A DNA stretch of 64,000 nt, taken from assembly GCF_004116625.1 (NCBI RefSeq), contig NZ_NXIE01000001.1:558001-622000 (forward strand), read 5' to 3'. The position numbers and the translations under genes were made by a program. This stretch comes from Halarcobacter mediterraneus (GTDB taxonomy: Bacteria; Campylobacterota; Campylobacteria; Campylobacterales; Arcobacteraceae). Below the pieces are notes generated by a model that had not been told where the DNA came from, did not search any database, and saw only the letters and a list, made by a program, of their open reading frames with translations. Position 1 is the first letter of the stretch. Every line of letters begins with the position of its first letter. This document shows, piece by piece, positions 1 to 64,000 of this stretch.

Positions 1-557
1 AAGAAACCCTTGAGAAAGAATTGAATTTAATAACAGACTATTCTCAACATCTGTCCTCAACAATAGATGATTTTAGAAACTTCTTTAAAAGTGATAAAGG
101 AAAAGAAAAATTTAATATAGAAGAAATGATTCTAAAATCAATTAATATTATAAAAACATCTATTGAAGCAAAAAATATAAAACTGGAAATATACTTTGAA
201 AAAGATTTAGAAATTTATTCTTATCCCACAGAAATACAACAAGTTGTTTTAAATATTTTAAAAAATGCTGAAGATGTTTTATCTGAAAAAGACTTAGATG
301 AAAAAAAGATTTCTCTAAGTACTTATAAAAACAAAGAAAATATAATAATAGAAATACATGATAACGGTGGAGGAATAGATAAAAAAATTATAAAGAATAT
401 ATTCGATCCATATTTCTCTACAAAAAGTGCACAAGATGGAACAGGATTAGGTCTTTATATGAGTAGAATCATTATAAATGACCATTGTAATGGAGATTTA
501 AAAGTTTTAAATGAAAAAGATGGAGCAACATTTTTTATTCAATTACCCATTAAATAA
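1..557 (+). CDS. Sensor histidine kinase, C-terminal part (cut by window start)
   Basis: The reading frame is already open at base 3, so this is the C-terminal part of a larger sensor kinase. What is visible is the end of the dimerisation helix (TIDDFRNFFK) followed by a HATPase domain: N box with NILKNAEDVL, G1 box DNGGGI, F box FDPYFSTK and G2 box GTGLGLYMSR, and a normal end. The phospho-accepting histidine would lie upstream of the window. The TIDDFRNFF stretch is nearly the same as in the Cache kinase at 30470-32380, so the two are paralogues. A receiver-domain gene starts 16 bases downstream and is probably its partner. A TTG at 21 is not the real start. Confidence 0.9.
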   Translation, partial: ETLEKELNLITDYSQHLSSTIDDFRNFFKSDKGKEKFNIEEMILKSINIIKTSIEAKNIKLEIYFEKDLEIYSYPTEIQQVVLNILKNAEDVLSEKDLDEKKISLSTYKNKENIIIEIHDNGGGIDKKIIKNIFDPYFSTKSAQDGTGLGLYMSRIIINDHCNGDLKVLNEKDGATFFIQLPIK

Positions 558-573
558 TAAGAAAGGAAAATAA

Positions 574-1005
574 ATGAGTTCTAACTTAAAAGAATTAGTA
601 GAATATAGTAAAAAACTTAACATACTTTTTATTGAAGACAATAATGAAGTAAGAGAACAATTATATAAATTATTTAAAAATTTTTTTGAAAATATTGATA
701 AATGTTTTAATGGAGATGAAGCATTAGAAAAATATAAAAAAAAAGAAAAAAACTATTATGATTTAATTATTAGTGATATTAGTATGCCAAAACTTGATGG
801 AATTCAATTATGTAAAGAAATTATAAAAATAAATAAAAAACAAGAAATATTAATTGTATCTGCCCATACAGAAAAAGAAAAATTATCACAGTTAGAAGAA
901 ATTGGGATTGAAAACATTCTTCAAAAACCAGTTGAGCATATAAGTTTAATTAATACTCTAAGTAAAATTATAAACAATATAAAAAGAAATAAAGAAGAGA
1001 GTTAG
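574..1005 (+). CDS. Single-domain response regulator (CheY-like receiver)
   Basis: A 143-residue stand-alone receiver domain with no output domain. The acidic pair E21-D22, phospho-acceptor D68 (IISDISMP), S96 at the usual Ser/Thr switch position and K118 (LQKPVE) are all present, so phosphorylation should work. The start is supported by a GAAAGGAAAA ribosome binding site. It lies 16 bases after the sensor kinase fragment and is presumably co-transcribed with it and phosphorylated by it. Its stop codon overlaps the stop of the convergent ABC-F gene. With no DNA-binding or enzymatic domain it probably acts through protein contact, or as a phosphate sink for another kinase. Confidence 0.88.
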   Translation: MSSNLKELVEYSKKLNILFIEDNNEVREQLYKLFKNFFENIDKCFNGDEALEKYKKKEKNYYDLIISDISMPKLDGIQLCKEIIKINKKQEILIVSAHTEKEKLSQLEEIGIENILQKPVEHISLINTLSKIINNIKRNKEES

Positions 1006-1018
1006 AGTTCCTCTAACT
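1000..1018. terminator. Inverted repeat over two overlapping stop codons
   Basis: AGTTAGAG and CTCTAACT form a perfect 8-bp stem with a TTC loop. It covers the stop codons of the response regulator (+) and the ABC-F gene (-), which overlap by 3-4 bases. There is no strong T run on either side, so it is a weak candidate for a bidirectional terminator. Confidence 0.4.
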
Positions 1019-2837
1019 TCTTATCATATAAAGCCATTAGCTCATCTAATTTAAGTTGATTCTCTTCTAAAGACTCAAACATCTGCTCAACTTCATCTTC
1101 ATGTTTTTTGATTATTTGAGACAGTTCTATAATCTTACTATTATCACCTTGATTTGAAGCTTGTATAAGTTCTGCTTGATATTTTTCAATATCGTCTTCT
1201 ACTTCCATAATAGAATTTTCAAGCTTTTCAATCTTCTTTTTTAAAGGATTTGTTTCTTTACTTCTTTCTTGGATTATTGAAGCTCTTAATTTTTTATTCT
1301 CTTTTTTGTTTACTTTTGCTTGTTTTGGTTTCTCTTTTTGCTCTTCACCTTCTTCATCTTCCCAACCAATTTTTTCTAAAAACTCATCATATGTTCCATC
1401 AAAATAATCAGCTCCATCTTTTGCAAAAACAATAAGTCTATCACATACTTGTCTTAATAACTCTTCTGAGTGAGTTACTATAATACAAGAACCCTCAAAG
1501 TTTTTAATAGCTTTTGTAAGTGAATCAATTGATTGCATATCTAAGTGGTTTGTTGGCTCATCAAGAAATAATAGGTTTACATCTTTTGCTAAGATTTGTC
1601 CTAGCATTACCCTACTTTTTTCTCCCCCCGATAATAAAGAGATTTTCTTTTTAACATCATCTCCACTAAACATCATAGAACCACAAATACCTCTTACTGT
1701 AGATTCAGAAAGTTTTGCATTAGAAACATAGATTTCATCCATTATTGTATTGTTTGGATTAAGATGGGAAATATTTGTTTGCCCAAAGTGTCCAAAGGTA
1801 GTAGTTCCATGATAATCTATAGTTCCACTAAGTGGTTTTAGCTCTTTTGCAATATTATTTAGAAGTGTAGACTTACCCTTACCATTTTTACCGATAATTC
1901 CTAAAGTCTCACCCTTTTTTAAAGTAAAAGAGATATCTTTAAAAAGTATTTCATTTTCTTTGTATCCAAAACTTAAATCTTTTACATCAAGTAAAACTTT
2001 TGCAGGAGTATCTTTATAGTTAAAATCAAACTCTAAAGTTGATTCATCTACAATAGAATCCATCTCATCCATTTTTTCTAAAAGTTTTACTTTTGATTGA
2101 GCTTGAGCAGCTGTTGAAGCTCTTGCTTTATTTTTAGCAATGAACTCTTCTAACTCTTTTCTTTTTTTATCTTGTGCTTCTTTTTGTTTTTCATAGTGTT
2201 CATCATTTGCTTCAAGTTGGGCATAAAACTTATGAGTATTTCCTTCAAGCATAAATAAAGACTGTCTTACAATACCCATTGTATGAGTACAAACAGTATC
2301 CATAAAGTCTCTATCGTGAGTGATAATGATAACTTCTCCATCAAAGCTTTTTAAAAAGTTTTTTAGCCATCTTAAAGATAAAATATCTAAGTAGTTTGTA
2401 GGCTCATCTAGAAGTAATAGATTTGGTTCAGTAATTAAAAGTTTTGCTAAGTTGATTCTAATTTGATAACCACCAGAAAAAGATAGTGGATCTTTTTGTA
2501 AGTCTTCATGACTAAACCCAAGACCAAAAAGTATCTTCTCAACTTTATAAATAGAGTACTTATCATCTTCAGCTAAAGCCAAAGCTGTTTCATCTACTAA
2601 TGTCTTTTCACTAAATTCCAAATGTTGTTTTAAAGCACCTATTTTATAGTTTTTAGGAATTAAGATTTCCCCATCATCAGCTTGCTCTTCACCTAAAATA
2701 AGTTTAAAAAGTGTTGACTTACCTGTACCGTTTCTTCCTACAAGCCCAACTCTTTGACCTTGTCCTAATATTAAATTTAAATCTGTAAATAGTGTCTTTT
2801 CACCAAAATGTTTTGAAAGATTTTTTAGTTGTATCAT
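1002..2837 (-). CDS. ABC-F ATPase with C-terminal coiled coil (Uup/YheS type)
   Basis: A 611-residue soluble protein with two ABC cassettes and no membrane segment, the ABC-F layout. The first cassette has Walker A GRNGTGKST (34-42), signature LSFSGGYQIR and LLLLDEPTNYLD. The second has GKNGKGKST, LLSGGEKSR and LLFLDEPTNHLD. A lysine-rich linker joins the cassettes. The last 110 residues or so are strongly charged and predicted coiled coil, as in Uup/YheS-type members. Family members bind the ribosomal E site and act in translation or ribosome maintenance; the exact role here is not visible. A second ABC-F gene of another subtype lies at 51672-53261. Confidence 0.88.
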   Translation of the reverse strand: MIQLKNLSKHFGEKTLFTDLNLILGQGQRVGLVGRNGTGKSTLFKLILGEEQADDGEILIPKNYKIGALKQHLEFSEKTLVDETALALAEDDKYSIYKVEKILFGLGFSHEDLQKDPLSFSGGYQIRINLAKLLITEPNLLLLDEPTNYLDILSLRWLKNFLKSFDGEVIIITHDRDFMDTVCTHTMGIVRQSLFMLEGNTHKFYAQLEANDEHYEKQKEAQDKKRKELEEFIAKNKARASTAAQAQSKVKLLEKMDEMDSIVDESTLEFDFNYKDTPAKVLLDVKDLSFGYKENEILFKDISFTLKKGETLGIIGKNGKGKSTLLNNIAKELKPLSGTIDYHGTTTFGHFGQTNISHLNPNNTIMDEIYVSNAKLSESTVRGICGSMMFSGDDVKKKISLLSGGEKSRVMLGQILAKDVNLLFLDEPTNHLDMQSIDSLTKAIKNFEGSCIIVTHSEELLRQVCDRLIVFAKDGADYFDGTYDEFLEKIGWEDEEGEEQKEKPKQAKVNKKENKKLRASIIQERSKETNPLKKKIEKLENSIMEVEDDIEKYQAELIQASNQGDNSKIIELSQIIKKHEDEVEQMFESLEENQLKLDELMALYDKKLEEL

Positions 2838-2910
2838 AATGCTCTTTATATTTTTTGTTTTAAAAAGTGATTGTACAGTAAAGTCAATTATAGATTACTC
2901 AAAGAAATAT

Positions 2911-3669
2911 TTACCAGCTTTCATCAAAACTTTTATTATTGGAAATATCTTTTGTAAGTTCAGTAAGTCCTGTTTTTTCTAATACTTTATTTACTTTTAC
3001 AGGCCAAGTTTTTCTATAGTTAAAAGAGTTCTTCTTTCCACCAACATGATTTATAAACTCTTTATTTAGCTTTTTTGTAAAAAGTATCTCTTTCCCATGT
3101 TTTTTAACTTGCTCATCTAAAAAGGCTCTTGCACAACTAAAAGCTTTAAACCTATTGTTGTAACTTATCCAAAGAGTGCAAAACTCCTTTATATTTTGTA
3201 GGTTTGCTTTTATCTTTGCTTGTTTATTGTAATCAAAATAATCTAGGTTTGTAGTAGTTCCTGCAATTCCTTTAGGTCTATAATCTTTTTTTAGACTCTT
3301 TGGTCTTTGTTTCCAAAAGAGTTCTTCTTTTTTATAACTTTTTATCTCTTTTGTATTATATATTACTTTATAAGGGTTTTTAGTATTAGGTAAATATAAA
3401 GAAGGAAGAGCAATATCATTCTTATTTGCTCCAAGGCTTAGAATATTTCCAGAAATAGAAGCTACATAACCTCTTCCATACCCAGATTCAACACTTGCTA
3501 TTGCTAATATAGCTGCTGGTGGCATATTGTATTTTAAAGCTATGTCAACGGTTTCTTTTACTAAAGAAGAGTAAAATTTCTTTACATGAGTATATTTTCT
3601 ATATGAAAAATTCTTGTCATATGAAAATAAACAGTTTGTAAGTATAAGTACTAATAAAATTTGTTTCAT
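2911..3669 (-). CDS. Exported Bax-like glucosaminidase (peptidoglycan hydrolase)
   Basis: A 252-residue protein starting with a signal peptide (MKQILLVLILTNCLFS). The mature part has the glucosaminidase fold seen in Bax/FlgJ-type proteins: MPPAAILAIASVESGYG carries the putative catalytic Glu (VESGYG), followed by SGNILSLGA and a C-terminal NHVGGKKNSFNYRKTW segment. Such enzymes cleave the N-acetylglucosaminyl bond of peptidoglycan in the periplasm. No convincing Shine-Dalgarno sequence precedes the ATG at 3669, but it gives the only sensible signal peptide. It stands alone, convergent to nothing and divergent from the unknown gene at 3791. Confidence 0.8.
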   Translation of the reverse strand: MKQILLVLILTNCLFSYDKNFSYRKYTHVKKFYSSLVKETVDIALKYNMPPAAILAIASVESGYGRGYVASISGNILSLGANKNDIALPSLYLPNTKNPYKVIYNTKEIKSYKKEELFWKQRPKSLKKDYRPKGIAGTTTNLDYFDYNKQAKIKANLQNIKEFCTLWISYNNRFKAFSCARAFLDEQVKKHGKEILFTKKLNKEFINHVGGKKNSFNYRKTWPVKVNKVLEKTGLTELTKDISNNKSFDESW

Positions 3670-3704
3670 ATTTTATTGTAACATAATATTAAAAAGTATT
3701 ACAA

Positions 3705-3773
3705 TTTATAAATAATTTATTTATAAACATAAACTAATATTAAGTTAATTAATATTACAATTCTTAATATTAG
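3705..3773. promoter_or_regulatory. Two inverted repeats in a divergent intergenic region
   Basis: The 121-base gap between the Bax-like gene (-) and the unknown gene (+) contains two perfect inverted repeats. At 3705-3727, TTTATAAATAA and TTATTTATAAA flank one T. CTAATATTAAG (3734-3744) and CTTAATATTAG (3763-3773) are 18 bases apart and end seven bases before the AAAGGA site of the plus-strand gene. Both are pure or nearly pure A/T, so chance is a real alternative. Confidence 0.4.
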
Positions 3774-3790
3774 ATTAATAAAGGATTAGT

Positions 3791-4498
3791 ATGTTTATTA
3801 ACTCTTCCACTAACATAATAAACTCTTTTAAAGAGATATTACCTTTGCCTGAACCACAAGAACTTGACCAAGAAACAGTAGATAAAATAAATTCTTCTAT
3901 TGCAAATATTGAAAATGATAGAAAAGAGTATCAACCAACAAAAGAACAATTAGAAGAAAATCCTTGGTTAAAAAATGCTGTAAATGGCATAAGAAAAGTT
4001 TCAGACATAATTGAAGATTTCAAAAATGGTAAAGATGGTTCAGGAGATTTTACTATAACATCTTATTCTCAAGATAGCTTTGATGTACATGAGGATAATA
4101 TAAGAACTCATTACTATAATATATATGCACAAGCAGACTATACTACATCACACTTAGCATATGATGATGAAAACTTCACAAGAGAAGGTCAAACAAGAGT
4201 TAGTAAAATTGCTTTTCATGCTAGTTATTATGAAAAAAGTGTAAATGAACAAAAAGAGCTTCAATTAAATTTTACACTTGAAAAAGATACAGAAAGTGTA
4301 GATTTTAATAAATTATATGAGAGATTAAAAACTAACAAAAGTTTTGAAAAAAGCTTTATAGCTAATATTGAAAGTCATTTATACAAAGGGGATAGTTCAA
4401 AATTAATTAAGCAATTGGAAAAAGTATTAGAACTTGATGATTCTACTTTAAAATATAGAGATTCTAAAAATTCAACACTTTTAGATATTTTTGTATAA
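3791..4498 (+). CDS. Conserved-looking protein of unknown function
   Basis: A 235-residue acidic soluble protein that I do not recognise. It has no signal peptide, membrane segment or cysteine. A proline/glutamate-rich N-terminal part (LPLPEPQELDQE), a central part rich in Tyr, Asp and Thr (SYSQDSFDVHEDNIRTHYYN) and a helical Lys/Leu-rich C-terminus (SSKLIKQLEKVLELDDS) can be seen. The N-terminal segment resembles in style the small DUF-type cytosolic proteins of Campylobacterota, but no family can be named. A good AAAGGATT ribosome binding site precedes the ATG. The gene is flanked by inverted repeats upstream and by an independent membrane-protein gene downstream. Confidence 0.7.
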   Translation: MFINSSTNIINSFKEILPLPEPQELDQETVDKINSSIANIENDRKEYQPTKEQLEENPWLKNAVNGIRKVSDIIEDFKNGKDGSGDFTITSYSQDSFDVHEDNIRTHYYNIYAQADYTTSHLAYDDENFTREGQTRVSKIAFHASYYEKSVNEQKELQLNFTLEKDTESVDFNKLYERLKTNKSFEKSFIANIESHLYKGDSSKLIKQLEKVLELDDSTLKYRDSKNSTLLDIFV

Positions 4499-4571
4499 TA
4501 ATTTCCTTAATTTTTTTTAATTTAAAATATATTATAAAGGTAACTAGAAAAGAATCAAAAGGTAAAGCTAA

Positions 4572-5168
4572 ATGGAAAAATCTCATAAAATAATTTATGG
4601 CATTTATATATTGATTTGGATTATCCTAGCAATAAATCCTAAATATCCAGAAGATTGGTTTTTAGAAAATATATTAGTATTTCTATTTTTTCCATTTGTT
4701 CTTTGGAGTGATATAAAATATAAATACACACTTTTAAGTATCATTTTTCTTTTAATATTTGCAAGCTTACACTCACTAGGTGCTCACTTTACTTATGCCG
4801 AAATGAAATACTTTAATTTCGTATCAGAACTTTTTGGATTTGAAAGAAATCATTTTGATAGATTAGTACATTTTCTTTTTGGATTACTTATTTTTAGAAT
4901 TTTATTTGAAATAGTCCTTGTTTATTCAAGTAGTTTTAGAAGTGCCCTATTTTTTACTTTTTCTTTAGTTGTTTGTATTGCTACAATTTATGAATTAGTT
5001 GAATGGTTTGCTGCTATTACTTTCTATCCTGAATTAGGAATGGCTTTCTTAGGAACTCAAGGAGATATTTGGGATGCACATAAAGATACATTTTTAGCTT
5101 GTATTGGTGCTTTGATAAATATTATATTTTATAGAAGTTATAAAAAACTATGGATTTTAAAGAGATAA
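4572..5168 (+). CDS. DUF2238 (YjdF-like) membrane protein
   Basis: A 198-residue integral membrane protein with about five or six hydrophobic helices. The segments SLGAHFTYAEM, FDRLVHFLFGLL, YELVEWFAAITF and GTQGDIWDAHKDTFLA match the conserved His/Glu/Asp pattern of the DUF2238/YjdF family, whose biochemical function is unknown. An AAAGG site lies nine bases before the ATG. It is followed by a hairpin shared with the convergent pyruvate dehydrogenase operon. Confidence 0.8.
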   Translation: MEKSHKIIYGIYILIWIILAINPKYPEDWFLENILVFLFFPFVLWSDIKYKYTLLSIIFLLIFASLHSLGAHFTYAEMKYFNFVSELFGFERNHFDRLVHFLFGLLIFRILFEIVLVYSSSFRSALFFTFSLVVCIATIYELVEWFAAITFYPELGMAFLGTQGDIWDAHKDTFLACIGALINIIFYRSYKKLWILKR

Positions 5169-5203
5169 AAACCCTACCTTCAAAAAGAAGATAGGCTTTA
5201 TTT
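5166..5203 (-). terminator. Rho-independent terminator of the pyruvate dehydrogenase operon
   Basis: Read on the minus strand, CCTATCTTC and GAAGGTAGG pair (one G-U) around a T5 loop, are extended by AAA/TTT, and run into GTTTTTATC. This lies 25 bases past the lpdA stop. On the plus strand the same stem has a C-A mismatch, so it works best for the minus-strand operon but may also serve the DUF2238 gene. Confidence 0.75.
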
Positions 5204-5225
5204 TAAATAGTTAAAAAGACTTAAA

Positions 5226-7016
5226 CTATTTTTTCTTTACAGCTTTTTTGTTTGGTAAGTCAGTAATACTTCCATGGAAGATTTCTGCACACATACCAAC
5301 AGATTCATGTAAAGTAGGATGTGCATGAATTGTTAATCCAATATCTTCAGCATCACAATCCATTTCAAGAGCTAATGAAATTTCACCAAGTAATTCACCT
5401 GCGTTTTCACCAACTAAAGAACCACCGATTAACTGCTCTGTATCTTTATCAAAGATTAGTTTTGTCATACCTGTTTCAGATACATCTGAAGCTAATGCTC
5501 TACCTGAGGCAGACCAAGGGAATGATGCAACTTCATAGTTGATTCCAGCTTCTTTTGCTTCAATTTCACTCATACCAGCAGTTGCAATTTCTGGGAATGT
5601 ATATGCAATACCAGGAATTTGTTTAGGTTCAAAGAACACTTTGTGACCTGCAATAACTTCTGCTGCAACATGACCTTCATGTACTGCTTTATGAGCAAGC
5701 ATTGGTTGACCGATAATATCACCAATAGCATAAATATGAGGAACATTTGTTCTCATTTGATTATCAACTGCAATGAATCCTTTCTCATCAACTTCAACAC
5801 CAGTATTTTCTAAGCCTAGGTTTAATCCATTTGGAGTTCTTCCCATAGCTACTAATACTGCATCATAAGTTTGAGGTTCTGCAGGTGCATTTTCACCTTT
5901 AAACTCTACATAGATACCTTCTTGTTTAGGAATAATAGCTTGAGTTTGAGTTTTAAACATAAAGTTAAACTTCTTCTCATTTGCTTTTGTATATACCTTA
6001 ACGATATCTTTATCAGTACCTGTCATAACTTGAGGACCTCTAACTACTACATCAATCTGTGAACCTAATCTTTGATATACTGTAGCCATTTCAAGACCAA
6101 TAATTCCACCACCCATTACAAGTAGTCTTTTTGGAACTTCTTTTACTTCAAGTGCATTTGTAGAATCCCAAATTCTTGGATCTTCATGGGGAATGAATCC
6201 CATTTTAGAAGATTGAGAACCAGCTGCAACAATACAATTATCAAAAGAAACTTTAGTTTGCTCACCTTCTTTATCTGTATGATCAACAATTACTGTGTTT
6301 TTGTCTATAAACTTTGCAACACCTTGAACAACAGTTACTTTTCTCATTTTAGCCATAGCAGATAGACCATCAGTAAGTTTTTTAACAACTCCTGATTTAT
6401 ATGCTGCTACACTTGGTAAATCAATTTCTGGTTTAGAAAACTTTATTCCAGCATGTTCAATATGAGCTGCTTCATCAATAACTTTAGCAACATGAAGTAA
6501 TGCTTTTGAAGGAATACAACCAACATTTAAACAAACTCCACCTAAAGTTGGATGTCTTTCTACTAAAACAGTATCTAAACCTAAGTCAGCACATCTAAAT
6601 GCAGCAGAATAACCACCAGGACCAGCTCCAACTACAAGAACTTGACCTTTTATTTCTTTTGCATTAGCATTTACTTCAACATTTGTAGGTTCTTTTTTAG
6701 AAGGAGTACTTGAAGCAACAGCTGGTGCTGGTACTTCTTTAGCCTCTTCTTTTGCAGGTTCACTATCTGCTTCACCTTGAACTTCTACACGTGCAATTAT
6801 ATCACCAGAGTTTACTTTATCACCAACTTTTACAAGAATTTCTTTAATAACTCCTGCTTGGGTTGTTGGAACGTCCATTGAAGCTTTTTCAGTCTCTAAA
6901 GTGATAAGTCCATCTTCTACTTCAACTTCATCACCAACTTCAACCATAACTTCGATTAAGTCTACGTCTTTATCTGCACCTAAATCAGGAATATGAATAT
7001 CAACTATTTTACCCAT
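5226..7016 (-). CDS. lpdA: Dihydrolipoyl dehydrogenase (E3) with N-terminal lipoyl domain
   Basis: This is the E3 component, which reoxidises dihydrolipoamide with FAD and NAD+. The N-terminal 80 residues or so form a lipoyl domain with the modified lysine in ETEKASMD. An Ala/Pro-rich linker follows, then the FAD site VVGAGPGGYSAAF, the redox disulfide GGVCLNVGCIPSK, the NAD site VMGGGIIGLEM and the C-terminal HAHPTLHES with the catalytic His. Two ATG codons are in tandem. AAGGAG is only two bases from the first (7019) and five from the second, so I choose 7016. It is the last gene of the operon, nine bases after aceF. A lipoyl domain on E3 is known from other proteobacteria. Its lipoyl-domain DNA is close to that of the first aceF domain. 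Confidence 0.95.
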   Translation of the reverse strand: MGKIVDIHIPDLGADKDVDLIEVMVEVGDEVEVEDGLITLETEKASMDVPTTQAGVIKEILVKVGDKVNSGDIIARVEVQGEADSEPAKEEAKEVPAPAVASSTPSKKEPTNVEVNANAKEIKGQVLVVGAGPGGYSAAFRCADLGLDTVLVERHPTLGGVCLNVGCIPSKALLHVAKVIDEAAHIEHAGIKFSKPEIDLPSVAAYKSGVVKKLTDGLSAMAKMRKVTVVQGVAKFIDKNTVIVDHTDKEGEQTKVSFDNCIVAAGSQSSKMGFIPHEDPRIWDSTNALEVKEVPKRLLVMGGGIIGLEMATVYQRLGSQIDVVVRGPQVMTGTDKDIVKVYTKANEKKFNFMFKTQTQAIIPKQEGIYVEFKGENAPAEPQTYDAVLVAMGRTPNGLNLGLENTGVEVDEKGFIAVDNQMRTNVPHIYAIGDIIGQPMLAHKAVHEGHVAAEVIAGHKVFFEPKQIPGIAYTFPEIATAGMSEIEAKEAGINYEVASFPWSASGRALASDVSETGMTKLIFDKDTEQLIGGSLVGENAGELLGEISLALEMDCDAEDIGLTIHAHPTLHESVGMCAEIFHGSITDLPNKKAVKKK

Positions 7017-7025
7017 CATTACTCC

Positions 7026-8759
7026 TTATAGACTTAATAGTCTGATGTCACTTAAAAGCTTAGATAATGTAGTAGTAAATCTAGCACCGTCAGCTCCATC
7101 AATTACTTTGTGATCATAAGATAACGATAATGGTAACATTAATCTTGGCACAAAGTTTTCTCCATCCCACACTGGTTTCATTTCAGATTTAGATAATCCT
7201 AAAATTGCAACTTCAGGAGCATTAATAATTGGAGTAAATTTAGTTCCTCCAATTCCACCTAAAGATGAAATTGTAAATGAAGCACCCTGCATATCATCAG
7301 ATTTAAGTTTTCCTTCTCTTGCTCTGCTTGATACATCAGCCATTTCAAGAGCAATCTCTTTGAAACCTTTTTTATTAACATCTTTAATTACAGGAACTAC
7401 AAGACCATTTGGAGTATCTACTGCAATTGCGATATTGAAGTATTTTTTCATAATTAAGCTTTGACCATCTGTGCTTAATGATGAATTAAATTTAGGATGA
7501 ATTTCAAGTGCTTTAGCTACTGCTTTTACTACAAATACTAGTGGAGATAATTTAAATCCATCAGCAATTGCATTTTGAGCTTTTCTAAACTCTTCCATTT
7601 CTGTAATATCTGCTTCATCAAATTGAGTAACGTGAGGCATTGAAACCCAGTTTCTATGTAATGATGGACCAGAAATTTTCTGAATTCTACTAAGCTCAAC
7701 AGTTTCAGTTTCACCAAATTGTGAGAAGTCAATCTCTTTAAGCTCAGGGAAGTTGAATCCAAGACCAGTTCCAGTTCCTGCAGCTGCTACTGCTGGTTTA
7801 GATAATTGCTCTTTTACATAAGCTTTAATATCATCTTTAAGGATTCTTCCTTTTCTACCAGTTCCTTTTACAAAACCTAAATCAACACCAAACTCTCTAG
7901 CTACTTTTCTAACAGAAGGAGAAGCATAGATTTTCTTAGCTTTTTGGGTTAATACAGATGTAGCTTCAGGAGAACTAACTGCTGCAACTTCTTGAACTGT
8001 AGTTACTTTCTTTGGCTCTTCTTTTTTAACTGGTGTTTCTTCTTTTTTAGCTGGAGTTGGAACTTTTGATTCCATAACTACAGTTTTAACCATTTTTGCA
8101 ATTAAATCACCAGAATTTACTTTCATTCCAGCTTCTACAAATAATTCAATAATTTCTCCTGCAAATGGAGCTGGTACATCCATAGAAGCTTTTTCAGTTT
8201 CTAAAGTAATAAGACCATCTTCAAATTCTACAGTATCTCCAACTGAAACCATTACATCAATTAAATCAACATCTTTATCTGCTCCTAAATCAGGAACATG
8301 AACTTCTTCAACAACTGAACAAACAGTTTGTTCATTTACAAAATGACAAGAAACTTGTGCACCTGCAGCACTAATAGCTTGTAATTCAGCTTCTGCTGCT
8401 TCTAGTCCCATTGCTTCAGAAGAACTTGCTGCTGGAGCTGATTCTTCTTTTTTTGGTTCTTCTTTTGCAGATTCAGCTACTACAGGTTCTTCAGTTTTAT
8501 CTTCTGCGGCACCCTCTTCTTCAATTTCAACTCTAGCAATTAAATCCCCAGAGTTTACTTTATCTCCAACTTTTACAAGAATTTCTTTAATAACACCTGC
8601 ATGAGTTGTAGGAACGTCCATAGAAGCTTTTTCAGTCTCTAAAGTAATAAGACCATCTTCAACTTCTACAGTATCTCCAACTTCAACCATAACTTCGATT
8701 AAATCAACGTCTTTATCTGCTCCTAAATCAGGAATAAAAATATCTACTAAAGTACTCAT
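7026..8759 (-). CDS. aceF: Pyruvate dehydrogenase E2, dihydrolipoamide acetyltransferase
   Basis: A 577-residue E2 core enzyme that transfers acetyl groups from lipoamide to CoA. Two lipoyl domains (about 1-80 and 150-230, each with ETEKASMD) are joined by acidic Ala/Pro/Glu linkers. They are followed by the peripheral subunit-binding domain (YASPSVRKVAREFGVDL... GTGRKGRILKDD) and the acyltransferase domain ending in SYDHKVIDGADGARF, which carries the catalytic His. AAGGAG lies five bases before the ATG. The gene is ten bases after aceE. The short extra segment between the two lipoyl domains (QAISAAGAQVSCHFVNEQTVCSV, given here only in part as QVSCHFVNEQTVC) has two cysteines and is unusual for a linker. 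Confidence 0.95.
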   Translation of the reverse strand: MSTLVDIFIPDLGADKDVDLIEVMVEVGDTVEVEDGLITLETEKASMDVPTTHAGVIKEILVKVGDKVNSGDLIARVEIEEEGAAEDKTEEPVVAESAKEEPKKEESAPAASSSEAMGLEAAEAELQAISAAGAQVSCHFVNEQTVCSVVEEVHVPDLGADKDVDLIDVMVSVGDTVEFEDGLITLETEKASMDVPAPFAGEIIELFVEAGMKVNSGDLIAKMVKTVVMESKVPTPAKKEETPVKKEEPKKVTTVQEVAAVSSPEATSVLTQKAKKIYASPSVRKVAREFGVDLGFVKGTGRKGRILKDDIKAYVKEQLSKPAVAAAGTGTGLGFNFPELKEIDFSQFGETETVELSRIQKISGPSLHRNWVSMPHVTQFDEADITEMEEFRKAQNAIADGFKLSPLVFVVKAVAKALEIHPKFNSSLSTDGQSLIMKKYFNIAIAVDTPNGLVVPVIKDVNKKGFKEIALEMADVSSRAREGKLKSDDMQGASFTISSLGGIGGTKFTPIINAPEVAILGLSKSEMKPVWDGENFVPRLMLPLSLSYDHKVIDGADGARFTTTLSKLLSDIRLLSL

Positions 8760-8769
8760 CTTTTACTCC

Positions 8770-11442
8770 TTACGCTTTTACTGGGTTGATTTTATTTACA
8801 TCAATATTATATTTCTTAATAGCTTCATTAACAACTGATTTTTCAATTTTACCTAGCTTAGCTAATTGTGCTAATGTTGTAAATACAATAAAGTTAGTAT
8901 CAACTTCAAAGAATGTTCTTAAGTTAGCTCTTGAATCTGATCTACCAAATCCATCAGTTCCTAATGCTTTAAATGATCCTTTTACAAATGGAGCAATTTG
9001 CTCAGAATAAGACTTCATATAATCAGTTGCAGAAATAATAATATTTTCATCATCACTTCCAAGAACTTGATCTACATATGCCACTTCATCTTGGGCATCT
9101 ACATTTAGTAAGTTTCTTCTTTCAACATCTTGAGCTTCTCTTGTTAATTCATTGTATGAAGTTGCAGAGTAAATATCTGTAGCAATTCCATATTCATCAG
9201 CTAAAATATCAGCTGCTGCTAATACTTGTTGGAAGATTGAACCAGAACCTAATAATTTAACTTTATAATCATTTTTAGCTTCTACAGTTTTTAATTTATA
9301 GATACCTTTTAAGATACCTTCTTCAACACCTTCTGGCATAGCAGGTTGTTTATAGTTTTCATTTAATGTTGTAAGATAATAAAATATATTTTCTTGGTTT
9401 TCACCATACATTCTTTCAATACCTTTTTGAACAATAACTGCTAACTCATATCCAAATGTTGGGTCATAAGTTACACAATTTGGTACTGTATTAGCAATAA
9501 TATGAGAATGTCCATCTTCATGTTGTAAACCTTCACCATTTAATGTAGTTCTACCTGATGTTCCACCAACTAAGAAACCTCTTGCCATTTGGTCACCAGC
9601 TGCCCAAGTGATATCACCTGTTCTTTGGAACCCAAACATTGAATAGAAGATATAAAATGGAATCATTGGACAATCATTAATTGAGTATGAAGTTGCTGCT
9701 GCAATCCAAGAACCCATAGCTCCAAGCTCATTAATACCTTCTTGAAGTACTTGACCTTTTTTATCTTCTTTATAATATGCAACTTGATCTCTATCTTGAG
9801 GAATATATCTTTGCCCTTCAGAAGAATAAATACCTAATTGTCTAAACATACCTTCCATACCAAAAGTTCTTGCTTCATCAGGAACAATAGGAACAATTCT
9901 TTTTCCAATTTTTTTATCTTTAACTAATACATTTAAAATTCTTACAAATGCCATAGTTGTAGAAATTTCTCTATCTCCACTTCCATCTAAAACAGCTTTA
10001 AATTTATCTAATGCTGGAATCTCAAGTTTTTCAGAAAATTTTGGTCTTCTTTGAGGAAGAGGACCATGTAGTTCAGCTCTTCTTTCTTTCATATACTTCA
10101 TTTCAGGAGAATCTTCTGCAAATGTATAATATGGAAATTTTTCTAATTCCTCATCTGAGAAAGGAATTCTAAATCTATCTCTAAATTGTTTTAGTGAATC
10201 AGTATCAACTTTTTTAACACCGTGAGCAATATTTTTACCCTCAGCTGCTTCACCCATTCCATAACCTTTAATTGTTTTAGCTAAGATTACAGTTGGTCTA
10301 TCTTTAGTTTCCATAGCTGCTTTATATGCTGCATAAACTTTTAATGGATCATGTCCACCTCTGTTTAATGCAAAGATTTCATCATCTGACATATTTTCAA
10401 CTAATTTTGCAGTTTCAGGATATTTATTAAAGAAGTTTTCTCTTGTGTAAGCTCCACCTTTTTGTTTAAAGTTTTGGTATTCTCCATCAACTGTTTCTTC
10501 CATAAGTTGAAGAAGCTTTCCTGAAGTATCTTTTCTTAGTAATTCATCCCATAATCTTCCCCAGATTACTTTAACTACTCTCCATCCATTTCCTCTAAAG
10601 TTACCTTCAAGTTCTTGAATAATCTTACCATTTCCTCTTACAGGGCCATCAAGTCTTTGTAAGTTACAGTTAATAACAAATACTAAATTATCTAATCCTT
10701 CTCTTCCAGCAAGTCCAATTGCACCTAAAGATTCTGGTTCGTCACACTCACCATCACCCATATAACAATAAACTTTTTGTTCAGAACAATCTTTAATTCC
10801 TCTATCTGTTAAGTATTTTAAAAATCTTGCTTGATAAATTGCTTGAATTGGTCCAAGTCCCATTGATACTGTTGGAAATTGCCAATATTCAGGCATAAGT
10901 TTTGGGTGTGGATAAGAAGATAAACCGTCTTCTAAAGCTTCTTGTCTAAAGTTGTCCATTTGAGCTTCAGTAATTCTACCTTCAACAAAACTTCTTGCAT
11001 AAATACCAGGAGCAATATGTCCTTGATAAAAAACTAAATCTCCACCATCTTTTTCATTTGGTGCTCTAAAAAAGTGGTTAAAACCTACATCATATAATGT
11101 TGCAGATGATTGAAAAGATGCGATGTGTCCACCAAGTTCTAAATTCTTTTTAGATGCTCTTTGCACCATTATAGCTGCATTCCATCTAATTGCAGATCTA
11201 ATTTTCTTTTCAATATCTCTATCACCAGGCATTTTTGGTTCATCATTTACATCAATACTATTTAAGTATGCTGTAGTAGCCTTAAAAGGTAAGTAAGTTC
11301 CTTTTCTTCTAGCTTTATCTATTAATTTTTCTAAAAGATAGTGTGCTCTTTTAGGTCCTTCCGTTTCTAATACTGCATCCAGAGCCTCTATCCACTCTTG
11401 CGTTTCAGCTGGATCAATATCATTTAAGTTTAAATCTGACAT
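8770..11442 (-). CDS. aceE: Pyruvate dehydrogenase E1, homodimeric type
   Basis: An 890-residue thiamine-diphosphate enzyme that decarboxylates pyruvate and acetylates E2. Its length and sequence fit the homodimeric AceE family. The ThDP/Mg motif is GDGECDEPES... NCNLQRLDG, and the N-terminal EWIEALDAVLE... GPKRAHYLLEKL is typical of AceE. A GTG at 11448 is in frame, but AAGGA lies seven bases before the ATG at 11442 and is almost on top of the GTG, so 11442 is chosen. It is the first gene of aceE-aceF-lpdA. The 5' region carries a 16-bp palindrome that may be an operator. Many Campylobacterota use pyruvate:ferredoxin/flavodoxin oxidoreductase instead, so a complete PDH is notable. Confidence 0.96.
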   Translation of the reverse strand: MSDLNLNDIDPAETQEWIEALDAVLETEGPKRAHYLLEKLIDKARRKGTYLPFKATTAYLNSIDVNDEPKMPGDRDIEKKIRSAIRWNAAIMVQRASKKNLELGGHIASFQSSATLYDVGFNHFFRAPNEKDGGDLVFYQGHIAPGIYARSFVEGRITEAQMDNFRQEALEDGLSSYPHPKLMPEYWQFPTVSMGLGPIQAIYQARFLKYLTDRGIKDCSEQKVYCYMGDGECDEPESLGAIGLAGREGLDNLVFVINCNLQRLDGPVRGNGKIIQELEGNFRGNGWRVVKVIWGRLWDELLRKDTSGKLLQLMEETVDGEYQNFKQKGGAYTRENFFNKYPETAKLVENMSDDEIFALNRGGHDPLKVYAAYKAAMETKDRPTVILAKTIKGYGMGEAAEGKNIAHGVKKVDTDSLKQFRDRFRIPFSDEELEKFPYYTFAEDSPEMKYMKERRAELHGPLPQRRPKFSEKLEIPALDKFKAVLDGSGDREISTTMAFVRILNVLVKDKKIGKRIVPIVPDEARTFGMEGMFRQLGIYSSEGQRYIPQDRDQVAYYKEDKKGQVLQEGINELGAMGSWIAAATSYSINDCPMIPFYIFYSMFGFQRTGDITWAAGDQMARGFLVGGTSGRTTLNGEGLQHEDGHSHIIANTVPNCVTYDPTFGYELAVIVQKGIERMYGENQENIFYYLTTLNENYKQPAMPEGVEEGILKGIYKLKTVEAKNDYKVKLLGSGSIFQQVLAAADILADEYGIATDIYSATSYNELTREAQDVERRNLLNVDAQDEVAYVDQVLGSDDENIIISATDYMKSYSEQIAPFVKGSFKALGTDGFGRSDSRANLRTFFEVDTNFIVFTTLAQLAKLGKIEKSVVNEAIKKYNIDVNKINPVKA

Positions 11443-11465
11443 TTGCACTTCCTTGTAAAGAATTT

Positions 11466-11482
11466 AACTAGAAAATCTAGTT
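11466..11482 (-). promoter_or_regulatory. Short hairpin in the aceE 5' untranslated region
   Basis: AACTAGA and TCTAGTT form a perfect 7-bp stem with a 3-base loop, between the upstream palindrome and the aceE ribosome binding site. It could affect translation or mRNA stability; no function is shown. Confidence 0.35.
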
Positions 11483-11489
11483 TTTAGAA

Positions 11490-11505
11490 ATGAACATATG
11501 TTCAT
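11490..11505. promoter_or_regulatory. Perfect 16-bp palindrome, candidate operator for the pdh operon
   Basis: ATGAACATATGTTCAT is its own reverse complement and lies 48 bases upstream of the aceE start. A partial copy, ATGAACATATG, is at 11548-11558 with a centre-to-centre distance of 58 bp. A further partial copy, ATGAACATAT, is at 14251-14260 between the IclR gene and the CoA cluster. It has the size and symmetry of a dimeric regulator site. The IclR-type protein at 13347-14078 is an obvious but unproven candidate to bind it. Confidence 0.55.
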
Positions 11506-11547
11506 TGTGTAAAAATTGTGTAGTCATTCGTACCGTCAAGTCGAATT

Positions 11548-11558
11548 ATGAACATATG
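11548..11558 (+). promoter_or_regulatory. Second partial copy of the palindromic motif
   Basis: ATGAACATATG repeats the first eleven bases of the palindrome at 11490-11505, in the shared upstream region of aceE (-) and the transferase gene (+). Confidence 0.4.
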
Positions 11559-11617
11559 ATACTTTAATATTATTAATCTTTTCTTAATATACTTTTTACT
11601 ATATTTGGGTTAAGTTT

Positions 11618-11623
11618 TATAAT
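11618..11623 (+). promoter_or_regulatory. Candidate -10 box for the transferase-lipA pair
   Basis: TATAAT within AAGTTTTATAATAAA, about 85 bases before the start of the gene at 11708, preceded by an AT-rich tract without a clear -35 box, as is usual in Campylobacterota. Confidence 0.4.
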
Positions 11624-11707
11624 AAAAAAATCTAAATATAATGAAAAATAAAGTCAATAACTATTAATTTTTTAATAGTAACAATAGGATTATAATAAGA
11701 AAAAGTT

Positions 11708-12445
11708 ATGAAAGAATTACAAAGTGAATTTAGAGTAATAAACTCTGGCAGAAACAATGCAAAAAATAACATGGCTACAGATGAGGCTTTATTATCTTGT
11801 TATGAAAATGAAGAGCAAGCAATTCTAAGGGTTTATTACTGGAACAAATCCTTTACTATAGGTATTTCTCAAGATTTTGAGACATACTCATATTTAAAAG
11901 AGTATACAGATTTCGCTAAAAGAATTACTGGTGGAGGAGTATTATTTCATGGACATGATATTTCATACTCCTTAGTTATACCTACAGTTTTTTTAAAGGA
12001 TTTAACTATAAAAAAATCTTATGAATTTATTTGTCAATTTATACTTAATTTTTACAAAAAATTAAATTTAGATGCAAATTATGCAAAAGATTGTAGTGAT
12101 ATTACTTTATCAAAAAGTGATTTTTGTCAAGTGGGTTTTGAGGCTTATGACATTATAGTAAATGGAAAAAAAATTGGTGGTAATGCACAAAGAAGAACCA
12201 AAAAAGCAATATTTCAACATGGTTCAATTCCATTAGAATCACTAAACAATTCTTTTGATAAAAAAATTGGAACTACACTTAAAGAATTTGATATAAATTT
12301 AGACTATAAAAAAGCTTGTTTGTTACTTATTGAAGCATTTAATGAAACTTTTAATGTTCATTTAATTGATAGTAAACTAACTAAAAAAGAAGAAAATAAA
12401 AAAAATCAACTACTAAAGGATAAATATGACTATTGCAGAAAATAA
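11708..12445 (+). CDS. Octanoyl/lipoyl protein transferase, LipM-like
   Basis: A 245-residue member of the biotin/lipoate protein ligase fold. RITGGGVLFHGHDISYSLV (72-90) is the lipoate-binding Gly-rich strand, and VNGKKIGGNAQRR (151-163) holds the conserved Lys (K155), followed by QHGSIPL. C140 lies eight residues before Y147-D148, where LipM-type octanoyltransferases have their catalytic Cys (C-x6-Y-E). The spacing and the GNAQ/QHGS motifs fit LipM/LipL better than LplA ligases, which carry GRND there. I infer that it moves octanoyl groups from acyl carrier protein to lipoyl domains. It overlaps lipA by 20 bases and is divergent from the PDH operon, its likely client. Lipoate ligase activity remains an alternative. 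The ribosome binding site is weak. Confidence 0.82.
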   Translation: MKELQSEFRVINSGRNNAKNNMATDEALLSCYENEEQAILRVYYWNKSFTIGISQDFETYSYLKEYTDFAKRITGGGVLFHGHDISYSLVIPTVFLKDLTIKKSYEFICQFILNFYKKLNLDANYAKDCSDITLSKSDFCQVGFEAYDIIVNGKKIGGNAQRRTKKAIFQHGSIPLESLNNSFDKKIGTTLKEFDINLDYKKACLLLIEAFNETFNVHLIDSKLTKKEENKKNQLLKDKYDYCRK

Positions 12446-13328
12446 ACTTACACCAAAAAAGAAAGTAGATTTCAAAAAACCTCAGTGGTTAAGAAAAAAA
12501 CTTGTACCAAATGCACAAAAAGAGATGGAAGAATTACTTGGAGAACATGGACTTCACACTATTTGTCAAGAAGCAAAATGTCCAAATATTTCAGAATGTT
12601 ATGCAAAAAAGAATGCAACTTTTCTTATTTTAGGGAATATTTGTACAAGAAGATGTTCTTACTGTAATGTACTTACAGGTAAACCTACTGAAGTTGATTT
12701 AGCAGAGATTGATGGAGTTACCCAATCAGTAATCAAATTAGGATTAAAATTTGTTGTTATTACAAGCCCTGCTAGAGATGATTTAAAAGATGGTGGAGCA
12801 AAACAGTTTTACAGAGTTACAAAAAATATTTTAGAAAAATCACCTGGAACACAAGTTGAAATTTTAATTCCTGATTTTCAAGGAAAAGAAGAATCATTAC
12901 AAACTGTAGTTGATAGTGGAGCAGTAATTATTGGTCACAATATTGAAACAGTGCCTTCTTTATATAAAATTAGAAAAAATGCTTCATATAAAAGATCTTT
13001 AGAAGTTCTTAAAAAGTTAAAGGAAATAGGTAAAGATAAAATAAAAACAAAATCTGCACTTATGGTAGGACTTGGAGAGACAGAAGAAGAAATGGTTCAA
13101 GTATTTAAAGATTTAAGAGAAGTTGGCTGTGAATTTTTAAGTATTGGTCAATACCTTGCACCTTCAGGAGACTATGAAAAAGTTAAAGAATTTGTAACAC
13201 CAGAACAATTTGCAAGATATAAAAAACTTGCTTTAGATTTAGGGTTTAGTTTTGTACATTCAACTCCATATGCAAGAAGCTCTTATTTAGCTCATGAATA
13301 TTTATCAAATAATCAAGGAACTCTTTAA
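12426..13328 (+). CDS. lipA: Lipoyl synthase
   Basis: A 300-residue radical SAM enzyme that inserts two sulfurs into protein-bound octanoyl groups. The auxiliary cluster cysteines C47, C52 and C58 (CQEAKCPNISEC), the radical SAM CxxxCxxC at C73, C77 and C80 (CTRRCSYC) and the C-terminal RSSY (284-287), whose Ser is the last auxiliary ligand, are all present. AAAGGA lies six bases before the ATG, inside the end of the upstream transferase gene, so the two are translationally coupled. Together they could make lipoamide on the three lipoyl domains of the neighbouring PDH complex without free lipoate. Confidence 0.97.
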   Translation: MTIAENKLTPKKKVDFKKPQWLRKKLVPNAQKEMEELLGEHGLHTICQEAKCPNISECYAKKNATFLILGNICTRRCSYCNVLTGKPTEVDLAEIDGVTQSVIKLGLKFVVITSPARDDLKDGGAKQFYRVTKNILEKSPGTQVEILIPDFQGKEESLQTVVDSGAVIIGHNIETVPSLYKIRKNASYKRSLEVLKKLKEIGKDKIKTKSALMVGLGETEEEMVQVFKDLREVGCEFLSIGQYLAPSGDYEKVKEFVTPEQFARYKKLALDLGFSFVHSTPYARSSYLAHEYLSNNQGTL

Positions 13329-13341
13329 AGTTCACTTGATT
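13311..13341. terminator. Hairpin at the lipA/iclR convergent junction
   Basis: AATCAAG and CTTGATT form an outer stem, with GAAC/GTTC inside it and one bulged A, over the lipA stop codon. The convergent regulator gene ends six bases later. There is no clean T run, so a bidirectional terminator is only a candidate. Confidence 0.4.
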
Positions 13342-13346
13342 ATATA

Positions 13347-14078
13347 TTATATATTATATTTATTTACAGTTAAAAATATTTCTTGCCCCAATTTATGTAG
13401 CTTTTCTAAGTCAAGCCTTACTGAAAGTCCAGAAATTCCAATCGTTGCAATAAGTTTGTTTTTTTGATTAAAATAAGGAACTGCAACAGACCTTAATCCA
13501 AACTCATACTCTTCATTACCAATAGCATAACCTCTTTCTTGAATTAAATCTAACTCTTTTTGAAGTTTTGATGTAGAAGTTATTGTATTACTTGTATATT
13601 TTTTTAGTTTTAAATTTTTCAATTCAATATCTGAAAAGGCTAATAATATTTTACCAAAAGCATTTGTATGAATAGGACTTTTTAAGCCTACTGAATTTCT
13701 AGTTTTTAAAACTCTATTAGAATTATCAATTTGATTTAAATATAATAAAGACCCCTCTTCAAAAACACCTAAATAAGAACTTTCACTTGAAAGTTCATGA
13801 ACTTCTTCTAATATTACTTTAGTTTTTTCTACTAATCTATCTCTATCTTCATCTTCTAAAATACTTTGCATAAAATCACTTAAAACTATTTCTTTACTAT
13901 TTTCTTTATATTCTATAAAACTTTCATCAATAAGTGTAGAGATTAATCTTGACATAGTACTTTTATCTATAAGAAGTTTTTGACATAGAGTATTTGCAGT
14001 AAGTGGTTGATTTGCCATCATTATCTCTTTTAGAATTTTTAAACCTCTAGATAAAGACTTATTTCTACTATTTTGCAC
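13347..14078 (-). CDS. IclR-family transcriptional regulator
   Basis: A 243-residue protein with an N-terminal winged helix-turn-helix (NSRNKSLSRGLKILKEIM... LIDKSTMSRLISTLIDESF, about 1-65) and a C-terminal IclR effector domain containing LGVFEEGSLLYLNQID, HTNAFGKILLAF, ERGYAIGNEEYEFGLRSVAVPY and IGISGLSVRL. Family members bind small organic acids and control catabolic or anaplerotic operons such as the glyoxylate shunt. It is divergent from the CoA cluster at 14440 and is probably its local regulator. The start is a GTG at 14078 with GGGAG nine bases upstream; the next in-frame ATG would cut the winged helix. Confidence 0.88.
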   Translation of the reverse strand: MQNSRNKSLSRGLKILKEIMMANQPLTANTLCQKLLIDKSTMSRLISTLIDESFIEYKENSKEIVLSDFMQSILEDEDRDRLVEKTKVILEEVHELSSESSYLGVFEEGSLLYLNQIDNSNRVLKTRNSVGLKSPIHTNAFGKILLAFSDIELKNLKLKKYTSNTITSTSKLQKELDLIQERGYAIGNEEYEFGLRSVAVPYFNQKNKLIATIGISGLSVRLDLEKLHKLGQEIFLTVNKYNI

Positions 14079-14439
14079 TTAAAGAAACTCCCAATCATTT
14101 ATTTGATTTATACTAGCATTTTTTATCTAAATATCAGAAAAAAGTAACAGTATATAGCTATTGGTTACATTTTTTTTTACAAATTTAAAAAAAAATATTT
14201 TATTATTTGTGACTCATTTTTAATATTTTCTCACTATATGCAACTTTTTAATGAACATATTCTAAAATCCCTTTTTTATGGTATCTTGAGACTTTATTAA
14301 AATATTCTTAATTTTAATATATAATTTTATTTTTTTGGTTATGTTTATATTTTCTATGGATTAATTTCAGTGTCAGAAGAAAAATTACATATTAAAAGTA
14401 TCTAATTTTTTTCAAAAAAAATGAAAAGAGGTAACTATC
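14079..14439. promoter_or_regulatory. Divergent intergenic region between iclR-type gene and CoA cluster
   Basis: 361 bases without a convincing gene. It is very AT-rich with several A and T tracts. ATGAACATAT at 14251-14260 repeats the pdh palindrome half. TATAAT at 14320-14325 is a candidate -10 box for the CoA cluster and would give a leader of roughly 105 bases. AGAGG precedes the ATG at 14440. I see no riboswitch-like fold or leader peptide with a ribosome binding site. Confidence 0.5.
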
Positions 14440-15573
14440 ATGACTGCATCAGTTGTAGATTTATCAAAACTAACAGCAAATGATGATTTAACTCCTGTGT
14501 TAGGTGGACACTGGCCTGGAATTCAAATCTATTATCCACCAATCAAATATAATCCATTAGATGGAAGTTATGAGACAATGGAACAAGCAAAGCTTAGATT
14601 ACAAAAGCATGCTTATAAAACAAAAGCTCATACTGTTTTATTTGATTTAGAAGATGGTTGTAGACAAAAAGCTATGTCAAGAAAACTTTTAATTGAGGAA
14701 TTACCAAAGTTCCCAGAAAGAGATTTTCAAATAGCTATTAGAATTAACCCTTTTAGAACAGATGAATATGAAGAAGATTTAAAAATGATTAAACAAGTGC
14801 ATAAATACATCGATGCAATTGTTTTAGCAAAAGCTGGGGAAGTTTATGGAAGTGCAGAGATTAGAGATTTATCTTCTTGGTTAGTTTCTATTGGAAGTAA
14901 TTTACAAATTCAACCAATTATAGAACATCCAAAGTCTTTACAAATTGCAGACAAATTAATGAGTCACTCTACAGTTAAACATGTAGTATTTGGTATTCAC
15001 GATTTCTCTAAAGCAATGGCTTATAAAATCACGCCTGAGGGTTGGATTGATGAGTTAGAGACTTTCTTTAATATGCTTACTATGGAAGCAAGAGTTAAAG
15101 GAAAAGGTGTAATTGGTGGGGTTGAAGTACTATTAACACCAAACTCTTTACCTGATTCTTGTGTTGAGAAAAAAGATATTAGAAGATGGTTGGATTTACA
15201 TGGTGATGATGCTTCAAGACATGTTTATGCCCATGCAAAAAGAGAAACTGCAATGGGATTAACAGGTAAACAAGTTATTACTCCAAATCATATTAATGTT
15301 TGTAAAGTTGCATTTACACCATCTCCTAAAGAGATTGCAAAAGATGTATCTATTTTAAGAGCTGCTATAGAAGCAGATGCATTATTATCAGGAGCAATTA
15401 GATATGAGGGAGAAATGTTAGATCCTCCAATGTTTGGTAAATCTTTACAAAACTTATTAAGAGCATATGCTTTAAATAGTCTTTCAAAAGAAGATGAAGC
15501 ATTTGCAGTAAATGTATTAAATAGAATGCCATTACATACATTTAAAGAAAACTGGCCATACGGTCTAATCTAA
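14440..15573 (+). CDS. CitE-like CoA-ester lyase (HpcH/HpaI aldolase family), long form
   Basis: A 377-residue TIM-barrel protein of the HpcH/HpaI aldolase, citrate lyase beta family, longer than the usual 280-320 residues. Family landmarks are DLEDG (69-73), the CoA/substrate Arg in RINPF (R101), and the two metal ligands E162 (PIIEHP) and D188 (FGIHDFSKAM), all intact. The additional C-terminal part has MLDPPMFGKSLQNLL. Such enzymes cleave or form malyl-CoA, methylmalyl-CoA or citramalyl-CoA. Its substrate cannot be told from sequence. It is the first gene of a plus-strand cluster with a CoA ligase fusion (18 bases downstream), a Mch-type hydratase and a second free CitE-like lyase, opposite an IclR regulator. 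Confidence 0.85.
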   Translation: MTASVVDLSKLTANDDLTPVLGGHWPGIQIYYPPIKYNPLDGSYETMEQAKLRLQKHAYKTKAHTVLFDLEDGCRQKAMSRKLLIEELPKFPERDFQIAIRINPFRTDEYEEDLKMIKQVHKYIDAIVLAKAGEVYGSAEIRDLSSWLVSIGSNLQIQPIIEHPKSLQIADKLMSHSTVKHVVFGIHDFSKAMAYKITPEGWIDELETFFNMLTMEARVKGKGVIGGVEVLLTPNSLPDSCVEKKDIRRWLDLHGDDASRHVYAHAKRETAMGLTGKQVITPNHINVCKVAFTPSPKEIAKDVSILRAAIEADALLSGAIRYEGEMLDPPMFGKSLQNLLRAYALNSLSKEDEAFAVNVLNRMPLHTFKENWPYGLI

Positions 15574-15591
15574 AGAAGGGAGTTAATAAAT

Positions 15592-18111
15592 ATGAGTTCA
15601 ACTATTGAAATCGAAGTACCAGAATTTTTAAATATTGGTGTTGCTTGTACATCTGCACATCTTGGTACAAAAAAAGAAAACAATACTGCAATGATTATTG
15701 AAGATGATAAATTAGGAACTGATGAAATAACTTATAAAGATTTAGCTGAAAAATCTGACCAAGTTTGTAACTTCCTTACATCTATAGGAATTGGAGCTAG
15801 AGATAGAGTTTTAGTTTGTCTAAAAAATTCTTTAGCTTATCCAATTTCATTTTTTGGAAGTATTAAAGCAGGAATTATTGCTGTACCAACATCAACACTT
15901 TTAAGTGGTTCTGAAGTTAAATATTTAGCAGAAGACTCACAAGCAAGTGCAATTGTATTATCAGCTTCTATGTATGAAAACTTAGTTCCATACTTAGAAA
16001 ATCTTGATAACTTAAAAACAATTATTGTTGCAGCAACAGATAGTGTTGAAAATTTAAATAAACCTAAAGGTATTAAAGTTTATGCCTTAAATGATATCTT
16101 GAAAAATACAGATAAAACACCTAATCATTATAATTCAAAAGCTGGTGAACCTGCATACTTAGTATATACATCAGGAACAACTGGTTTCCCTAAAGGTGTT
16201 TTACATTCTCATAGATCATTAGTTGGAAGAACTCCTGCTACTGAATATTGGTTTAATTTTAAAGAGAATGATAGAATCATGCACTCTGGTAAGTTTAACT
16301 GGACATATGTATTAGGTTCTGCATTAATGGATCCATTATTTAATGGACATACTGTAATTGCATATGAAGGTGCAAATGATGCTTCTACATGGATTGATTT
16401 GATTAAAAAACATAAATGTACAATTTTTATTGGTGTACCAACAATTTATAGACAAATTATCCAAAAAACAGATTTCACAATTGAGAATTGCCCTAGCTTA
16501 AGATATTGTATGTCTGCTGGGGAGCACTTATCAACTGAAATGATTGAATTATGGAGAGAAAGATTTAAACAAGATATCTTTGAAGCAATTGGTATGTCTG
16601 AGTGTTCATACTACATTTCACACTCTGTTAATAATCCAATTAGACCAGGAAGTGCTGGTTTTGTTCAGCCAGGGCATACTGTTAAATTATTAAATCCTGA
16701 AACACTTGAAGAAGTTGGTGTTGAAGAAGAAGGTATGATTTGTATTGGAATTGATGACCCAGGTTTATTTTTAGAATACTGGCAACTTGAAGATGAAACA
16801 GCAAAAGCTAAACATGATGGATACTTCTTTACAGGAGATTATGCAAAAAAAGATAAAGATGGATACATCTGGTTTATTGGTAGAAAAGATGATATTATCA
16901 ATACTTTTGGATTTAGAGTATCACCACATGAAGTTGAAAGGGTTGTAAAAACTCATCCTTTAGTAGCAGATTGTGTAGCATTTGGTTTTGAACTTGCAAA
17001 AGATAAAACTTTAGTAGCTATTGCTGTAATTGGACATGAAGAATTAAATGAAGAACAACAAGAAGAAGTATTAAAATATTCTCAAGATAATCTTGCAAAA
17101 TATAAAGCACCAAAGAAAATTTTTGCAATGAAAGATTATCCAAGAACTAAAAATGGTAAAGTTCTTAGAAAACAACTTGTAAAAAATATTCATGAAGAAG
17201 AGCTTGCACACTCAAAAGGTGAAGAAGTAATAGAATATAAAGCTAGAAGATCTATGTTATTCGTACCGTCATACAATAAACATAATGTAGAAAAAGCTAA
17301 ATCTGTACTTGCTGACACTGTGATATTTGACCTAGAAGCTATTTTGCATGAGCAAAGAGAAGTTGGAAGAGAAGTTGTAAAAGATGTGTATAAAAACCAA
17401 GGTTGTAAGTTTGGTGAATCTGAAAGAATATTAAGAATCAACAATTTAGGGAGTGAAGACTTACAAAAAGATATTGAGTTAGCAAAAGAGATTGAACTTG
17501 ATGGTTTATTATTTTCTAAAATTGACTCAAAAGAAGATGTTCTAGAAGCAGCAAGAATTATTGATGAAGTTAATCCTGAGCTAACATTAATGATTATGAT
17601 TGAAACTCCAATGTCAGTATTAAATATTCAAGAAATTTGTGCTGCCAGTGATAGACTTGAAGTTGTAGTAGTTGGTTCAAATAAATTAGCAAATAGACTT
17701 CAAATTGATATTAAAAAAGGTTCTAAAGCAATGTTTAATTACCTATCACAAGTTGCACTTGCTGCTAAAGCATATGGTAAAACTGTTATTGATGGACCAC
17801 ATTTTGATGTTCATGATGAGTTTGCTTGCGAAGATTCAACTAAAGATGCATTTAATTTAGGTTTTGATGGTAAATCACTGATTCATCCTGTTCAAATTGA
17901 GTATATCAATGATATCTTTACGCCAAAACAAGCTGAAGTTTTAGAGTATGAAGAGATGATTAACTCTTATGAAGAAGCTAAAAAGCAAGGAAAAGAAGTA
18001 ATTATGCACAACAATAAACTTGTTGATGGTTCAAGAATCAAATGGGCTAAAAAAATGATTACTCTTTATGAAACATACAAATCATTAGGTCAAAACCTAT
18101 TTGATAAATAA
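15592..18111 (+). CDS. AMP-forming acyl-CoA ligase fused to a CitE-like domain
   Basis: An 839-residue two-enzyme fusion. Residues 1-535 are an AMP-forming acyl-CoA synthetase, closest in style to benzoate/acyl-CoA ligases: P-loop YTSGTTGFPKG (192-202), GMSECSY (334-340), TGDYAKKDKDGYIWFIGRKDD (414-434) and the catalytic Lys in TKNGK (K523). From 551 a CitE/HpcH domain begins (RRSMLFVPS), with R615 (RIN), E671 (MIETP) and GFDGKSLIHP (757-766). The metal-binding Asp of the usual GxNDLA motif is replaced by Lys (GSNKLA, K698), and DLED reads DLEA (A583). The lyase half may therefore be inactive, altered or only a binding domain. GGGAG precedes the ATG. An acid activated here could be passed to lyase chemistry, in cis or by the neighbouring CitE-like enzymes; the substrate is unknown. 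Confidence 0.85.
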   Translation: MSSTIEIEVPEFLNIGVACTSAHLGTKKENNTAMIIEDDKLGTDEITYKDLAEKSDQVCNFLTSIGIGARDRVLVCLKNSLAYPISFFGSIKAGIIAVPTSTLLSGSEVKYLAEDSQASAIVLSASMYENLVPYLENLDNLKTIIVAATDSVENLNKPKGIKVYALNDILKNTDKTPNHYNSKAGEPAYLVYTSGTTGFPKGVLHSHRSLVGRTPATEYWFNFKENDRIMHSGKFNWTYVLGSALMDPLFNGHTVIAYEGANDASTWIDLIKKHKCTIFIGVPTIYRQIIQKTDFTIENCPSLRYCMSAGEHLSTEMIELWRERFKQDIFEAIGMSECSYYISHSVNNPIRPGSAGFVQPGHTVKLLNPETLEEVGVEEEGMICIGIDDPGLFLEYWQLEDETAKAKHDGYFFTGDYAKKDKDGYIWFIGRKDDIINTFGFRVSPHEVERVVKTHPLVADCVAFGFELAKDKTLVAIAVIGHEELNEEQQEEVLKYSQDNLAKYKAPKKIFAMKDYPRTKNGKVLRKQLVKNIHEEELAHSKGEEVIEYKARRSMLFVPSYNKHNVEKAKSVLADTVIFDLEAILHEQREVGREVVKDVYKNQGCKFGESERILRINNLGSEDLQKDIELAKEIELDGLLFSKIDSKEDVLEAARIIDEVNPELTLMIMIETPMSVLNIQEICAASDRLEVVVVGSNKLANRLQIDIKKGSKAMFNYLSQVALAAKAYGKTVIDGPHFDVHDEFACEDSTKDAFNLGFDGKSLIHPVQIEYINDIFTPKQAEVLEYEEMINSYEEAKKQGKEVIMHNNKLVDGSRIKWAKKMITLYETYKSLGQNLFDK

Positions 18112-18121
18112 GGAGAGAGAC

Positions 18122-19183
18122 GTGTCTAATAAGATAAATATGGGAAACTTTTTTGAAGATTTTTCAATAGGACAAAAAATAGTACACCCTCTTCCTAGAA
18201 CAATCACTGATGGTGATGTATCTTTATACATCGCTTTCACTGGTTCTAGATTTTCTTTACACTCATCTGATGTAGTAGCAAAAGAAATGGGTTATGAGAA
18301 AAGACCAATTGATGATGTACTAATGTTCCACTTAACTTTTGGAAAGTCAGTACAAGATATTTCATTAAATGCCATTGCTAACTTAGGTTATGCAGAGATT
18401 TCATTCCCAAATCCAGTTTATATTGGAGATACAGTTTCTATGACTTCAACTGTGATTGGATTAAAAGAGAATTCAAATGGTAAATCTGGAGTTGTTTATG
18501 TTCACTCTATTGGTGTAAACCAAAAAAATGAAGAAGTACTTAACTTCAAAAGATGGGTTATGGTTCATAAAAAAGATAAGACTACAACTACAGGTATCAA
18601 AGAGATCCCAGAGTTTAAAGAATCAACTCCAATTTTAGATGAGATTAATATTCCTCAAATCAAATGTGTTGATACTAATGCTTCTGGTGGAAGCTTCTTT
18701 TTTGAAGATTATGAAAAAGGTGAAAGACTAAATCACCCAGAGGGTATTACAGTTGATAATAGTGACCATACTTTAGCAACTAAGTTATACCAAAACAATG
18801 CGAAGGTTCATTTCAATGACCATATGATGAAATCTACTCCTATGAAAGAGAGATTAATGTATGGTGGAATTGTTATCTCTATGGCAAGAGCAATTTCATT
18901 TAATGGCTTACAAAATGCACAATGGATGTATGCTATTAATAGTGGAGCTCATGCTAACCCAACATATGCAGGAGATACTATCTATGCATACACAGAAGTG
19001 ATTGATACTATTGATCATAAAAGAGATGATATTGGTTTATTAAGATTAAGAACAGTTGCTGTTAAAAATCAAAAACCCCAAGAGATTGAAACACCAAAAG
19101 GTGAAGATGGTAAGTACTTAAAAAATGTAGTACTTGATTTAGATTACACTGTTGTAATCCCAAAGAAAAAAACAAAAAAATAA
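18122..19183 (+). CDS. mch: Mesaconyl-CoA hydratase-like MaoC double-hotdog protein
   Basis: A 353-residue MaoC-type hydratase with two hotdog halves. The N-terminal half (NFFEDFSIGQ, TDGDVSLYIAFTGSRF, DDVLMFHLTFGKSVQDISLN, ANLGYAEISF, VIGLKENSNGKSGVVYV) is very close to what I recall of the mesaconyl-C1-CoA hydratase Mch of Rhodobacter and Chloroflexus. That enzyme interconverts beta-methylmalyl-CoA and mesaconyl-C1-CoA. The second half repeats the FEDYEKGERLNHPEGITV pattern. The start is GTG at 18122, six bases after AAGGAG. An upstream in-frame TTG has no such site. It follows the ligase fusion by ten bases. Mch strongly suggests C5-dicarboxyl-CoA chemistry for the whole cluster. Confidence 0.8.
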   Translation: MSNKINMGNFFEDFSIGQKIVHPLPRTITDGDVSLYIAFTGSRFSLHSSDVVAKEMGYEKRPIDDVLMFHLTFGKSVQDISLNAIANLGYAEISFPNPVYIGDTVSMTSTVIGLKENSNGKSGVVYVHSIGVNQKNEEVLNFKRWVMVHKKDKTTTTGIKEIPEFKESTPILDEINIPQIKCVDTNASGGSFFFEDYEKGERLNHPEGITVDNSDHTLATKLYQNNAKVHFNDHMMKSTPMKERLMYGGIVISMARAISFNGLQNAQWMYAINSGAHANPTYAGDTIYAYTEVIDTIDHKRDDIGLLRLRTVAVKNQKPQEIETPKGEDGKYLKNVVLDLDYTVVIPKKKTKK

Positions 19184-19199
19184 GTTAATTAGAATTGTT

Positions 19200-19270
19200 G
19201 AGACAACTCGTTGTCTCCTTTAGAGTTTTGCTTCTTTTAACGGGAATTTATTTCCCGTGTTAAAAAGAAG
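19200..19270. promoter_or_regulatory. Two strong hairpins between the hydratase and lyase genes
   Basis: GAGACAAC and GTTGTCTC (19200-19217) form a perfect stem. CTTCTTTT-ACGGGAA and TTCCCGT-AAAAGAAG (19231-19270) form a longer stem with a 5-base loop and a small internal loop. Their G/C content is high for this genome. Neither is followed by a T run on the plus strand, so they may attenuate or stabilise the mRNA between mch and the lyase gene instead of terminating it. Confidence 0.6.
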
Positions 19271-19330
19271 ACAAAGAATAAAAGGTCCCATTTTTAAATT
19301 GAGGGACGAAATTAAAAAAAGGAATTTATT

Positions 19331-20314
19331 ATGACACACCCTAATGAAGCACTATTTGAATCTGGAAAATCTTTACCGATTATTCCTACTTGTGAGCACT
19401 TTGCAGGAAGCGAAAAGCTAATCAAAAAAGGTTTTGAGATGCAAAGAAAACTTGGACCTGTTTTTGATATCACTTGTGATTGTGAAGATGGAGCTGAGAC
19501 TGGTAAAGAAGTTGAACATGCAGAAATGATTGTTAGAGTTGTAAATTCAGAAGATAATCCATATGCAATGGCAGGTACACGAATCCATGATTTCTCTCAT
19601 CCAGATTGGAGACAAGATGTTGATATTTTAGTACCAGGAGCTGGTGAAAAATTAGCATATATTACATTACCAAAATCTACTTCTTATGAAGATGTAAAAA
19701 CTCAAGTTGAATATGTTCAAAAAGTGGCAAAAGAAGCTGGTATTTCAAGAGAAATTCCAATTCATATCTTAATTGAGACTCATGGTGCATTACAAGATGT
19801 TGAAAAAATCGCTACATTACCATGGTTACAAGTATTAGATTTTGGTTTAATGGACTTTGTATCAGGATACCAAGGTGCTATTCCTGCAATTAATATGAGA
19901 AGTCCAGGTCAATTTGACCATAGATTAATTGCAGCTGCTAAAGCAAAAGTTGCACAAGCTGCTATTCAAAATCATGTTATTCCTGCACACAATGTAACAT
20001 TAGACCTTAAAAATCCATACCAAACTTATAAAGACGCCCAAAGAGCTAGAAATGAGTTTGGATTTATGAGAATGTGGTCAATTTACCCAACACAAGTACA
20101 AGCTATTGTTGATGCAATGAAACCAGACTTTACTGAGTTAGAAGCTGCACAAAATATTTTATTAGCTGCACAAGATGCTGAGTGGGGACCAATTCAATAT
20201 GATGGTGAGTTACACGATAGAGCAACTTATAGATATTTCTGGGAACTAGTTCAAAGAGCAAAATTCTCTGGTGCTAAATTATTAGATGATGTTGAAAAAA
20301 GATTTTTTGCATAA
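19331..20314 (+). CDS. Malyl-/methylmalyl-CoA lyase-like CitE-family enzyme
   Basis: A 327-residue HpcH/HpaI-family lyase of a subgroup different from the 377-residue protein. Its landmarks are CDCEDGAETGKE (49-60), R84 (GTRIHDFSHP) and metal ligands E149 (ILIETHG) and D175 (DFGLMDFVSG), followed by AINMRSPGQFDHRLI and MWSIYPTQVQAIV, all consistent with an active enzyme. I infer a malyl-CoA or beta-methylmalyl-CoA lyase (glyoxylate plus acetyl- or propionyl-CoA) because it sits next to the Mch-type hydratase. AAGGAATTTATT precedes the ATG. It lies 147 bases after mch, separated by two hairpins, and may be transcribed with or without the upstream genes. Citramalyl-CoA lyase activity is an alternative. 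Confidence 0.82.
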   Translation: MTHPNEALFESGKSLPIIPTCEHFAGSEKLIKKGFEMQRKLGPVFDITCDCEDGAETGKEVEHAEMIVRVVNSEDNPYAMAGTRIHDFSHPDWRQDVDILVPGAGEKLAYITLPKSTSYEDVKTQVEYVQKVAKEAGISREIPIHILIETHGALQDVEKIATLPWLQVLDFGLMDFVSGYQGAIPAINMRSPGQFDHRLIAAAKAKVAQAAIQNHVIPAHNVTLDLKNPYQTYKDAQRARNEFGFMRMWSIYPTQVQAIVDAMKPDFTELEAAQNILLAAQDAEWGPIQYDGELHDRATYRYFWELVQRAKFSGAKLLDDVEKRFFA

Positions 20315-20350
20315 TTTAAAGATAAATAGTATAAAATGCCATTAAATTTT

Positions 20351-20374
20351 AGATAAGAGACTTTTCTCTTATCT
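20351..20374 (+). terminator. Hairpin after the lyase gene
   Basis: AGATAAGAGA and TCTCTTATCT form a perfect 10-bp stem with a CTTT loop, 37 bases past the lyase stop. The following AACTTAAAT is a poor T tract, so the terminator call is moderate. Confidence 0.55.
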
Positions 20375-20399
20375 AACTTAAATAAAAAAAGGATAAAAA

Positions 20400-20462
20400 A
20401 TGAAACTCTTAGCCATAGTCAAGGTCAGAAATTCAAGTGAGATTAGATTTACTCCCAGGTAG
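20400..20462 (+). CDS. Possible 20-residue peptide with a good ribosome binding site
   Basis: An ATG at 20400 follows AAAAGGATAAAAA, as good a site as many real genes here. The frame encodes MKLLAIVKVRNSSEIRFTPR and stops at a TAG (20460-20462). The same frame continues open after the TAG for 22 codons to a TAA at 20529-20531 (NIRQYNYLVKLLKTLTLNNH and two more). It could be a tiny protein, a leader peptide for the gene at 20570, a gene broken by one stop, or chance. I do not recognise it. Confidence 0.3.
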   Translation: MKLLAIVKVRNSSEIRFTPR

Positions 20463-20569
20463 AACATTAGACAATATAACTACTTAGTAAAACTTCTCAA
20501 AACTCTCACTTTAAACAATCACCCAAAATAAAAAACTTATTGTCAACATAAAACAAAAGAGGTAAAAAA

Positions 20570-21412
20570 ATGAATAGATATCATTTAAATATTGAAGAAT
20601 TAAAAGATTATTTAGGTTTTGGTGTTGCAGGAAACTTTGCAAATCATTTAGGTGAAGCAGGAGAAGCTGACGAATTTTCTGTTATAAAAACAGAAGAAAA
20701 AGATGCTCCAAAAGGACTTTTCCCTTTTTATATTCCAAATCATAACAGTTTTTTAGGTAACTTTCCTATTAGTTCAGATAAAGTAAATCATAACAATATA
20801 GAACATCTTCAAGTTGAAGCTGAAGTTGCCCTACTTTGTGATTTTGTATATGAAAATGATAAATTAATAGATATTATTCCTAAATATTTTGGAGCATTTA
20901 ATGACTGTTCAAATCGAATTCAAGATGGAAATAAATTAAGTACTAAAAAAAACTGGGGAGAGAACTCAAAAGGAATTTCAAATGATTTAATAAAAATTGA
21001 TTCTTTTGAAGAAGATGGAATTTTAAATAAATATCATATTGCTTCTTTCATTAGAAGAAATGGAATTTTAAAAGATTATGGAACAGTTAGTGCAGTAAGA
21101 TCATACTCTTACTTTTTTAAACAATTAAAAGATTGGATGATTGATAAATTTAATACCCAAGAAGATATGGGACCATTAGAAGAACTTAAACCTTTTATAA
21201 AATATATGAATAAGTATAAAGGTCTTTTAATAGCTGCAGGAGCAACTGCTTATACTGATTTTGGGAAAACTCATTTTTTAGAAAAAGGTGATGAAATTTT
21301 TGTTTATGTTTATGATGCACACTTTCATTCTTTTGAAGATATAATGCAAGATATGTCAGGAATGGATTTACATCTTTCTAAATGTAGTAAATTACATCAA
21401 ATCGTAGAATAA
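20570..21412 (+). CDS. DUF5718-like protein, possible FAH-superfamily relative
   Basis: A 280-residue soluble protein. I associate the segments FGVAGNFANHLGEAGEADEF, FPFYIPNHNSFLGNFPIS and LQVEAEVALLCDF with DUF5718, found in Campylobacterota. The E-x-E-x2-LL pattern and the length recall the fumarylacetoacetate hydrolase superfamily, whose members act on keto acids, but metal-ligand identity is not established. RAGAT-like catalytic motifs of other families are absent. GAGGTAAAAAA precedes the ATG. It lies 255 bases after the lyase gene, with a hairpin and a possible small peptide between, so operon membership is uncertain. It ends in a strong terminator. Confidence 0.6.
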   Translation: MNRYHLNIEELKDYLGFGVAGNFANHLGEAGEADEFSVIKTEEKDAPKGLFPFYIPNHNSFLGNFPISSDKVNHNNIEHLQVEAEVALLCDFVYENDKLIDIIPKYFGAFNDCSNRIQDGNKLSTKKNWGENSKGISNDLIKIDSFEEDGILNKYHIASFIRRNGILKDYGTVSAVRSYSYFFKQLKDWMIDKFNTQEDMGPLEELKPFIKYMNKYKGLLIAAGATAYTDFGKTHFLEKGDEIFVYVYDAHFHSFEDIMQDMSGMDLHLSKCSKLHQIVE

Positions 21413-21436
21413 AATCACAGTAAAAACTGTGATTTT
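21411..21436 (+). terminator. Rho-independent terminator after the DUF5718-like gene
   Basis: AAAATCACAG and CTGTGATTTT form a perfect 10-bp stem with a TAAAAA loop starting at the stop codon, and run on into TTTTAATATTT. Confidence 0.85.
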
Positions 21437-21540
21437 AATATTTACAATCATTTTTATAGAATAAGTTAATCTTATAATTTTTTTTCATAATTTGGATACT
21501 TTTTAAATATAATTGCTACTGTTTTGATACTTTTCTTTGC

Positions 21541-21546
21541 TATAAT
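21541..21546 (+). promoter_or_regulatory. Candidate -10 box of the chemoreceptor gene
   Basis: TATAAT after a TTTGC extension, 31 bases before the ATG at 21577, with an AT-rich upstream region and no clear -35 box. Confidence 0.5.
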
Positions 21547-21576
21547 TAGAGTATAAATACATTTAGGAGTAAACAA

Positions 21577-23859
21577 ATGTTAAAAAGTAATAAAATGAGT
21601 TTTGGAAATAAACTTCTATTTTCAATCATTGGTACAACTTTAATTGTCTTTAGTTTAACTATATTCTTTGTTACTAAATATTCTTATGAAGCAACACAAA
21701 CAAGTGCGCAACAGTATATACAAGAATTATCCAATAGTTATGCTTCAAAGGTACAAGGGGAAGTAAATCTTTCAGTAAAACTGCTAAAAGCTTTAAAAAC
21801 AAAGTTCCAAGAAGCAATAAATCATGACACTATTCTTAATAAAAAAGAAGTAATTGCCATGTTAAGTACAATATTAGAAGATAATTCTCAACTAATAGGT
21901 ATTTGGTGGGGGATGAAAGATAAGACTCTACTTTTTGAACCTAGAGATATTGCTGAAAACTCTCCTAAATCATGGTATACAGAAGATAATGAATTTTCTC
22001 CTTATATTACAAGGGGAGAAGGTGGAAAAGTAATATTACAAAGTTCTTCTACTTATAATGAAGAAAATGCTTGGGTAAAAGGTCCTAAAGAAAGTGGAAA
22101 ACTTTTTATAACAAAACCTTATTTATATCCTGTAAATGGAAAAGATGTTTTAATGAGTACAGTAGCTATTCCTTTATATAAAAATGGCACTTATGTTGGT
22201 GTTATGGGTATAGATATATCCCTTGATACTTTTGTAAAAATGTCATCATCAAAAAAAGTATATGATACAGGTTATACATTTTTATTAGATTACTATGGAA
22301 TGGTATTAGGTCATCCAAATAAAGACTATTTAGGTAAAAAAATTCTAGATTTCTCAAAAAATGATAAGGATTTTACAAAAATAGTAAATGATAGTAAAAA
22401 AGGATTAGATTACTCATTTATAAAAGAATCATTAGATACTGATATAAAATCTTATTATTATGCAAAACCTTTTGAAATAGGTAGCACAGGTAAATTTTGG
22501 ACTTTTGTAGTATTAGCTCCTGTTGAAGAATATTTATCATTAGCAAACTATATTAGAGACTTTTCTATTGTTGGTTCACTTTTCGGTATTTTAATTATTG
22601 CTTTAGTAATTTACGTAAGTATTAGAAAGTTAAAAATAAATTTAGATTTAATTAGTTCAGGACTAAGTTCTTTCTTTAAATATTTAAATAAAGAAGACAA
22701 AGATACAAAAGAAATAGCTCTATTTTCAGATGATGAATTTGGAAAAATGGCAAAAGATATTAATAGTAATATTGAAAAAATCAAAGTAGGTATAGAAGAA
22801 GACAATAAACTAATTAACAATGTTAAAACTATTGTAAATAGAGTTTCAGATGGATACTTAGATAAAAAAATAGATGCATCCACTTCAAATGATTCTTTAA
22901 ATGAATTGAAAAACTTATTAAATGATATGCTTTCAAATCTAGAAGAACTTATTGGAAAAGATTTAAATAAAATAAGTGATATTCTTGCAAAATATACACA
23001 AAGAGATTTTACTGCTAAACTTGAAATTGAAACATCAGGGAAAATAGGAAAAGAGCTTATTGAAATGAATAGAATGATGACTAGTATGCTTCAAGATAAT
23101 CAAGAAGATGGTTTGTCATTACAAAAAAGTTCTAACGAACTTACATCAAATGTTCAAACATTAAGTAGTAATGCCACTTCACAAGCAGCAAGTTTAGAGC
23201 AAACAGCTGCCTCAATTGATGAAATTACTAGTAATATTGAAAGTACAAGCCAAAAAGCACAAGAAATGTTAAGTATTTCAAATGAAACAAAAACTTCTGC
23301 AAACCAAGGTAAAGAATTAGCAACGAATACAGTACAATCAATGGATGAAATAAATGAAACGGTAATGACTATTAATGAAGCTATCACAGTAATTGACCAA
23401 ATAGCATTTCAAACAAATATTCTATCACTAAATGCAGCAGTAGAAGCAGCAACAGCTGGAGAAGCTGGAAAAGGTTTTGCAGTTGTAGCACAAGAAGTTA
23501 GAAATCTAGCATCAAGATCAGCTGAAGCAGCAAAAGAAATTAAAGATTTAGTTGAAAATGCAACAGCAAGGGCAAATAATGGTAAATCAATAAGTAGTAA
23601 AATGATTGAAGGATTTAACCAATTAGAAGAAAAGATTGCAAAAACAAATAGTTTAATAGATGATGTTTCAAATGCAGCAAAAGAACAATCAATTGGAATG
23701 ACACAAATTGCTGATGCTATGGGACAATTAGACCAGTTTACTCAAGAAAATGCATCAATTGCCGATAAAACAAATGGCATTGCAAGACATACAAATAGTA
23801 TTGCAAATGATGTAGTAAATAATGTTAATAAAAATAAATTTGAAGGTAAAGAACTTTAG
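21577..23859 (+). CDS. Methyl-accepting chemotaxis protein with dCache sensor
   Basis: A 760-residue chemoreceptor. There is one N-terminal membrane helix (about 10-30), then a periplasmic double-Cache domain (about 35-320) with [30 protein letters not shown] and [15 protein letters not shown], the region that in amino-acid receptors binds the ligand. A second helix (about 325-348) and HAMP-like linkers follow, and then a signalling domain whose tip is [20 protein letters not shown]... [23 protein letters not shown] lies seven bases before the ATG. It is a single-gene unit between terminators. The signalling tip DNA is nearly the same as in the chemoreceptors at 36776 and 44274. The ligand is unknown; small carboxylates or amino acids are typical for this fold. 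Confidence 0.93.
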
Positions 23860-23882
23860 TTAGAGTTTATACTCTAACTAAA
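23855..23882 (+). terminator. Terminator after the dCache chemoreceptor
   Basis: TTTAGTTAGAG and CTCTAACTAAA form a perfect 11-bp stem with a TTTATA loop that includes the stop codon. A run of seven T lies about ten bases further on. Confidence 0.7.
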
Positions 23883-24009
23883 TTAAAAACTTTTTTTCTC
23901 TCTGATCTTCGAACTTTCTTTAAATAATAGTATTCTTTTTTAGATTTTATATTGACATAAACTTATTTTAAATATATAATCCTTTTAAATATTTTTTTAA
24001 GGAGTTACT

Positions 24010-25059
24010 ATGAAGGGTTTTGCAATGATGAGTATAGGACAAGTTGGATGGGTAGATAAAGAACGTCCAAATTGTGGTCCAATGGATGCAATATGTCGTC
24101 CGATTGCTTTAGCTCCATGCACATCTGATGTTCATACTGTATGGGCAGGAGCACTAGGAGATAGACATGAACTAATTTTAGGTCATGAATCTGTAGGAGA
24201 AATTGTAGAAGTTGGTTCTTTAGTAAAAGATTTTAAAGTTGGAGATAAGGTTTTAATTCCAGCAATTACACCAGATTGGAACTCATTAGCAGCCCAAGGT
24301 GGATATTCTATGCACTCAGGAGGTTTACTTTCTGGTTGGAAATTTTCAAATTTTAAAGATGGAGTTTTTGCTGAGTTCTTCCATGTAAATGATGCAGATG
24401 GTAATCTTGCTTTATTACCTCAAGGAATGGATTTAGCAAGTGCTTGTATGCTTGCAGATATGGTTCCAACAGGCGTTCATGGAGTTGAACTTGCTGATAT
24501 CCAATTTGGAGACAAAGTTGTGGTCATTGGTATTGGACCTGTAGGACTAATGGCTGTTGCAGCAGCTTCAATTAGAGGAGCTTCTGAAATATATGCTGTT
24601 GGGTCAAGACCAAATTGTGTTGCCTTAGCTAAAGAATTTGGAGCAAGTGAAATTATAAATTATCATGATGGAGATATTGCTGAACAAATTTTAGAAAAAG
24701 TTGGATTAGTAGATAGAGTAATTATTGCAGGAGGAACAGTTGATACTTTTGCTCAAGCAATTAAAATATTAAAACCTGGTGGAAAAATTGGAAATGTAAA
24801 CTATCTTGGAAAAGGAGACTCTGTAAATATTCCTAGAGTTGAATGGGGATTTGGAATGAGTCATAAATCAATAGTTGGTGGTTTAATGCCAGGAGGTAGA
24901 CTTAGAATGGAGAAATTAGCTTCATTAGTAACTTCAGGAAGATTGAACCCAGGAAAACTAGTAACACATACTTTTAAAGGTTTAGAAAGTGTAGAAGAAG
25001 CACTTTTATTAATGAAAGATAAACCAAAAGATTTAATAAAACCTTTAATTCTTTTATAA
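24010..25059 (+). CDS. NADP-dependent secondary alcohol dehydrogenase (zinc type)
   Basis: A 349-residue medium-chain dehydrogenase strikingly like the isopropanol dehydrogenases of Clostridium beijerinckii and Thermoanaerobacter (MKGFAMxxIG, GWKFSNFKDGVF, LLMKDKPKDLIK). The catalytic zinc ligands C37, H59, E60 and D150 fall at the same numbers as in those enzymes. G198, S199, R200 and Y218, known to bind the NADP phosphate there, are also present. It should interconvert small ketones (acetone, butanone) and secondary alcohols in the cytoplasm. The structural zinc lobe is absent, as in that subgroup. AAGGAG lies five bases before the ATG. It is monocistronic, between two terminators. Similarity to a mostly clostridial group makes acquisition by transfer possible. 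Confidence 0.92.
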   Translation: MKGFAMMSIGQVGWVDKERPNCGPMDAICRPIALAPCTSDVHTVWAGALGDRHELILGHESVGEIVEVGSLVKDFKVGDKVLIPAITPDWNSLAAQGGYSMHSGGLLSGWKFSNFKDGVFAEFFHVNDADGNLALLPQGMDLASACMLADMVPTGVHGVELADIQFGDKVVVIGIGPVGLMAVAAASIRGASEIYAVGSRPNCVALAKEFGASEIINYHDGDIAEQILEKVGLVDRVIIAGGTVDTFAQAIKILKPGGKIGNVNYLGKGDSVNIPRVEWGFGMSHKSIVGGLMPGGRLRMEKLASLVTSGRLNPGKLVTHTFKGLESVEEALLLMKDKPKDLIKPLILL

Positions 25060-25065
25060 AATATA

Positions 25066-25091
25066 TTTGTAGAAGTTTTTACTTCTACAAA
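25066..25091. terminator. Bidirectional terminator with a stop codon in its stem
   Basis: TTTGTAGAAG and CTTCTACAAA form a perfect 10-bp stem with a TTTTTA loop. Read on the minus strand, the TAG stop of the flavin reductase-like gene lies in the stem. It separates that gene from the convergent alcohol dehydrogenase. Confidence 0.75.
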
Positions 25092-25648
25092 TCAACCATA
25101 GCTTTAAAAAAAGCTCCACTTCTTCCTACATTTTCCACATGAACATGAAATCTTTCATCTAATCTTCCATCTTCTATATATTGTTTTTTTACTTCAAGTA
25201 TTATTGGTGTTGTCTTCCCAGGAATATCAACTTTTTGGTAAAACTCACAAAAAAGTGCTGTTTGAGTTGAACTTATCATAGGGGGAAAGTCATTAAGTGG
25301 TCTTTCTACTTCAATTTCATACTTTTGCACTTCACTATCTTCTTTATCTAAATTATTAGCACAAAGCTTTACTTGCTCTGTATTTTCTTTATTTACAAAA
25401 CATATAGTTGCTTTTTTATGTTTTAAAATATTATGTAAACTATCTTTGGGTACACCTTTTTCCTTTTCTCCAATTGATACAATTACTACAGCAGGATTAC
25501 TTGAAAGAGGAACAAAATAAGAAAATGGTGCAGCATTTATTACTCCATCATCTTCTGTAACAATCCAAGCAATAGGTCTTGGAACAACAGTATCTGACAT
25601 AATTTTATATCGATTTAAGTCATTTACTTCTTTATAGTCAATAATCAT
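25085..25648 (-). CDS. Flavin reductase-like (FMN-binding split barrel) protein
   Basis: A 187-residue protein of the flavin reductase/DIM6-NTAB family. RYKIMSDTVVPRPIAWIVTEDDG, INAAPFSYFVPLSSNPAVVIVSIG and KDSLHNILKHKKATICFVN are the FMN-binding landmarks. Relatives reduce free flavin or bind FMN in unidentified oxidoreductases. AAGGG lies seven bases before the ATG. It is convergent with the alcohol dehydrogenase and divergent from pepD. No electron partner is adjacent, so the physiological substrate is unknown. Confidence 0.85.
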   Translation of the reverse strand: MIIDYKEVNDLNRYKIMSDTVVPRPIAWIVTEDDGVINAAPFSYFVPLSSNPAVVIVSIGEKEKGVPKDSLHNILKHKKATICFVNKENTEQVKLCANNLDKEDSEVQKYEIEVERPLNDFPPMISSTQTALFCEFYQKVDIPGKTTPIILEVKKQYIEDGRLDERFHVHVENVGRSGAFFKAMVDL

Positions 25649-25739
25649 CTAAATTCCCTTATTTTAAATAAATTTTATAATAATAAAAACTCTTTATAAA
25701 TAGCTTAAAACTGTAGTTTCTATTTTAAAAACAATTTGA

Positions 25740-25745
25740 TATAAT
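25740..25745 (+). promoter_or_regulatory. Candidate -10 box of the pepD-mla unit
   Basis: TATAAT in TTTGATATAATCTTAG, 23 bases before the GTG start of pepD. The same TTGATATAATC context precedes fumC. Confidence 0.5.
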
Positions 25746-25767
25746 CTTAGCAAAAAAGGTATTATAA

Positions 25768-27063
25768 GTGAAAGATGTAATAGAAATCTTTAAAGAACTT
25801 ACAAACTTAAATAGATGTAGTGGAAACTATAATGATTTTATAAACTATATAAAAGAGTTTGCAAACAAGTATAATTATGAATGCTTAATAGATAATTACA
25901 ATAATATTTTATGTAAAAAAATAGATTCAAAAGCAATATTATGTATTCAAAACCATTATGATATTGTTTGTTTAATTGACAATTGTATTCCAAAAATTAT
26001 TGAAGAAAATGGATTTTTTAAAGCAGAGAATTCTACTCTTGGAGCAGATAATGGAATTGGATGTTCTTATATGTTAAACCTTATGTCACAAGATTATGAT
26101 TGTGAATTTTTATTTACAAGTGATGAAGAAATTGGACTTATTGGAGCTAACAATTTAGAGCATAAACTAAATGCAAAATATATGTTAAATATTGATAGTG
26201 AAGAAGAAGGTGAAATCTGTATTGGGTGTGCAGGGGGAGTTGATATTTTTGGAAAAACCTTTAATAAAGAAATTATAAAAAATAGTGATAATTATGAGCT
26301 ATATGAAATAAAAATTTCAAATTTACCAGGAGGTCATAGTGGAGTTAATATTCAAGAAAATAGACCAAATGCAATTAAACTGTTTGGAAAACTTGTAAAG
26401 GAAAATAGTGGTTTATTGTTAGACATAAATGCAGGAGAAAGAATAAATTCAATCCCTGTAAATGTAAAAGCAATAGTAGCCTTTAAATCTTATCCAAAAA
26501 ATTTCAATGAAGATTTTGTGTGTATAGAGAAAATAGATACTAAAAGCGAACATCTTACTGTTTGGAATAGTGATATTACTAATTTCATTTATACATTTGC
26601 CAATGGAGTAAGAGCTTATGATGAAAATTTAAATGTAGTTTTAGACTCTATTAATTTAGCAAAAATCACTACAAATATTGACTGTATTGACATTGAATTA
26701 AGTGCAAGATCAATGGACAATGAAAATTTAGAAACAATCAAAAAAGAAACAAGTGCTCTACTTGAAACTTTTGGGTTTGAAGTCACTACAGCAGGAAAAT
26801 ATCCAGCGTGGAAACCTGATGTAAATGAATTTACAAATGAGGTTTTAAATATTTATAAAACTTATGATTCTTCTGCTTCATTAGAAGCAATTCATGCAGG
26901 TTTAGAATGTGCTATTTTTAAAGATAAATTTCCCCATATGAAATTAGCTTCTATTGGTCCAAATATTTTTAATCCCCATTCAAATAAAGAATCAGTTGAA
27001 ATAAATTCTATTGAAAAGGTTTATAAAATAGTAAAAGAAATAGTTGATAAATTTAGACCTTAA
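25768..27063 (+). CDS. pepD: Aminoacyl-histidine dipeptidase (M20 metallopeptidase)
   Basis: A 431-residue cytoplasmic dipeptidase of the PepD group. The zinc-site segments are IQNHYDIV (replacing the commoner GHxDMV), LGADNGIGCSYML, LFTSDEEIGLIGANNL, INLDSEEEGE-like NIDSEEEGEICIGCAGG, LPGGHSGVNIQENRPNA and IHAGLECAIF. It is about 50 residues shorter than the Escherichia coli enzyme. The start is GTG, eight bases after AAAGG; no in-frame ATG lies nearby. Its stop is one base from the start of the Mla-type permease gene, an odd partner for a peptidase, so the four lipid-transport genes are probably read from the pepD promoter. Confidence 0.9.
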   Translation: MKDVIEIFKELTNLNRCSGNYNDFINYIKEFANKYNYECLIDNYNNILCKKIDSKAILCIQNHYDIVCLIDNCIPKIIEENGFFKAENSTLGADNGIGCSYMLNLMSQDYDCEFLFTSDEEIGLIGANNLEHKLNAKYMLNIDSEEEGEICIGCAGGVDIFGKTFNKEIIKNSDNYELYEIKISNLPGGHSGVNIQENRPNAIKLFGKLVKENSGLLLDINAGERINSIPVNVKAIVAFKSYPKNFNEDFVCIEKIDTKSEHLTVWNSDITNFIYTFANGVRAYDENLNVVLDSINLAKITTNIDCIDIELSARSMDNENLETIKKETSALLETFGFEVTTAGKYPAWKPDVNEFTNEVLNIYKTYDSSASLEAIHAGLECAIFKDKFPHMKLASIGPNIFNPHSNKESVEINSIEKVYKIVKEIVDKFRP

Positions 27064-27064
27064 T

Positions 27065-28141
27065 ATGAAAACTTTTTACATAAACAATAATTGGGAATAT
27101 CATAGTTTAGAAGAAAAAATAAAAGAATTAGAAAAGTTTTTTTTCTCTTTAAATAAGGAAGAAGTTACTTTTGATTTTTCTTCTTTAAAAAATATTGATT
27201 CTTCAGGAATAATACTTTTAATAAAATATATAAAACTTATAGAAAAAACATCAAAAGTAAATTTGAAAAATATTTCAAAAAAACATGAAAAAATGCTTAA
27301 TTTATACTCTTCAAACTATACACATGAAGAAAGTACAAAAGAGTATAAAAGTAATTTTATTGAAAACATAGGTAAAGAAGCAATTTCTAATAAAAATAGT
27401 TTTCTTGACTTTATGTCTTTTATTGGAAGAGTTTTTACTTTTTTTATATATTTAGTTTTCAATCCATCAAAATATAGATTTAAAGCAACTATTAATCAAA
27501 TGGAAATTGCAGCTATTCATATTTTACCTATTATTGCCCTTGCTCTTTTTCTTGTAGGTTTTGTAACTGCTTACCAAGGAGCTGACCAATTAAATAGATT
27601 TGGAGCAGCAATTATTGTAATTGAAATGTCTACCATGTCAATGTTTAGAGAAATTGCACCTTTTTTAGCAGCAATTATTGTTGCAGGAAGAAGTGCTTCT
27701 TCTTATACTGCACAAATTGGAACTATGAAAATAACAGAAGAAATAAGTGCAATGAAGACAATGGGTTTTGATCCTGATATTTTTTTAGTGATTCCTAGAA
27801 TTGTAGCTTTAGTAATAGTTATGCCTTTATTAGTTTTCTTTGCAGATATTTCTTCACTTTTAGGAGAAATGGTAATTACAAAGATACACTTAGGTGTTTC
27901 ATACACCCAATTTATTGATAGAATTTATGAATACGTTGAAGTTAGACATATTTTATTAGGTCTTTTTAAAGCTCCATTATTTGGTCTTTTAATAGCTCTA
28001 ATAGGATGTTATAGAGGTTTTCAAGTAAAAAGTGGAACAGATATAGGGAAATATACAACAAAAGCAGTTGTTGATTCTATCTTTTGGTTGATTATTATTA
28101 ATGCTTTAATTTCATTATTATCAATTGAGTTAGGATTTTAA
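27065..28141 (+). CDS. mlaE: MlaE-type ABC permease with N-terminal STAS-like domain
   Basis: A 358-residue inner-membrane protein. Residues 1-90 or so are a STAS/MlaB-like domain (VTFDFSSLKNIDSSGIILLIKYI). The rest is the MlaE permease with five to six helices and the conserved GRSASSYTAQIGTMKITEEISAMKTMGFDP cytoplasmic loop (positions about 205-235). MlaE proteins with MlaF, MlaD and accessory parts move phospholipids between the membranes. Fusion of the STAS domain to the permease replaces a separate MlaB, as in other Campylobacterota. I choose ATG 27065, one base after the pepD stop, over the in-frame TTG at 27044; neither has a good ribosome binding site, so translation probably depends on coupling. 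Confidence 0.9.
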   Translation: MKTFYINNNWEYHSLEEKIKELEKFFFSLNKEEVTFDFSSLKNIDSSGIILLIKYIKLIEKTSKVNLKNISKKHEKMLNLYSSNYTHEESTKEYKSNFIENIGKEAISNKNSFLDFMSFIGRVFTFFIYLVFNPSKYRFKATINQMEIAAIHILPIIALALFLVGFVTAYQGADQLNRFGAAIIVIEMSTMSMFREIAPFLAAIIVAGRSASSYTAQIGTMKITEEISAMKTMGFDPDIFLVIPRIVALVIVMPLLVFFADISSLLGEMVITKIHLGVSYTQFIDRIYEYVEVRHILLGLFKAPLFGLLIALIGCYRGFQVKSGTDIGKYTTKAVVDSIFWLIIINALISLLSIELGF

Positions 28142-28142
28142 A

Positions 28143-28889
28143 ATGATAAAAGTAAAAAATCTTTCTACTTCTTTTAATGATAAAATGGTACATGATAATA
28201 TCAGCTTAGAAATAAACAAAGGTGAAATTTATGGTATTTTGGGAGGTAGTGGAAGTGGGAAAACTACTCTACTTCGCCAAATCATAATGTTAGATAAAAT
28301 ACAAAAAGGTGAAATAACTATTTTAGAACAAAATATCAATAAATTAAAAATAAAACAAAGAGAGTTTATAAAAAGAAACTGGGGTGTTTTATTCCAATTT
28401 GGTGCCTTATTCTCTTCTTTAAATGTTGTAGAAAATGTTGGTATTATGTTAAAAGAGTATACGAAGCTACCAAAAGATTTAATTAATGATATTGCATATA
28501 CAAAATTAAAAATGGTAGGACTAGATTTAAAAGTAGGAAAACTTTATCCCGAAGAACTAAGTGGAGGAATGAAAAAAAGAGTTGCACTTGCAAGAGCTTT
28601 AGCTTTAGATCCACAAATACTTTTTTTAGATGAACCTACTTCAGGATTAGATCCAGCTAGTGCAAAAGCCTTTGATGATTTAATTTTAGATTTAAGAGAA
28701 ATGCTAGATTTAACTGTTGTAATTATTACCCATGAATTAAATACTATTAGAAATGTACTAGATAGATTTTCTATTATTTCAAATACAAAAATAGCTTTTT
28801 CAGGAACCTATGAAGAGGCATTAAATCTAAATAACGATACAATTAACAAGTTTTTAAAACTTTCAAAGGATAAAACTCTTGGAAAATAA
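28143..28889 (+). CDS. mlaF: MlaF-type ABC ATPase
   Basis: A 248-residue ATPase with Walker A GGSGSGKTT, Q-loop LFQFGALFSSLNV, signature LSGGMKKRVALARAL and Walker B ILFLDEPTSGLDP. The FGALFSSL and GGMKKRVALARALALDP sequences are typical of MlaF. It energises the MlaE permease on the cytoplasmic side. It starts one base after the mlaE stop behind AGGATTTTAAA and overlaps the start of mlaD. Confidence 0.94.
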   Translation: MIKVKNLSTSFNDKMVHDNISLEINKGEIYGILGGSGSGKTTLLRQIIMLDKIQKGEITILEQNINKLKIKQREFIKRNWGVLFQFGALFSSLNVVENVGIMLKEYTKLPKDLINDIAYTKLKMVGLDLKVGKLYPEELSGGMKKRVALARALALDPQILFLDEPTSGLDPASAKAFDDLILDLREMLDLTVVIITHELNTIRNVLDRFSIISNTKIAFSGTYEEALNLNNDTINKFLKLSKDKTLGK

Positions 28890-29811
28890 AGCTAGATATA
28901 CAGTTGTTGGGCTATTCTTAATTATTTTTGCAAGTGCTATGATTGCATTTGTTATTTGGTTAGCAAGATATGACATTGATAAAATCAATGCAAAAGAGTT
29001 TAGACTTTATAGTAAAAACTCCATTTCAGGTTTAACAGAAAACTCAATTGTTATTTATAAGGGCTTAGATATAGGAACTATTGAAAAAATAAGAATAAAT
29101 TCCCAAGACCTAGAAGAGATTGAAATTATACTAAAAATCACAAACCCAAATATTATAAAAGAAAATAGTTATGCAATAATTCAATCACAAGGTGTAACAG
29201 GAAATAAAATTGTTGAAATAGATGGAGGTACGCAACAAGCAAAACCACTATTTAAAGACAATAAAAAATTTGCAATAATTCCTTTAAAAAAATCTTTCAT
29301 TGAAAAGTTAACAACAAATGCTGATAGTATTGGTATAAAATTAGAATCAGTACTAAAAAGTTTTGAAAAAATGTTAAATGATAAAAATCTAAAAAACATT
29401 GAAAATATTTTAAATAATACAAATAAAGCTTCAAAAAACTTTGATACTACAATTACAAAGATTAATACTCTTGTAGATAGCTCATTATCAAATACTTTAG
29501 AAAAAATTGAAAAGCTAACAGAAAATATAGACCATATGGTAGAAAATGATGTGGAAAATACTTTAAATAATTTTAATAGCTTAAGCATTGAAGCAAAAAA
29601 AGTTATTGAAAGTGATATTAGATTATTAATTTCTGATTTAAGAGATACTACGAACTCTACTCAAAATCTAGATGTGATTTTAAATAAAGTAGAAAATACA
29701 CTAGAAAAGATTGACTCAACAGTAGATGAATTTAATCAAAATGGAGGGAATATGATTTTTAATACTAGAGCATTAGAATATGGACCAGGAGAGAAGAATG
29801 AACTTCCTTAG
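28879..29811 (+). CDS. mlaD: MlaD-like MCE-domain protein
   Basis: A 310-residue protein with one N-terminal membrane helix (VGLFLIIFASAMIAFVIWLA), then an MCE domain (about 38-115: EFRLYSKNSISGLTENSIVIYKGLDIGTIEKI, VTGNKIVEIDGGT in two pieces) and a long Asn/Lys-rich coiled-coil tail. MCE proteins form hexameric lipid channels in the periplasm; the tail may extend the needle. The start is a TTG with AAAGGA eight bases upstream, overlapping mlaF by 11 bases; it is the only start that keeps the membrane anchor. No MlaC-type periplasmic carrier is encoded nearby, which fits a tail that bridges more of the periplasm. Confidence 0.88.
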   Translation: MENKARYTVVGLFLIIFASAMIAFVIWLARYDIDKINAKEFRLYSKNSISGLTENSIVIYKGLDIGTIEKIRINSQDLEEIEIILKITNPNIIKENSYAIIQSQGVTGNKIVEIDGGTQQAKPLFKDNKKFAIIPLKKSFIEKLTTNADSIGIKLESVLKSFEKMLNDKNLKNIENILNNTNKASKNFDTTITKINTLVDSSLSNTLEKIEKLTENIDHMVENDVENTLNNFNSLSIEAKKVIESDIRLLISDLRDTTNSTQNLDVILNKVENTLEKIDSTVDEFNQNGGNMIFNTRALEYGPGEKNELP

Positions 29812-30415
29812 AATTTTAACTTTAGTAATATTTTTATTTTTATTTTCAGGATGCTTTAGTTTAACAAAAGAACTCCCTCCTCAAAAAACATATACTATAG
29901 GATTAAATAATAAAGAAATTAAAAAATCAAAACTAAACACAAAAAAAAGTCTTAAAGTATATGAACCAAAAGTAATTAATAGTTTAAATACAAAAGCAAT
30001 GAATTATATAAAAGACAATATTTATAAATCATCATATGTTCTAAGTAAATGGAGTGATGAACCTTCAAGAATGATTCAACAGCTAATAAGTAGTTATTTA
30101 AATAAAACTCAAATATTTGAATATGTAAGTAGCTCAGATTTAAGACTAAAAAGTGATTACAAACTTTTAAGTGAACTTATAAGCTTTGAACATATCTATA
30201 TAAAAAACAACTCCTTTGCAAGTTTAGAAATACGAGTTTTTTTAATTGATAATAAATCAAAAAAGACATATTTTCAAACTTTTTCATATTTAGAAAAACT
30301 TCCTGAGAATACCACAAAAGAGTATGTTGTAACTATGAATTCAATTTCTAAAACCTTTACAGAAGATTTAACATTATTTATTATTAACTCTTTAAATAAT
30401 CATACTATAAAATAG
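29798..30415 (+). CDS. ABC-transport auxiliary lipoprotein of the Mla-type system
   Basis: A 205-residue lipoprotein: MNFLRILTLVIFLFLFSGC has a signal peptide and a lipobox with the Cys at 19. The mature part matches the ABC transport auxiliary component family (PqiC/DUF330-like), with KSLKVYEPKVINSLNTKAM, SKWSDEPSRMIQQLISSYL and YKLLSELISFEHIY. It probably anchors the MCE tube at the outer membrane. AGGAG lies seven bases before the ATG at 29798, so an in-frame ATG at 29780 is rejected. It overlaps mlaD by 14 bases and ends the operon. Confidence 0.85.
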   Translation: MNFLRILTLVIFLFLFSGCFSLTKELPPQKTYTIGLNNKEIKKSKLNTKKSLKVYEPKVINSLNTKAMNYIKDNIYKSSYVLSKWSDEPSRMIQQLISSYLNKTQIFEYVSSSDLRLKSDYKLLSELISFEHIYIKNNSFASLEIRVFLIDNKSKKTYFQTFSYLEKLPENTTKEYVVTMNSISKTFTEDLTLFIINSLNNHTIK

Positions 30416-30447
30416 AATATTCATTTAATTTCTTTACTATTTTAGGA

Positions 30448-30453
30448 TATAAT
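30448..30453 (+). promoter_or_regulatory. Candidate -10 box of the Cache sensor kinase
   Basis: TATAAT in TTAGGATATAATTTAG, 17 bases before the ATG at 30470, implying a very short leader. Confidence 0.45.
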
Positions 30454-30469
30454 TTAGTAAAGGATAGAT

Positions 30470-32380
30470 ATGAATAATAAAAATGAATTAACAATTTTAA
30501 ATATAATAAAGTACGGTCCTATTGTATTTATAATCTCTTTATCATTAATAATTTTTGTATCTTTATATTTTAATTATAAGAATACTTTCTTGGAAGAAAA
30601 GAAATCAATTGAAAAACAATATATAGAAAAAAATAAATTAAATATAAAAGAAAAAATTGAAGCCACATATAGATATATAAAAAATGAACAAAAAACAACA
30701 GAAAAAAAGCTTCAAGAAAATCTTAAAGAGAAAGTTTATGAAGCTTATAACATTGCAATGAATATTTATAAAGAGAATAAACACTTAGATAAAATAAGAG
30801 TTCAGAAAATGATAACTGATGCATTAAGAACTATTAGATTTAACAATGGTAGAGGATATTTTTTCATATATTCTTTTGATTATGAGTGTATTATGTTACC
30901 TTTAGCACCACAATTAGAAGGAACAAACTTTTATAACTTTAAAGAAGGAAAGGGTTTATATCTAACAAGAAATATAATAAAAAGTCTTGAAAATAAAAAT
31001 GAATCTTTTTTAAAGTGGTGGTATTTTAAACCAAGTGATATGAAAACCCAGTATAAAAAACTAGGCTTTAATAAAAAATTTGAACCTTATAATTGGTATA
31101 TAGGAACAGGTGAATATATTGATGATTTTAAAAATGATATAAAGAAACAAGTTTTAGACCACCTTCTAAATCATGAGTATACAAAAAAAGGGTATATCTT
31201 TATTTTTGATTATGATAAAAATTATTTACTACATAAGGACGCTTCTTTAATTAATAAAAATGCCAAAGACTATAACGATAGAACTAGTTATAAAATTGTT
31301 GAAAATTTAATTAGCAAAGCAAGAAAAGAAGACTCTACTTATATAAATTATATTCAAAACAAAAGACCAAAAACTAATAAACCAGCAAAAAAAACTAGCT
31401 ATATTAAAAATATTCCTAATTGGCAATGGGTTATGGGTATGGGCTTTTATGAAGAAGATGTAAATAAAATAATAGAAAGACAACGAAAAATTCTAGAAAA
31501 TAGATTTGAAAATGATGTACTAAGACTTTTTATCTTTTCTTCTATTTTCACTATTATTTTATTAATGATTTCAGTAAGAATATCAAAATTCTTAGAAAAT
31601 AGATTTGATAAATACCAAGAACAAATTAGAAAAAACCTTGAAGAGATTACTCATCAACAAAATATCTTAGCACAACAATCAAAAATGGCAGCAATAGGTA
31701 CTATGATAGGGAATATTGCCCACCAATGGAGACAACCTCTATCTTTAATTTCAACTGCAGCAACAGGTATAAAACTAAAAAAAGAGATTGGGGAATTAGA
31801 TGATAAAGAACTTTTTGAAAATTTAGATTATATAAATGACTCTACTCAATACTTATCAAAAACTATTGATGATTTTAGAAACTTTTTTACAAGTAATAAA
31901 TCAAAAAAAGAGTTTTCTATAAAAGAAGCTTTTGAAAATACTTTTAATCTTATTAATGTTCAATTTAAAAACTATGATATAAAGATAATAAAAGATATAG
32001 GAAAAACAGAAATTTATGGAATACAGACAGAATTAGTTCAAGTTTTAATCAATATTTTAAATAATTCAAGGGATGAACTTTTAAAAGAGAAAATAGAAGA
32101 TAAACTTATTTTCATAAAAACCTACGAAGAAAATAACTTTTTGTTTATAGAAATAAAGGATAATGCAAAAGGCATAAGTAAAGAAGTCTTAGAACATGTC
32201 TTTGAACCATATTTTACAACAAAACATCAATCTCAAGGAACAGGTATAGGATTATATATGAGTCAAGAGATTATTGTAAAACATATGAGAGGTCAAATTG
32301 AAATGATGAATATAAGTTATACTTATGAAAAGAAGCAATACCTTGGAGCTCAAACAATTATAAAACTACCTCTTAAATAA
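30470..32380 (+). CDS. Cache-domain sensor histidine kinase
   Basis: A 636-residue membrane kinase. A helix at about 13-33 is followed by a periplasmic region with two Cache-like repeats: NGRGYFFIYSFDYECIMLPL with the later WYIGTGEYIDDF, and KKGYIFIFDYDKNYLLHKD with the later WVMGMGFYEEDV. A second helix lies at about 352-372, then a coiled coil, the H box NIAHQWRQPLSL with the phospho-accepting His, and the ATPase boxes NILNNSRDEL, DNAKGI, FEPYFTTK and GTGIGLYM. The HWRQPL kinase class is abundant in Campylobacterota. There is no response regulator next to it. The frame is followed by the class I fumarase gene with its own promoter, so a sensing role for organic acids is possible but not shown. 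Confidence 0.9.
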   Translation: MNNKNELTILNIIKYGPIVFIISLSLIIFVSLYFNYKNTFLEEKKSIEKQYIEKNKLNIKEKIEATYRYIKNEQKTTEKKLQENLKEKVYEAYNIAMNIYKENKHLDKIRVQKMITDALRTIRFNNGRGYFFIYSFDYECIMLPLAPQLEGTNFYNFKEGKGLYLTRNIIKSLENKNESFLKWWYFKPSDMKTQYKKLGFNKKFEPYNWYIGTGEYIDDFKNDIKKQVLDHLLNHEYTKKGYIFIFDYDKNYLLHKDASLINKNAKDYNDRTSYKIVENLISKARKEDSTYINYIQNKRPKTNKPAKKTSYIKNIPNWQWVMGMGFYEEDVNKIIERQRKILENRFENDVLRLFIFSSIFTIILLMISVRISKFLENRFDKYQEQIRKNLEEITHQQNILAQQSKMAAIGTMIGNIAHQWRQPLSLISTAATGIKLKKEIGELDDKELFENLDYINDSTQYLSKTIDDFRNFFTSNKSKKEFSIKEAFENTFNLINVQFKNYDIKIIKDIGKTEIYGIQTELVQVLINILNNSRDELLKEKIEDKLIFIKTYEENNFLFIEIKDNAKGISKEVLEHVFEPYFTTKHQSQGTGIGLYMSQEIIVKHMRGQIEMMNISYTYEKKQYLGAQTIIKLPLK

Positions 32381-32462
32381 GTATATGTGAATAAGAGTAA
32401 CTAAAATATATTAGAAATAAGATTTCTTAAACTAGCACTTCATATCATAAACACTAATTGGA

Positions 32463-32468
32463 TATAAT
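32463..32468 (+). promoter_or_regulatory. Candidate -10 box of the class I fumarase gene
   Basis: TATAAT in TTGGATATAATCAAG, 31 bases before the ATG at 32499, preceded by TTG. Confidence 0.5.
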
Positions 32469-32498
32469 CAAGTTTAAATTTATTCAAAAGGTTATAGA

Positions 32499-33995
32499 AT
32501 GGGAAAGATTACTGAAAATGATATTATTAATAGTATTGCAGATGCCTGTCAATACATCTCTTTTTATCATCCAGAAGACTTCGTAAAAGGGATGGTTGAG
32601 GCTTATGAAAAAGAGGAGTCTGAATCAGCAAAAAATGCAATAGGTCAAATTTTAATAAACTCTAAAATGTGTGCAATGGGACATAGACCTTTATGTCAAG
32701 ATACTGGTTCTGTAAATATTTTCATCAAAGTTGGTTTAAAAGCCGATTTAGATATTTCAAAAGACTTAGAAGAACTTTTAAATGCAGGTGTAGCAAAAGG
32801 TTATACTGATCCAGATAATACATTAAGATATTCTGTTGTATCTGATCCAGCAGGTGAAAGAAAAAATACAAAAAACAATACTCCAGCAGTAATTCACTAC
32901 TCAGTAGATGCAAACTCTGATAAACTTGATATTACAGTTGCAGCTAAAGGTGGAGGAAGTGAAAACAAATCTAAATTTGCAGTATTAAATCCATCTGATT
33001 CTATTTATGATTGGGTAATGTCAAATGTTGAACAAATGGGTGCAGGATGGTGTCCTCCAGGAATTTTAGGTATTGGTATTGGTGGAAACCCTGAAAAATC
33101 AATGCTACTTGCAAAAGAAGCTTTAATGGGACATGTAGATATTCATGAACTTAAAGCAAGAGGTCCTCAAAATGCCCTAGAAGAATTAAGACTCAAATTA
33201 TATGAAGATATCAATAAAATAGGAATTGGAGCGCAAGGGCTTGGTGGTTTAACAACAGTTCTTGATGTTAAAATTTTAGATTATCCATGTCACGCAGCTT
33301 CTTTACCTGTAGCTATGATTCCTAACTGTGCAGCAACAAGACATATTCATTTTGAACTTGATGGAAATGGAGCAGCTAAATTCAACAAACCTGATTTAGA
33401 TCTTTGGCCAGATATTGAACTTCCAATGGATACAATAAAAAGAGTAAATATTGAAGATTTAACAAAAGAAAATTTATCTCAATTTAAATCTGGTGATACT
33501 TTATTGTTATCAGGGAAAATTCTAACAGCAAGGGATGCAGCTCACAAAAAAATTGTTGAGTATAAAAATGCTGGTAAACCACTTCCAAATGGTGTTGACT
33601 TAAAAGGTAGATTTATTTATTACGTTGGACCTGTTGATCCAGTAAGAGATGAAAAAGTTGGACCTGCAGGACCAACAACTTCTACAAGAATGGATAAGTT
33701 TACTAAAGATATGATGGAAATTGGTATTATGGGGATGATTGGTAAAGCTGAAAGAAAGCAACCAACAATTGATTTAATTAAAGAGTATAAATCAATGTAC
33801 TTAATTGCAACTGGTGGAGCTGCTTATTTAATTTCACAATCTATTAAAGATGCAAAAGTTCTAGCATTTGAAGAAATGGGAATGGAAGCAATTTATGAAT
33901 TTGAAGTAAAAGATATGCCTGTAACTGTAGCAGTTGATACAGAAGGTACTTCTATTCATACAACTGGTCCAGCTAAATGGAGAAGTATTAAATAA
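32499..33995 (+). CDS. Class I fumarate hydratase (iron-sulfur), possible mesaconase
   Basis: A 498-residue class I fumarase with the alpha and beta parts fused. Landmarks are CQDTGSVNIF (C66), the stretch NTKNNTPAVIHYSV, AAKGGGSENKSKF, MGAGWCPPGILGIGIGG, GIGAQGLGGLTTVLDVKI, PCHAASLPVAMIPNCAATRH (further cluster Cys candidates) and the C-terminal LLLSGKILTARDAAHKK... GPAGPTTSTRMDKF. It should be an oxygen-sensitive 4Fe-4S hydratase converting fumarate to malate. The sequence is of the fused single-chain kind found in Burkholderia, where, as I recall, a class I fumarase also hydrates mesaconate to citramalate. A class II fumarase lies next door, and a Mch/CitE cluster lies 12 kb upstream, which makes a mesaconase role worth considering. 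GGTTATAGA before the ATG is a modest binding site. Confidence 0.92.
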   Translation: MGKITENDIINSIADACQYISFYHPEDFVKGMVEAYEKEESESAKNAIGQILINSKMCAMGHRPLCQDTGSVNIFIKVGLKADLDISKDLEELLNAGVAKGYTDPDNTLRYSVVSDPAGERKNTKNNTPAVIHYSVDANSDKLDITVAAKGGGSENKSKFAVLNPSDSIYDWVMSNVEQMGAGWCPPGILGIGIGGNPEKSMLLAKEALMGHVDIHELKARGPQNALEELRLKLYEDINKIGIGAQGLGGLTTVLDVKILDYPCHAASLPVAMIPNCAATRHIHFELDGNGAAKFNKPDLDLWPDIELPMDTIKRVNIEDLTKENLSQFKSGDTLLLSGKILTARDAAHKKIVEYKNAGKPLPNGVDLKGRFIYYVGPVDPVRDEKVGPAGPTTSTRMDKFTKDMMEIGIMGMIGKAERKQPTIDLIKEYKSMYLIATGGAAYLISQSIKDAKVLAFEEMGMEAIYEFEVKDMPVTVAVDTEGTSIHTTGPAKWRSIK

Positions 33996-33997
33996 AT

Positions 33998-34023
33998 ACA
34001 ATAAGAGATTTTTCTCTTATTGT
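33998..34023 (+). terminator. Terminator after the class I fumarase
   Basis: ACAATAAGAGA and TCTCTTATTGT form a perfect 11-bp stem with a TTTT loop three bases past the stop, followed by TTCTATATTTC. Confidence 0.75.
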
Positions 34024-34096
34024 TTCTATATTTCACTCTTCCTTTTTTTCTTCTTATATTTTTGATAATAATTATTGCAATTAAATTTAACTTTGA

Positions 34097-34102
34097 TATA
34101 AT
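34097..34102 (+). promoter_or_regulatory. Candidate -10 box of fumC
   Basis: TATAAT in CTTTGATATAATCTTT, 32 bases before the ATG at 34134. With the terminator before it, fumC is probably transcribed on its own. Confidence 0.55.
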
Positions 34103-34133
34103 CTTTTTTTAACAATTTATTAAAGGATAATTT

Positions 34134-35531
34134 ATGAATTATAGAATTGAAAAAGATACTATGGGAGAAATGCAAGTTCCAAATGATAAATATTGGGCAG
34201 CTCAAACACAAAGAAGTGTAGAAAACTTTCCAATTGGAAATGAAAAAATGCCTAAAGAAGTTGTAGAAGGATTTGCTTATTTAAAAAAAGCTTGCGCTAT
34301 TGTTAATAATAAATTAGAAAGATTAGATAATACAAAATGTGATGCAATAAAACAAGCTTGCGATGAAGTAATAGAAGGGAAACTAGAAGGGAATTTTCCT
34401 TTAGTAGTTTGGCAAACGGGTTCAGGAACTCAGTCAAATATGAATATGAATGAAGTTGTGGCAAATAGAGCTAGTGAGATTTTAGGGAAAGACTTTAGAA
34501 AAGAAAAAGCTGTACATCCAAATGATGATGTAAATAAAGGACAAAGTTCAAATGACACCTACCCTACTGCGATGAGAATTGCATTTGTTCTTGAACTACA
34601 AAAGCAATTAATACCTGCAATTAATAAACTAAAAACAACATTTGAAAAGAAAAGTGAAGAGTTTAAAGATATTGTAAAAATTGGAAGAACACATTTACAA
34701 GATGCAACGCCACTTACATTAGGTCAAGAATTATCAGCCTATGTTGATATGTTAGATAAAGCTTTATTACAAGTAGATGATAGTATGAAATATTTAGTTG
34801 AACTTGCTATTGGAGGAACTGCTGTTGGAACAGGATTGAACTCTCATCCTGATTTTTCACCTATGGTTTGTGAAGTATTAAATGAACAAACAAATACAAA
34901 ATATAGCTTTAAATCACATCCAAATAAATTCCATGCTTTAACTGCACATGATGGGGAAGTTGTTTTAAGTGGAGCTTTAAATGCTTTAGCTTCAAATCTT
35001 ATGAAAATAGCAAATGATATTAGATGGTTAGCTTCAGGACCAAGATGTGGAATTGGAGAACTTAATATTCCTGAAAATGAACCAGGAAGCTCAATTATGC
35101 CTGGAAAAGTAAATCCTACACAAAGTGAAGCTATGACTATGGTTGCAGTTCAAGTTATGGGGAATCATACAACAGTTTCAGTTGCAGCTAGTCAAGGTAA
35201 TTTTGAGCTAAATGTATTTAAACCAGTTATTGCTTATAATATTTTACAAGCTATAAAATTATTAAGTGATACAATGCTTGCTTTTAATGATAAATGTGCA
35301 GTAGGAATAGAAGCAAACAAAGAAAATATTAATAAATATTTAAATGATTCTTTAATGCTAGTAACAGCACTTAATCCATATATTGGATATGAAAATGCAG
35401 CAAAAATTGCAAAAACAGCTCATAAAAATGGAACAACATTAAAAGAAGAAGCTATTAAACTTGGATTATTAAGCGAAGAAGAGTTTGATAAATATGTAAA
35501 ACCTGAAGAAATGACTTATCCAAAAAAATAA
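34134..35531 (+). CDS. fumC: Class II fumarate hydratase
   Basis: A 465-residue homotetrameric fumarase that needs no iron-sulfur cluster. [22 protein letters not shown], the substrate-site segments [18 protein letters not shown] and [37 protein letters not shown], and the signature [13 protein letters not shown] are intact and the length is standard. AAAGG lies six bases before the ATG. Having FumC beside a class I enzyme gives an oxygen-stable and an oxygen-labile fumarase, or frees the class I enzyme for another substrate. Confidence 0.97.
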
Positions 35532-35538
35532 TATTTAT

Positions 35539-35565
35539 AAGTACAAAGCTTTAGGCTTTGTACTT
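35539..35565 (+). terminator. Terminator after fumC
   Basis: AAGTACAAAGC and GCTTTGTACTT form a perfect 11-bp stem with a TTTAG loop, followed by TGATATTTT. Confidence 0.75.
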
Positions 35566-35593
35566 TGATATTTTAAATTAATAATTAATACTT

Positions 35594-35627
35594 TATAATT
35601 CCAAGAAAATGCAGATGTCTCTTGGAA
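35594..35627 (+). promoter_or_regulatory. -10 box and inverted repeat over a gene start
   Basis: TATAAT (35594-35599) would start transcription near 35606. It overlaps an inverted repeat, TTCCAAGA (35599-35606) and TCTTGGAA (35620-35627), 13 bases apart. The second arm contains the proposed TTG start of the GIY-YIG gene. The repeat could be an operator or an mRNA hairpin that hides the start. A nine-codon frame, MQMSLGKNE, also begins at 35609 out of frame with the gene. Confidence 0.45.
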
Positions 35628-36677
35628 AAAACGAATAATTACTTACTAAATATTTTTACAAATAAACTTTACAAATATACAAATAAAACCTATATCAACT
35701 TTATAAAAGATATATTAAAAGATGATAATTTAAAAAAGTACGAGATTAAAAATATTTACTTAGATAAATTTAAAAAAAATATAAGTGTTCAAAATGAACT
35801 TTTTATTATTTTAGAAAATGGAAGACTTCAATTCTTAAATGAATACAATTTAATAAAATTTGAATATGAGAATAAGTGCAAAGTCAACTCTTTATTAAAT
35901 ATAAATATAAAAAACCAAAAAACCTATGAACTTATAAAAACAATCGAATCCCTACAAAAAGCTTTTTTTATATCTAATGATTTAAAAGATATAAAGTATA
36001 TAAGCCATGATAAAATCCTTAATACCCATAAAAAACTATTTAATAACTATTTATCAAAGCCATTAATAAGTCTAATTTTAAATAATACAAAATATAAAGA
36101 CAAAAACAATAATACTTTCAATCTATCCTTTCTAACTCCTAAAAAACATTTCATACAATATATTCAAATAAAATATATAATTAATATTTACCCCTTTGCA
36201 ACGGATATACTTTTAAAAGAGAAACTAAATAAATTTTTTTCTACAGACATATCAAGTGTACAAATTTCAAAAATAAGAAAAAGGTATTTTATTCCAAATA
36301 TGTATAAAAGAGTTGATACAAACTATGAAAGATTTGAGTTTTATTTTACTTCAAGAAAAATTCTTTGTAGTGAAAATTTATTAAAATATAAAAATATAGA
36401 AGCTGTTTATGAATTAGTAAGTAATCAAGATATTAATTATACCTATAAAAGTTCAACAACTATATACATAGGTTCAACAAAGAATTTATATAAAAGGTTA
36501 AACGAATATATAAATAAAAAAGGGCATACTACAAAAATAAAAAATTATTTCAATAATAATAGTATATATTTTAGAATAATAAAAACAAAACAGTTTAGAA
36601 ACTTAGAGATACTTTTACTCCATGATTTTAAAGAATCTTATGGAGAACTTCCTCTTTTAAATAGTAACAATTCTTAA
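35622..36677 (+). CDS. Protein with C-terminal GIY-YIG nuclease-like domain
   Basis: A 351-residue basic protein. The last 90 residues or so form a GIY-YIG-type domain: AVYELVSNQD, then TTIYIGSTKNLYKRLNEYI with the YIG core and Arg, and a possible metal-binding Glu in RNLEILLLHDF. The N-terminal 260 residues are Lys/Asn-rich and helical, without a family that I recognise, and could bind nucleic acid. No homing-endonuclease or transposase context is visible. The start is uncertain: TTG 35622 is given because the frame from there is continuous, but it has no clear ribosome binding site. Codon use is very A-rich even for this genome, which hints at transferred or fast-evolving DNA. Confidence 0.65.
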   Translation: MEKTNNYLLNIFTNKLYKYTNKTYINFIKDILKDDNLKKYEIKNIYLDKFKKNISVQNELFIILENGRLQFLNEYNLIKFEYENKCKVNSLLNINIKNQKTYELIKTIESLQKAFFISNDLKDIKYISHDKILNTHKKLFNNYLSKPLISLILNNTKYKDKNNNTFNLSFLTPKKHFIQYIQIKYIINIYPFATDILLKEKLNKFFSTDISSVQISKIRKRYFIPNMYKRVDTNYERFEFYFTSRKILCSENLLKYKNIEAVYELVSNQDINYTYKSSTTIYIGSTKNLYKRLNEYINKKGHTTKIKNYFNNNSIYFRIIKTKQFRNLEILLLHDFKESYGELPLLNSNNS

Positions 36678-36718
36678 TTATTTTTAAGATTAATCAAAAT
36701 TACTATTAACTTTAATTA

Positions 36719-36744
36719 TAAGATAAGATAAGATAAGATAAGAT
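36719..36744 (+). repeat. Pentanucleotide tandem repeat (AGATA) upstream of a chemoreceptor
   Basis: Five tandem units of AGATA, the last ending AGATT, run from 36721 to 36745 after TATA. They lie about 32-55 bases before the ATG at 36776, in the region expected to hold its promoter. A change of one unit would shift spacing by five bases, so this is a candidate phase-variable promoter tract. Confidence 0.75.
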
Positions 36745-36775
36745 TCCCAAAATAACAAAGAGGAGTATCAATACA

Positions 36776-38611
36776 ATGCTAAGTAGGCTAACAACAAAGG
36801 CTAAACTAATTTTTTTTCCTGTATTATTTATATTAATAGTACTTATATCTGCTGTTACATTCAGTTATTATTTTAAGATATCAGAATCAAGAAATAATGC
36901 AGCTTTAAAAACTGAAATATTTATTCAAGATATATTAAAAACAAGAATTTTAGTTTATCAATTTCTTTCACAAGCAAATAAAGAAAAATCACAAAAAGTA
37001 GTTGAGAGTTTAAAATTATTAAATAAAGATATTGCAACTTTTAGAGATTCATTAAGTCAAAAAGAGAATAGAGACTTATCAAATAAAATTCTAAAAACCT
37101 TGCAAGAATATTTAGTAAATTTTCAATTAGCGGCAAAAATCAAAACAGAAAATATTGATGATAAAAATTACTCTAAAGTAATCAAAAATATGACAAATTC
37201 AGGATTAGAATTAGAAAAACTTTTATTACAGATAAATAAAAGTGCCATAAAACTAAAAGAAGAATCAATTGTAGAAATGGAAATTGTTCTTTCTTTATTA
37301 GCCTTATTCTTTACTATTATATTTATCCTTGCTTCAACATTGATTGTTAAACAAGTTATTTCATCACTAGATGATTTTAAACATGGATTAGAAAGCTTTT
37401 TTAAATACTTAAATAGAGAAGTAAATGATACAAAACTCTTAAATGATTCAAAAGAAGATGAATTTGGACAAATGGCAAAAATTGTTAATCAAAATATAAG
37501 TATAACAAAGGCATCAATAGAAGAAGATAGAATACTTATTGATGAAACTATTGCAGTTTTAAGTGAGTTTGAACAAGGTGATTTATGCCAAAGATTACAT
37601 ATGAAAGTAAGTAATCCTGCTTTAATGCAACTAAAAGATGTCTTAAATAAAATGGCTAATAATTTAGAAGGTAATATTGATAATGTTTTAACTATTTTAG
37701 AACAATATAGTCAATATAACTACTTAAATAAAATTGACCAAAAAGGTTTAAAAGAGCATTTATTAAAACTTGCAAATGGAGTTAATGGTTTAGGAGAGTC
37801 TATTACAGAAATGTTAATAGAAAGTGAAAAAAATGGAACTACCTTAGATGAGAGTTCAAATGTTCTTATTCAAAATGTAGATACTTTAAATGTAAATTCA
37901 AATGAAGCTGCTGCTGCTTTAGAAGAAACTGCTGCTGCTTTAGAACAAATTACAGGTAATATAGTAAATAATACTGAAACTGTAGTGAAAATGTCAGAAT
38001 ATGCAAAATCATTGACAAGTGCAGCAACAAATGGACAATCATTAGCAAACCAAACAACAGAAGCTATGGATGAAATAAATGATAAGGTAACAGCAATAAA
38101 TGAAGCAATATCAGTAATAGACCAAATAGCATTCCAAACAAATATTCTTTCATTAAATGCAGCAGTAGAAGCAGCAACAGCAGGAGAAGCTGGAAAAGGT
38201 TTTGCAGTTGTAGCACAAGAAGTTAGAAATCTTGCAAATAGATCTGCTGAAGCAGCAAAAGAAATAAAAGATTTAGTTGAAGATGCAACAGAAAAAGCAA
38301 GTTTTGGAAAAAATATAACTGATGATATGATTAAAGGTTATGATACATTAAATGATAATATCTCAAATACAACAAAACTTATTTCAGATGTTGAAATGGC
38401 AAGTCAAGAACAAAAACTAGGAATTGAGCAAATAAATGATGCTATTAACTCTTTAGACCAACAAACACAACAAAATGCTGCTATTGCAACACAAACCCAC
38501 GAAGTTGCAGTACAAACAGATGGTATTGCAAAAATGATTGTTGATAGTGTAAATGATAAAGAGTTTAAAAGAGATCAAATAAAAACACAAGAAAATAATC
38601 TTGTAGTATAA
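36776..38611 (+). CDS. Methyl-accepting chemotaxis protein, small periplasmic domain
   Basis: A 611-residue chemoreceptor with helices at about 12-33 and 170-195 enclosing a 135-residue helical periplasmic domain of the four-helix-bundle kind ([39 protein letters not shown]). Linker repeats resembling HAMP and a signalling domain with [20 protein letters not shown] and [18 protein letters not shown] follow. AGGAG is ten bases before the ATG. A GGDEF-EAL gene begins 13 bases downstream, so receptor and cyclic-di-GMP enzyme are likely co-transcribed. The promoter region holds a five-unit AGATA repeat that might vary. The ligand is unknown. Confidence 0.92.
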
Positions 38612-38624
38612 AAAGTGAAATAAA

Positions 38625-40652
38625 ATGCCCACAAGTTTACTTAAAAATTCTTTCGATTTTATTGTAGATGAAATTGATGCTTTAGTTTATGCTATAGATA
38701 TAGAAAACTATGAAATATTATATACAAACAAAAAATGTAAAGAAGAGTTTGGAAATATTGTTGGGCAAAAATGTTATAAATCTCTACAAAATAAAAATAG
38801 ACCTTGTATAGAATGCCCAACAAATAATAATGAAAAAAAAGAAGTTAATCACTCTTATAAATGGGAACATACAAATGAATTCAATAAAAAAACTTATTTA
38901 TTTAGTGATAGAATCATTAAAAGTCACAATTCAAATAAATTAATCAAAGTTCAAGTTGGGATTGATATTACCACACAGAAAAATTTAGAAAAAGAAGTAG
39001 AACAACAACAATTAAAAACACTAGAAACTTTTGAAGCTTTATTTAACTCAACAATCGAAGCTTTAATTATTTACAATATGGATAAAAAATGTATTAATGT
39101 AAATGATATTGCACCTCGATTATTAGGTTATACAAAAGAAGAAATGATAGGTAAAGATGCCCTTAGTTTTATTGCCAGTGAATCACTTCATGTAGTTTCA
39201 GAAGCTATAAATAATTCAGACCAAGAACCTTATGAAGCTCTAATGTTAAAAAAAGACAAAACAACTTTTCCTGCATTAATTAGAGGTAAAAATATAACTT
39301 TAAATAGTAAAACAATTCGTATTTCTGCAGTTATAGATATAAGTAAAATTAAAGAAAAAGAAAAAGAGATATCAAAATTAGCTTTTTATGATTGTTTAAC
39401 TCTCTTACCAAATAGAACTTTATTAAAAAGAAAAACTGAAAATTTAATTTCTTATAATAGACGACATTCAGATTATTGTTCTTTTATTTTTATTGACCTA
39501 GACCATTTTAAAACTATAAATGATACAAAAGGTCATCTTATTGGAGATCTTATTTTAATCCAATGTGCTAAAAGACTAGAAAATTTACTAAAAAAAGGAG
39601 ACTTTATAGGAAGATTTGGTGGAGATGAATTTATTATTTTAGTTAATACTTATAAAAAAAACAAAGAAGAAGCAAAAAAAGAAATAGAAAAAATCACAAA
39701 AAAAATATTAAATACTATAAAAGAAACCTTTACAGTAAAACAAAATCAATACCAACTTAGTGCAAGTATTGGTATTGCAATGTTCAATGAAGATATTTCT
39801 TTTCATGAACTATTAAAAAGAGCTGATACAGCAATGTATTTTGTAAAAGATAAAGGAAGAGATGATTTTGGTTTTTTTGACCCAAAATTACAAAAGTCTT
39901 TGGAAAGAAAAGCCATTGTTTTACAAAGATTAAGAGAAGCAATAAATAATGCTAAGATAAATATTCATTTTCAAAAACAAGTAAACTCAAAAGAAGAAGT
40001 GATTGGAGTAGAAGCTCTTGCAAGGTGGGAAGATGAAGAGTTAGGATTTGTAAGTCCTGCCGAATTTATTCCAATTGCTGAAGAAAGTGGTTTAATTATA
40101 AGATTTGGACATTGTTTAATAGAAGAAACTGCAAAAGTTTTACAAGAGTGGCAAAATGATAAAGAAAAAAAACATTGGAGAATTTCCATAAATGTTAGTT
40201 TAAGTCAATTTCAAAGAGATGATTTTGAATATTTGATTAAAAATGCTATCTTAAAATATAAAATAAATGCTAATTTGCTAAGATTAGAAATCACAGAAAG
40301 TCTTTTATTAAAAAATGCAGATAAAGCTTTAGAAAAAATAGATTATCTAAAAGAATTAGGATTAACTCTTTCTATTGATGATTTTGGAACAGGTTATTCT
40401 TCTTTAGCATATTTAAAAAAACTTCCAGTTGATGAATTAAAAATTGATAAATCTTTTATTGATGATATTGTTACAAATAAAAGTGATGAAACAATAGTAG
40501 CTGCCATATTAGAAATAGGAAACCAATTTGGATTTGAGGTAATCGCAGAGGGAGTTGAAACTAAAGAAATATATGAGAAACTTTTGAACTTAGGATGTAA
40601 ATATTTTCAAGGTTATTACTTTGCAAAACCCAAAAAAAAAGAAGACTTATAA
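38625..40652 (+). CDS. PAS-GGDEF-EAL cyclic-di-GMP protein
   Basis: A 675-residue cytoplasmic protein with two PAS-like domains (about 12-120 and 135-240), a GGDEF domain with an intact GGDEF at 332-336 and an EAL domain with intact EAL at 463-465, plus NVSLSQFQRDD, LEITES, IDDFGTGYSSLAYLK, KIDKSF and IAEGVET. Both synthesis and breakdown of cyclic-di-GMP are possible. The first PAS has C38, C50, C61 and C64 in a G-x2-C...PCxxC pattern seen in some sensor PAS domains, perhaps for a metal or redox signal. Its start has only a weak purine-rich site (AAGTGAAATAAA), and it follows the chemoreceptor by 13 bases. Confidence 0.9.
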   Translation: MPTSLLKNSFDFIVDEIDALVYAIDIENYEILYTNKKCKEEFGNIVGQKCYKSLQNKNRPCIECPTNNNEKKEVNHSYKWEHTNEFNKKTYLFSDRIIKSHNSNKLIKVQVGIDITTQKNLEKEVEQQQLKTLETFEALFNSTIEALIIYNMDKKCINVNDIAPRLLGYTKEEMIGKDALSFIASESLHVVSEAINNSDQEPYEALMLKKDKTTFPALIRGKNITLNSKTIRISAVIDISKIKEKEKEISKLAFYDCLTLLPNRTLLKRKTENLISYNRRHSDYCSFIFIDLDHFKTINDTKGHLIGDLILIQCAKRLENLLKKGDFIGRFGGDEFIILVNTYKKNKEEAKKEIEKITKKILNTIKETFTVKQNQYQLSASIGIAMFNEDISFHELLKRADTAMYFVKDKGRDDFGFFDPKLQKSLERKAIVLQRLREAINNAKINIHFQKQVNSKEEVIGVEALARWEDEELGFVSPAEFIPIAEESGLIIRFGHCLIEETAKVLQEWQNDKEKKHWRISINVSLSQFQRDDFEYLIKNAILKYKINANLLRLEITESLLLKNADKALEKIDYLKELGLTLSIDDFGTGYSSLAYLKKLPVDELKIDKSFIDDIVTNKSDETIVAAILEIGNQFGFEVIAEGVETKEIYEKLLNLGCKYFQGYYFAKPKKKEDL

Positions 40653-40657
40653 AAAAC

Positions 40658-40684
40658 ACAAAGCAATAAATGCTTTGTATTTTT
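40658..40684 (+). terminator. Terminator after the GGDEF-EAL gene
   Basis: ACAAAGCA and TGCTTTGT form a perfect 8-bp stem with an ATAAA loop, followed by ATTTTT. The convergent NifX-like gene ends at the T run. Confidence 0.8.
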
Positions 40685-41051
40685 AAGAATGACTTTTAGC
40701 ACCTTTATGATTTTTAACTATTGCTAACAACTCTTCTTCATTTAAAATTTTTAAACTTTTATTTTTATATTTTTCTATAACTTCATTTATAGTAACTCTA
40801 TCATCACCCGCATAAAGTACTTTTATTTTTGTATTTTTAACTTTATTAAAAGGTTTGATTCCCATTTCTTTTATAATTAATTCTTCAATACCCTTACTTA
40901 AAAACCAATCAATTAGCATTGAACCTTTATTATATGGATTTGCTTCTATATCTAATTTTTCACCATCAAAAAAAGCAAAATATTTTGCTTTTCCAAAAAG
41001 AGGTGAAACCGCTGAGTTTTCTTTTTGTGTTTTTACTGGAAATACTATCAT
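40683..41051 (-). CDS. NifX/NifB-like dinitrogenase-cofactor family protein
   Basis: A 122-residue protein of the dinitrogenase iron-molybdenum cofactor family. MIVFPVKT, NSAVSPLFGKAKYFAFFDG and WFLSKGIEELIIKEMGIKPF follow the family pattern of a small cofactor-binding or carrier fold. No nitrogenase genes are near; orphan members occur widely. I choose ATG 41051 because AAGGAG lies seven bases before it. The frame is open 34 codons further up to an ATG at 41153 that touches the stop of the preceding small gene. That longer form would add a hydrophobic N-terminus (MKKSFIYFFFLMLF) and is a real alternative. It is the last gene of the cytochrome bd operon. Confidence 0.75.
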   Translation of the reverse strand: MIVFPVKTQKENSAVSPLFGKAKYFAFFDGEKLDIEANPYNKGSMLIDWFLSKGIEELIIKEMGIKPFNKVKNTKIKVLYAGDDRVTINEVIEKYKNKSLKILNEEELLAIVKNHKGAKSHS

Positions 41052-41153
41052 TTTTTTCTCCTTATTATAATAATGATATATATCTTGTGAAAGATTTATG
41101 AAAAGCATCAAAAAAAAGAAATATATAAAACTTTTTTTCATCACTTGAATCAT

Positions 41154-41249
41154 TTACATCTTCTTTAAGTTTCTTAAAACTAATCTATATGAAATATAGA
41201 TAACTAAAGGCCAAGTAATAAGCCATAAAATAGGTTCTAAATACTCCAT
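41154..41249 (-). CDS. 31-residue membrane peptide after cydB, CydX-like candidate
   Basis: A short gene of 31 codons directly after cydB. TAGGAG, overlapping the cydB stop, lies five bases before the ATG at 41249. The peptide begins MEYLEPILWLITWPLVIYI and ends SYRLVLRNLKKM: one membrane helix with two Trp followed by a positive tail. Single-helix peptides such as CydX or CydS are structural subunits of cytochrome bd and are encoded after cydB in other bacteria. The sequence is not clearly CydX, so this is a positional and structural analogy. Its TAA directly abuts the ATG at 41153 upstream of the NifX-like frame. Confidence 0.6.
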   Translation of the reverse strand: MEYLEPILWLITWPLVIYISYRLVLRNLKKM

Positions 41250-41257
41250 GTTTTCTC

Positions 41258-42391
41258 CTAATAATTGTGTCCATGAGGATCTTCCATTTCCTCTTTTGTA
41301 ATCTTTACCTTGTCCATTTGATACCAAACATAAGTTATATAAGCTATTACGAATGGAACCATTAAAGATACATAAGACATAGTTGTTAAAGTATAATGAC
41401 TTCCTGAACTATTTTGAATAGTTAAAGAACTTTGCAAATCAAAAGTTGAAGGATAATAAGCTGTATTATTAAAACCTACATTTAAAAATAATGCCATTAC
41501 AGTTAAAACAATCCCTACTCCACCTGTTTTAATACAACAAGTCATATTTAAATGAATAGTTGCAAAAACTGCAATAACAACCATTAAAACTCCAACAACA
41601 AACATACCTAAAACAATAGGCATATCTAAAAAGTTTTGAAGATATTTATACTCTTGTATAAAAACAAAAGCATTCTCATCATAAGCAAAACCATCTTTTG
41701 TAAATAAAAGAGATAAAAAAACTAAAAAGAAAAAAAGAAAAATCAACATATCTAGTTTTATACTTTTTATTGCTCTTTCTTTTATGGTTTCATTGTTTAT
41801 ATTATTAATAAAATAAAGTGCTCCAGAAATTCTTACTAAGAAGAATAAAGCAAAGCCTAATGACAAATTAAAAACACTCCCTAAAGCTTCTAACCCTCTA
41901 TATGGAGTTTGCCAATGAGAAAAGTTATTTTCATCAACTAAAAAAGAAGAACCTGAAAAAAATGTAGCTATAGCAACACCTAATAAAATAACTCCTAAAC
42001 TTCCATTTATAAATAAAAAACCTTCATAAACTTTTTGTCCTAAAAAATTATCTGGTTTTTTTCTATATTCATAACTAACTGCTTGAATAATAAAACAAAA
42101 TAAAATTGCCATCCAAACCCAATATGCACCTCCAAAACTTGTAGAATAAAACAGAGGGAAAGCAGCAAATAAAGCTCCACCAAATAAAACTAAAGTGGTA
42201 AACCCTAATTCCCATTTTCTACCAAGAGAATTAATAAGCATAGTTTTTAAAACTTCATCTCCTTTTGATAACTTTCCTATTAAAGTTTGTCCTCCTTGAA
42301 CAAACATAATAAAAGCAAAAAGTCCCCCAAGTAAAGAGATTATTATCCACCAATATTGTTGTAATTGTAATAGTGTTAATTCTTCAAACAT
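41258..42391 (-). CDS. cydB: Cytochrome bd oxidase subunit II
   Basis: A 377-residue membrane protein with about nine helices. The N-terminus LLQLQQYWWIIISLLGGLFAF, FVQGGQTLIG, and the mid-protein loops fit CydB; subunit II has no heme ligands but shapes the quinol oxidase. GGAGGT lies seven bases before the ATG at 42391, one base after the cydA stop. An upstream in-frame start at 42415 inside cydA is rejected. The operon order is DUF4492, cydA, cydB, small membrane peptide, NifX-like gene. Confidence 0.93.
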   Translation of the reverse strand: MFEELTLLQLQQYWWIIISLLGGLFAFIMFVQGGQTLIGKLSKGDEVLKTMLINSLGRKWELGFTTLVLFGGALFAAFPLFYSTSFGGAYWVWMAILFCFIIQAVSYEYRKKPDNFLGQKVYEGFLFINGSLGVILLGVAIATFFSGSSFLVDENNFSHWQTPYRGLEALGSVFNLSLGFALFFLVRISGALYFINNINNETIKERAIKSIKLDMLIFLFFFLVFLSLLFTKDGFAYDENAFVFIQEYKYLQNFLDMPIVLGMFVVGVLMVVIAVFATIHLNMTCCIKTGGVGIVLTVMALFLNVGFNNTAYYPSTFDLQSSLTIQNSSGSHYTLTTMSYVSLMVPFVIAYITYVWYQMDKVKITKEEMEDPHGHNY

Positions 42392-42392
42392 C

Positions 42393-43919
42393 TTAGTGAC
42401 CTCCATTTGGACCAATTTTTATCTGCTTTAACATGATTTTTATCTCTGCAATTAAAAGTGCAGTAAATAAAAAAGCAAATAAGAAAAAGGTAATTTGAAC
42501 ATTTGTACTTGAAATATTTGTAACAGCAACTCCTACAGGCATTAAATCCTGTATAGCCCAAGGCTGACGCCCTACTTCAGCTACAACCCATCCTGCTTCA
42601 CTTGCTATATATCCTAAAGGAATAGAAAAAACTGCACTTTTTAATAAAAGTTTATATTCCATAATCTCTTTTTTCAAAGTAAAATATAATAAAAGAGCAA
42701 AAAGAACTAAAAACCAAGTTCCAAGAGCAACCATTAAGTGAAAAGTATAAAAAGTAATAGCAATAGGAGGAACAATATCTTCAGGTTTTTTAAGATGCCC
42801 ATAACCAAAATATTGCATATTTTCTTCTAAAATACTCTGATATTCATTTGCCTTTAGCATATCATTATTTCTTTTTGCTTCTTTATAGTTTTTTAGTGCT
42901 TCTATTGCAATCTTTCCTTTATCAATTTTGGATTGGGCTGATTCTATATTATATTTTTCATTTCCATAAACCAAATCTTTAAGTCCAGGAACAAAGGCGT
43001 TTATATCATGATATCCCAATAAAGAAAGAACATAAGGTGCTTCAAATTCAAATAAAAAAACTTCTTCTTCATTATCTAATGTCTTTTTAGGATTTAAAGC
43101 TCCAACAGCAACAATTCCTGCTTGTTCTCTTCCTTCATACAAACCTTCCATTGCTGCTAATTTAACTGGTTGCTTAAGTGCAACTTGATGAGCTGATTCA
43201 TCTCCTGTTAAGATAATAAAAATTGAAGTAATTAAACCAAAAGTTGCACCAACAATCATAGATCTTTTTGCAAAAAGAGTATCTCTTTTTTTAAGTAAAT
43301 ACCAAGCAGAAATCCCCACTACAAAAAGTGAAGCAACTATATATCCACTTGCAATAGTATGTAAAAACTTTGAAACTGCAACAGGAGAAAAAAGTACATC
43401 CCAAAAATTATCCATTTCATTTCTTACAGTATCAGGATTAAACTTCATTCCTGTGGGAAACTGCATCCAACCATTTGCTACTAAAATCCAAAGAGCACTA
43501 AGATTAGAACCAATAGCAACTAACCAAGTTGATAAAAGATGAAACCCTCGTGAAACTTTATCCCAACCAAAAAACATTACTGCAAAAAATGTTGATTCCA
43601 TAAAGAAAGCTAAAATACCCTCTACAGCCAATGGTGCTCCAAAAATATCTCCAACAAACCAAGAATAATTTGCCCAATTTGTTCCAAACTCAAACTCCAT
43701 TATAATTCCAGTTGCAACTCCTATAGCAAAATTAATTGCAAATAAAGTCATCCAAAACTTTGTAGTTCTTTTCCAAAAAACATCACCTGTTTTTACATAA
43801 ATTGTTTCCATAAATGCAATTATAAATCCAAGTCCTAAAGTTAAAGGAACAAAAAGCCAGTGATAAATTGCTGTTAAGGCAAATTGAGCCCTGGACCAAT
43901 CAACTAAACTCTCTTCCAT
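42393..43919 (-). CDS. cydA: Cytochrome bd oxidase subunit I
   Basis: A 508-residue heme subunit of the bd-type quinol oxidase in the inner membrane, reducing oxygen to water with quinol. Ligand residues stand where expected: H20 (AIYHWLF), H187 (KFLHTIASG) and M396 (TFHLMVALG) for the hemes, E100 and E108 of the proton path, and K253/E258 (KLAAMEGLYEG) for quinol. The GRQPW motif is VGRQPWAIQDLM. The Q loop contains a charged segment rich in Lys/Asn (KNYKEAKRNNDMLKANEY). The start follows AAGGAG, which overlaps the stop of the DUF4492 gene, so the two are coupled. Such oxidases serve at low oxygen. Confidence 0.96.
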   Translation of the reverse strand: MEESLVDWSRAQFALTAIYHWLFVPLTLGLGFIIAFMETIYVKTGDVFWKRTTKFWMTLFAINFAIGVATGIIMEFEFGTNWANYSWFVGDIFGAPLAVEGILAFFMESTFFAVMFFGWDKVSRGFHLLSTWLVAIGSNLSALWILVANGWMQFPTGMKFNPDTVRNEMDNFWDVLFSPVAVSKFLHTIASGYIVASLFVVGISAWYLLKKRDTLFAKRSMIVGATFGLITSIFIILTGDESAHQVALKQPVKLAAMEGLYEGREQAGIVAVGALNPKKTLDNEEEVFLFEFEAPYVLSLLGYHDINAFVPGLKDLVYGNEKYNIESAQSKIDKGKIAIEALKNYKEAKRNNDMLKANEYQSILEENMQYFGYGHLKKPEDIVPPIAITFYTFHLMVALGTWFLVLFALLLYFTLKKEIMEYKLLLKSAVFSIPLGYIASEAGWVVAEVGRQPWAIQDLMPVGVAVTNISSTNVQITFFLFAFLFTALLIAEIKIMLKQIKIGPNGGH

Positions 43920-43921
43920 TT

Positions 43922-44131
43922 TTACTCCTTTGTTATATTCTTATAAACAAAATCTATTTTTTCCTCTTTTGTTATATATTCAGTTTTAATAGTTTTGTCA
44001 TGAATAAAATATTTTAAAAATATTAAAATCACTGCTAATTTTATGAAAACAATTTTCCATAAAGTTTTTCCCAGTGTCATATTTTTAAAGCCATCAATAT
44101 ACATATAAATAAATTTTTTACATTTGTTCAT
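43922..44131 (-). CDS. DUF4492 small membrane protein upstream of cydA
   Basis: A 69-residue protein with one helix (LWKIVFIKLAVILIFLKYF) and the sequence YIDGFKNMTLGKTLWKIVFIK. This is the DUF4492 pattern that in Campylobacterota and Bacteroidetes usually precedes cytochrome bd genes. Function is unknown; assembly or small-subunit roles are possible. AGGATTATAAG precedes the ATG. Its last codons and stop form the ribosome binding site of cydA. Confidence 0.8.
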   Translation of the reverse strand: MNKCKKFIYMYIDGFKNMTLGKTLWKIVFIKLAVILIFLKYFIHDKTIKTEYITKEEKIDFVYKNITKE

Positions 44132-44180
44132 CTTATAATCCTATTATAATTTAAACTTATGAAAGTAATTATACTCCCAC

Positions 44181-44260
44181 AAAATTAATTTTTAGTTAAT
44201 TTTAAAATAAGATTTACTTATATAAGTAGAATATTATTCAAATTAGTTTTGAATAATATT
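44181..44260. repeat. Three inverted repeats between the cyd operon and a chemoreceptor gene
   Basis: AAAATTAA/TTAATTTT (44181-44203), the palindrome TACTTATATAAGTA (44215-44228) and AATATTATTCAAA/TTTGAATAATATT (44230-44260, 13-bp arms, 5-base loop) lie in a row. The last lies 14 bases after the chemoreceptor stop on the minus strand and may end its transcript. The chemoreceptor is downstream of nothing from cyd, so the others could be regulatory sites or chance in AT-rich DNA. Confidence 0.45.
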
Positions 44261-44273
44261 TTAAGTTTAAAAG

Positions 44274-47228
44274 CTATTGTCTTAGAAGTTTAGTATTTAT
44301 TACAGCAATATCATTTAAAGAACTAAAAATTAAAGCTGTTGCATCTTCAATCTCTTTTGCTGCTTCTTTTAAGTGTTTATTGTTTACTTTTTGAGCATTT
44401 AAGTCTACATAATTTTGAACTTTTAAATGTACATTTTTATGTCTTTCTTTTAAAGTATTCCATTCATTTGTTTTAGTAAAAGCTTCATTTTCTTTTTCTT
44501 GATTTTTCATCCAAGTTCCCAATTCACATAAAGATTCATTTTTCACTTCTATTTGTTTATAAGAGTCAAGTTCTTTAAAATAGTTTCTTTTAAAGTTTAT
44601 ATGGTCATTTTTATATTTTGAGATTTTTTGAATTAATTGAATATCATCTACCATATAATAATACTTATCATTTATTTCTGCTTGGGAAGTTATACCTAAT
44701 AATCTAGTAGATAAAGAGGCTACTTCTTTAGAAAGATTATCAATATTTGTAGAAGTACTTGCATTTTTTTGTGTCATTTCATCTAGCTGAGCAACGGCAT
44801 CATTTATTTGAAGCATTCCTACTTCTTGTTCTTTTATTGCAGTACTTACATTATCAATAATATCTTTTGTTTGAATTATTTTTTCAGATAATTGGGTATA
44901 ACCACTTATCATTTCATTTGCAACATTTTTTCCTTCATTTGATTTTATTGCTGCATCTTCAACTAAATCTTTTATTTCTTTTGCTGCTTCAGCAGATCTA
45001 TTTGCTAAATTTCTAACTTCTTGTGCTACAACTGCAAAACCTTTTCCAGCTTCTCCAGCTGTTGCTGCTTCTACTGCTGCATTTAGTGATAGAATATTTG
45101 TTTGAAATGCTATTTGGTCTATTACTGAGATTGCTTCATTTATTGCTGTTACCTTATCATTTATTTCATCCATGGAATCTGAAGTTTTATTAGCAAGCTT
45201 ATTACCACTATTTGCACTTGAATTTAATTCATCAGCGATGCTTAACATCTTTGTAACATCATTTGAACTTGATTTCATATTGCTTGTGATTTGCTCTACT
45301 GCTGCTGCTGTTTGTTCTAAGTTTGAAGCTTGCTCATTTGCACTATTTGATAAAGATTGTGAAGAACGAGTTAAAATAGAAGTATTTTCTTCTAATTCTT
45401 TTCCTGCATTTGTTATCATCGCAATTAACTGAGAAGTTGCTTGTCCTAAAAGAACAGAACCTGTTGATAAAGTTCCAAAATCCCCATACATACCTATTTT
45501 TTCTTCTTCTTTTAATCTAAAATTATACTTACCGTTTGCATAACTATCTAAAACTTTATTTATATTATCAACTTTTTGTTTTGTATAAGTAATCACTTTA
45601 TTAATAATTTCTTTTAAAGATTCAACCTCTTTTGTTGCACCCACTTGATGAATACGATACTCAAAGAAACCATTTGATACTTTTGTCATAATATCACTTA
45701 TTTCTTCAACAACTTTTTTATCTTGCTCCATTATTTCTTCAATTTTTTTAATTTGTGTATTCATATCTTTTGTCATTAAGGCAAACTCGTCATTGCCTTT
45801 TACTTCAACTGGTTTGATATGTTCTTTTTCTCTAATTACATATAAAAAAAATGAATCTAATTGTGATTTAAAACTCTTTAAAGATTTTACTATCTTTCTT
45901 GTCATTAAAATGCTTATAAAAAATACAAGAGCAATCATAAAAGAGATAAAAGAAATCATCACAACAAAATCTTGGTTTATCTTACTATTCTTAACTTCAA
46001 TATAATTTTTTATTTCATAAGATAAAGTATCACTTAAATTTGAGAAAAAATTAATTCTTCTTGTAGATACTTCAAACCATTTCTTATCATCTGCCCCATA
46101 CATATTACTTGTAAGTTTTTCTAATGCTATAGTTGCTTTTTTATTGTCAATTTGAATTAAAGAGTTAATTTCTAAAATGTTTTTATTAGCATTATGGGCC
46201 TCCATAATATCTAAAGAACTTCCCATATAGTTATCAAAAACTCTTTTTATATCTTTTAAAAGTCTTTTTTCTTCTTTTGAAATATCTTTTATTCTTCTAT
46301 ATTTGTTTACATTTCGTAAGATTCTTGTATGAAACTTTTGAATTGTATTCATATATTTATCATCACCGCTTAATATATAGTCTTTAAAACTATGAACCAA
46401 ACCTCCATATCCAGCATATTTTTGAATATCAGATAAAATACTATCTTTATGACTTTTATTAAAAATTATATTTCTAAATTTTTTTATTTCTTTACAATCT
46501 TTACATTCAAACTGTTTATCCAATAACTTTGCTTGTTCTTCATTTGAAACATTTTTAAAAAGTTGCAAAAAAGTTTCTTGGGAAGAGACAACAGAAGAAA
46601 ATTCAAAATAATCATCATTTGATAGTTGCTGCTTTTCAAAAATCTTTCTTACAATTCTTCTTTCTTGTGAAGCTTTTTCTGTGACATTTGCAATTGAAAT
46701 ATAAGCTTGTAATTTTTTTGATAAAACTCCATCATTGCTATAACTTAATATCTCATCCATAAAAGACAAAATTGTATTTATTGCTTTATCATAATAAGAA
46801 ATTAAATCTTCATCACTAATGGCAATTTCATCTACTTTTTTTCTTATAGAATTTAATTTATTAAGACTTTCTTTTAATTCTTGAATTTTTTCTACAACTT
46901 TGGGGGAATAAGCAGAGATATTAAAAACTTTTGCATATTCATTTAACTGTATTAGTTTTTCATCACTTGCTTGTCGTAAGTTTATAAGCTCATTTTCATA
47001 CTCTTTTCCATAGGTTTCTGTAAACATTAAACTTATTTCTCGTTCTTCTTGAAGTTTACTTAACAAAGCATTTGAATATATAGATAGTTGTAAATACTCC
47101 TTTGTTTTAAACATAGACTCTTTTTGTTCTAATTTATTTAATAAAGTATTTACTGATAAAAAAAGAATTGTAATAATGGGAAGAGCTAAAATCAAAAAGA
47201 TTTTATTTTGTAAAGAAAACTTATTCAT
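44274..47228 (-). CDS. Chemoreceptor with NIT sensor and C-terminal CZB zinc domain
   Basis: A 984-residue chemoreceptor, unusually long. The N-terminal helix is followed by a periplasmic NIT-type domain (about 35-400; [25 protein letters not shown]), a fold linked to nitrate/nitrite sensing, with an odd CxxC (FECKDCKEI). A second helix lies at about 410-435, then HAMP-like linkers, a signalling domain with [20 protein letters not shown], and a C-terminal CZB domain. The four CZB zinc ligands appear as H876 (DHINFK), C901 (SLCELGTW), H930 and H934 (RHKNVH). CZB domains answer zinc or oxidants such as hypochlorite. AAGGT lies nine bases before the ATG. Two sensory inputs in one receptor are notable. 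Confidence 0.9.
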
Positions 47229-47328
47229 TATCTTTGACCTTAAAATTATTTTTTGGTCATCATAATATAGACTTTTGATTACATCGAAGTTACATAAGGC
47301 TTTTTTCTGAAATAAAAAATTATTACTG

Positions 47329-47679
47329 TTACTGTTTTAATCTATCTTTTGCTGATTTTATTTCATATTTATATTTATAAATCATATAATCAACTAAATT
47401 TGTTCCTTTATTTCTTGAAAAGAAAAATAAGATTTCGATTATTCTAATAACTGATTTAAAAAAACCTGCAAAAGGAATTAAATAAGTAATAACACTTTCT
47501 AATCTTTTATTAGGATAGTATTTTTCAAACTCTGTTTTTAATTCACTTAAAACTTCATCTTCTTCCATAAGTTCTTCAGCTGTTTTTTCACTCATTACTT
47601 TAAAAGCTATAGTTAAGTTTACTAAAAACATAAAAACATTTAAATTCCAACCTATAAAAAATATTTCAAAATAAGACAT
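47329..47679 (-). CDS. Small membrane protein of unknown function
   Basis: A 116-residue protein that I do not recognise. It has a helix at about 8-27, an acidic middle ([21 protein letters not shown]), a second hydrophobic segment ([25 protein letters not shown]) and a basic end. GGAG lies eight bases before the ATG. It lies 100 bases upstream of the NIT-CZB receptor on the same strand and might be co-transcribed with it. Confidence 0.65.
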
Positions 47680-47769
47680 TTTTATTTCTCCATTTAATTA
47701 TTAAATTTAATTCTAGCAAAATAATCATTAAGTTTATTTGCATTTAGTTTTTTTCATATATTCTTTTTG

Positions 47770-47775
47770 TATAAT
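47770..47775 (+). promoter_or_regulatory. Candidate -10 box of the methyltransferase-ligA unit
   Basis: TATAAT in TTTTTGTATAATACA, 21 bases before the ATG at 47796. Confidence 0.45.
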
Positions 47776-47795
47776 ACATTTTTTAAAGGAACTCC

Positions 47796-48494
47796 ATGAA
47801 ATTATTAGAAACAAATATTACTCAAACTATTGAAGAAATCTACTTAGTAGAAACTTTTAATCTAAATAATAAAACTATTTTAGAACTTGGTTGTGGAAAT
47901 GCTACTATGACAAAAAAAATCGCTTCAAATGGTTTTGATAGAAAAATTATTGCCTGTGAAGTAGATGAAATACAACATAAAAAAAATTTAGAAGAAAAAA
48001 TTGAAAATATAGAATTTATCTTAACAGGAGCAGAAAATTTACCCTTAGAAGATGAATCAATAGATTTTATCTTAATGTTTAAATCTTTTCATCATATTCC
48101 AAAAGAGTATATGAAAAAAGCACTTGATGAAATAAAAAGAGTTTTAAAACCAAATGCTCTTGCTTATATTAGTGAACCTCTTTATCAAGGTCATCAAAAT
48201 GAACTTGTTTCTATTTTTCATGATGAAAAAGAAGTAAGAATTCAAGCTTTTGAAGCTATAAAAAATGCTGTTGAAAAAGAAGAGTTTAAACTTTTTCAAG
48301 AAATATTTTTTCAAACAGAAGTTTCCTATGAAAATTTTGAAGACTTTGAAAAAAAACAAATGAATCTTAGTTATAACGATAATCAAATAACAGAAGAATT
48401 AAAAAATAAAGTAAAAAAAAGATATGAAAGTTTTGGAGGAGGAAAACAAACCTTCTTAAAACCATTTAGAGTTGATATATTACAAAAGGTATAA
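47796..48494 (+). CDS. Class I SAM-dependent methyltransferase
   Basis: A 232-residue Rossmann methyltransferase. ILELGCGNATMTKKIA is motif I, ACEVD the acidic ribose-binding end of strand 2, GAENLPLEDESIDFILMFKSFHHI motif II/III, and EIKRVLKPNALAYISEPLY the post-motif region of the UbiE/methyltransferase-11 group. The substrate is unknown. AAAGGAACTCC precedes the ATG. It lies six bases before ligA and is probably transcribed with it. Confidence 0.88.
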   Translation: MKLLETNITQTIEEIYLVETFNLNNKTILELGCGNATMTKKIASNGFDRKIIACEVDEIQHKKNLEEKIENIEFILTGAENLPLEDESIDFILMFKSFHHIPKEYMKKALDEIKRVLKPNALAYISEPLYQGHQNELVSIFHDEKEVRIQAFEAIKNAVEKEEFKLFQEIFFQTEVSYENFEDFEKKQMNLSYNDNQITEELKNKVKKRYESFGGGKQTFLKPFRVDILQKV

Positions 48495-50992
<2,498 letters not shown>

Positions 50993-51184
50993 AATACATC
51001 CTTTTCTCAATTTTTATTATAACTAGACATAGTATTAAAATAGTATTATAAGTTTTTATTAGGTTTATATTGTTACTTTTTACTATAATTAATAAAGATA
51101 AGAAAAAAAAATAGCAAATCTATCTATATTTTTTTCTTTTATTTCATATAATAAATTTAATAAAATACCAAGAGGTTATATAAA

Positions 51185-51655
51185 ATGGGTAAAAATGATA
51201 AATCACTAACAATGACAATGCTAATGACACCAGACAAAGCAAACTTTACGGGAAATACAGTTCATGGTGGAGAAATATTAAAAATGCTTGACCATGTAGC
51301 TTATGCCTGTGCTGCTAGATATTGTGGAACTTATGTAGTTACCTTGTCTGTTGATATGGTTTTATTCAAAGACCCTATTAAAATAGGTTCTTTAGTAACT
51401 TTCCATGCTTCTGTAAACTATACAGGTAGAACTTCAATGGAAATTGGAATAAAAGTTATATCAGAAGATTTTAAAGACCATACTTTAAAAAATACAAATG
51501 TATGTTACTTTACTATGGTTGCAGTAAATGAAGATGTTAAACCAGTTCCTGTTCCTAAACTAGAACCTATAACGGAAGATGAAAAAAGAAGATATAACGA
51601 CGCTATAAAAAGAAGAGAAAGAAGGATGTCTTCTAAACATTCAAAACATCACTAA
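51185..51655 (+). CDS. Acyl-CoA thioesterase (hotdog fold, YciA/ACOT type)
   Basis: A 156-residue thioesterase with FTGNTVHGGEILKMLDHVAYACAARY, where the HGG-x6-D pattern marks the hotdog active site, and YVVTLSVDMVLFKDPIKIGSLV and VNYTGRTSMEIGIKV. It hydrolyses acyl-CoA esters to keep CoA free. The basic tail (RRERRMSSKHSKHH) is unusual. AGAGGTTATATAAA precedes the ATG. It is monocistronic and ends in a shared terminator. Confidence 0.9.
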   Translation: MGKNDKSLTMTMLMTPDKANFTGNTVHGGEILKMLDHVAYACAARYCGTYVVTLSVDMVLFKDPIKIGSLVTFHASVNYTGRTSMEIGIKVISEDFKDHTLKNTNVCYFTMVAVNEDVKPVPVPKLEPITEDEKRRYNDAIKRRERRMSSKHSKHH

Positions 51656-51660
51656 TTAAA

Positions 51661-51684
51661 AAAAGAGTCTTTTAAGACTCTTTT
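51661..51684. terminator. Bidirectional terminator
   Basis: AAAAGAGTC and GACTCTTTT form a perfect 9-bp stem with a TTTTAA loop. A-run and T-run flanks suit both directions. The stop of the YbiT-like gene lies in it. Confidence 0.8.
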
Positions 51685-53261
51685 GATTCGATATATTCTT
51701 CGTAAGTTCCTTTAAAATCTACGATAGAACCATCATCTTGAATTTCAATAATTCTATTTGCATAAGCATCAAGTAGTTCCCTATCATGAGATACACAAAT
51801 TACAGACCCTGGATATTCTAAAAGTCCTTCTCCAAGTGCAATAATTGCTTCAAGGTCTAAGTGGTTTGTTGGTTCATCTAGTACCATAAAGTTTGGTTGC
51901 TCTAACATGATTTTAGATAACCACATTCTATGTTTTTCTCCCCCTGAACAAGATTCCACTTTTTTCTCTTGCTCTTGACCATTAAATAACATTCTTCCAA
52001 GGCAGTTTCTAATTTCATTGATATCTGCATCTCTATCAAAACTTCTTAACCAATCATATAATGTCATATCACCTTTAATAATATCAGTTGCATTTTGAGG
52101 AAAGTATCCATTTTGAATAGTAGCACCCCAATGAACTTCTCCTGAATCAGGTTTAACATTTCCAACTAATATTTCACATAAAGTTGTTTTTCCAATACCA
52201 TTTGGACCAATCAGTGCTATTTTATCACCTTTTTCAACTGAAAAAGAGATATCATTTAATACTTGCTCATCATATGATTTAGAGATATTTTTTACAGTTA
52301 ATAACTCTTTTCCTACTTCTCTTTTTTGTCTAAAAATAATTGAAGGGTCTCTTCTACTTGAGATTTCAATTTTTCCCATATCTAATTTATCTAATTGTTT
52401 TTGTCTAGAAGTAGCTTGTTTTGCTTTTGAAGCATTTGCTGAGAATCTTGCAATAAATTTTTCAAGTTCTTCTTTCTCTTTTTGCTTTTTACTCATATCT
52501 GCTTGAGCTTGTTTTGCTAATACAGTTGAGGCAATATACCAATCATCATATGTTCCTGTAAATTCTCTTATTTGTTTATAGTCAACATCTAAAATATGAG
52601 TACATACTGCATTTAAGAAGTGTCTATCGTGAGAGATAACAACCATTGTACCATCATGGTGTTGTAGTTGATTTTCTAACCATCCAATTGTTTCAATATC
52701 TAAGTTATTCGTAGGCTCATCTAAGAATAATACATCTGGTTTTGGGTATAAAACTTGTGCTAAAAGAATCTTGAATTTATCTCCACCAGTTAATGATGAC
52801 ATTAAATCAGTATGTTGTGATGCAGGAAAACCTAAATCTTCCAAAATCTTTGTAATTTTTACATCATACTCATAAGTTGGATCTTCTTCTACACAAACGA
52901 TTTCTAACTCGGCAAGTCTATTATTTACTTCATCAGTAAACTCTGGACTCATATATAACTCTTCTTTTTCTTTTATTGCATTATATAATCTTTTATTACC
53001 TAATAAAACTGTATCAAATAATGTATACTCTTCATAAGCAAATTGGTTTTGACTTAATGTTCCAACTTTTTTACCATTTTGAATTTGAACTTCACCTTCA
53101 GTAGCATCATCTTCACCTGAAAGTATTTTAAGAAAAGTTGATTTACCAGCACCATTAGCACCAATAAGACCATATCTCTTCCCTGTATCTAATTTTAAAT
53201 TTATATCTTGAAATAACACTCTTGGTCCGAATGCTTTTTTAAGATTTACAACTTGAACCAT
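51672..53261 (-). CDS. ABC-F ATPase, YbiT-like
   Basis: A 529-residue double-cassette ABC-F protein with the length and layout of YbiT. The first cassette has GLIGANGAGKSTFLKIL, LTGGDKFKILLAQ and VLFLDEPTNNLDIETIGW. The second has ALIGPNGIGKTTLCEIL, CSGGEKHRMWLSK (the Leu of LSGGE is Cys) and MVLDEPTNHLDLEAI. The linker RFSANASKAKQATSRQKQLDKL is characteristic of this group. Members act on the ribosome. AAGGT lies about seven bases before the ATG. It is a different subtype from the ABC-F gene at 1002-2837. Confidence 0.9.
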   Translation of the reverse strand: MVQVVNLKKAFGPRVLFQDINLKLDTGKRYGLIGANGAGKSTFLKILSGEDDATEGEVQIQNGKKVGTLSQNQFAYEEYTLFDTVLLGNKRLYNAIKEKEELYMSPEFTDEVNNRLAELEIVCVEEDPTYEYDVKITKILEDLGFPASQHTDLMSSLTGGDKFKILLAQVLYPKPDVLFLDEPTNNLDIETIGWLENQLQHHDGTMVVISHDRHFLNAVCTHILDVDYKQIREFTGTYDDWYIASTVLAKQAQADMSKKQKEKEELEKFIARFSANASKAKQATSRQKQLDKLDMGKIEISSRRDPSIIFRQKREVGKELLTVKNISKSYDEQVLNDISFSVEKGDKIALIGPNGIGKTTLCEILVGNVKPDSGEVHWGATIQNGYFPQNATDIIKGDMTLYDWLRSFDRDADINEIRNCLGRMLFNGQEQEKKVESCSGGEKHRMWLSKIMLEQPNFMVLDEPTNHLDLEAIIALGEGLLEYPGSVICVSHDRELLDAYANRIIEIQDDGSIVDFKGTYEEYIESKES

Positions 53262-53322
53262 AAAACTAACCTTTTTTTACTTGATTTTGGGCGATTATAT
53301 CTAAACTTCAATATAATATCAA

Positions 53323-56028
53323 CTAAGATTTTACTTTTGTTTTGGAAAAGAGAAAATACTTTAAAACTTCTACTATAAATATAATAATAAATGAAATAAA
53401 TATAATCAATGTCCAAGCATTTAAGCTTATTGGCGTTGTTCCAAAAGCACTATTCATCAAAGAATTATTTGTAAATATTATTTGTAATATCACCATAATT
53501 CCTACACCATATAAAAGGTTTTTATTATCAAAAGGATTTATTTTAAAAGTTGACTTATGTAAATTTTTACAAGTAAAAAGATAAAATATTTCTATAAAAA
53601 CAAAAATATTAACAGCAACAGTTCTTGCATAATCTTCTGTCATTCCTTTTAAAATATAATATTCAAAAATTGTTGTTGAAGTAATAAGCATATAAATAGC
53701 CACACCTAACATCATTATAAATAACTCTTTTGACAAAATAGGTGTAGAAGGATTACGTGGAGGTCTTATCATAATATCTTCTTCTTTTTTCTCAAAAACT
53801 AACATAAGTCCTAAGAATATTGCTGTTGTCATATTTATCCACAGAATCTGAACAGGTAAAATTGGTAAACTAAATCCAAGCATTACAGAAAAAAGTATTA
53901 CTAAACCTTCTCCTAAATTTGTAGGAAGAGTCCAAGTAATAAACTTAATTAAATTATCAAAAACATTTCTTCCTTCTTTAACTGCGGTAGCAATAGAACT
54001 AAAGTTATCATCAGTTAAAAGCATATCAGCAGCTTCTTTTGCTACTTCAGTACCTGATTTCCCCATAGCTATTCCAATATCTGCTTGTTTTAAAGCAGGA
54101 GCATCATTTACACCATCACCTGTCATAGCAACAACTTCTTGTCTTGCTTGTAAAGCATCAACTATTCTTAATTTTTGTTCTGGTTCAACTCTTGCAAAAA
54201 CTTTTACTGTTTTTAACTTTTCAATAAGTTGTTCATCTGATAAATTATGTAGCTCTTTAGCATTTAAAGTTACATCTTCAAAACTATCATCAACTTTTAG
54301 AATTCCCATCATTTTTGCTATAGAGAAAGCTGTTAAAGCATGATCTCCTGTAATCATAATGATATTTATTCCAGCTGTTTTACAAGCTTTTACTGATTGT
54401 ATTGCTTCTTGTCTTGGTGGATCAATCATTGCAACTAAACCTAAGAAAACAAACTCTTCTTTTAGTATATTTTCTTCAATTTTGTCTATGTTTGTCTCTT
54501 TTTTTGCAATTGCTAAAACCCTTAGTCCTTGTGAAGCTAAGCTTACTGCTTCTTCTTCTATCTTTTTCAAATCTATTTTTTCTATACTATTTTCACTTAG
54601 CATTGTTTGACATAGAGGTAAGACTTTTTCAATTGAACCTTTTATATGTATCTCATTTATATCTTTTTTTACATTTTTATTTAAAGTTGCCATATATTGT
54701 CTATCAGATTCAAAAGGCAAAATATCTAATCTCTTATAAGTTTTATTGATTTCATATTCATCAATTTTCATTTTAAGTGCTGCTACAATTAAAGCACCCT
54801 CTGTTGGGTCTCCACTGATTTCATATTCTTTGTTTTTTTCTACTAAATAAGCTTCATTACATAAATAAGAAGACAGTAAAGTTTCATATACTGAGTTTGG
54901 TATTTTTTCTAAAACTTTTTTATCTAAAAGTACATCTCCCTTAGGTTCATACCCTACTCCATTTACTTCATATAAATTATCTGAAGTAAAGATTTTAGTA
55001 ACAAACATTTTATTTTGGGTTAAGGTTCCTGTTTTATCAGAACAAATTGTAGTCACACTTCCTAAAGTTTCAACAGCAGGAAGTTTTCTTATAATTGCAT
55101 TCTTCTTAGCCATTTTATGTACACCAATAGCTAAAGTAATAGTAACAGCAGCAGGAAGTCCTTCAGGAATTGCTCCAACTGCAAGTGCTACTGAAGCCAT
55201 AAACATTTCAACAAAACTATAATCTCGTAGAACTCCAACAAATAAAGTAAAAGCTGCTAATACTAAAATAATATATAACAATAATTTACTAAATTGAGAT
55301 ATTTTTTTTGTAAGGGGAGTTTCTAAAGATACTGTTTCACTAATCAAATGAGCTATTTTACCAACTTGTGTATGTCCAGCAGTTGCTACAACGATTCCTT
55401 TAGCTCTGCCATATGTTACAAAAGTTCCTGAATAAATCATATTATTTCTATCATTAAGTAGTGTATTTTCTTCAATTTTCTCAATTTCTTTATTTACCGG
55501 TAAAGATTCTCCTGTTAGCATAGATTCATCTACTTTTAAATCATTTACATCTATAAGTCTCATATCAGCAGGAACTTTAAAACCTGACTCTAAAAGAACA
55601 ATATCTCCAGGTACTAAATGTTTTGAAGATATCTCATGCTTTTTACCTTCTCTTATTACAATAGCATTAGTATCAACTAGATTTTTTAATGATTCAATAG
55701 CTTCTTGAGCTTTTATTTCTTGTACAAAACCTACAATTACATTTATAATAATAACAGCAAAAATAACTGCACTATCAATATATTCTCCTAAAAAAAATGT
55801 TATTAAAGAAGCAGCTAATAAAATATATATCAAAGCATTGTGAAATTGCATAAAAAACTTTTTTAATTTTGTTTCTTTTTGCTGTTGTTTAATTTCATTT
55901 AATCCAAAAAAATCTTCTCTATGTTTTATATCTAAAGGAGATAAGCCTTCTTGTATATCACTTTCAAAAAGTTCTGCAGTTTTTTCAGTACTTAGTGCAT
56001 GCCAATTTTCATTTAACAAATGATTCAT
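53323..56028 (-). CDS. P-type cation-transporting ATPase (P2-like)
   Basis: A 901-residue ion pump with an N-terminal cation ATPase domain, the actuator TGESLPVNK, the M4 motif PEGLPAAVT, the phosphorylation site [12 protein letters not shown], the nucleotide domain ([18 protein letters not shown]) and hinge [20 protein letters not shown], with about ten helices. Overall it resembles P2A/PMA1-like bacterial pumps of Ca2+ or other cations. The M6 motif reads [11 protein letters not shown], where calcium pumps have NxxTD; the Asp is Ala. Ion specificity is therefore open. It stands alone, upstream of the YbiT-like gene. Confidence 0.88.
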
Positions 56029-56150
56029 ATTTACTACTCCTATAATACATTTTATATAAAAAATATAAATATTTATTATATTATAGAAACTACACTTATA
56101 AAGTATTTAGGCTTAAGTATAAAAAAGATTAAAAAGCTATGAACTTGAAT

Positions 56151-58220
56151 TTAAATTAAAAATTCAGGCTCATGATAATAAAAACCTTGAGAATAGTTTA
56201 TACCTAAAGATTTAACTATTTCATCAACTTCTTTATTATGAATAAATTCTGCTACAGTTTCAATATTAAGAACTTTTGCAAAATTTACAATAGTAGAAAC
56301 TGTTAATTTCAAGTTATCATTTACATGAATATTCTTTATTAAAGAACCATCAATTTTTAAAATATCTACATTTAATTTAATTATATATTCAAAATTTGAA
56401 TACCCCGTTCCAAAATCATCAATTGCAACTTTACAACCTAGAGCCTGAACTTCTTTAATAAAATCTCCAACTTCATCAAATCGTTCTATTCCTTCAGATT
56501 CTACAATTTCAAGAATTACTCTATTTGCAGTATTTGTTTCCTTTAACTTCTCAATTAAATAATCAATAATTCTTCTATCTTTAATGTCTTCTATCATTAA
56601 ATTTATAGAAAAAGTCACATCTTTATCTTTAAAGTAATTACAAGCTTTATCTATAACAATTTTTGTCATCTGAGGATATAGTCTTGCTTTTTTTGCATGA
56701 TTTAAAAATTTAAAAGGAGAAACTATAGTTCCATCTTCTTGTCTTAGTCTCATTAAAACTTCATACTTGAAATCATCACTTTTATTACTTACTATTTTTT
56801 GACCATATATCAAAATATTATCTGTTTCTATTGCTCTTTTTATATCTTTTGTTAAAGCAATATTTTCTTTAAGTTCTTTATATATAGGCATATTTTCATC
56901 AAAAACAACAATATCCTTATGGGTTTGTTTTGCCCATTGTAAAGCTACTTCTGCTTGAGTTAAAAGCTTATTTCCACTCTCTGCTGATATCCCAACACAA
57001 TATGAAATATCAAATTCATAGTCATTTATTTTATATTTTTGAAAATCTAAATTATAAATAAAACTATCACAAGTTTTAAGTAGTTCCTCTTCTTCTAAAT
57101 TCCCAAAAGCTAAAAATGCAAAAATATCACCTGAAAGCCTATATACTTTTAGATTAGTTGATCTATATTTTTTTAATCTTTTTGATAACTCTTTTAAAAT
57201 TTCATCACCAATTTCAAAACCATAAGAATCATTTATATCTTTAAATCTATCAATATTTATAATTGCAAGTTTTGGTTTAACAAACTTTTTAATATCGTCT
57301 AAAAGTCTTTGTCTATTTGGTAAAGAAGTTAAATCATCAGTAAACTGTTCATAAATAAGTTTATCTTTTTCAAACACAGGTGTAAGGTCATTTCTTATTC
57401 CAATAAATTCTACTATTTCATCATTTTTATCTAAAATAGGAACAATAGTTGTATCAACAAAGTATGATTCTCCATCTTTATTTCTATTTTCAATAACACC
57501 TTTAAAAGTTTTTTTCTTTAGAACTGTTTGCCAAAGATTTTTAAAAAACTCTTTTTTTGTATTTGGATGTCTTATTATATTATGACTTTGACCTATTAAC
57601 TCTTCTTTTTTATAACCTGAAATTTTACAAAAGTTATCATTTACATAAGTGATAATACCTTTTTTATCTGTTTTTGAAACAATAGAACTTTCGTCTAATG
57701 CTTTTCTAAATTCTTCTAATAAAAAGATTTTATCTATTAGTTCTTCCCATTCATGATTAGTATTTAAAATACTATTAATTTCAGTAAAATACTTATTTTT
57801 ATTTTCTAATCTTAAATTTTGTTCTTCTAAACTTTTTTTATACTCTTTTTCTTTTTGAATATCTCGAAAGGCTGTAAAAAGCATTTCTTTACCATCAATA
57901 GTTACTGTTTTTAAAGTAACCTCTACAATAAACTCTTCTTCTCTTAAGTTTTGATGAACCCATTCAAATTGTATGAATCCAATTTCAGAACACTCTTTAA
58001 TTAATTCATTTGCTTTTTCTTGAGACTTTCTTCCATCTGGTTGATATTCTGGGGATATTTGAGAAGGGTGAACTTTATATAAATCGGATTTCGTGTTAAC
58101 TTTGAAAATTTCTACACTTGCTTCATTTGCTTCTACAATGACATTATTATAAACCAAAAACATAGGGATGTGTGCACTTTCAAAAAGTTTTTTATAATGA
58201 GATTCACTAATATAACTCAA
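56151..58220 (-). CDS. PAS-PAS-GGDEF(degenerate)-EAL protein
   Basis: A 689-residue soluble protein. Two PAS domains (about 8-130 and 175-285; the second has SGYKKEELIGQSHNIIRHP, as in aerotaxis-type PAS) precede a GGDEF domain whose motif is degenerate (LSGDIFAF) and an EAL domain with YEVLMR, SINLMIED, LEIVESEG, AIDDFGTGYSNFEYI and KIDGSL. I infer a phosphodiesterase with an inactive cyclase half that may bind nucleotide. The start is TTG 58220: AAAAGGA lies six bases before it. An in-frame ATG at 58244 has no site, and that ribosome site would lie inside the longer form. Confidence 0.85.
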   Translation of the reverse strand: MSYISESHYKKLFESAHIPMFLVYNNVIVEANEASVEIFKVNTKSDLYKVHPSQISPEYQPDGRKSQEKANELIKECSEIGFIQFEWVHQNLREEEFIVEVTLKTVTIDGKEMLFTAFRDIQKEKEYKKSLEEQNLRLENKNKYFTEINSILNTNHEWEELIDKIFLLEEFRKALDESSIVSKTDKKGIITYVNDNFCKISGYKKEELIGQSHNIIRHPNTKKEFFKNLWQTVLKKKTFKGVIENRNKDGESYFVDTTIVPILDKNDEIVEFIGIRNDLTPVFEKDKLIYEQFTDDLTSLPNRQRLLDDIKKFVKPKLAIINIDRFKDINDSYGFEIGDEILKELSKRLKKYRSTNLKVYRLSGDIFAFLAFGNLEEEELLKTCDSFIYNLDFQKYKINDYEFDISYCVGISAESGNKLLTQAEVALQWAKQTHKDIVVFDENMPIYKELKENIALTKDIKRAIETDNILIYGQKIVSNKSDDFKYEVLMRLRQEDGTIVSPFKFLNHAKKARLYPQMTKIVIDKACNYFKDKDVTFSINLMIEDIKDRRIIDYLIEKLKETNTANRVILEIVESEGIERFDEVGDFIKEVQALGCKVAIDDFGTGYSNFEYIIKLNVDILKIDGSLIKNIHVNDNLKLTVSTIVNFAKVLNIETVAEFIHNKEVDEIVKSLGINYSQGFYYHEPEFLI

Positions 58221-58387
58221 AAAATATCCTTTTATTAAAATCATACATGATAAGGACTATTATAACATCGCAAAGATAACATCTTAATAAAACCTTAACT
58301 TTTGTCTTACTTTTTATAAGATTACATAAAGTTACTACAAAAAATACTTTAATATTATATCATTATACATTAATAAAGGGGTCGGTT

Positions 58388-59152
58388 ATGAAAAATTCAA
58401 ATAAAAGAATCTGGTTAGTTGGAGGAAGTAGTGGTATAGGACTAGAATTAACAAAAATCTTTTTAGAAAATGAATTCAGAATAATAGTTAGTTCAAGAAC
58501 TGCTTCAAGTAGTGAAGAACTTTTAAAGTTAAAAGACTCTTACAAAGAAAACATTTATTTACTAGATTTTGATGTGGAAGATACTGAAAATATTGAAACT
58601 AAGATAAAAGAAGTTTGGCAAGTTTTTGATGGCTTAGACATTTGGTTTTACAATGCAGGGGCTTATGAAGTTATGGATATGAAATCATGGGATTATAAAA
58701 AGTTTGCTTTAATGAATAGTACAAACTATTTAGGTGTTATTAATATCATGACAAATATCTCAAAATATTTTATAAAACAAAAAAGTGGTAAATGGATTTG
58801 GAATTTAAGTCTTTCAACATACTTTGGACTTCCAAATGGTGGTGGTTATTCTGCACCTAAAACAGCTTTATTAAATCTTGCACAGTCAATTCATCCTGAA
58901 TTACAACAAGAGAATATCGATTTACAAATTATAAATCATGGTTTTGTTAAAACTAGACTTACTAGTAAAAATAGTTTTGATATGCCTCAACTTATGGAAC
59001 CAAAATATGCAGCAGAAGAGATTTTCAAAGGTATTACAAAAGATAAGCGATTTGAAGTAAGATTTCCTACAAAACTAAGATTGTTTTTACAGTTTTTAAG
59101 TTTGATTCCATATAAATTTTCTCTAGCTATTACAAAAAGGTTGATAAAATGA
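58388..59152 (+). CDS. Short-chain dehydrogenase/reductase
   Basis: A 254-residue SDR with the cofactor loop VGGSSGIGLE, NAG (FYNAGAYE), Ser in LSLSTYF and the catalytic Y-x3-K in YSAPKTALL. The specific substrate is unknown. It is the first gene of a seven-gene cluster, SDR, NTF2-like, MFS, lipocalin, FAD oxidoreductase, DUF1365, CFA synthase, that recurs in proteobacteria and is linked to fatty-acid modification and light or oxidative stress. AAAGGGG precedes the ATG. Its end overlaps the next start by four bases. Confidence 0.9.
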   Translation: MKNSNKRIWLVGGSSGIGLELTKIFLENEFRIIVSSRTASSSEELLKLKDSYKENIYLLDFDVEDTENIETKIKEVWQVFDGLDIWFYNAGAYEVMDMKSWDYKKFALMNSTNYLGVINIMTNISKYFIKQKSGKWIWNLSLSTYFGLPNGGGYSAPKTALLNLAQSIHPELQQENIDLQIINHGFVKTRLTSKNSFDMPQLMEPKYAAEEIFKGITKDKRFEVRFPTKLRLFLQFLSLIPYKFSLAITKRLIK

Positions 59153-59568
59153 AAGCACAAGACTATGCCTCATTCTTTGAATCTATAGACAAAGATACTC
59201 CCTTAAAAGAGTATGCAAAGTTTTTTGACTTAAATGCTAAATTTAAAGACCCTTTTCATGAAGTAAAAGGATTACAAAATATTTTTAGAGTTTTTTTGAA
59301 TATGTATAAAAAACTTGATGAGCCTAAGTTTAAAGTAGATGAGATAGTTGAAAGTCGAAATATTGCTTATATAAAATGGACTTTTACTTTTAAATTTAAA
59401 AAAGAAGAAAACCTACAAAGCTTTGAAGGAGTTAGTAGAGTTATTTTTAATTCTGATGATAAAGTAATTTTGCATGAAGATTTTTGGGATGCTGCTTCAA
59501 ATCTATATGAAAAACTACCTGTGATATCATTTTTAATTAAATTTGTAAAAAGAAAAATCAATGGCTAA
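59149..59568 (+). CDS. NTF2-like (SnoaL-type) protein
   Basis: A 139-residue cone-shaped fold protein: KDPFHEVKGLQNIFRVFLNMYKKL, IKWTFTFKF and VILHEDFWDAAS match the nuclear transport factor 2-like proteins found between the SDR and oxidoreductase in this cluster type. Function is unknown; it may bind a lipid intermediate. It overlaps the SDR gene by four bases and the MFS gene by eight, showing tight coupling. Confidence 0.82.
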   Translation: MKAQDYASFFESIDKDTPLKEYAKFFDLNAKFKDPFHEVKGLQNIFRVFLNMYKKLDEPKFKVDEIVESRNIAYIKWTFTFKFKKEENLQSFEGVSRVIFNSDDKVILHEDFWDAASNLYEKLPVISFLIKFVKRKING

Positions 59569-60817
59569 ATCAAACTTACTCTATTATAGTCTTCTTGCAG
59601 TACCTTTAGCAATACTTGGATTACCTTTATATATTTATTTGCCAACATTTTACGCAAAAGATATTGGCATAGATATGGCTTTAGTAGGAGGAGTTCTTTT
59701 TTTAGCAAGATTTTTTGATGTATTTTTAGACCCTTATTTAGGATACTTAAGTGATAGAAGTAAACAAAAATACAATTCTAGAAAACCTTTAGTAGCTATT
59801 GGTACTATTTTACTAATAATAAGTTTTTATTTACTAATTAATCCAAAAGAAGAGTATGCAAGCATTTGGTTATTTGCTTTTTCTTTTTTAGTATATATTG
59901 CATGGAGTATGGTAAATATTCCATACCTTACATGGTCTGCTGAAATAACAAATGATTACTATTATAAAACAAAACTAAATAGTGTTAGAGAAATAGGAAC
60001 AATAGTTGGTGTTCTTATTGCTCTTTTACTTCCTTTTTTATTTTCTATTTCAAGTAATACAAAAGAAGTATTAGACTTACTATTTGTTATTTTTATTATA
60101 CTTTTTACTTGTTTTACAATAATTTCATTATTTAAAATAAAAACAGTAACAAGTGAAAACATTGAAAACTTTAAATTTTCATATTTAAAAATTATTTATA
60201 AAGAATTGCCAAAAATTAAATCTTTACAAATAGGATACTTTTTTAATAACCTTGCAAACGCTATTCCTGCAACTTTATTTTTACTTTTTATTGAGTTTGT
60301 AATAAAAGAACCAAAATCAAGTGGATTACTTCTTATTGTATATTTTCTTTCTGGGGTTTTAGCTCTTCCTGTGTGGACTGCTATTTCAAAAAAAACAAGT
60401 AAAAAAAGAGTCTGGATTTATTCTATTGTTTTAGCATCAGCTTCTTTTATTTTTGTTCCATTCCTAGGAGAAAATGATTTTGTTCCTTTTCTAATAATTT
60501 GCATAATCTCAGGTTTTTCTTTAGGTGCAGATTTAGCTTTCCCTACTTCTATTCATTCTGATATAAGCCAAAAAGCAGAAGAGATTAAAAACAACTGTTC
60601 TGGATTACTTTTTGGACTTTGGGCTATGATTACAAAACTATCCCTTGCTTTAAGTGTTGCAATATCTTTTGGTATTTTAGGGCTTTTTGATTTTAATGAA
60701 AACAACCCAAGTGATAATTCTATTTTAACCCTTACTCTACTTTATGGACTAGCACCTGTTATTTTAAAAATTACTGCAATTATTTTTATTAATAAATACA
60801 AAGAAGATAAACAATAA
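59561..60817 (+). CDS. MFS transporter (GPH/MelB-like)
   Basis: A 418-residue membrane protein with about twelve helices. LYIYLPTFYAKDIGIDMALVGGVLF, ARFFDVFLDPYLGYLSDRSKQKYNSRKPL and the central loop follow the glycoside-pentoside-hexuronide/cation symporter pattern. In this lipid cluster the substrate is unlikely to be a sugar and might be a lipid or lysolipid, which is inference. It overlaps the NTF2-like gene by eight bases. Confidence 0.85.
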   Translation: MAKSNLLYYSLLAVPLAILGLPLYIYLPTFYAKDIGIDMALVGGVLFLARFFDVFLDPYLGYLSDRSKQKYNSRKPLVAIGTILLIISFYLLINPKEEYASIWLFAFSFLVYIAWSMVNIPYLTWSAEITNDYYYKTKLNSVREIGTIVGVLIALLLPFLFSISSNTKEVLDLLFVIFIILFTCFTIISLFKIKTVTSENIENFKFSYLKIIYKELPKIKSLQIGYFFNNLANAIPATLFLLFIEFVIKEPKSSGLLLIVYFLSGVLALPVWTAISKKTSKKRVWIYSIVLASASFIFVPFLGENDFVPFLIICIISGFSLGADLAFPTSIHSDISQKAEEIKNNCSGLLFGLWAMITKLSLALSVAISFGILGLFDFNENNPSDNSILTLTLLYGLAPVILKITAIIFINKYKEDKQ

Positions 60818-60890
60818 TTTATTAACTAACATTTTTTTTATACAAAAATCCTTCAATAACATATAAAATGTATATTGAAAGGAGTTTTAA

Positions 60891-61349
60891 ATGAAATTAT
60901 TATTTTTTACACTTATATTTGTTTCCCTACAATTATTTGCACAAACTCCTATTCAAATAAACACACCAAAGCCTGTAGAATATGTTAGTCCTAAAAAATT
61001 TTCAGGGCTTTGGTACGAAATAGCTAGAACTTATAATAAATTTGAAGAAAACTGTGTAGCTGCTACAGTTGAATATAAACCAATAAATGACAATAAATTA
61101 AAAGTTTTTAATAGATGTTTTGAATATGAAATTGGTGGAGAACTTATTTCTTACAATGGAATTGTTGAACCACTATTAGAAAATAATTTAGCAGTACTTG
61201 ATAAAACCTATTATTGGATTTTTTCTAAAGAGTATAGAATTATCTATTTAGATAAATCTTATCAAACAGCAATTATGAGCGATGAATCTATGAAAAACCT
61301 ATGGATTATGCATAGAAACCCATTTATGGAAGAAAAAAAAATTAAATAA
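60891..61349 (+). CDS. Lipocalin (Blc-like), exported
   Basis: A 152-residue lipocalin with an N-terminal signal peptide (MKLLFFTLIFVSLQLFAQ) and the GLWYEIARTYNKFE signature, EYKPINDNKLKVFNRC and the late YRIIYLDKSYQTAIM strand. Blc-type lipocalins bind fatty acids or lysophospholipids. There is no lipobox Cys after the signal, so it may be free in the periplasm. It is somewhat shorter than usual at the C-terminus. GGAG lies six bases before the ATG. Confidence 0.88.
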   Translation: MKLLFFTLIFVSLQLFAQTPIQINTPKPVEYVSPKKFSGLWYEIARTYNKFEENCVAATVEYKPINDNKLKVFNRCFEYEIGGELISYNGIVEPLLENNLAVLDKTYYWIFSKEYRIIYLDKSYQTAIMSDESMKNLWIMHRNPFMEEKKIK

Positions 61350-61427
61350 GCTTATTAAATTTATAGATAATTATATGGACACATCAAAATTAATATTTAC
61401 AAAACAAGATAAAAATGGAAGATACAA

Positions 61428-62678
61428 ATGAAAGAAAAAAGATTAAAAATAGCAGTTCTAGGAGCTGGAATTAGTGGCTTAGGCTCTGCATATTTATTAA
61501 GCAAAAAACATCACGTTGACCTTTATGAAAAAAGTTCAAGACTAGGTGGTCATGCTAGAACTACTTTTGTGAAAGAAGATAAAAAAGAGTTTGGTGTTGA
61601 TACTGGATTTTTAGTATTTAACCATGAAACTTACCCTTTATTAACAAAACTATTTAGACAGTTAGATGTAAAAATTGAGAACTCTGATATGAGTTTTGCA
61701 TTTTGGGATACAAAATCTAATACAGCTTACAATGGTCAAGATTTAAAAGGGATGTTCTTCCAAAAGAAAAATCTATTTAACCCAAGTCATTACATTATGA
61801 TTAAAGATATTTTGAAATTTAATAAAAAAGCAAATGAAGATTTACAAAACGATAGTGAAGACTTAGACTTAAGCTTAGGAGAGTATTTAAAGCCCTATTC
61901 AAAATATTTTAAAGACAGATATATTATTCCGATGGGAGCATCAATTTGGTCAACACCTACTAAAAAAATGAATGAATTTCCAGCAAGAGCTTTTTTAAAC
62001 TTTTTTAAAAATCATGGCTTATTAGGAGTTGATACTCACCATCAATGGCTTACTGTAAGTGGTGGTTCTATAAACTATGTCAATAAAATTGCCCTTGAGG
62101 TATCGGGGAAAATATATACTAACTCTACAATTAAATATATAAGAAGAGAAAAAGATAAAGTTATTTTAGTACATGAAGATTCAAGTGAATCAGTTTATGA
62201 TAAAGTAATTTTAGCAATGCATGCCCCTGATGCATTTGCAATGTTAGAAAAACCAAGCAAAGATGAAACAGATATTTTATTAAGTTTTAAATACAAAGAT
62301 AACGATGCTGTTTTACATACTGATACAAAAGCTTTATTCCCTAATAAAAAAGCCTATGCCGCTTGGAATTACAAAACAGATGGAAAAGAAGACAATGTAA
62401 CTCTTTCTTATTGGTTAAATACTTTACAAAATCTAAAAAAAGAAAAAGAGTATTTTGTCTCTTTAAATGAAACACAAAATTTAGATAATATAATTGAAAA
62501 GATTAACTATTCCCATCCTCAATTTGATTTAAAAGCCATAAAGGCACAAGAGAAAAGAGAGCTTATAAATGGGAAAAATAATACTTATTATGCAGGAGCA
62601 TATTGGAGATATGGTTTCCATGAAGATGGATTATATAGTGCAAATACTATAGCAAAAGAGTTTGGGTGCCAATTATGA
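61428..62678 (+). CDS. FAD-dependent amine-oxidase-like oxidoreductase
   Basis: A 416-residue flavoprotein with the dinucleotide-binding VLGAGISGLGSAYLLSK, YEKSSRLGGHART and the C-terminal YAGAYWRYGFHEDGLYSA, typical of the NAD(P)-binding/FAD protein that precedes DUF1365 and CFA synthase. It probably oxidises or desaturates an acyl lipid. The ATG follows a weak GGAAGA site. It overlaps the DUF1365 gene by four bases (ATGA). Confidence 0.9.
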   Translation: MKEKRLKIAVLGAGISGLGSAYLLSKKHHVDLYEKSSRLGGHARTTFVKEDKKEFGVDTGFLVFNHETYPLLTKLFRQLDVKIENSDMSFAFWDTKSNTAYNGQDLKGMFFQKKNLFNPSHYIMIKDILKFNKKANEDLQNDSEDLDLSLGEYLKPYSKYFKDRYIIPMGASIWSTPTKKMNEFPARAFLNFFKNHGLLGVDTHHQWLTVSGGSINYVNKIALEVSGKIYTNSTIKYIRREKDKVILVHEDSSESVYDKVILAMHAPDAFAMLEKPSKDETDILLSFKYKDNDAVLHTDTKALFPNKKAYAAWNYKTDGKEDNVTLSYWLNTLQNLKKEKEYFVSLNETQNLDNIIEKINYSHPQFDLKAIKAQEKRELINGKNNTYYAGAYWRYGFHEDGLYSANTIAKEFGCQL

Positions 62679-63415
62679 AACATTTAATTTTTGATGGAAT
62701 GATTTATCATAAAAGATTTCTTCCTAAAGAGCATAGTTTTAAATATAAATTTTTTATGCTTGATATTGATTTATCATCTATTAAAGATATTAAAAATAAA
62801 GTTTTTTCATATAATAAATTTAACCTATTCTCATTTTATTCAAAAGACCACTTCGGAAATAAAGAAGACTTTTTAAAAAATATAGATTTCTTACTAAAAA
62901 GTTTTGCAATTAAACCAACACAAAAGATGAGATTCTTAACTCTTCCAAGAATTGCAGGTTTTGTTTTTAATCCAATTAGTGCATTAATTCTTTTTGAAGA
63001 CAATAAACCAAGCTTTCTTATTGCAGAAGTGCATAATTACAATGGAGGAAGAGTAATCTACCCTGTAGAGCTTACAAGCTCAAATAACAAAATTTATAAA
63101 GGTAGAACTAAAAAAGATATGTATGTTTCTCCATTTTTCAAAAGAGATGGGGATTATGAATTTACATTAGTTTATAATGAAAAAGATTTAAATCTAAGTA
63201 TAACTCTTTTTGAAGATGAAAAGAAAAAATTAACATCTAATTTTACAGCAAAAGCTAAAGAGTTTACAACTAAAAATTTAAGAAGTATATTCTTTAAACA
63301 TACATTCTTAACTTTTTGGGTTGTTACAAGAACAATATATCAAAGTATAAAACTTAAATTATTAGGTTTAAAATGGAATAAACCAATTGAAAAAGATACA
63401 GTAAGGAGATACTGA
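62675..63415 (+). CDS. DUF1365 protein
   Basis: A 246-residue protein with MIYHKRFLPKEHSFKYKFFMLDIDL, SFYSKDHFG, TLPRIAGFVFNPIS and VHNYNGGRVIYP, matching DUF1365. Its partners are consistently the FAD oxidoreductase and CFA synthase; its role in lipid modification is unproven. I choose ATG 62675 (ATGA overlap) over an in-frame GTG at 62666. Confidence 0.9.
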   Translation: MKHLIFDGMIYHKRFLPKEHSFKYKFFMLDIDLSSIKDIKNKVFSYNKFNLFSFYSKDHFGNKEDFLKNIDFLLKSFAIKPTQKMRFLTLPRIAGFVFNPISALILFEDNKPSFLIAEVHNYNGGRVIYPVELTSSNNKIYKGRTKKDMYVSPFFKRDGDYEFTLVYNEKDLNLSITLFEDEKKKLTSNFTAKAKEFTTKNLRSIFFKHTFLTFWVVTRTIYQSIKLKLLGLKWNKPIEKDTVRRY

Positions 63416-64000
63416 TGGAAACTTTATGGAACAAAATAGGAGATAAATTTCTATCTAAGATAAAAAGAGGTGATTTAGAAGTTCACTTTAGTAATGGTAA
63501 AGTTAAAACCTATGGAGACAAGACTTATCCAAAAGCAACATTAGTTTTAAATAATGGAAATCTTTTTAAAAGATTAACTTTCTATGGAGATATTGGTTTT
63601 GCAGAAAGCTATATGGACAAAGATTTTGATTGCGATGATTTAACTTCATTAATAAAAATTGCTCTTTTAAATTCAAATGAACTTCAAACAAAAAGTGAAG
63701 ATGAAAAGAGTTTTAGTTTATATAATCTATTTCCATTTTTTAATAAAATGAAACATCTTCTTAGAAAAAATTCTAAAACAAGAGCACAGAAAAATATTCA
63801 AGAACACTATGATTTATCAAATGATTTCTTTAAACTTATGCTTGATGATACGATGATGTACTCTGCTGCAGTTTTTCAAAATGAAAATGAAGATTTATTT
63901 GAAGCCCAAAATAGAAAGCTTGATATTTTAGCAAAAAAGCTTAATCTAAAAAAAGGTTCAAAGGTTCTAGAAATTGGTTCTGGTTGGGGAGCTATGGCTA
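63415..64000 (+). CDS. cfa: Cyclopropane-fatty-acyl-phospholipid synthase, N-terminal part
   Basis: The first 195 codons of a CFA-synthase family protein, cut by the window end. HYDLSNDFFKLMLDDTMMYSAAVF is the characteristic substrate-side segment, and KVLEIGSGWGAMA is the S-adenosylmethionine motif I. In the standard motif the Ser after YS is Cys (YSCA); here it is YSAA. It methylates unsaturated acyl chains in the membrane, or acts in a related modification. GTAAGGAG lies six bases before the ATG, overlapping the DUF1365 stop by one base. Confidence 0.93.
   Translation, partial: METLWNKIGDKFLSKIKRGDLEVHFSNGKVKTYGDKTYPKATLVLNNGNLFKRLTFYGDIGFAESYMDKDFDCDDLTSLIKIALLNSNELQTKSEDEKSFSLYNLFPFFNKMKHLLRKNSKTRAQKNIQEHYDLSNDFFKLMLDDTMMYSAAVFQNENEDLFEAQNRKLDILAKKLNLKKGSKVLEIGSGWGAMA

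Follow-up and report, generated by a model that had tools for sequence, protein, structure and literature searches.

The window, i.e. the whole 64,000-nucleotide stretch of Halarcobacter mediterraneus DNA analysed here, contains a cluster of genes in which a ligase and a CitE-like protein are encoded as one chain (Table 1). The original prediction, made from the letters alone, held that a single frame of 839 residues joins a complete AMP-forming ligase with an intact K523 to a CitE-like barrel, and both the reading frame and its Pfam matches above cut-off (AMP-binding, residues 29-397; AMP-binding_C, 447-523; HpcH_HpaI, 553-766) confirm it. The first half is an ANL ligase by its AMP-binding and C-terminal domains and by the catalytic A10 Lys, K523, in the motif PRTKNGK; it also carries YTSGTTGFPKG and GRKDDIINTFGFR, with a P-loop and an A8 motif among its features. 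Position 523 is Lys in every fusion aligned, and the closest solved chains to this domain are 3etc, 4wv3 and 8biq. For the substrate class, no NCBIfam equivalog was above its cut-off among the 25 best matches; from gene context only, the ligase product is predicted to be a C4/C5 dicarboxyl-CoA, probably mesaconyl- or citramalyl-CoA.

Table 1. Features of the ligase/CitE locus, with positions counted from the first letter of the window (MCLR, malyl-CoA lyase of Rhodobacter)
Feature	Position	Strand	Details
IclR-family regulator, divergent from the cluster	13347..14078	-	Pfam IclR_C 3e-34; many relatives also have it adjacent to citE1
citE1, CitE-like lyase	14440..15573	+	377 aa, catalytic residues complete; PF03328 6e-8
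Ligase/CitE fusion ORF	15592..18111	+	839 aa, ATG start; whole length kept in 38/61 family genomes
AMP-forming acyl-CoA ligase domain	15592..17181	+	Residues 1-530, with K523; PF00501 5e-73, PF13193 2e-10
CitE-like barrel and lid, metal Asp lost	17236..18108	+	Residues 549-839; PF03328 3e-32; domain model
K698 codon, Mg2+-binding Asp position	17683..17685	+	Aligned to MCLR Asp168
D812 codon, lid Asp	18025..18027	+	MCLR Asp299 equivalent; invariant, 70/70 fusions covering the position
Mesaconyl-CoA hydratase-like double hot-dog protein (MaoC)	18101..19183	+	phmmer 3e-110 to 4e3e, 8e-100 to 8hgn
citE3, second complete CitE-like lyase	19331..20314	+	327 aa; phmmer 3e-140 to 3qqw
Single-chain class I fumarase, candidate mesaconase	32499..33995	+	PF05681 match at G000:C1:590529-591353

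Gene neighbourhood and distribution of the fusion

The fusion is flanked by two complete CitE-like lyases, a circumstance absent from the argument of the original prediction. The order citE1 - fusion - maoC - citE3 is held in all relatives with flanks available, and the 38 of 61 family genomes that have the fusion are exactly those that have maoC. The solved enzymes closest to the MaoC protein are a MaoC domain dehydratase (4e3e) and beta-methylmalyl-CoA dehydratase (8hgn). The best NCBIfam match of the divergent IclR regulator is BhcR, under its cut-off, and a DUF5718 protein (20570-21412) follows the cluster both in the window and in most relatives. In many relatives the class I fumarase comes immediately after citE3; in the window it lies about 12 kb away, with a FumC-like class II fumarase ORF (34134-35531) right behind it, and this adjoining ORF may leave the class I enzyme available for a different substrate. 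Single-chain class I fumarases of about 500 aa are present in most genomes with the fusion cluster, and 18 of the 23 family genomes without the cluster possess only a split-type PF05681 frame of about 285 aa, a distribution that may reflect either phylogeny or a role as mesaconase.

All fusions in the sampled family genomes (38 of 61) were matched over essentially their whole length, and a second family contributes a few more fusions. Among 397 sampled genomes of the phylum, 39 carry the fusion; these belong to two families only, outside of which none was found in this sample. In the plasmid collection, the annotated records examined hold only separate, adjoining ligase and CitE genes, and on four plasmids the CitE gene next to the ligase retains the metal Asp; ligases at 35% identity were also seen on Methylobacterium plasmids, in records without annotation. 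The wider scan of genome contigs was queried with peptides of the window protein, so that distant fusions could escape it. In the tree, the fused domains form one well-supported clade, whose placement among the unfused CitE proteins involves long branches and weak support.

Loss of the metal-binding Asp in the fused domain

With a PF03328 score of 112 bits against a cut-off of 25, the C-terminal domain is homologous to the CitE-like (HpcH/HpaI) superfamily. An AlphaFold2 model of the domain (mean pLDDT 90), with which the full-length model agrees, predicts a TIM barrel with a C-terminal lid of two helices (238-256 and 271-289 in model numbering) and a hairpin between them. Compared with human CLYBL and malyl-CoA lyases, the model reaches Z values of about 33 and an rmsd of 2.5-3.2 over 281-286 residues at 24-26% identity.

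In MCLR, the malyl-CoA lyase of Rhodobacter, Glu141 and Asp168 bind Mg2+, Glu44 and Asp45 (the Glu-Asp pair of the DLED motif) hold the Mg2+ waters, and Arg76 and the lid Asp299 are catalytic (Zarzycki and Kerfeld 2013, PMC3832036). The Mg2+ pair and the DLED pair were termed absolutely conserved in the superfamily; Arg76 and the lid Asp299 are likewise reported as conserved in it, except that the thioesterase group carries Glu instead of Asp299 (PMC3832036). In the fusion, the positions of Glu141, Asp168, Glu44, Asp45, Arg76 and Asp299 correspond to E671, K698, E582, a deletion, R615 and D812, respectively. Of the Mg2+ pair, Glu671 is thus present and the Asp is replaced by Lys698; of the pair holding the waters, Glu582 is present and the Asp is deleted. 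The catalytic Arg (R615 in the window protein) is Lys in 7 of 71 fusions, E671 is Asp in 7 of 71, and the lid Asp occurs in all fusions that cover its position.

The original prediction fares well on most of these points: R615, E671 and GFDGKSLIHP are all present, the replacement of the GxND Asp by Lys is borne out by phmmer alignments to 4l9y and 5vxc, gap-free around the site, and by MAFFT, and both these alignments and the published enzyme (PMC3832036) agree that what is lost here belongs to the Mg2+-binding Glu/Asp pair of the family. Its statement that DLED reads DLEA (A583) needs to be amended, as the loss of the Asp stands, but a one-residue deletion that removes the second Asp in all 71 aligned fusions describes the change better than a substitution does. 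It had also proposed a profile search on whether K698 is conserved, and the Lys is not: across 70 aligned fusions the position holds K (51), N (9), T (5), S (2), R (2) or A (1) and never D or E. Judged from these alignments, the conserved feature at 698 is the lack of an acidic residue and not the Lys itself. We looked for an ND in the true alignment and for another acidic residue at the metal position and found neither, all fusions being non-acidic at 698.

Three alignments rule out that a shift masks the Asp, and since the loss is family-wide it is neither a sequencing error nor a mutation of a single strain. Lys698 as a new catalytic residue is ruled out by its lack of conservation and the repeated changes at this position. 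We also considered substitute metal ligands among the acidic positions invariant in the fusions, reading them against alignment and secondary structure; E743, D759 and D774 match acidic residues in malyl-CoA lyase or in unfused relatives, E747 lies in a helix, and all were rejected.

The paralogues alongside are intact. In citE1 the equivalents of D42, E44, D45, R76, K107, E141, D168 and D299 are invariant in 61 of 61 relatives, in citE3 every catalytic residue checked is invariant in 44 of 44, and among unfused CitE relatives in the order the metal Asp is kept in 19 of 19 (the fusion fragment L090 left out). By sequence and modelled fold, the fused domain is a superfamily homologue that fails two defining catalytic features and, for this reason, should not be classed as a lyase; annotations that would name it a malyl-CoA or citrate lyase are hereby corrected. 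In the literature searched we found no report of this loss of the metal site.

The fused domain is under purifying selection. Its dN/dS lies at about 0.05-0.25, compared with about 0.04-0.15 in the ligase, i.e. mostly higher and far under 1; 66 of its positions are invariant across the fusions, and none of the fusions sampled has dropped it. Many of the more distantly related pairs give the domain a dN/dS about 1.5-2.5 times the ligase value, so its constraint is partly relaxed. By parsimony on the tree of 70 fusions, position 698 changed 8 times (median for the domain, 4), and K643 (the position of MCLR Lys107, Lys in all unfused relatives) changed 9 times; further positions invariant in unfused relatives are freed as well (R615 to K, E671 to D, E582 to Q or A). 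Zero changes were counted at D812, G757, D759, G760, K761, H765, P766, Q768, F776 and P778. The most divergent fusions, L122 and L124, soften more of the active-site residues: in L122 E582 has become Q, in L124 R615 has become K, and both carry D instead of E671.

Pathway setting, possible roles and known systems

Both the fusion and a pathway idea are already published. In Arcobacter butzleri RM4018 the orthologous cluster AB1917-AB1921 was noted to contain a CaiC-CitE fusion (AB1918) and was proposed to interconvert glyoxylate + propionyl-CoA and pyruvate + acetyl-CoA (Miller et al. 2007, PMC2147049). In the passages of that paper cited here, the CitE domain is taken as a possible malyl-CoA lyase and its missing metal Asp goes unmentioned; the window differs from the cluster described there in the distant class I fumarase. 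What is new is that the metal site has been lost throughout the family, beside intact paralogues. Our searches around the cluster fit the 2007 proposal (PMC2147049). The family III CoA transferase PF02515 was not found in 14 of the 16 genomes of the genus, the source genome included, and of the isocitrate lyase (ICL) superfamily only proteins of about 300 aa were found, which match a short part of the model and, from their size, seem methylisocitrate lyase-like. Given this absence and these short proteins, it is plausible that the route passes through free mesaconate or citramalate and so requires a ligase; class I fumarases are able to hydrate mesaconate, i.e. act as mesaconase (PMC4682846). 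Malate synthase is present in 7 of 61 sampled family genomes. The source genome is one of the seven (a 724-aa frame at G000:C5:87461-88183) and hence has a second outlet for glyoxylate. The locus therefore bears on the handling of glyoxylate and propionyl-CoA in Arcobacter-type bacteria, most of which are without malate synthase.

On balance, we infer that the fused domain is somewhat more probably than otherwise a pseudo-lyase, kept as a module for CoA-ester binding and assembly that couples the ligase to the active lyases within a gene cluster for glyoxylate/propionyl-CoA and mesaconate/citramalate. The barrel would be unable to build the Mg2+ site and would consequently perform no C-C lyase catalysis of the family type, and the domain would be kept for binding CoA thioesters and for assembly; because E671 remains in most members, it might still bind metal weakly. 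Published malyl-CoA lyases form trimers or hexamers, and the C-terminal lid of each subunit closes the active site of the adjacent one (PMC3832036). The fused domain would most likely join an assembly of this kind, either with further copies of itself or with active citE1 or citE3 subunits, or both, and thereby put the ligase beside the lyases, with its intact lid D812 possibly lent to an active neighbour. A lost metal site combined with an invariant lid Asp is what one would expect of a partner subunit, although D812 may be structural: in the models it stands immediately before the last helix, and its invariance could have this basis. That the pseudo-lyase is an obligate partner subunit, which co-assembles with citE1 and/or citE3, supplies the lid Asp and belongs to a ligase-lyase (perhaps also hydratase) complex passing on acyl-CoA intermediates, is the more specific and less certain version of the binding and assembly role. 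We weight it below the latter and offer it tentatively; a fusion homotrimer would need no partner. If true, it would represent a CitE-superfamily metabolon built around a pseudoenzyme.

Other readings share part of this evidence. Two of the options in the original prediction, a substrate-binding module and a partner of a neighbouring lyase, fit our results; its third, an altered lyase, does not fit in a form based on K698, as this position is freer than most and the Lys gives way to N, T, S, R or A in sister lineages. A broader form of that third option, a metal-independent or otherwise altered enzyme in which Lys or another side chain takes the place of Mg2+ and another reaction runs on the same CoA esters (e.g. 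hydrolysis of mesaconyl-CoA or malyl-CoA), would suit the good conservation of the domain and the fact that most members retain Arg615, Glu671 and the lid Asp, and the proposed pathway indeed misses a step removing CoA from mesaconyl-CoA, given the absence of the PF02515 transferase noted above. However, K643 and R615 vary along with K698, and a divalent metal is reportedly needed by all characterised CitE-like enzymes, the thioesterase included (PMC3832036); we regard such an enzyme as improbable, and a new metal-free reaction built on Lys698 itself is unlikely.

It is similarly doubtful that the domain merely trimerises the ligase, with no link to other lyases. The trimeric or hexameric state of CitE-like enzymes (PMC3832036) and the complete fold, lid included, agree with a plain homo-oligomerisation tag, which leaves unexplained, however, why the fusion is so strictly linked to two paralogous lyases and a hydratase and, unless the residue is structural, why the active-site lid Asp is invariant. 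The relaxed catalytic positions and the faster evolution of the domain relative to the ligase could alternatively suggest that an old bifunctional enzyme is decaying here and its remnant is being lost, but a dN/dS far below unity, the 66 invariant positions and an intact domain in all fusions, throughout one family and part of a second, make this very improbable. The interest of the locus is that residues described as absolutely conserved in CitE-like enzymes have been lost across a whole bacterial family, with the domain retained and two intact paralogues alongside, which provides a clean natural test of non-catalytic roles of a lyase domain.

Among known proteins, the malyl-CoA/beta-methylmalyl-CoA lyases (5ugr, 4l9y) and human CLYBL (5vxc) have the barrel and lid of the fusion and the Glu, Arg and lid Asp in common with it; they differ from the fusion, in which the Mg2+ Asp is replaced, the DLED Asp deleted and a ligase fused on. 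Itaconate and mesaconate degradation by RipABC (PMC4682846) resembles the cluster in combining a hydratase with a CitE-like lyase and in the class I fumarase as mesaconase. Unlike that system, the cluster has no RipA-type transferase, and the NCBIfam models of the other components score far under their cut-offs (RipB_Ich 117 bits vs 340; RipC_Ccl 55 and 40 vs 375). A segment of the 3-hydroxypropionate bi-cycle in Chloroflexus and Ca. Kentron (PMC6593406) employs the same types of hydratase and lyase as found here and likewise connects propionyl-CoA + glyoxylate with acetyl-CoA + pyruvate; those organisms, however, use CoA transferases and a C4-hydratase, in place of which a ligase and a class I fumarase would be required here.
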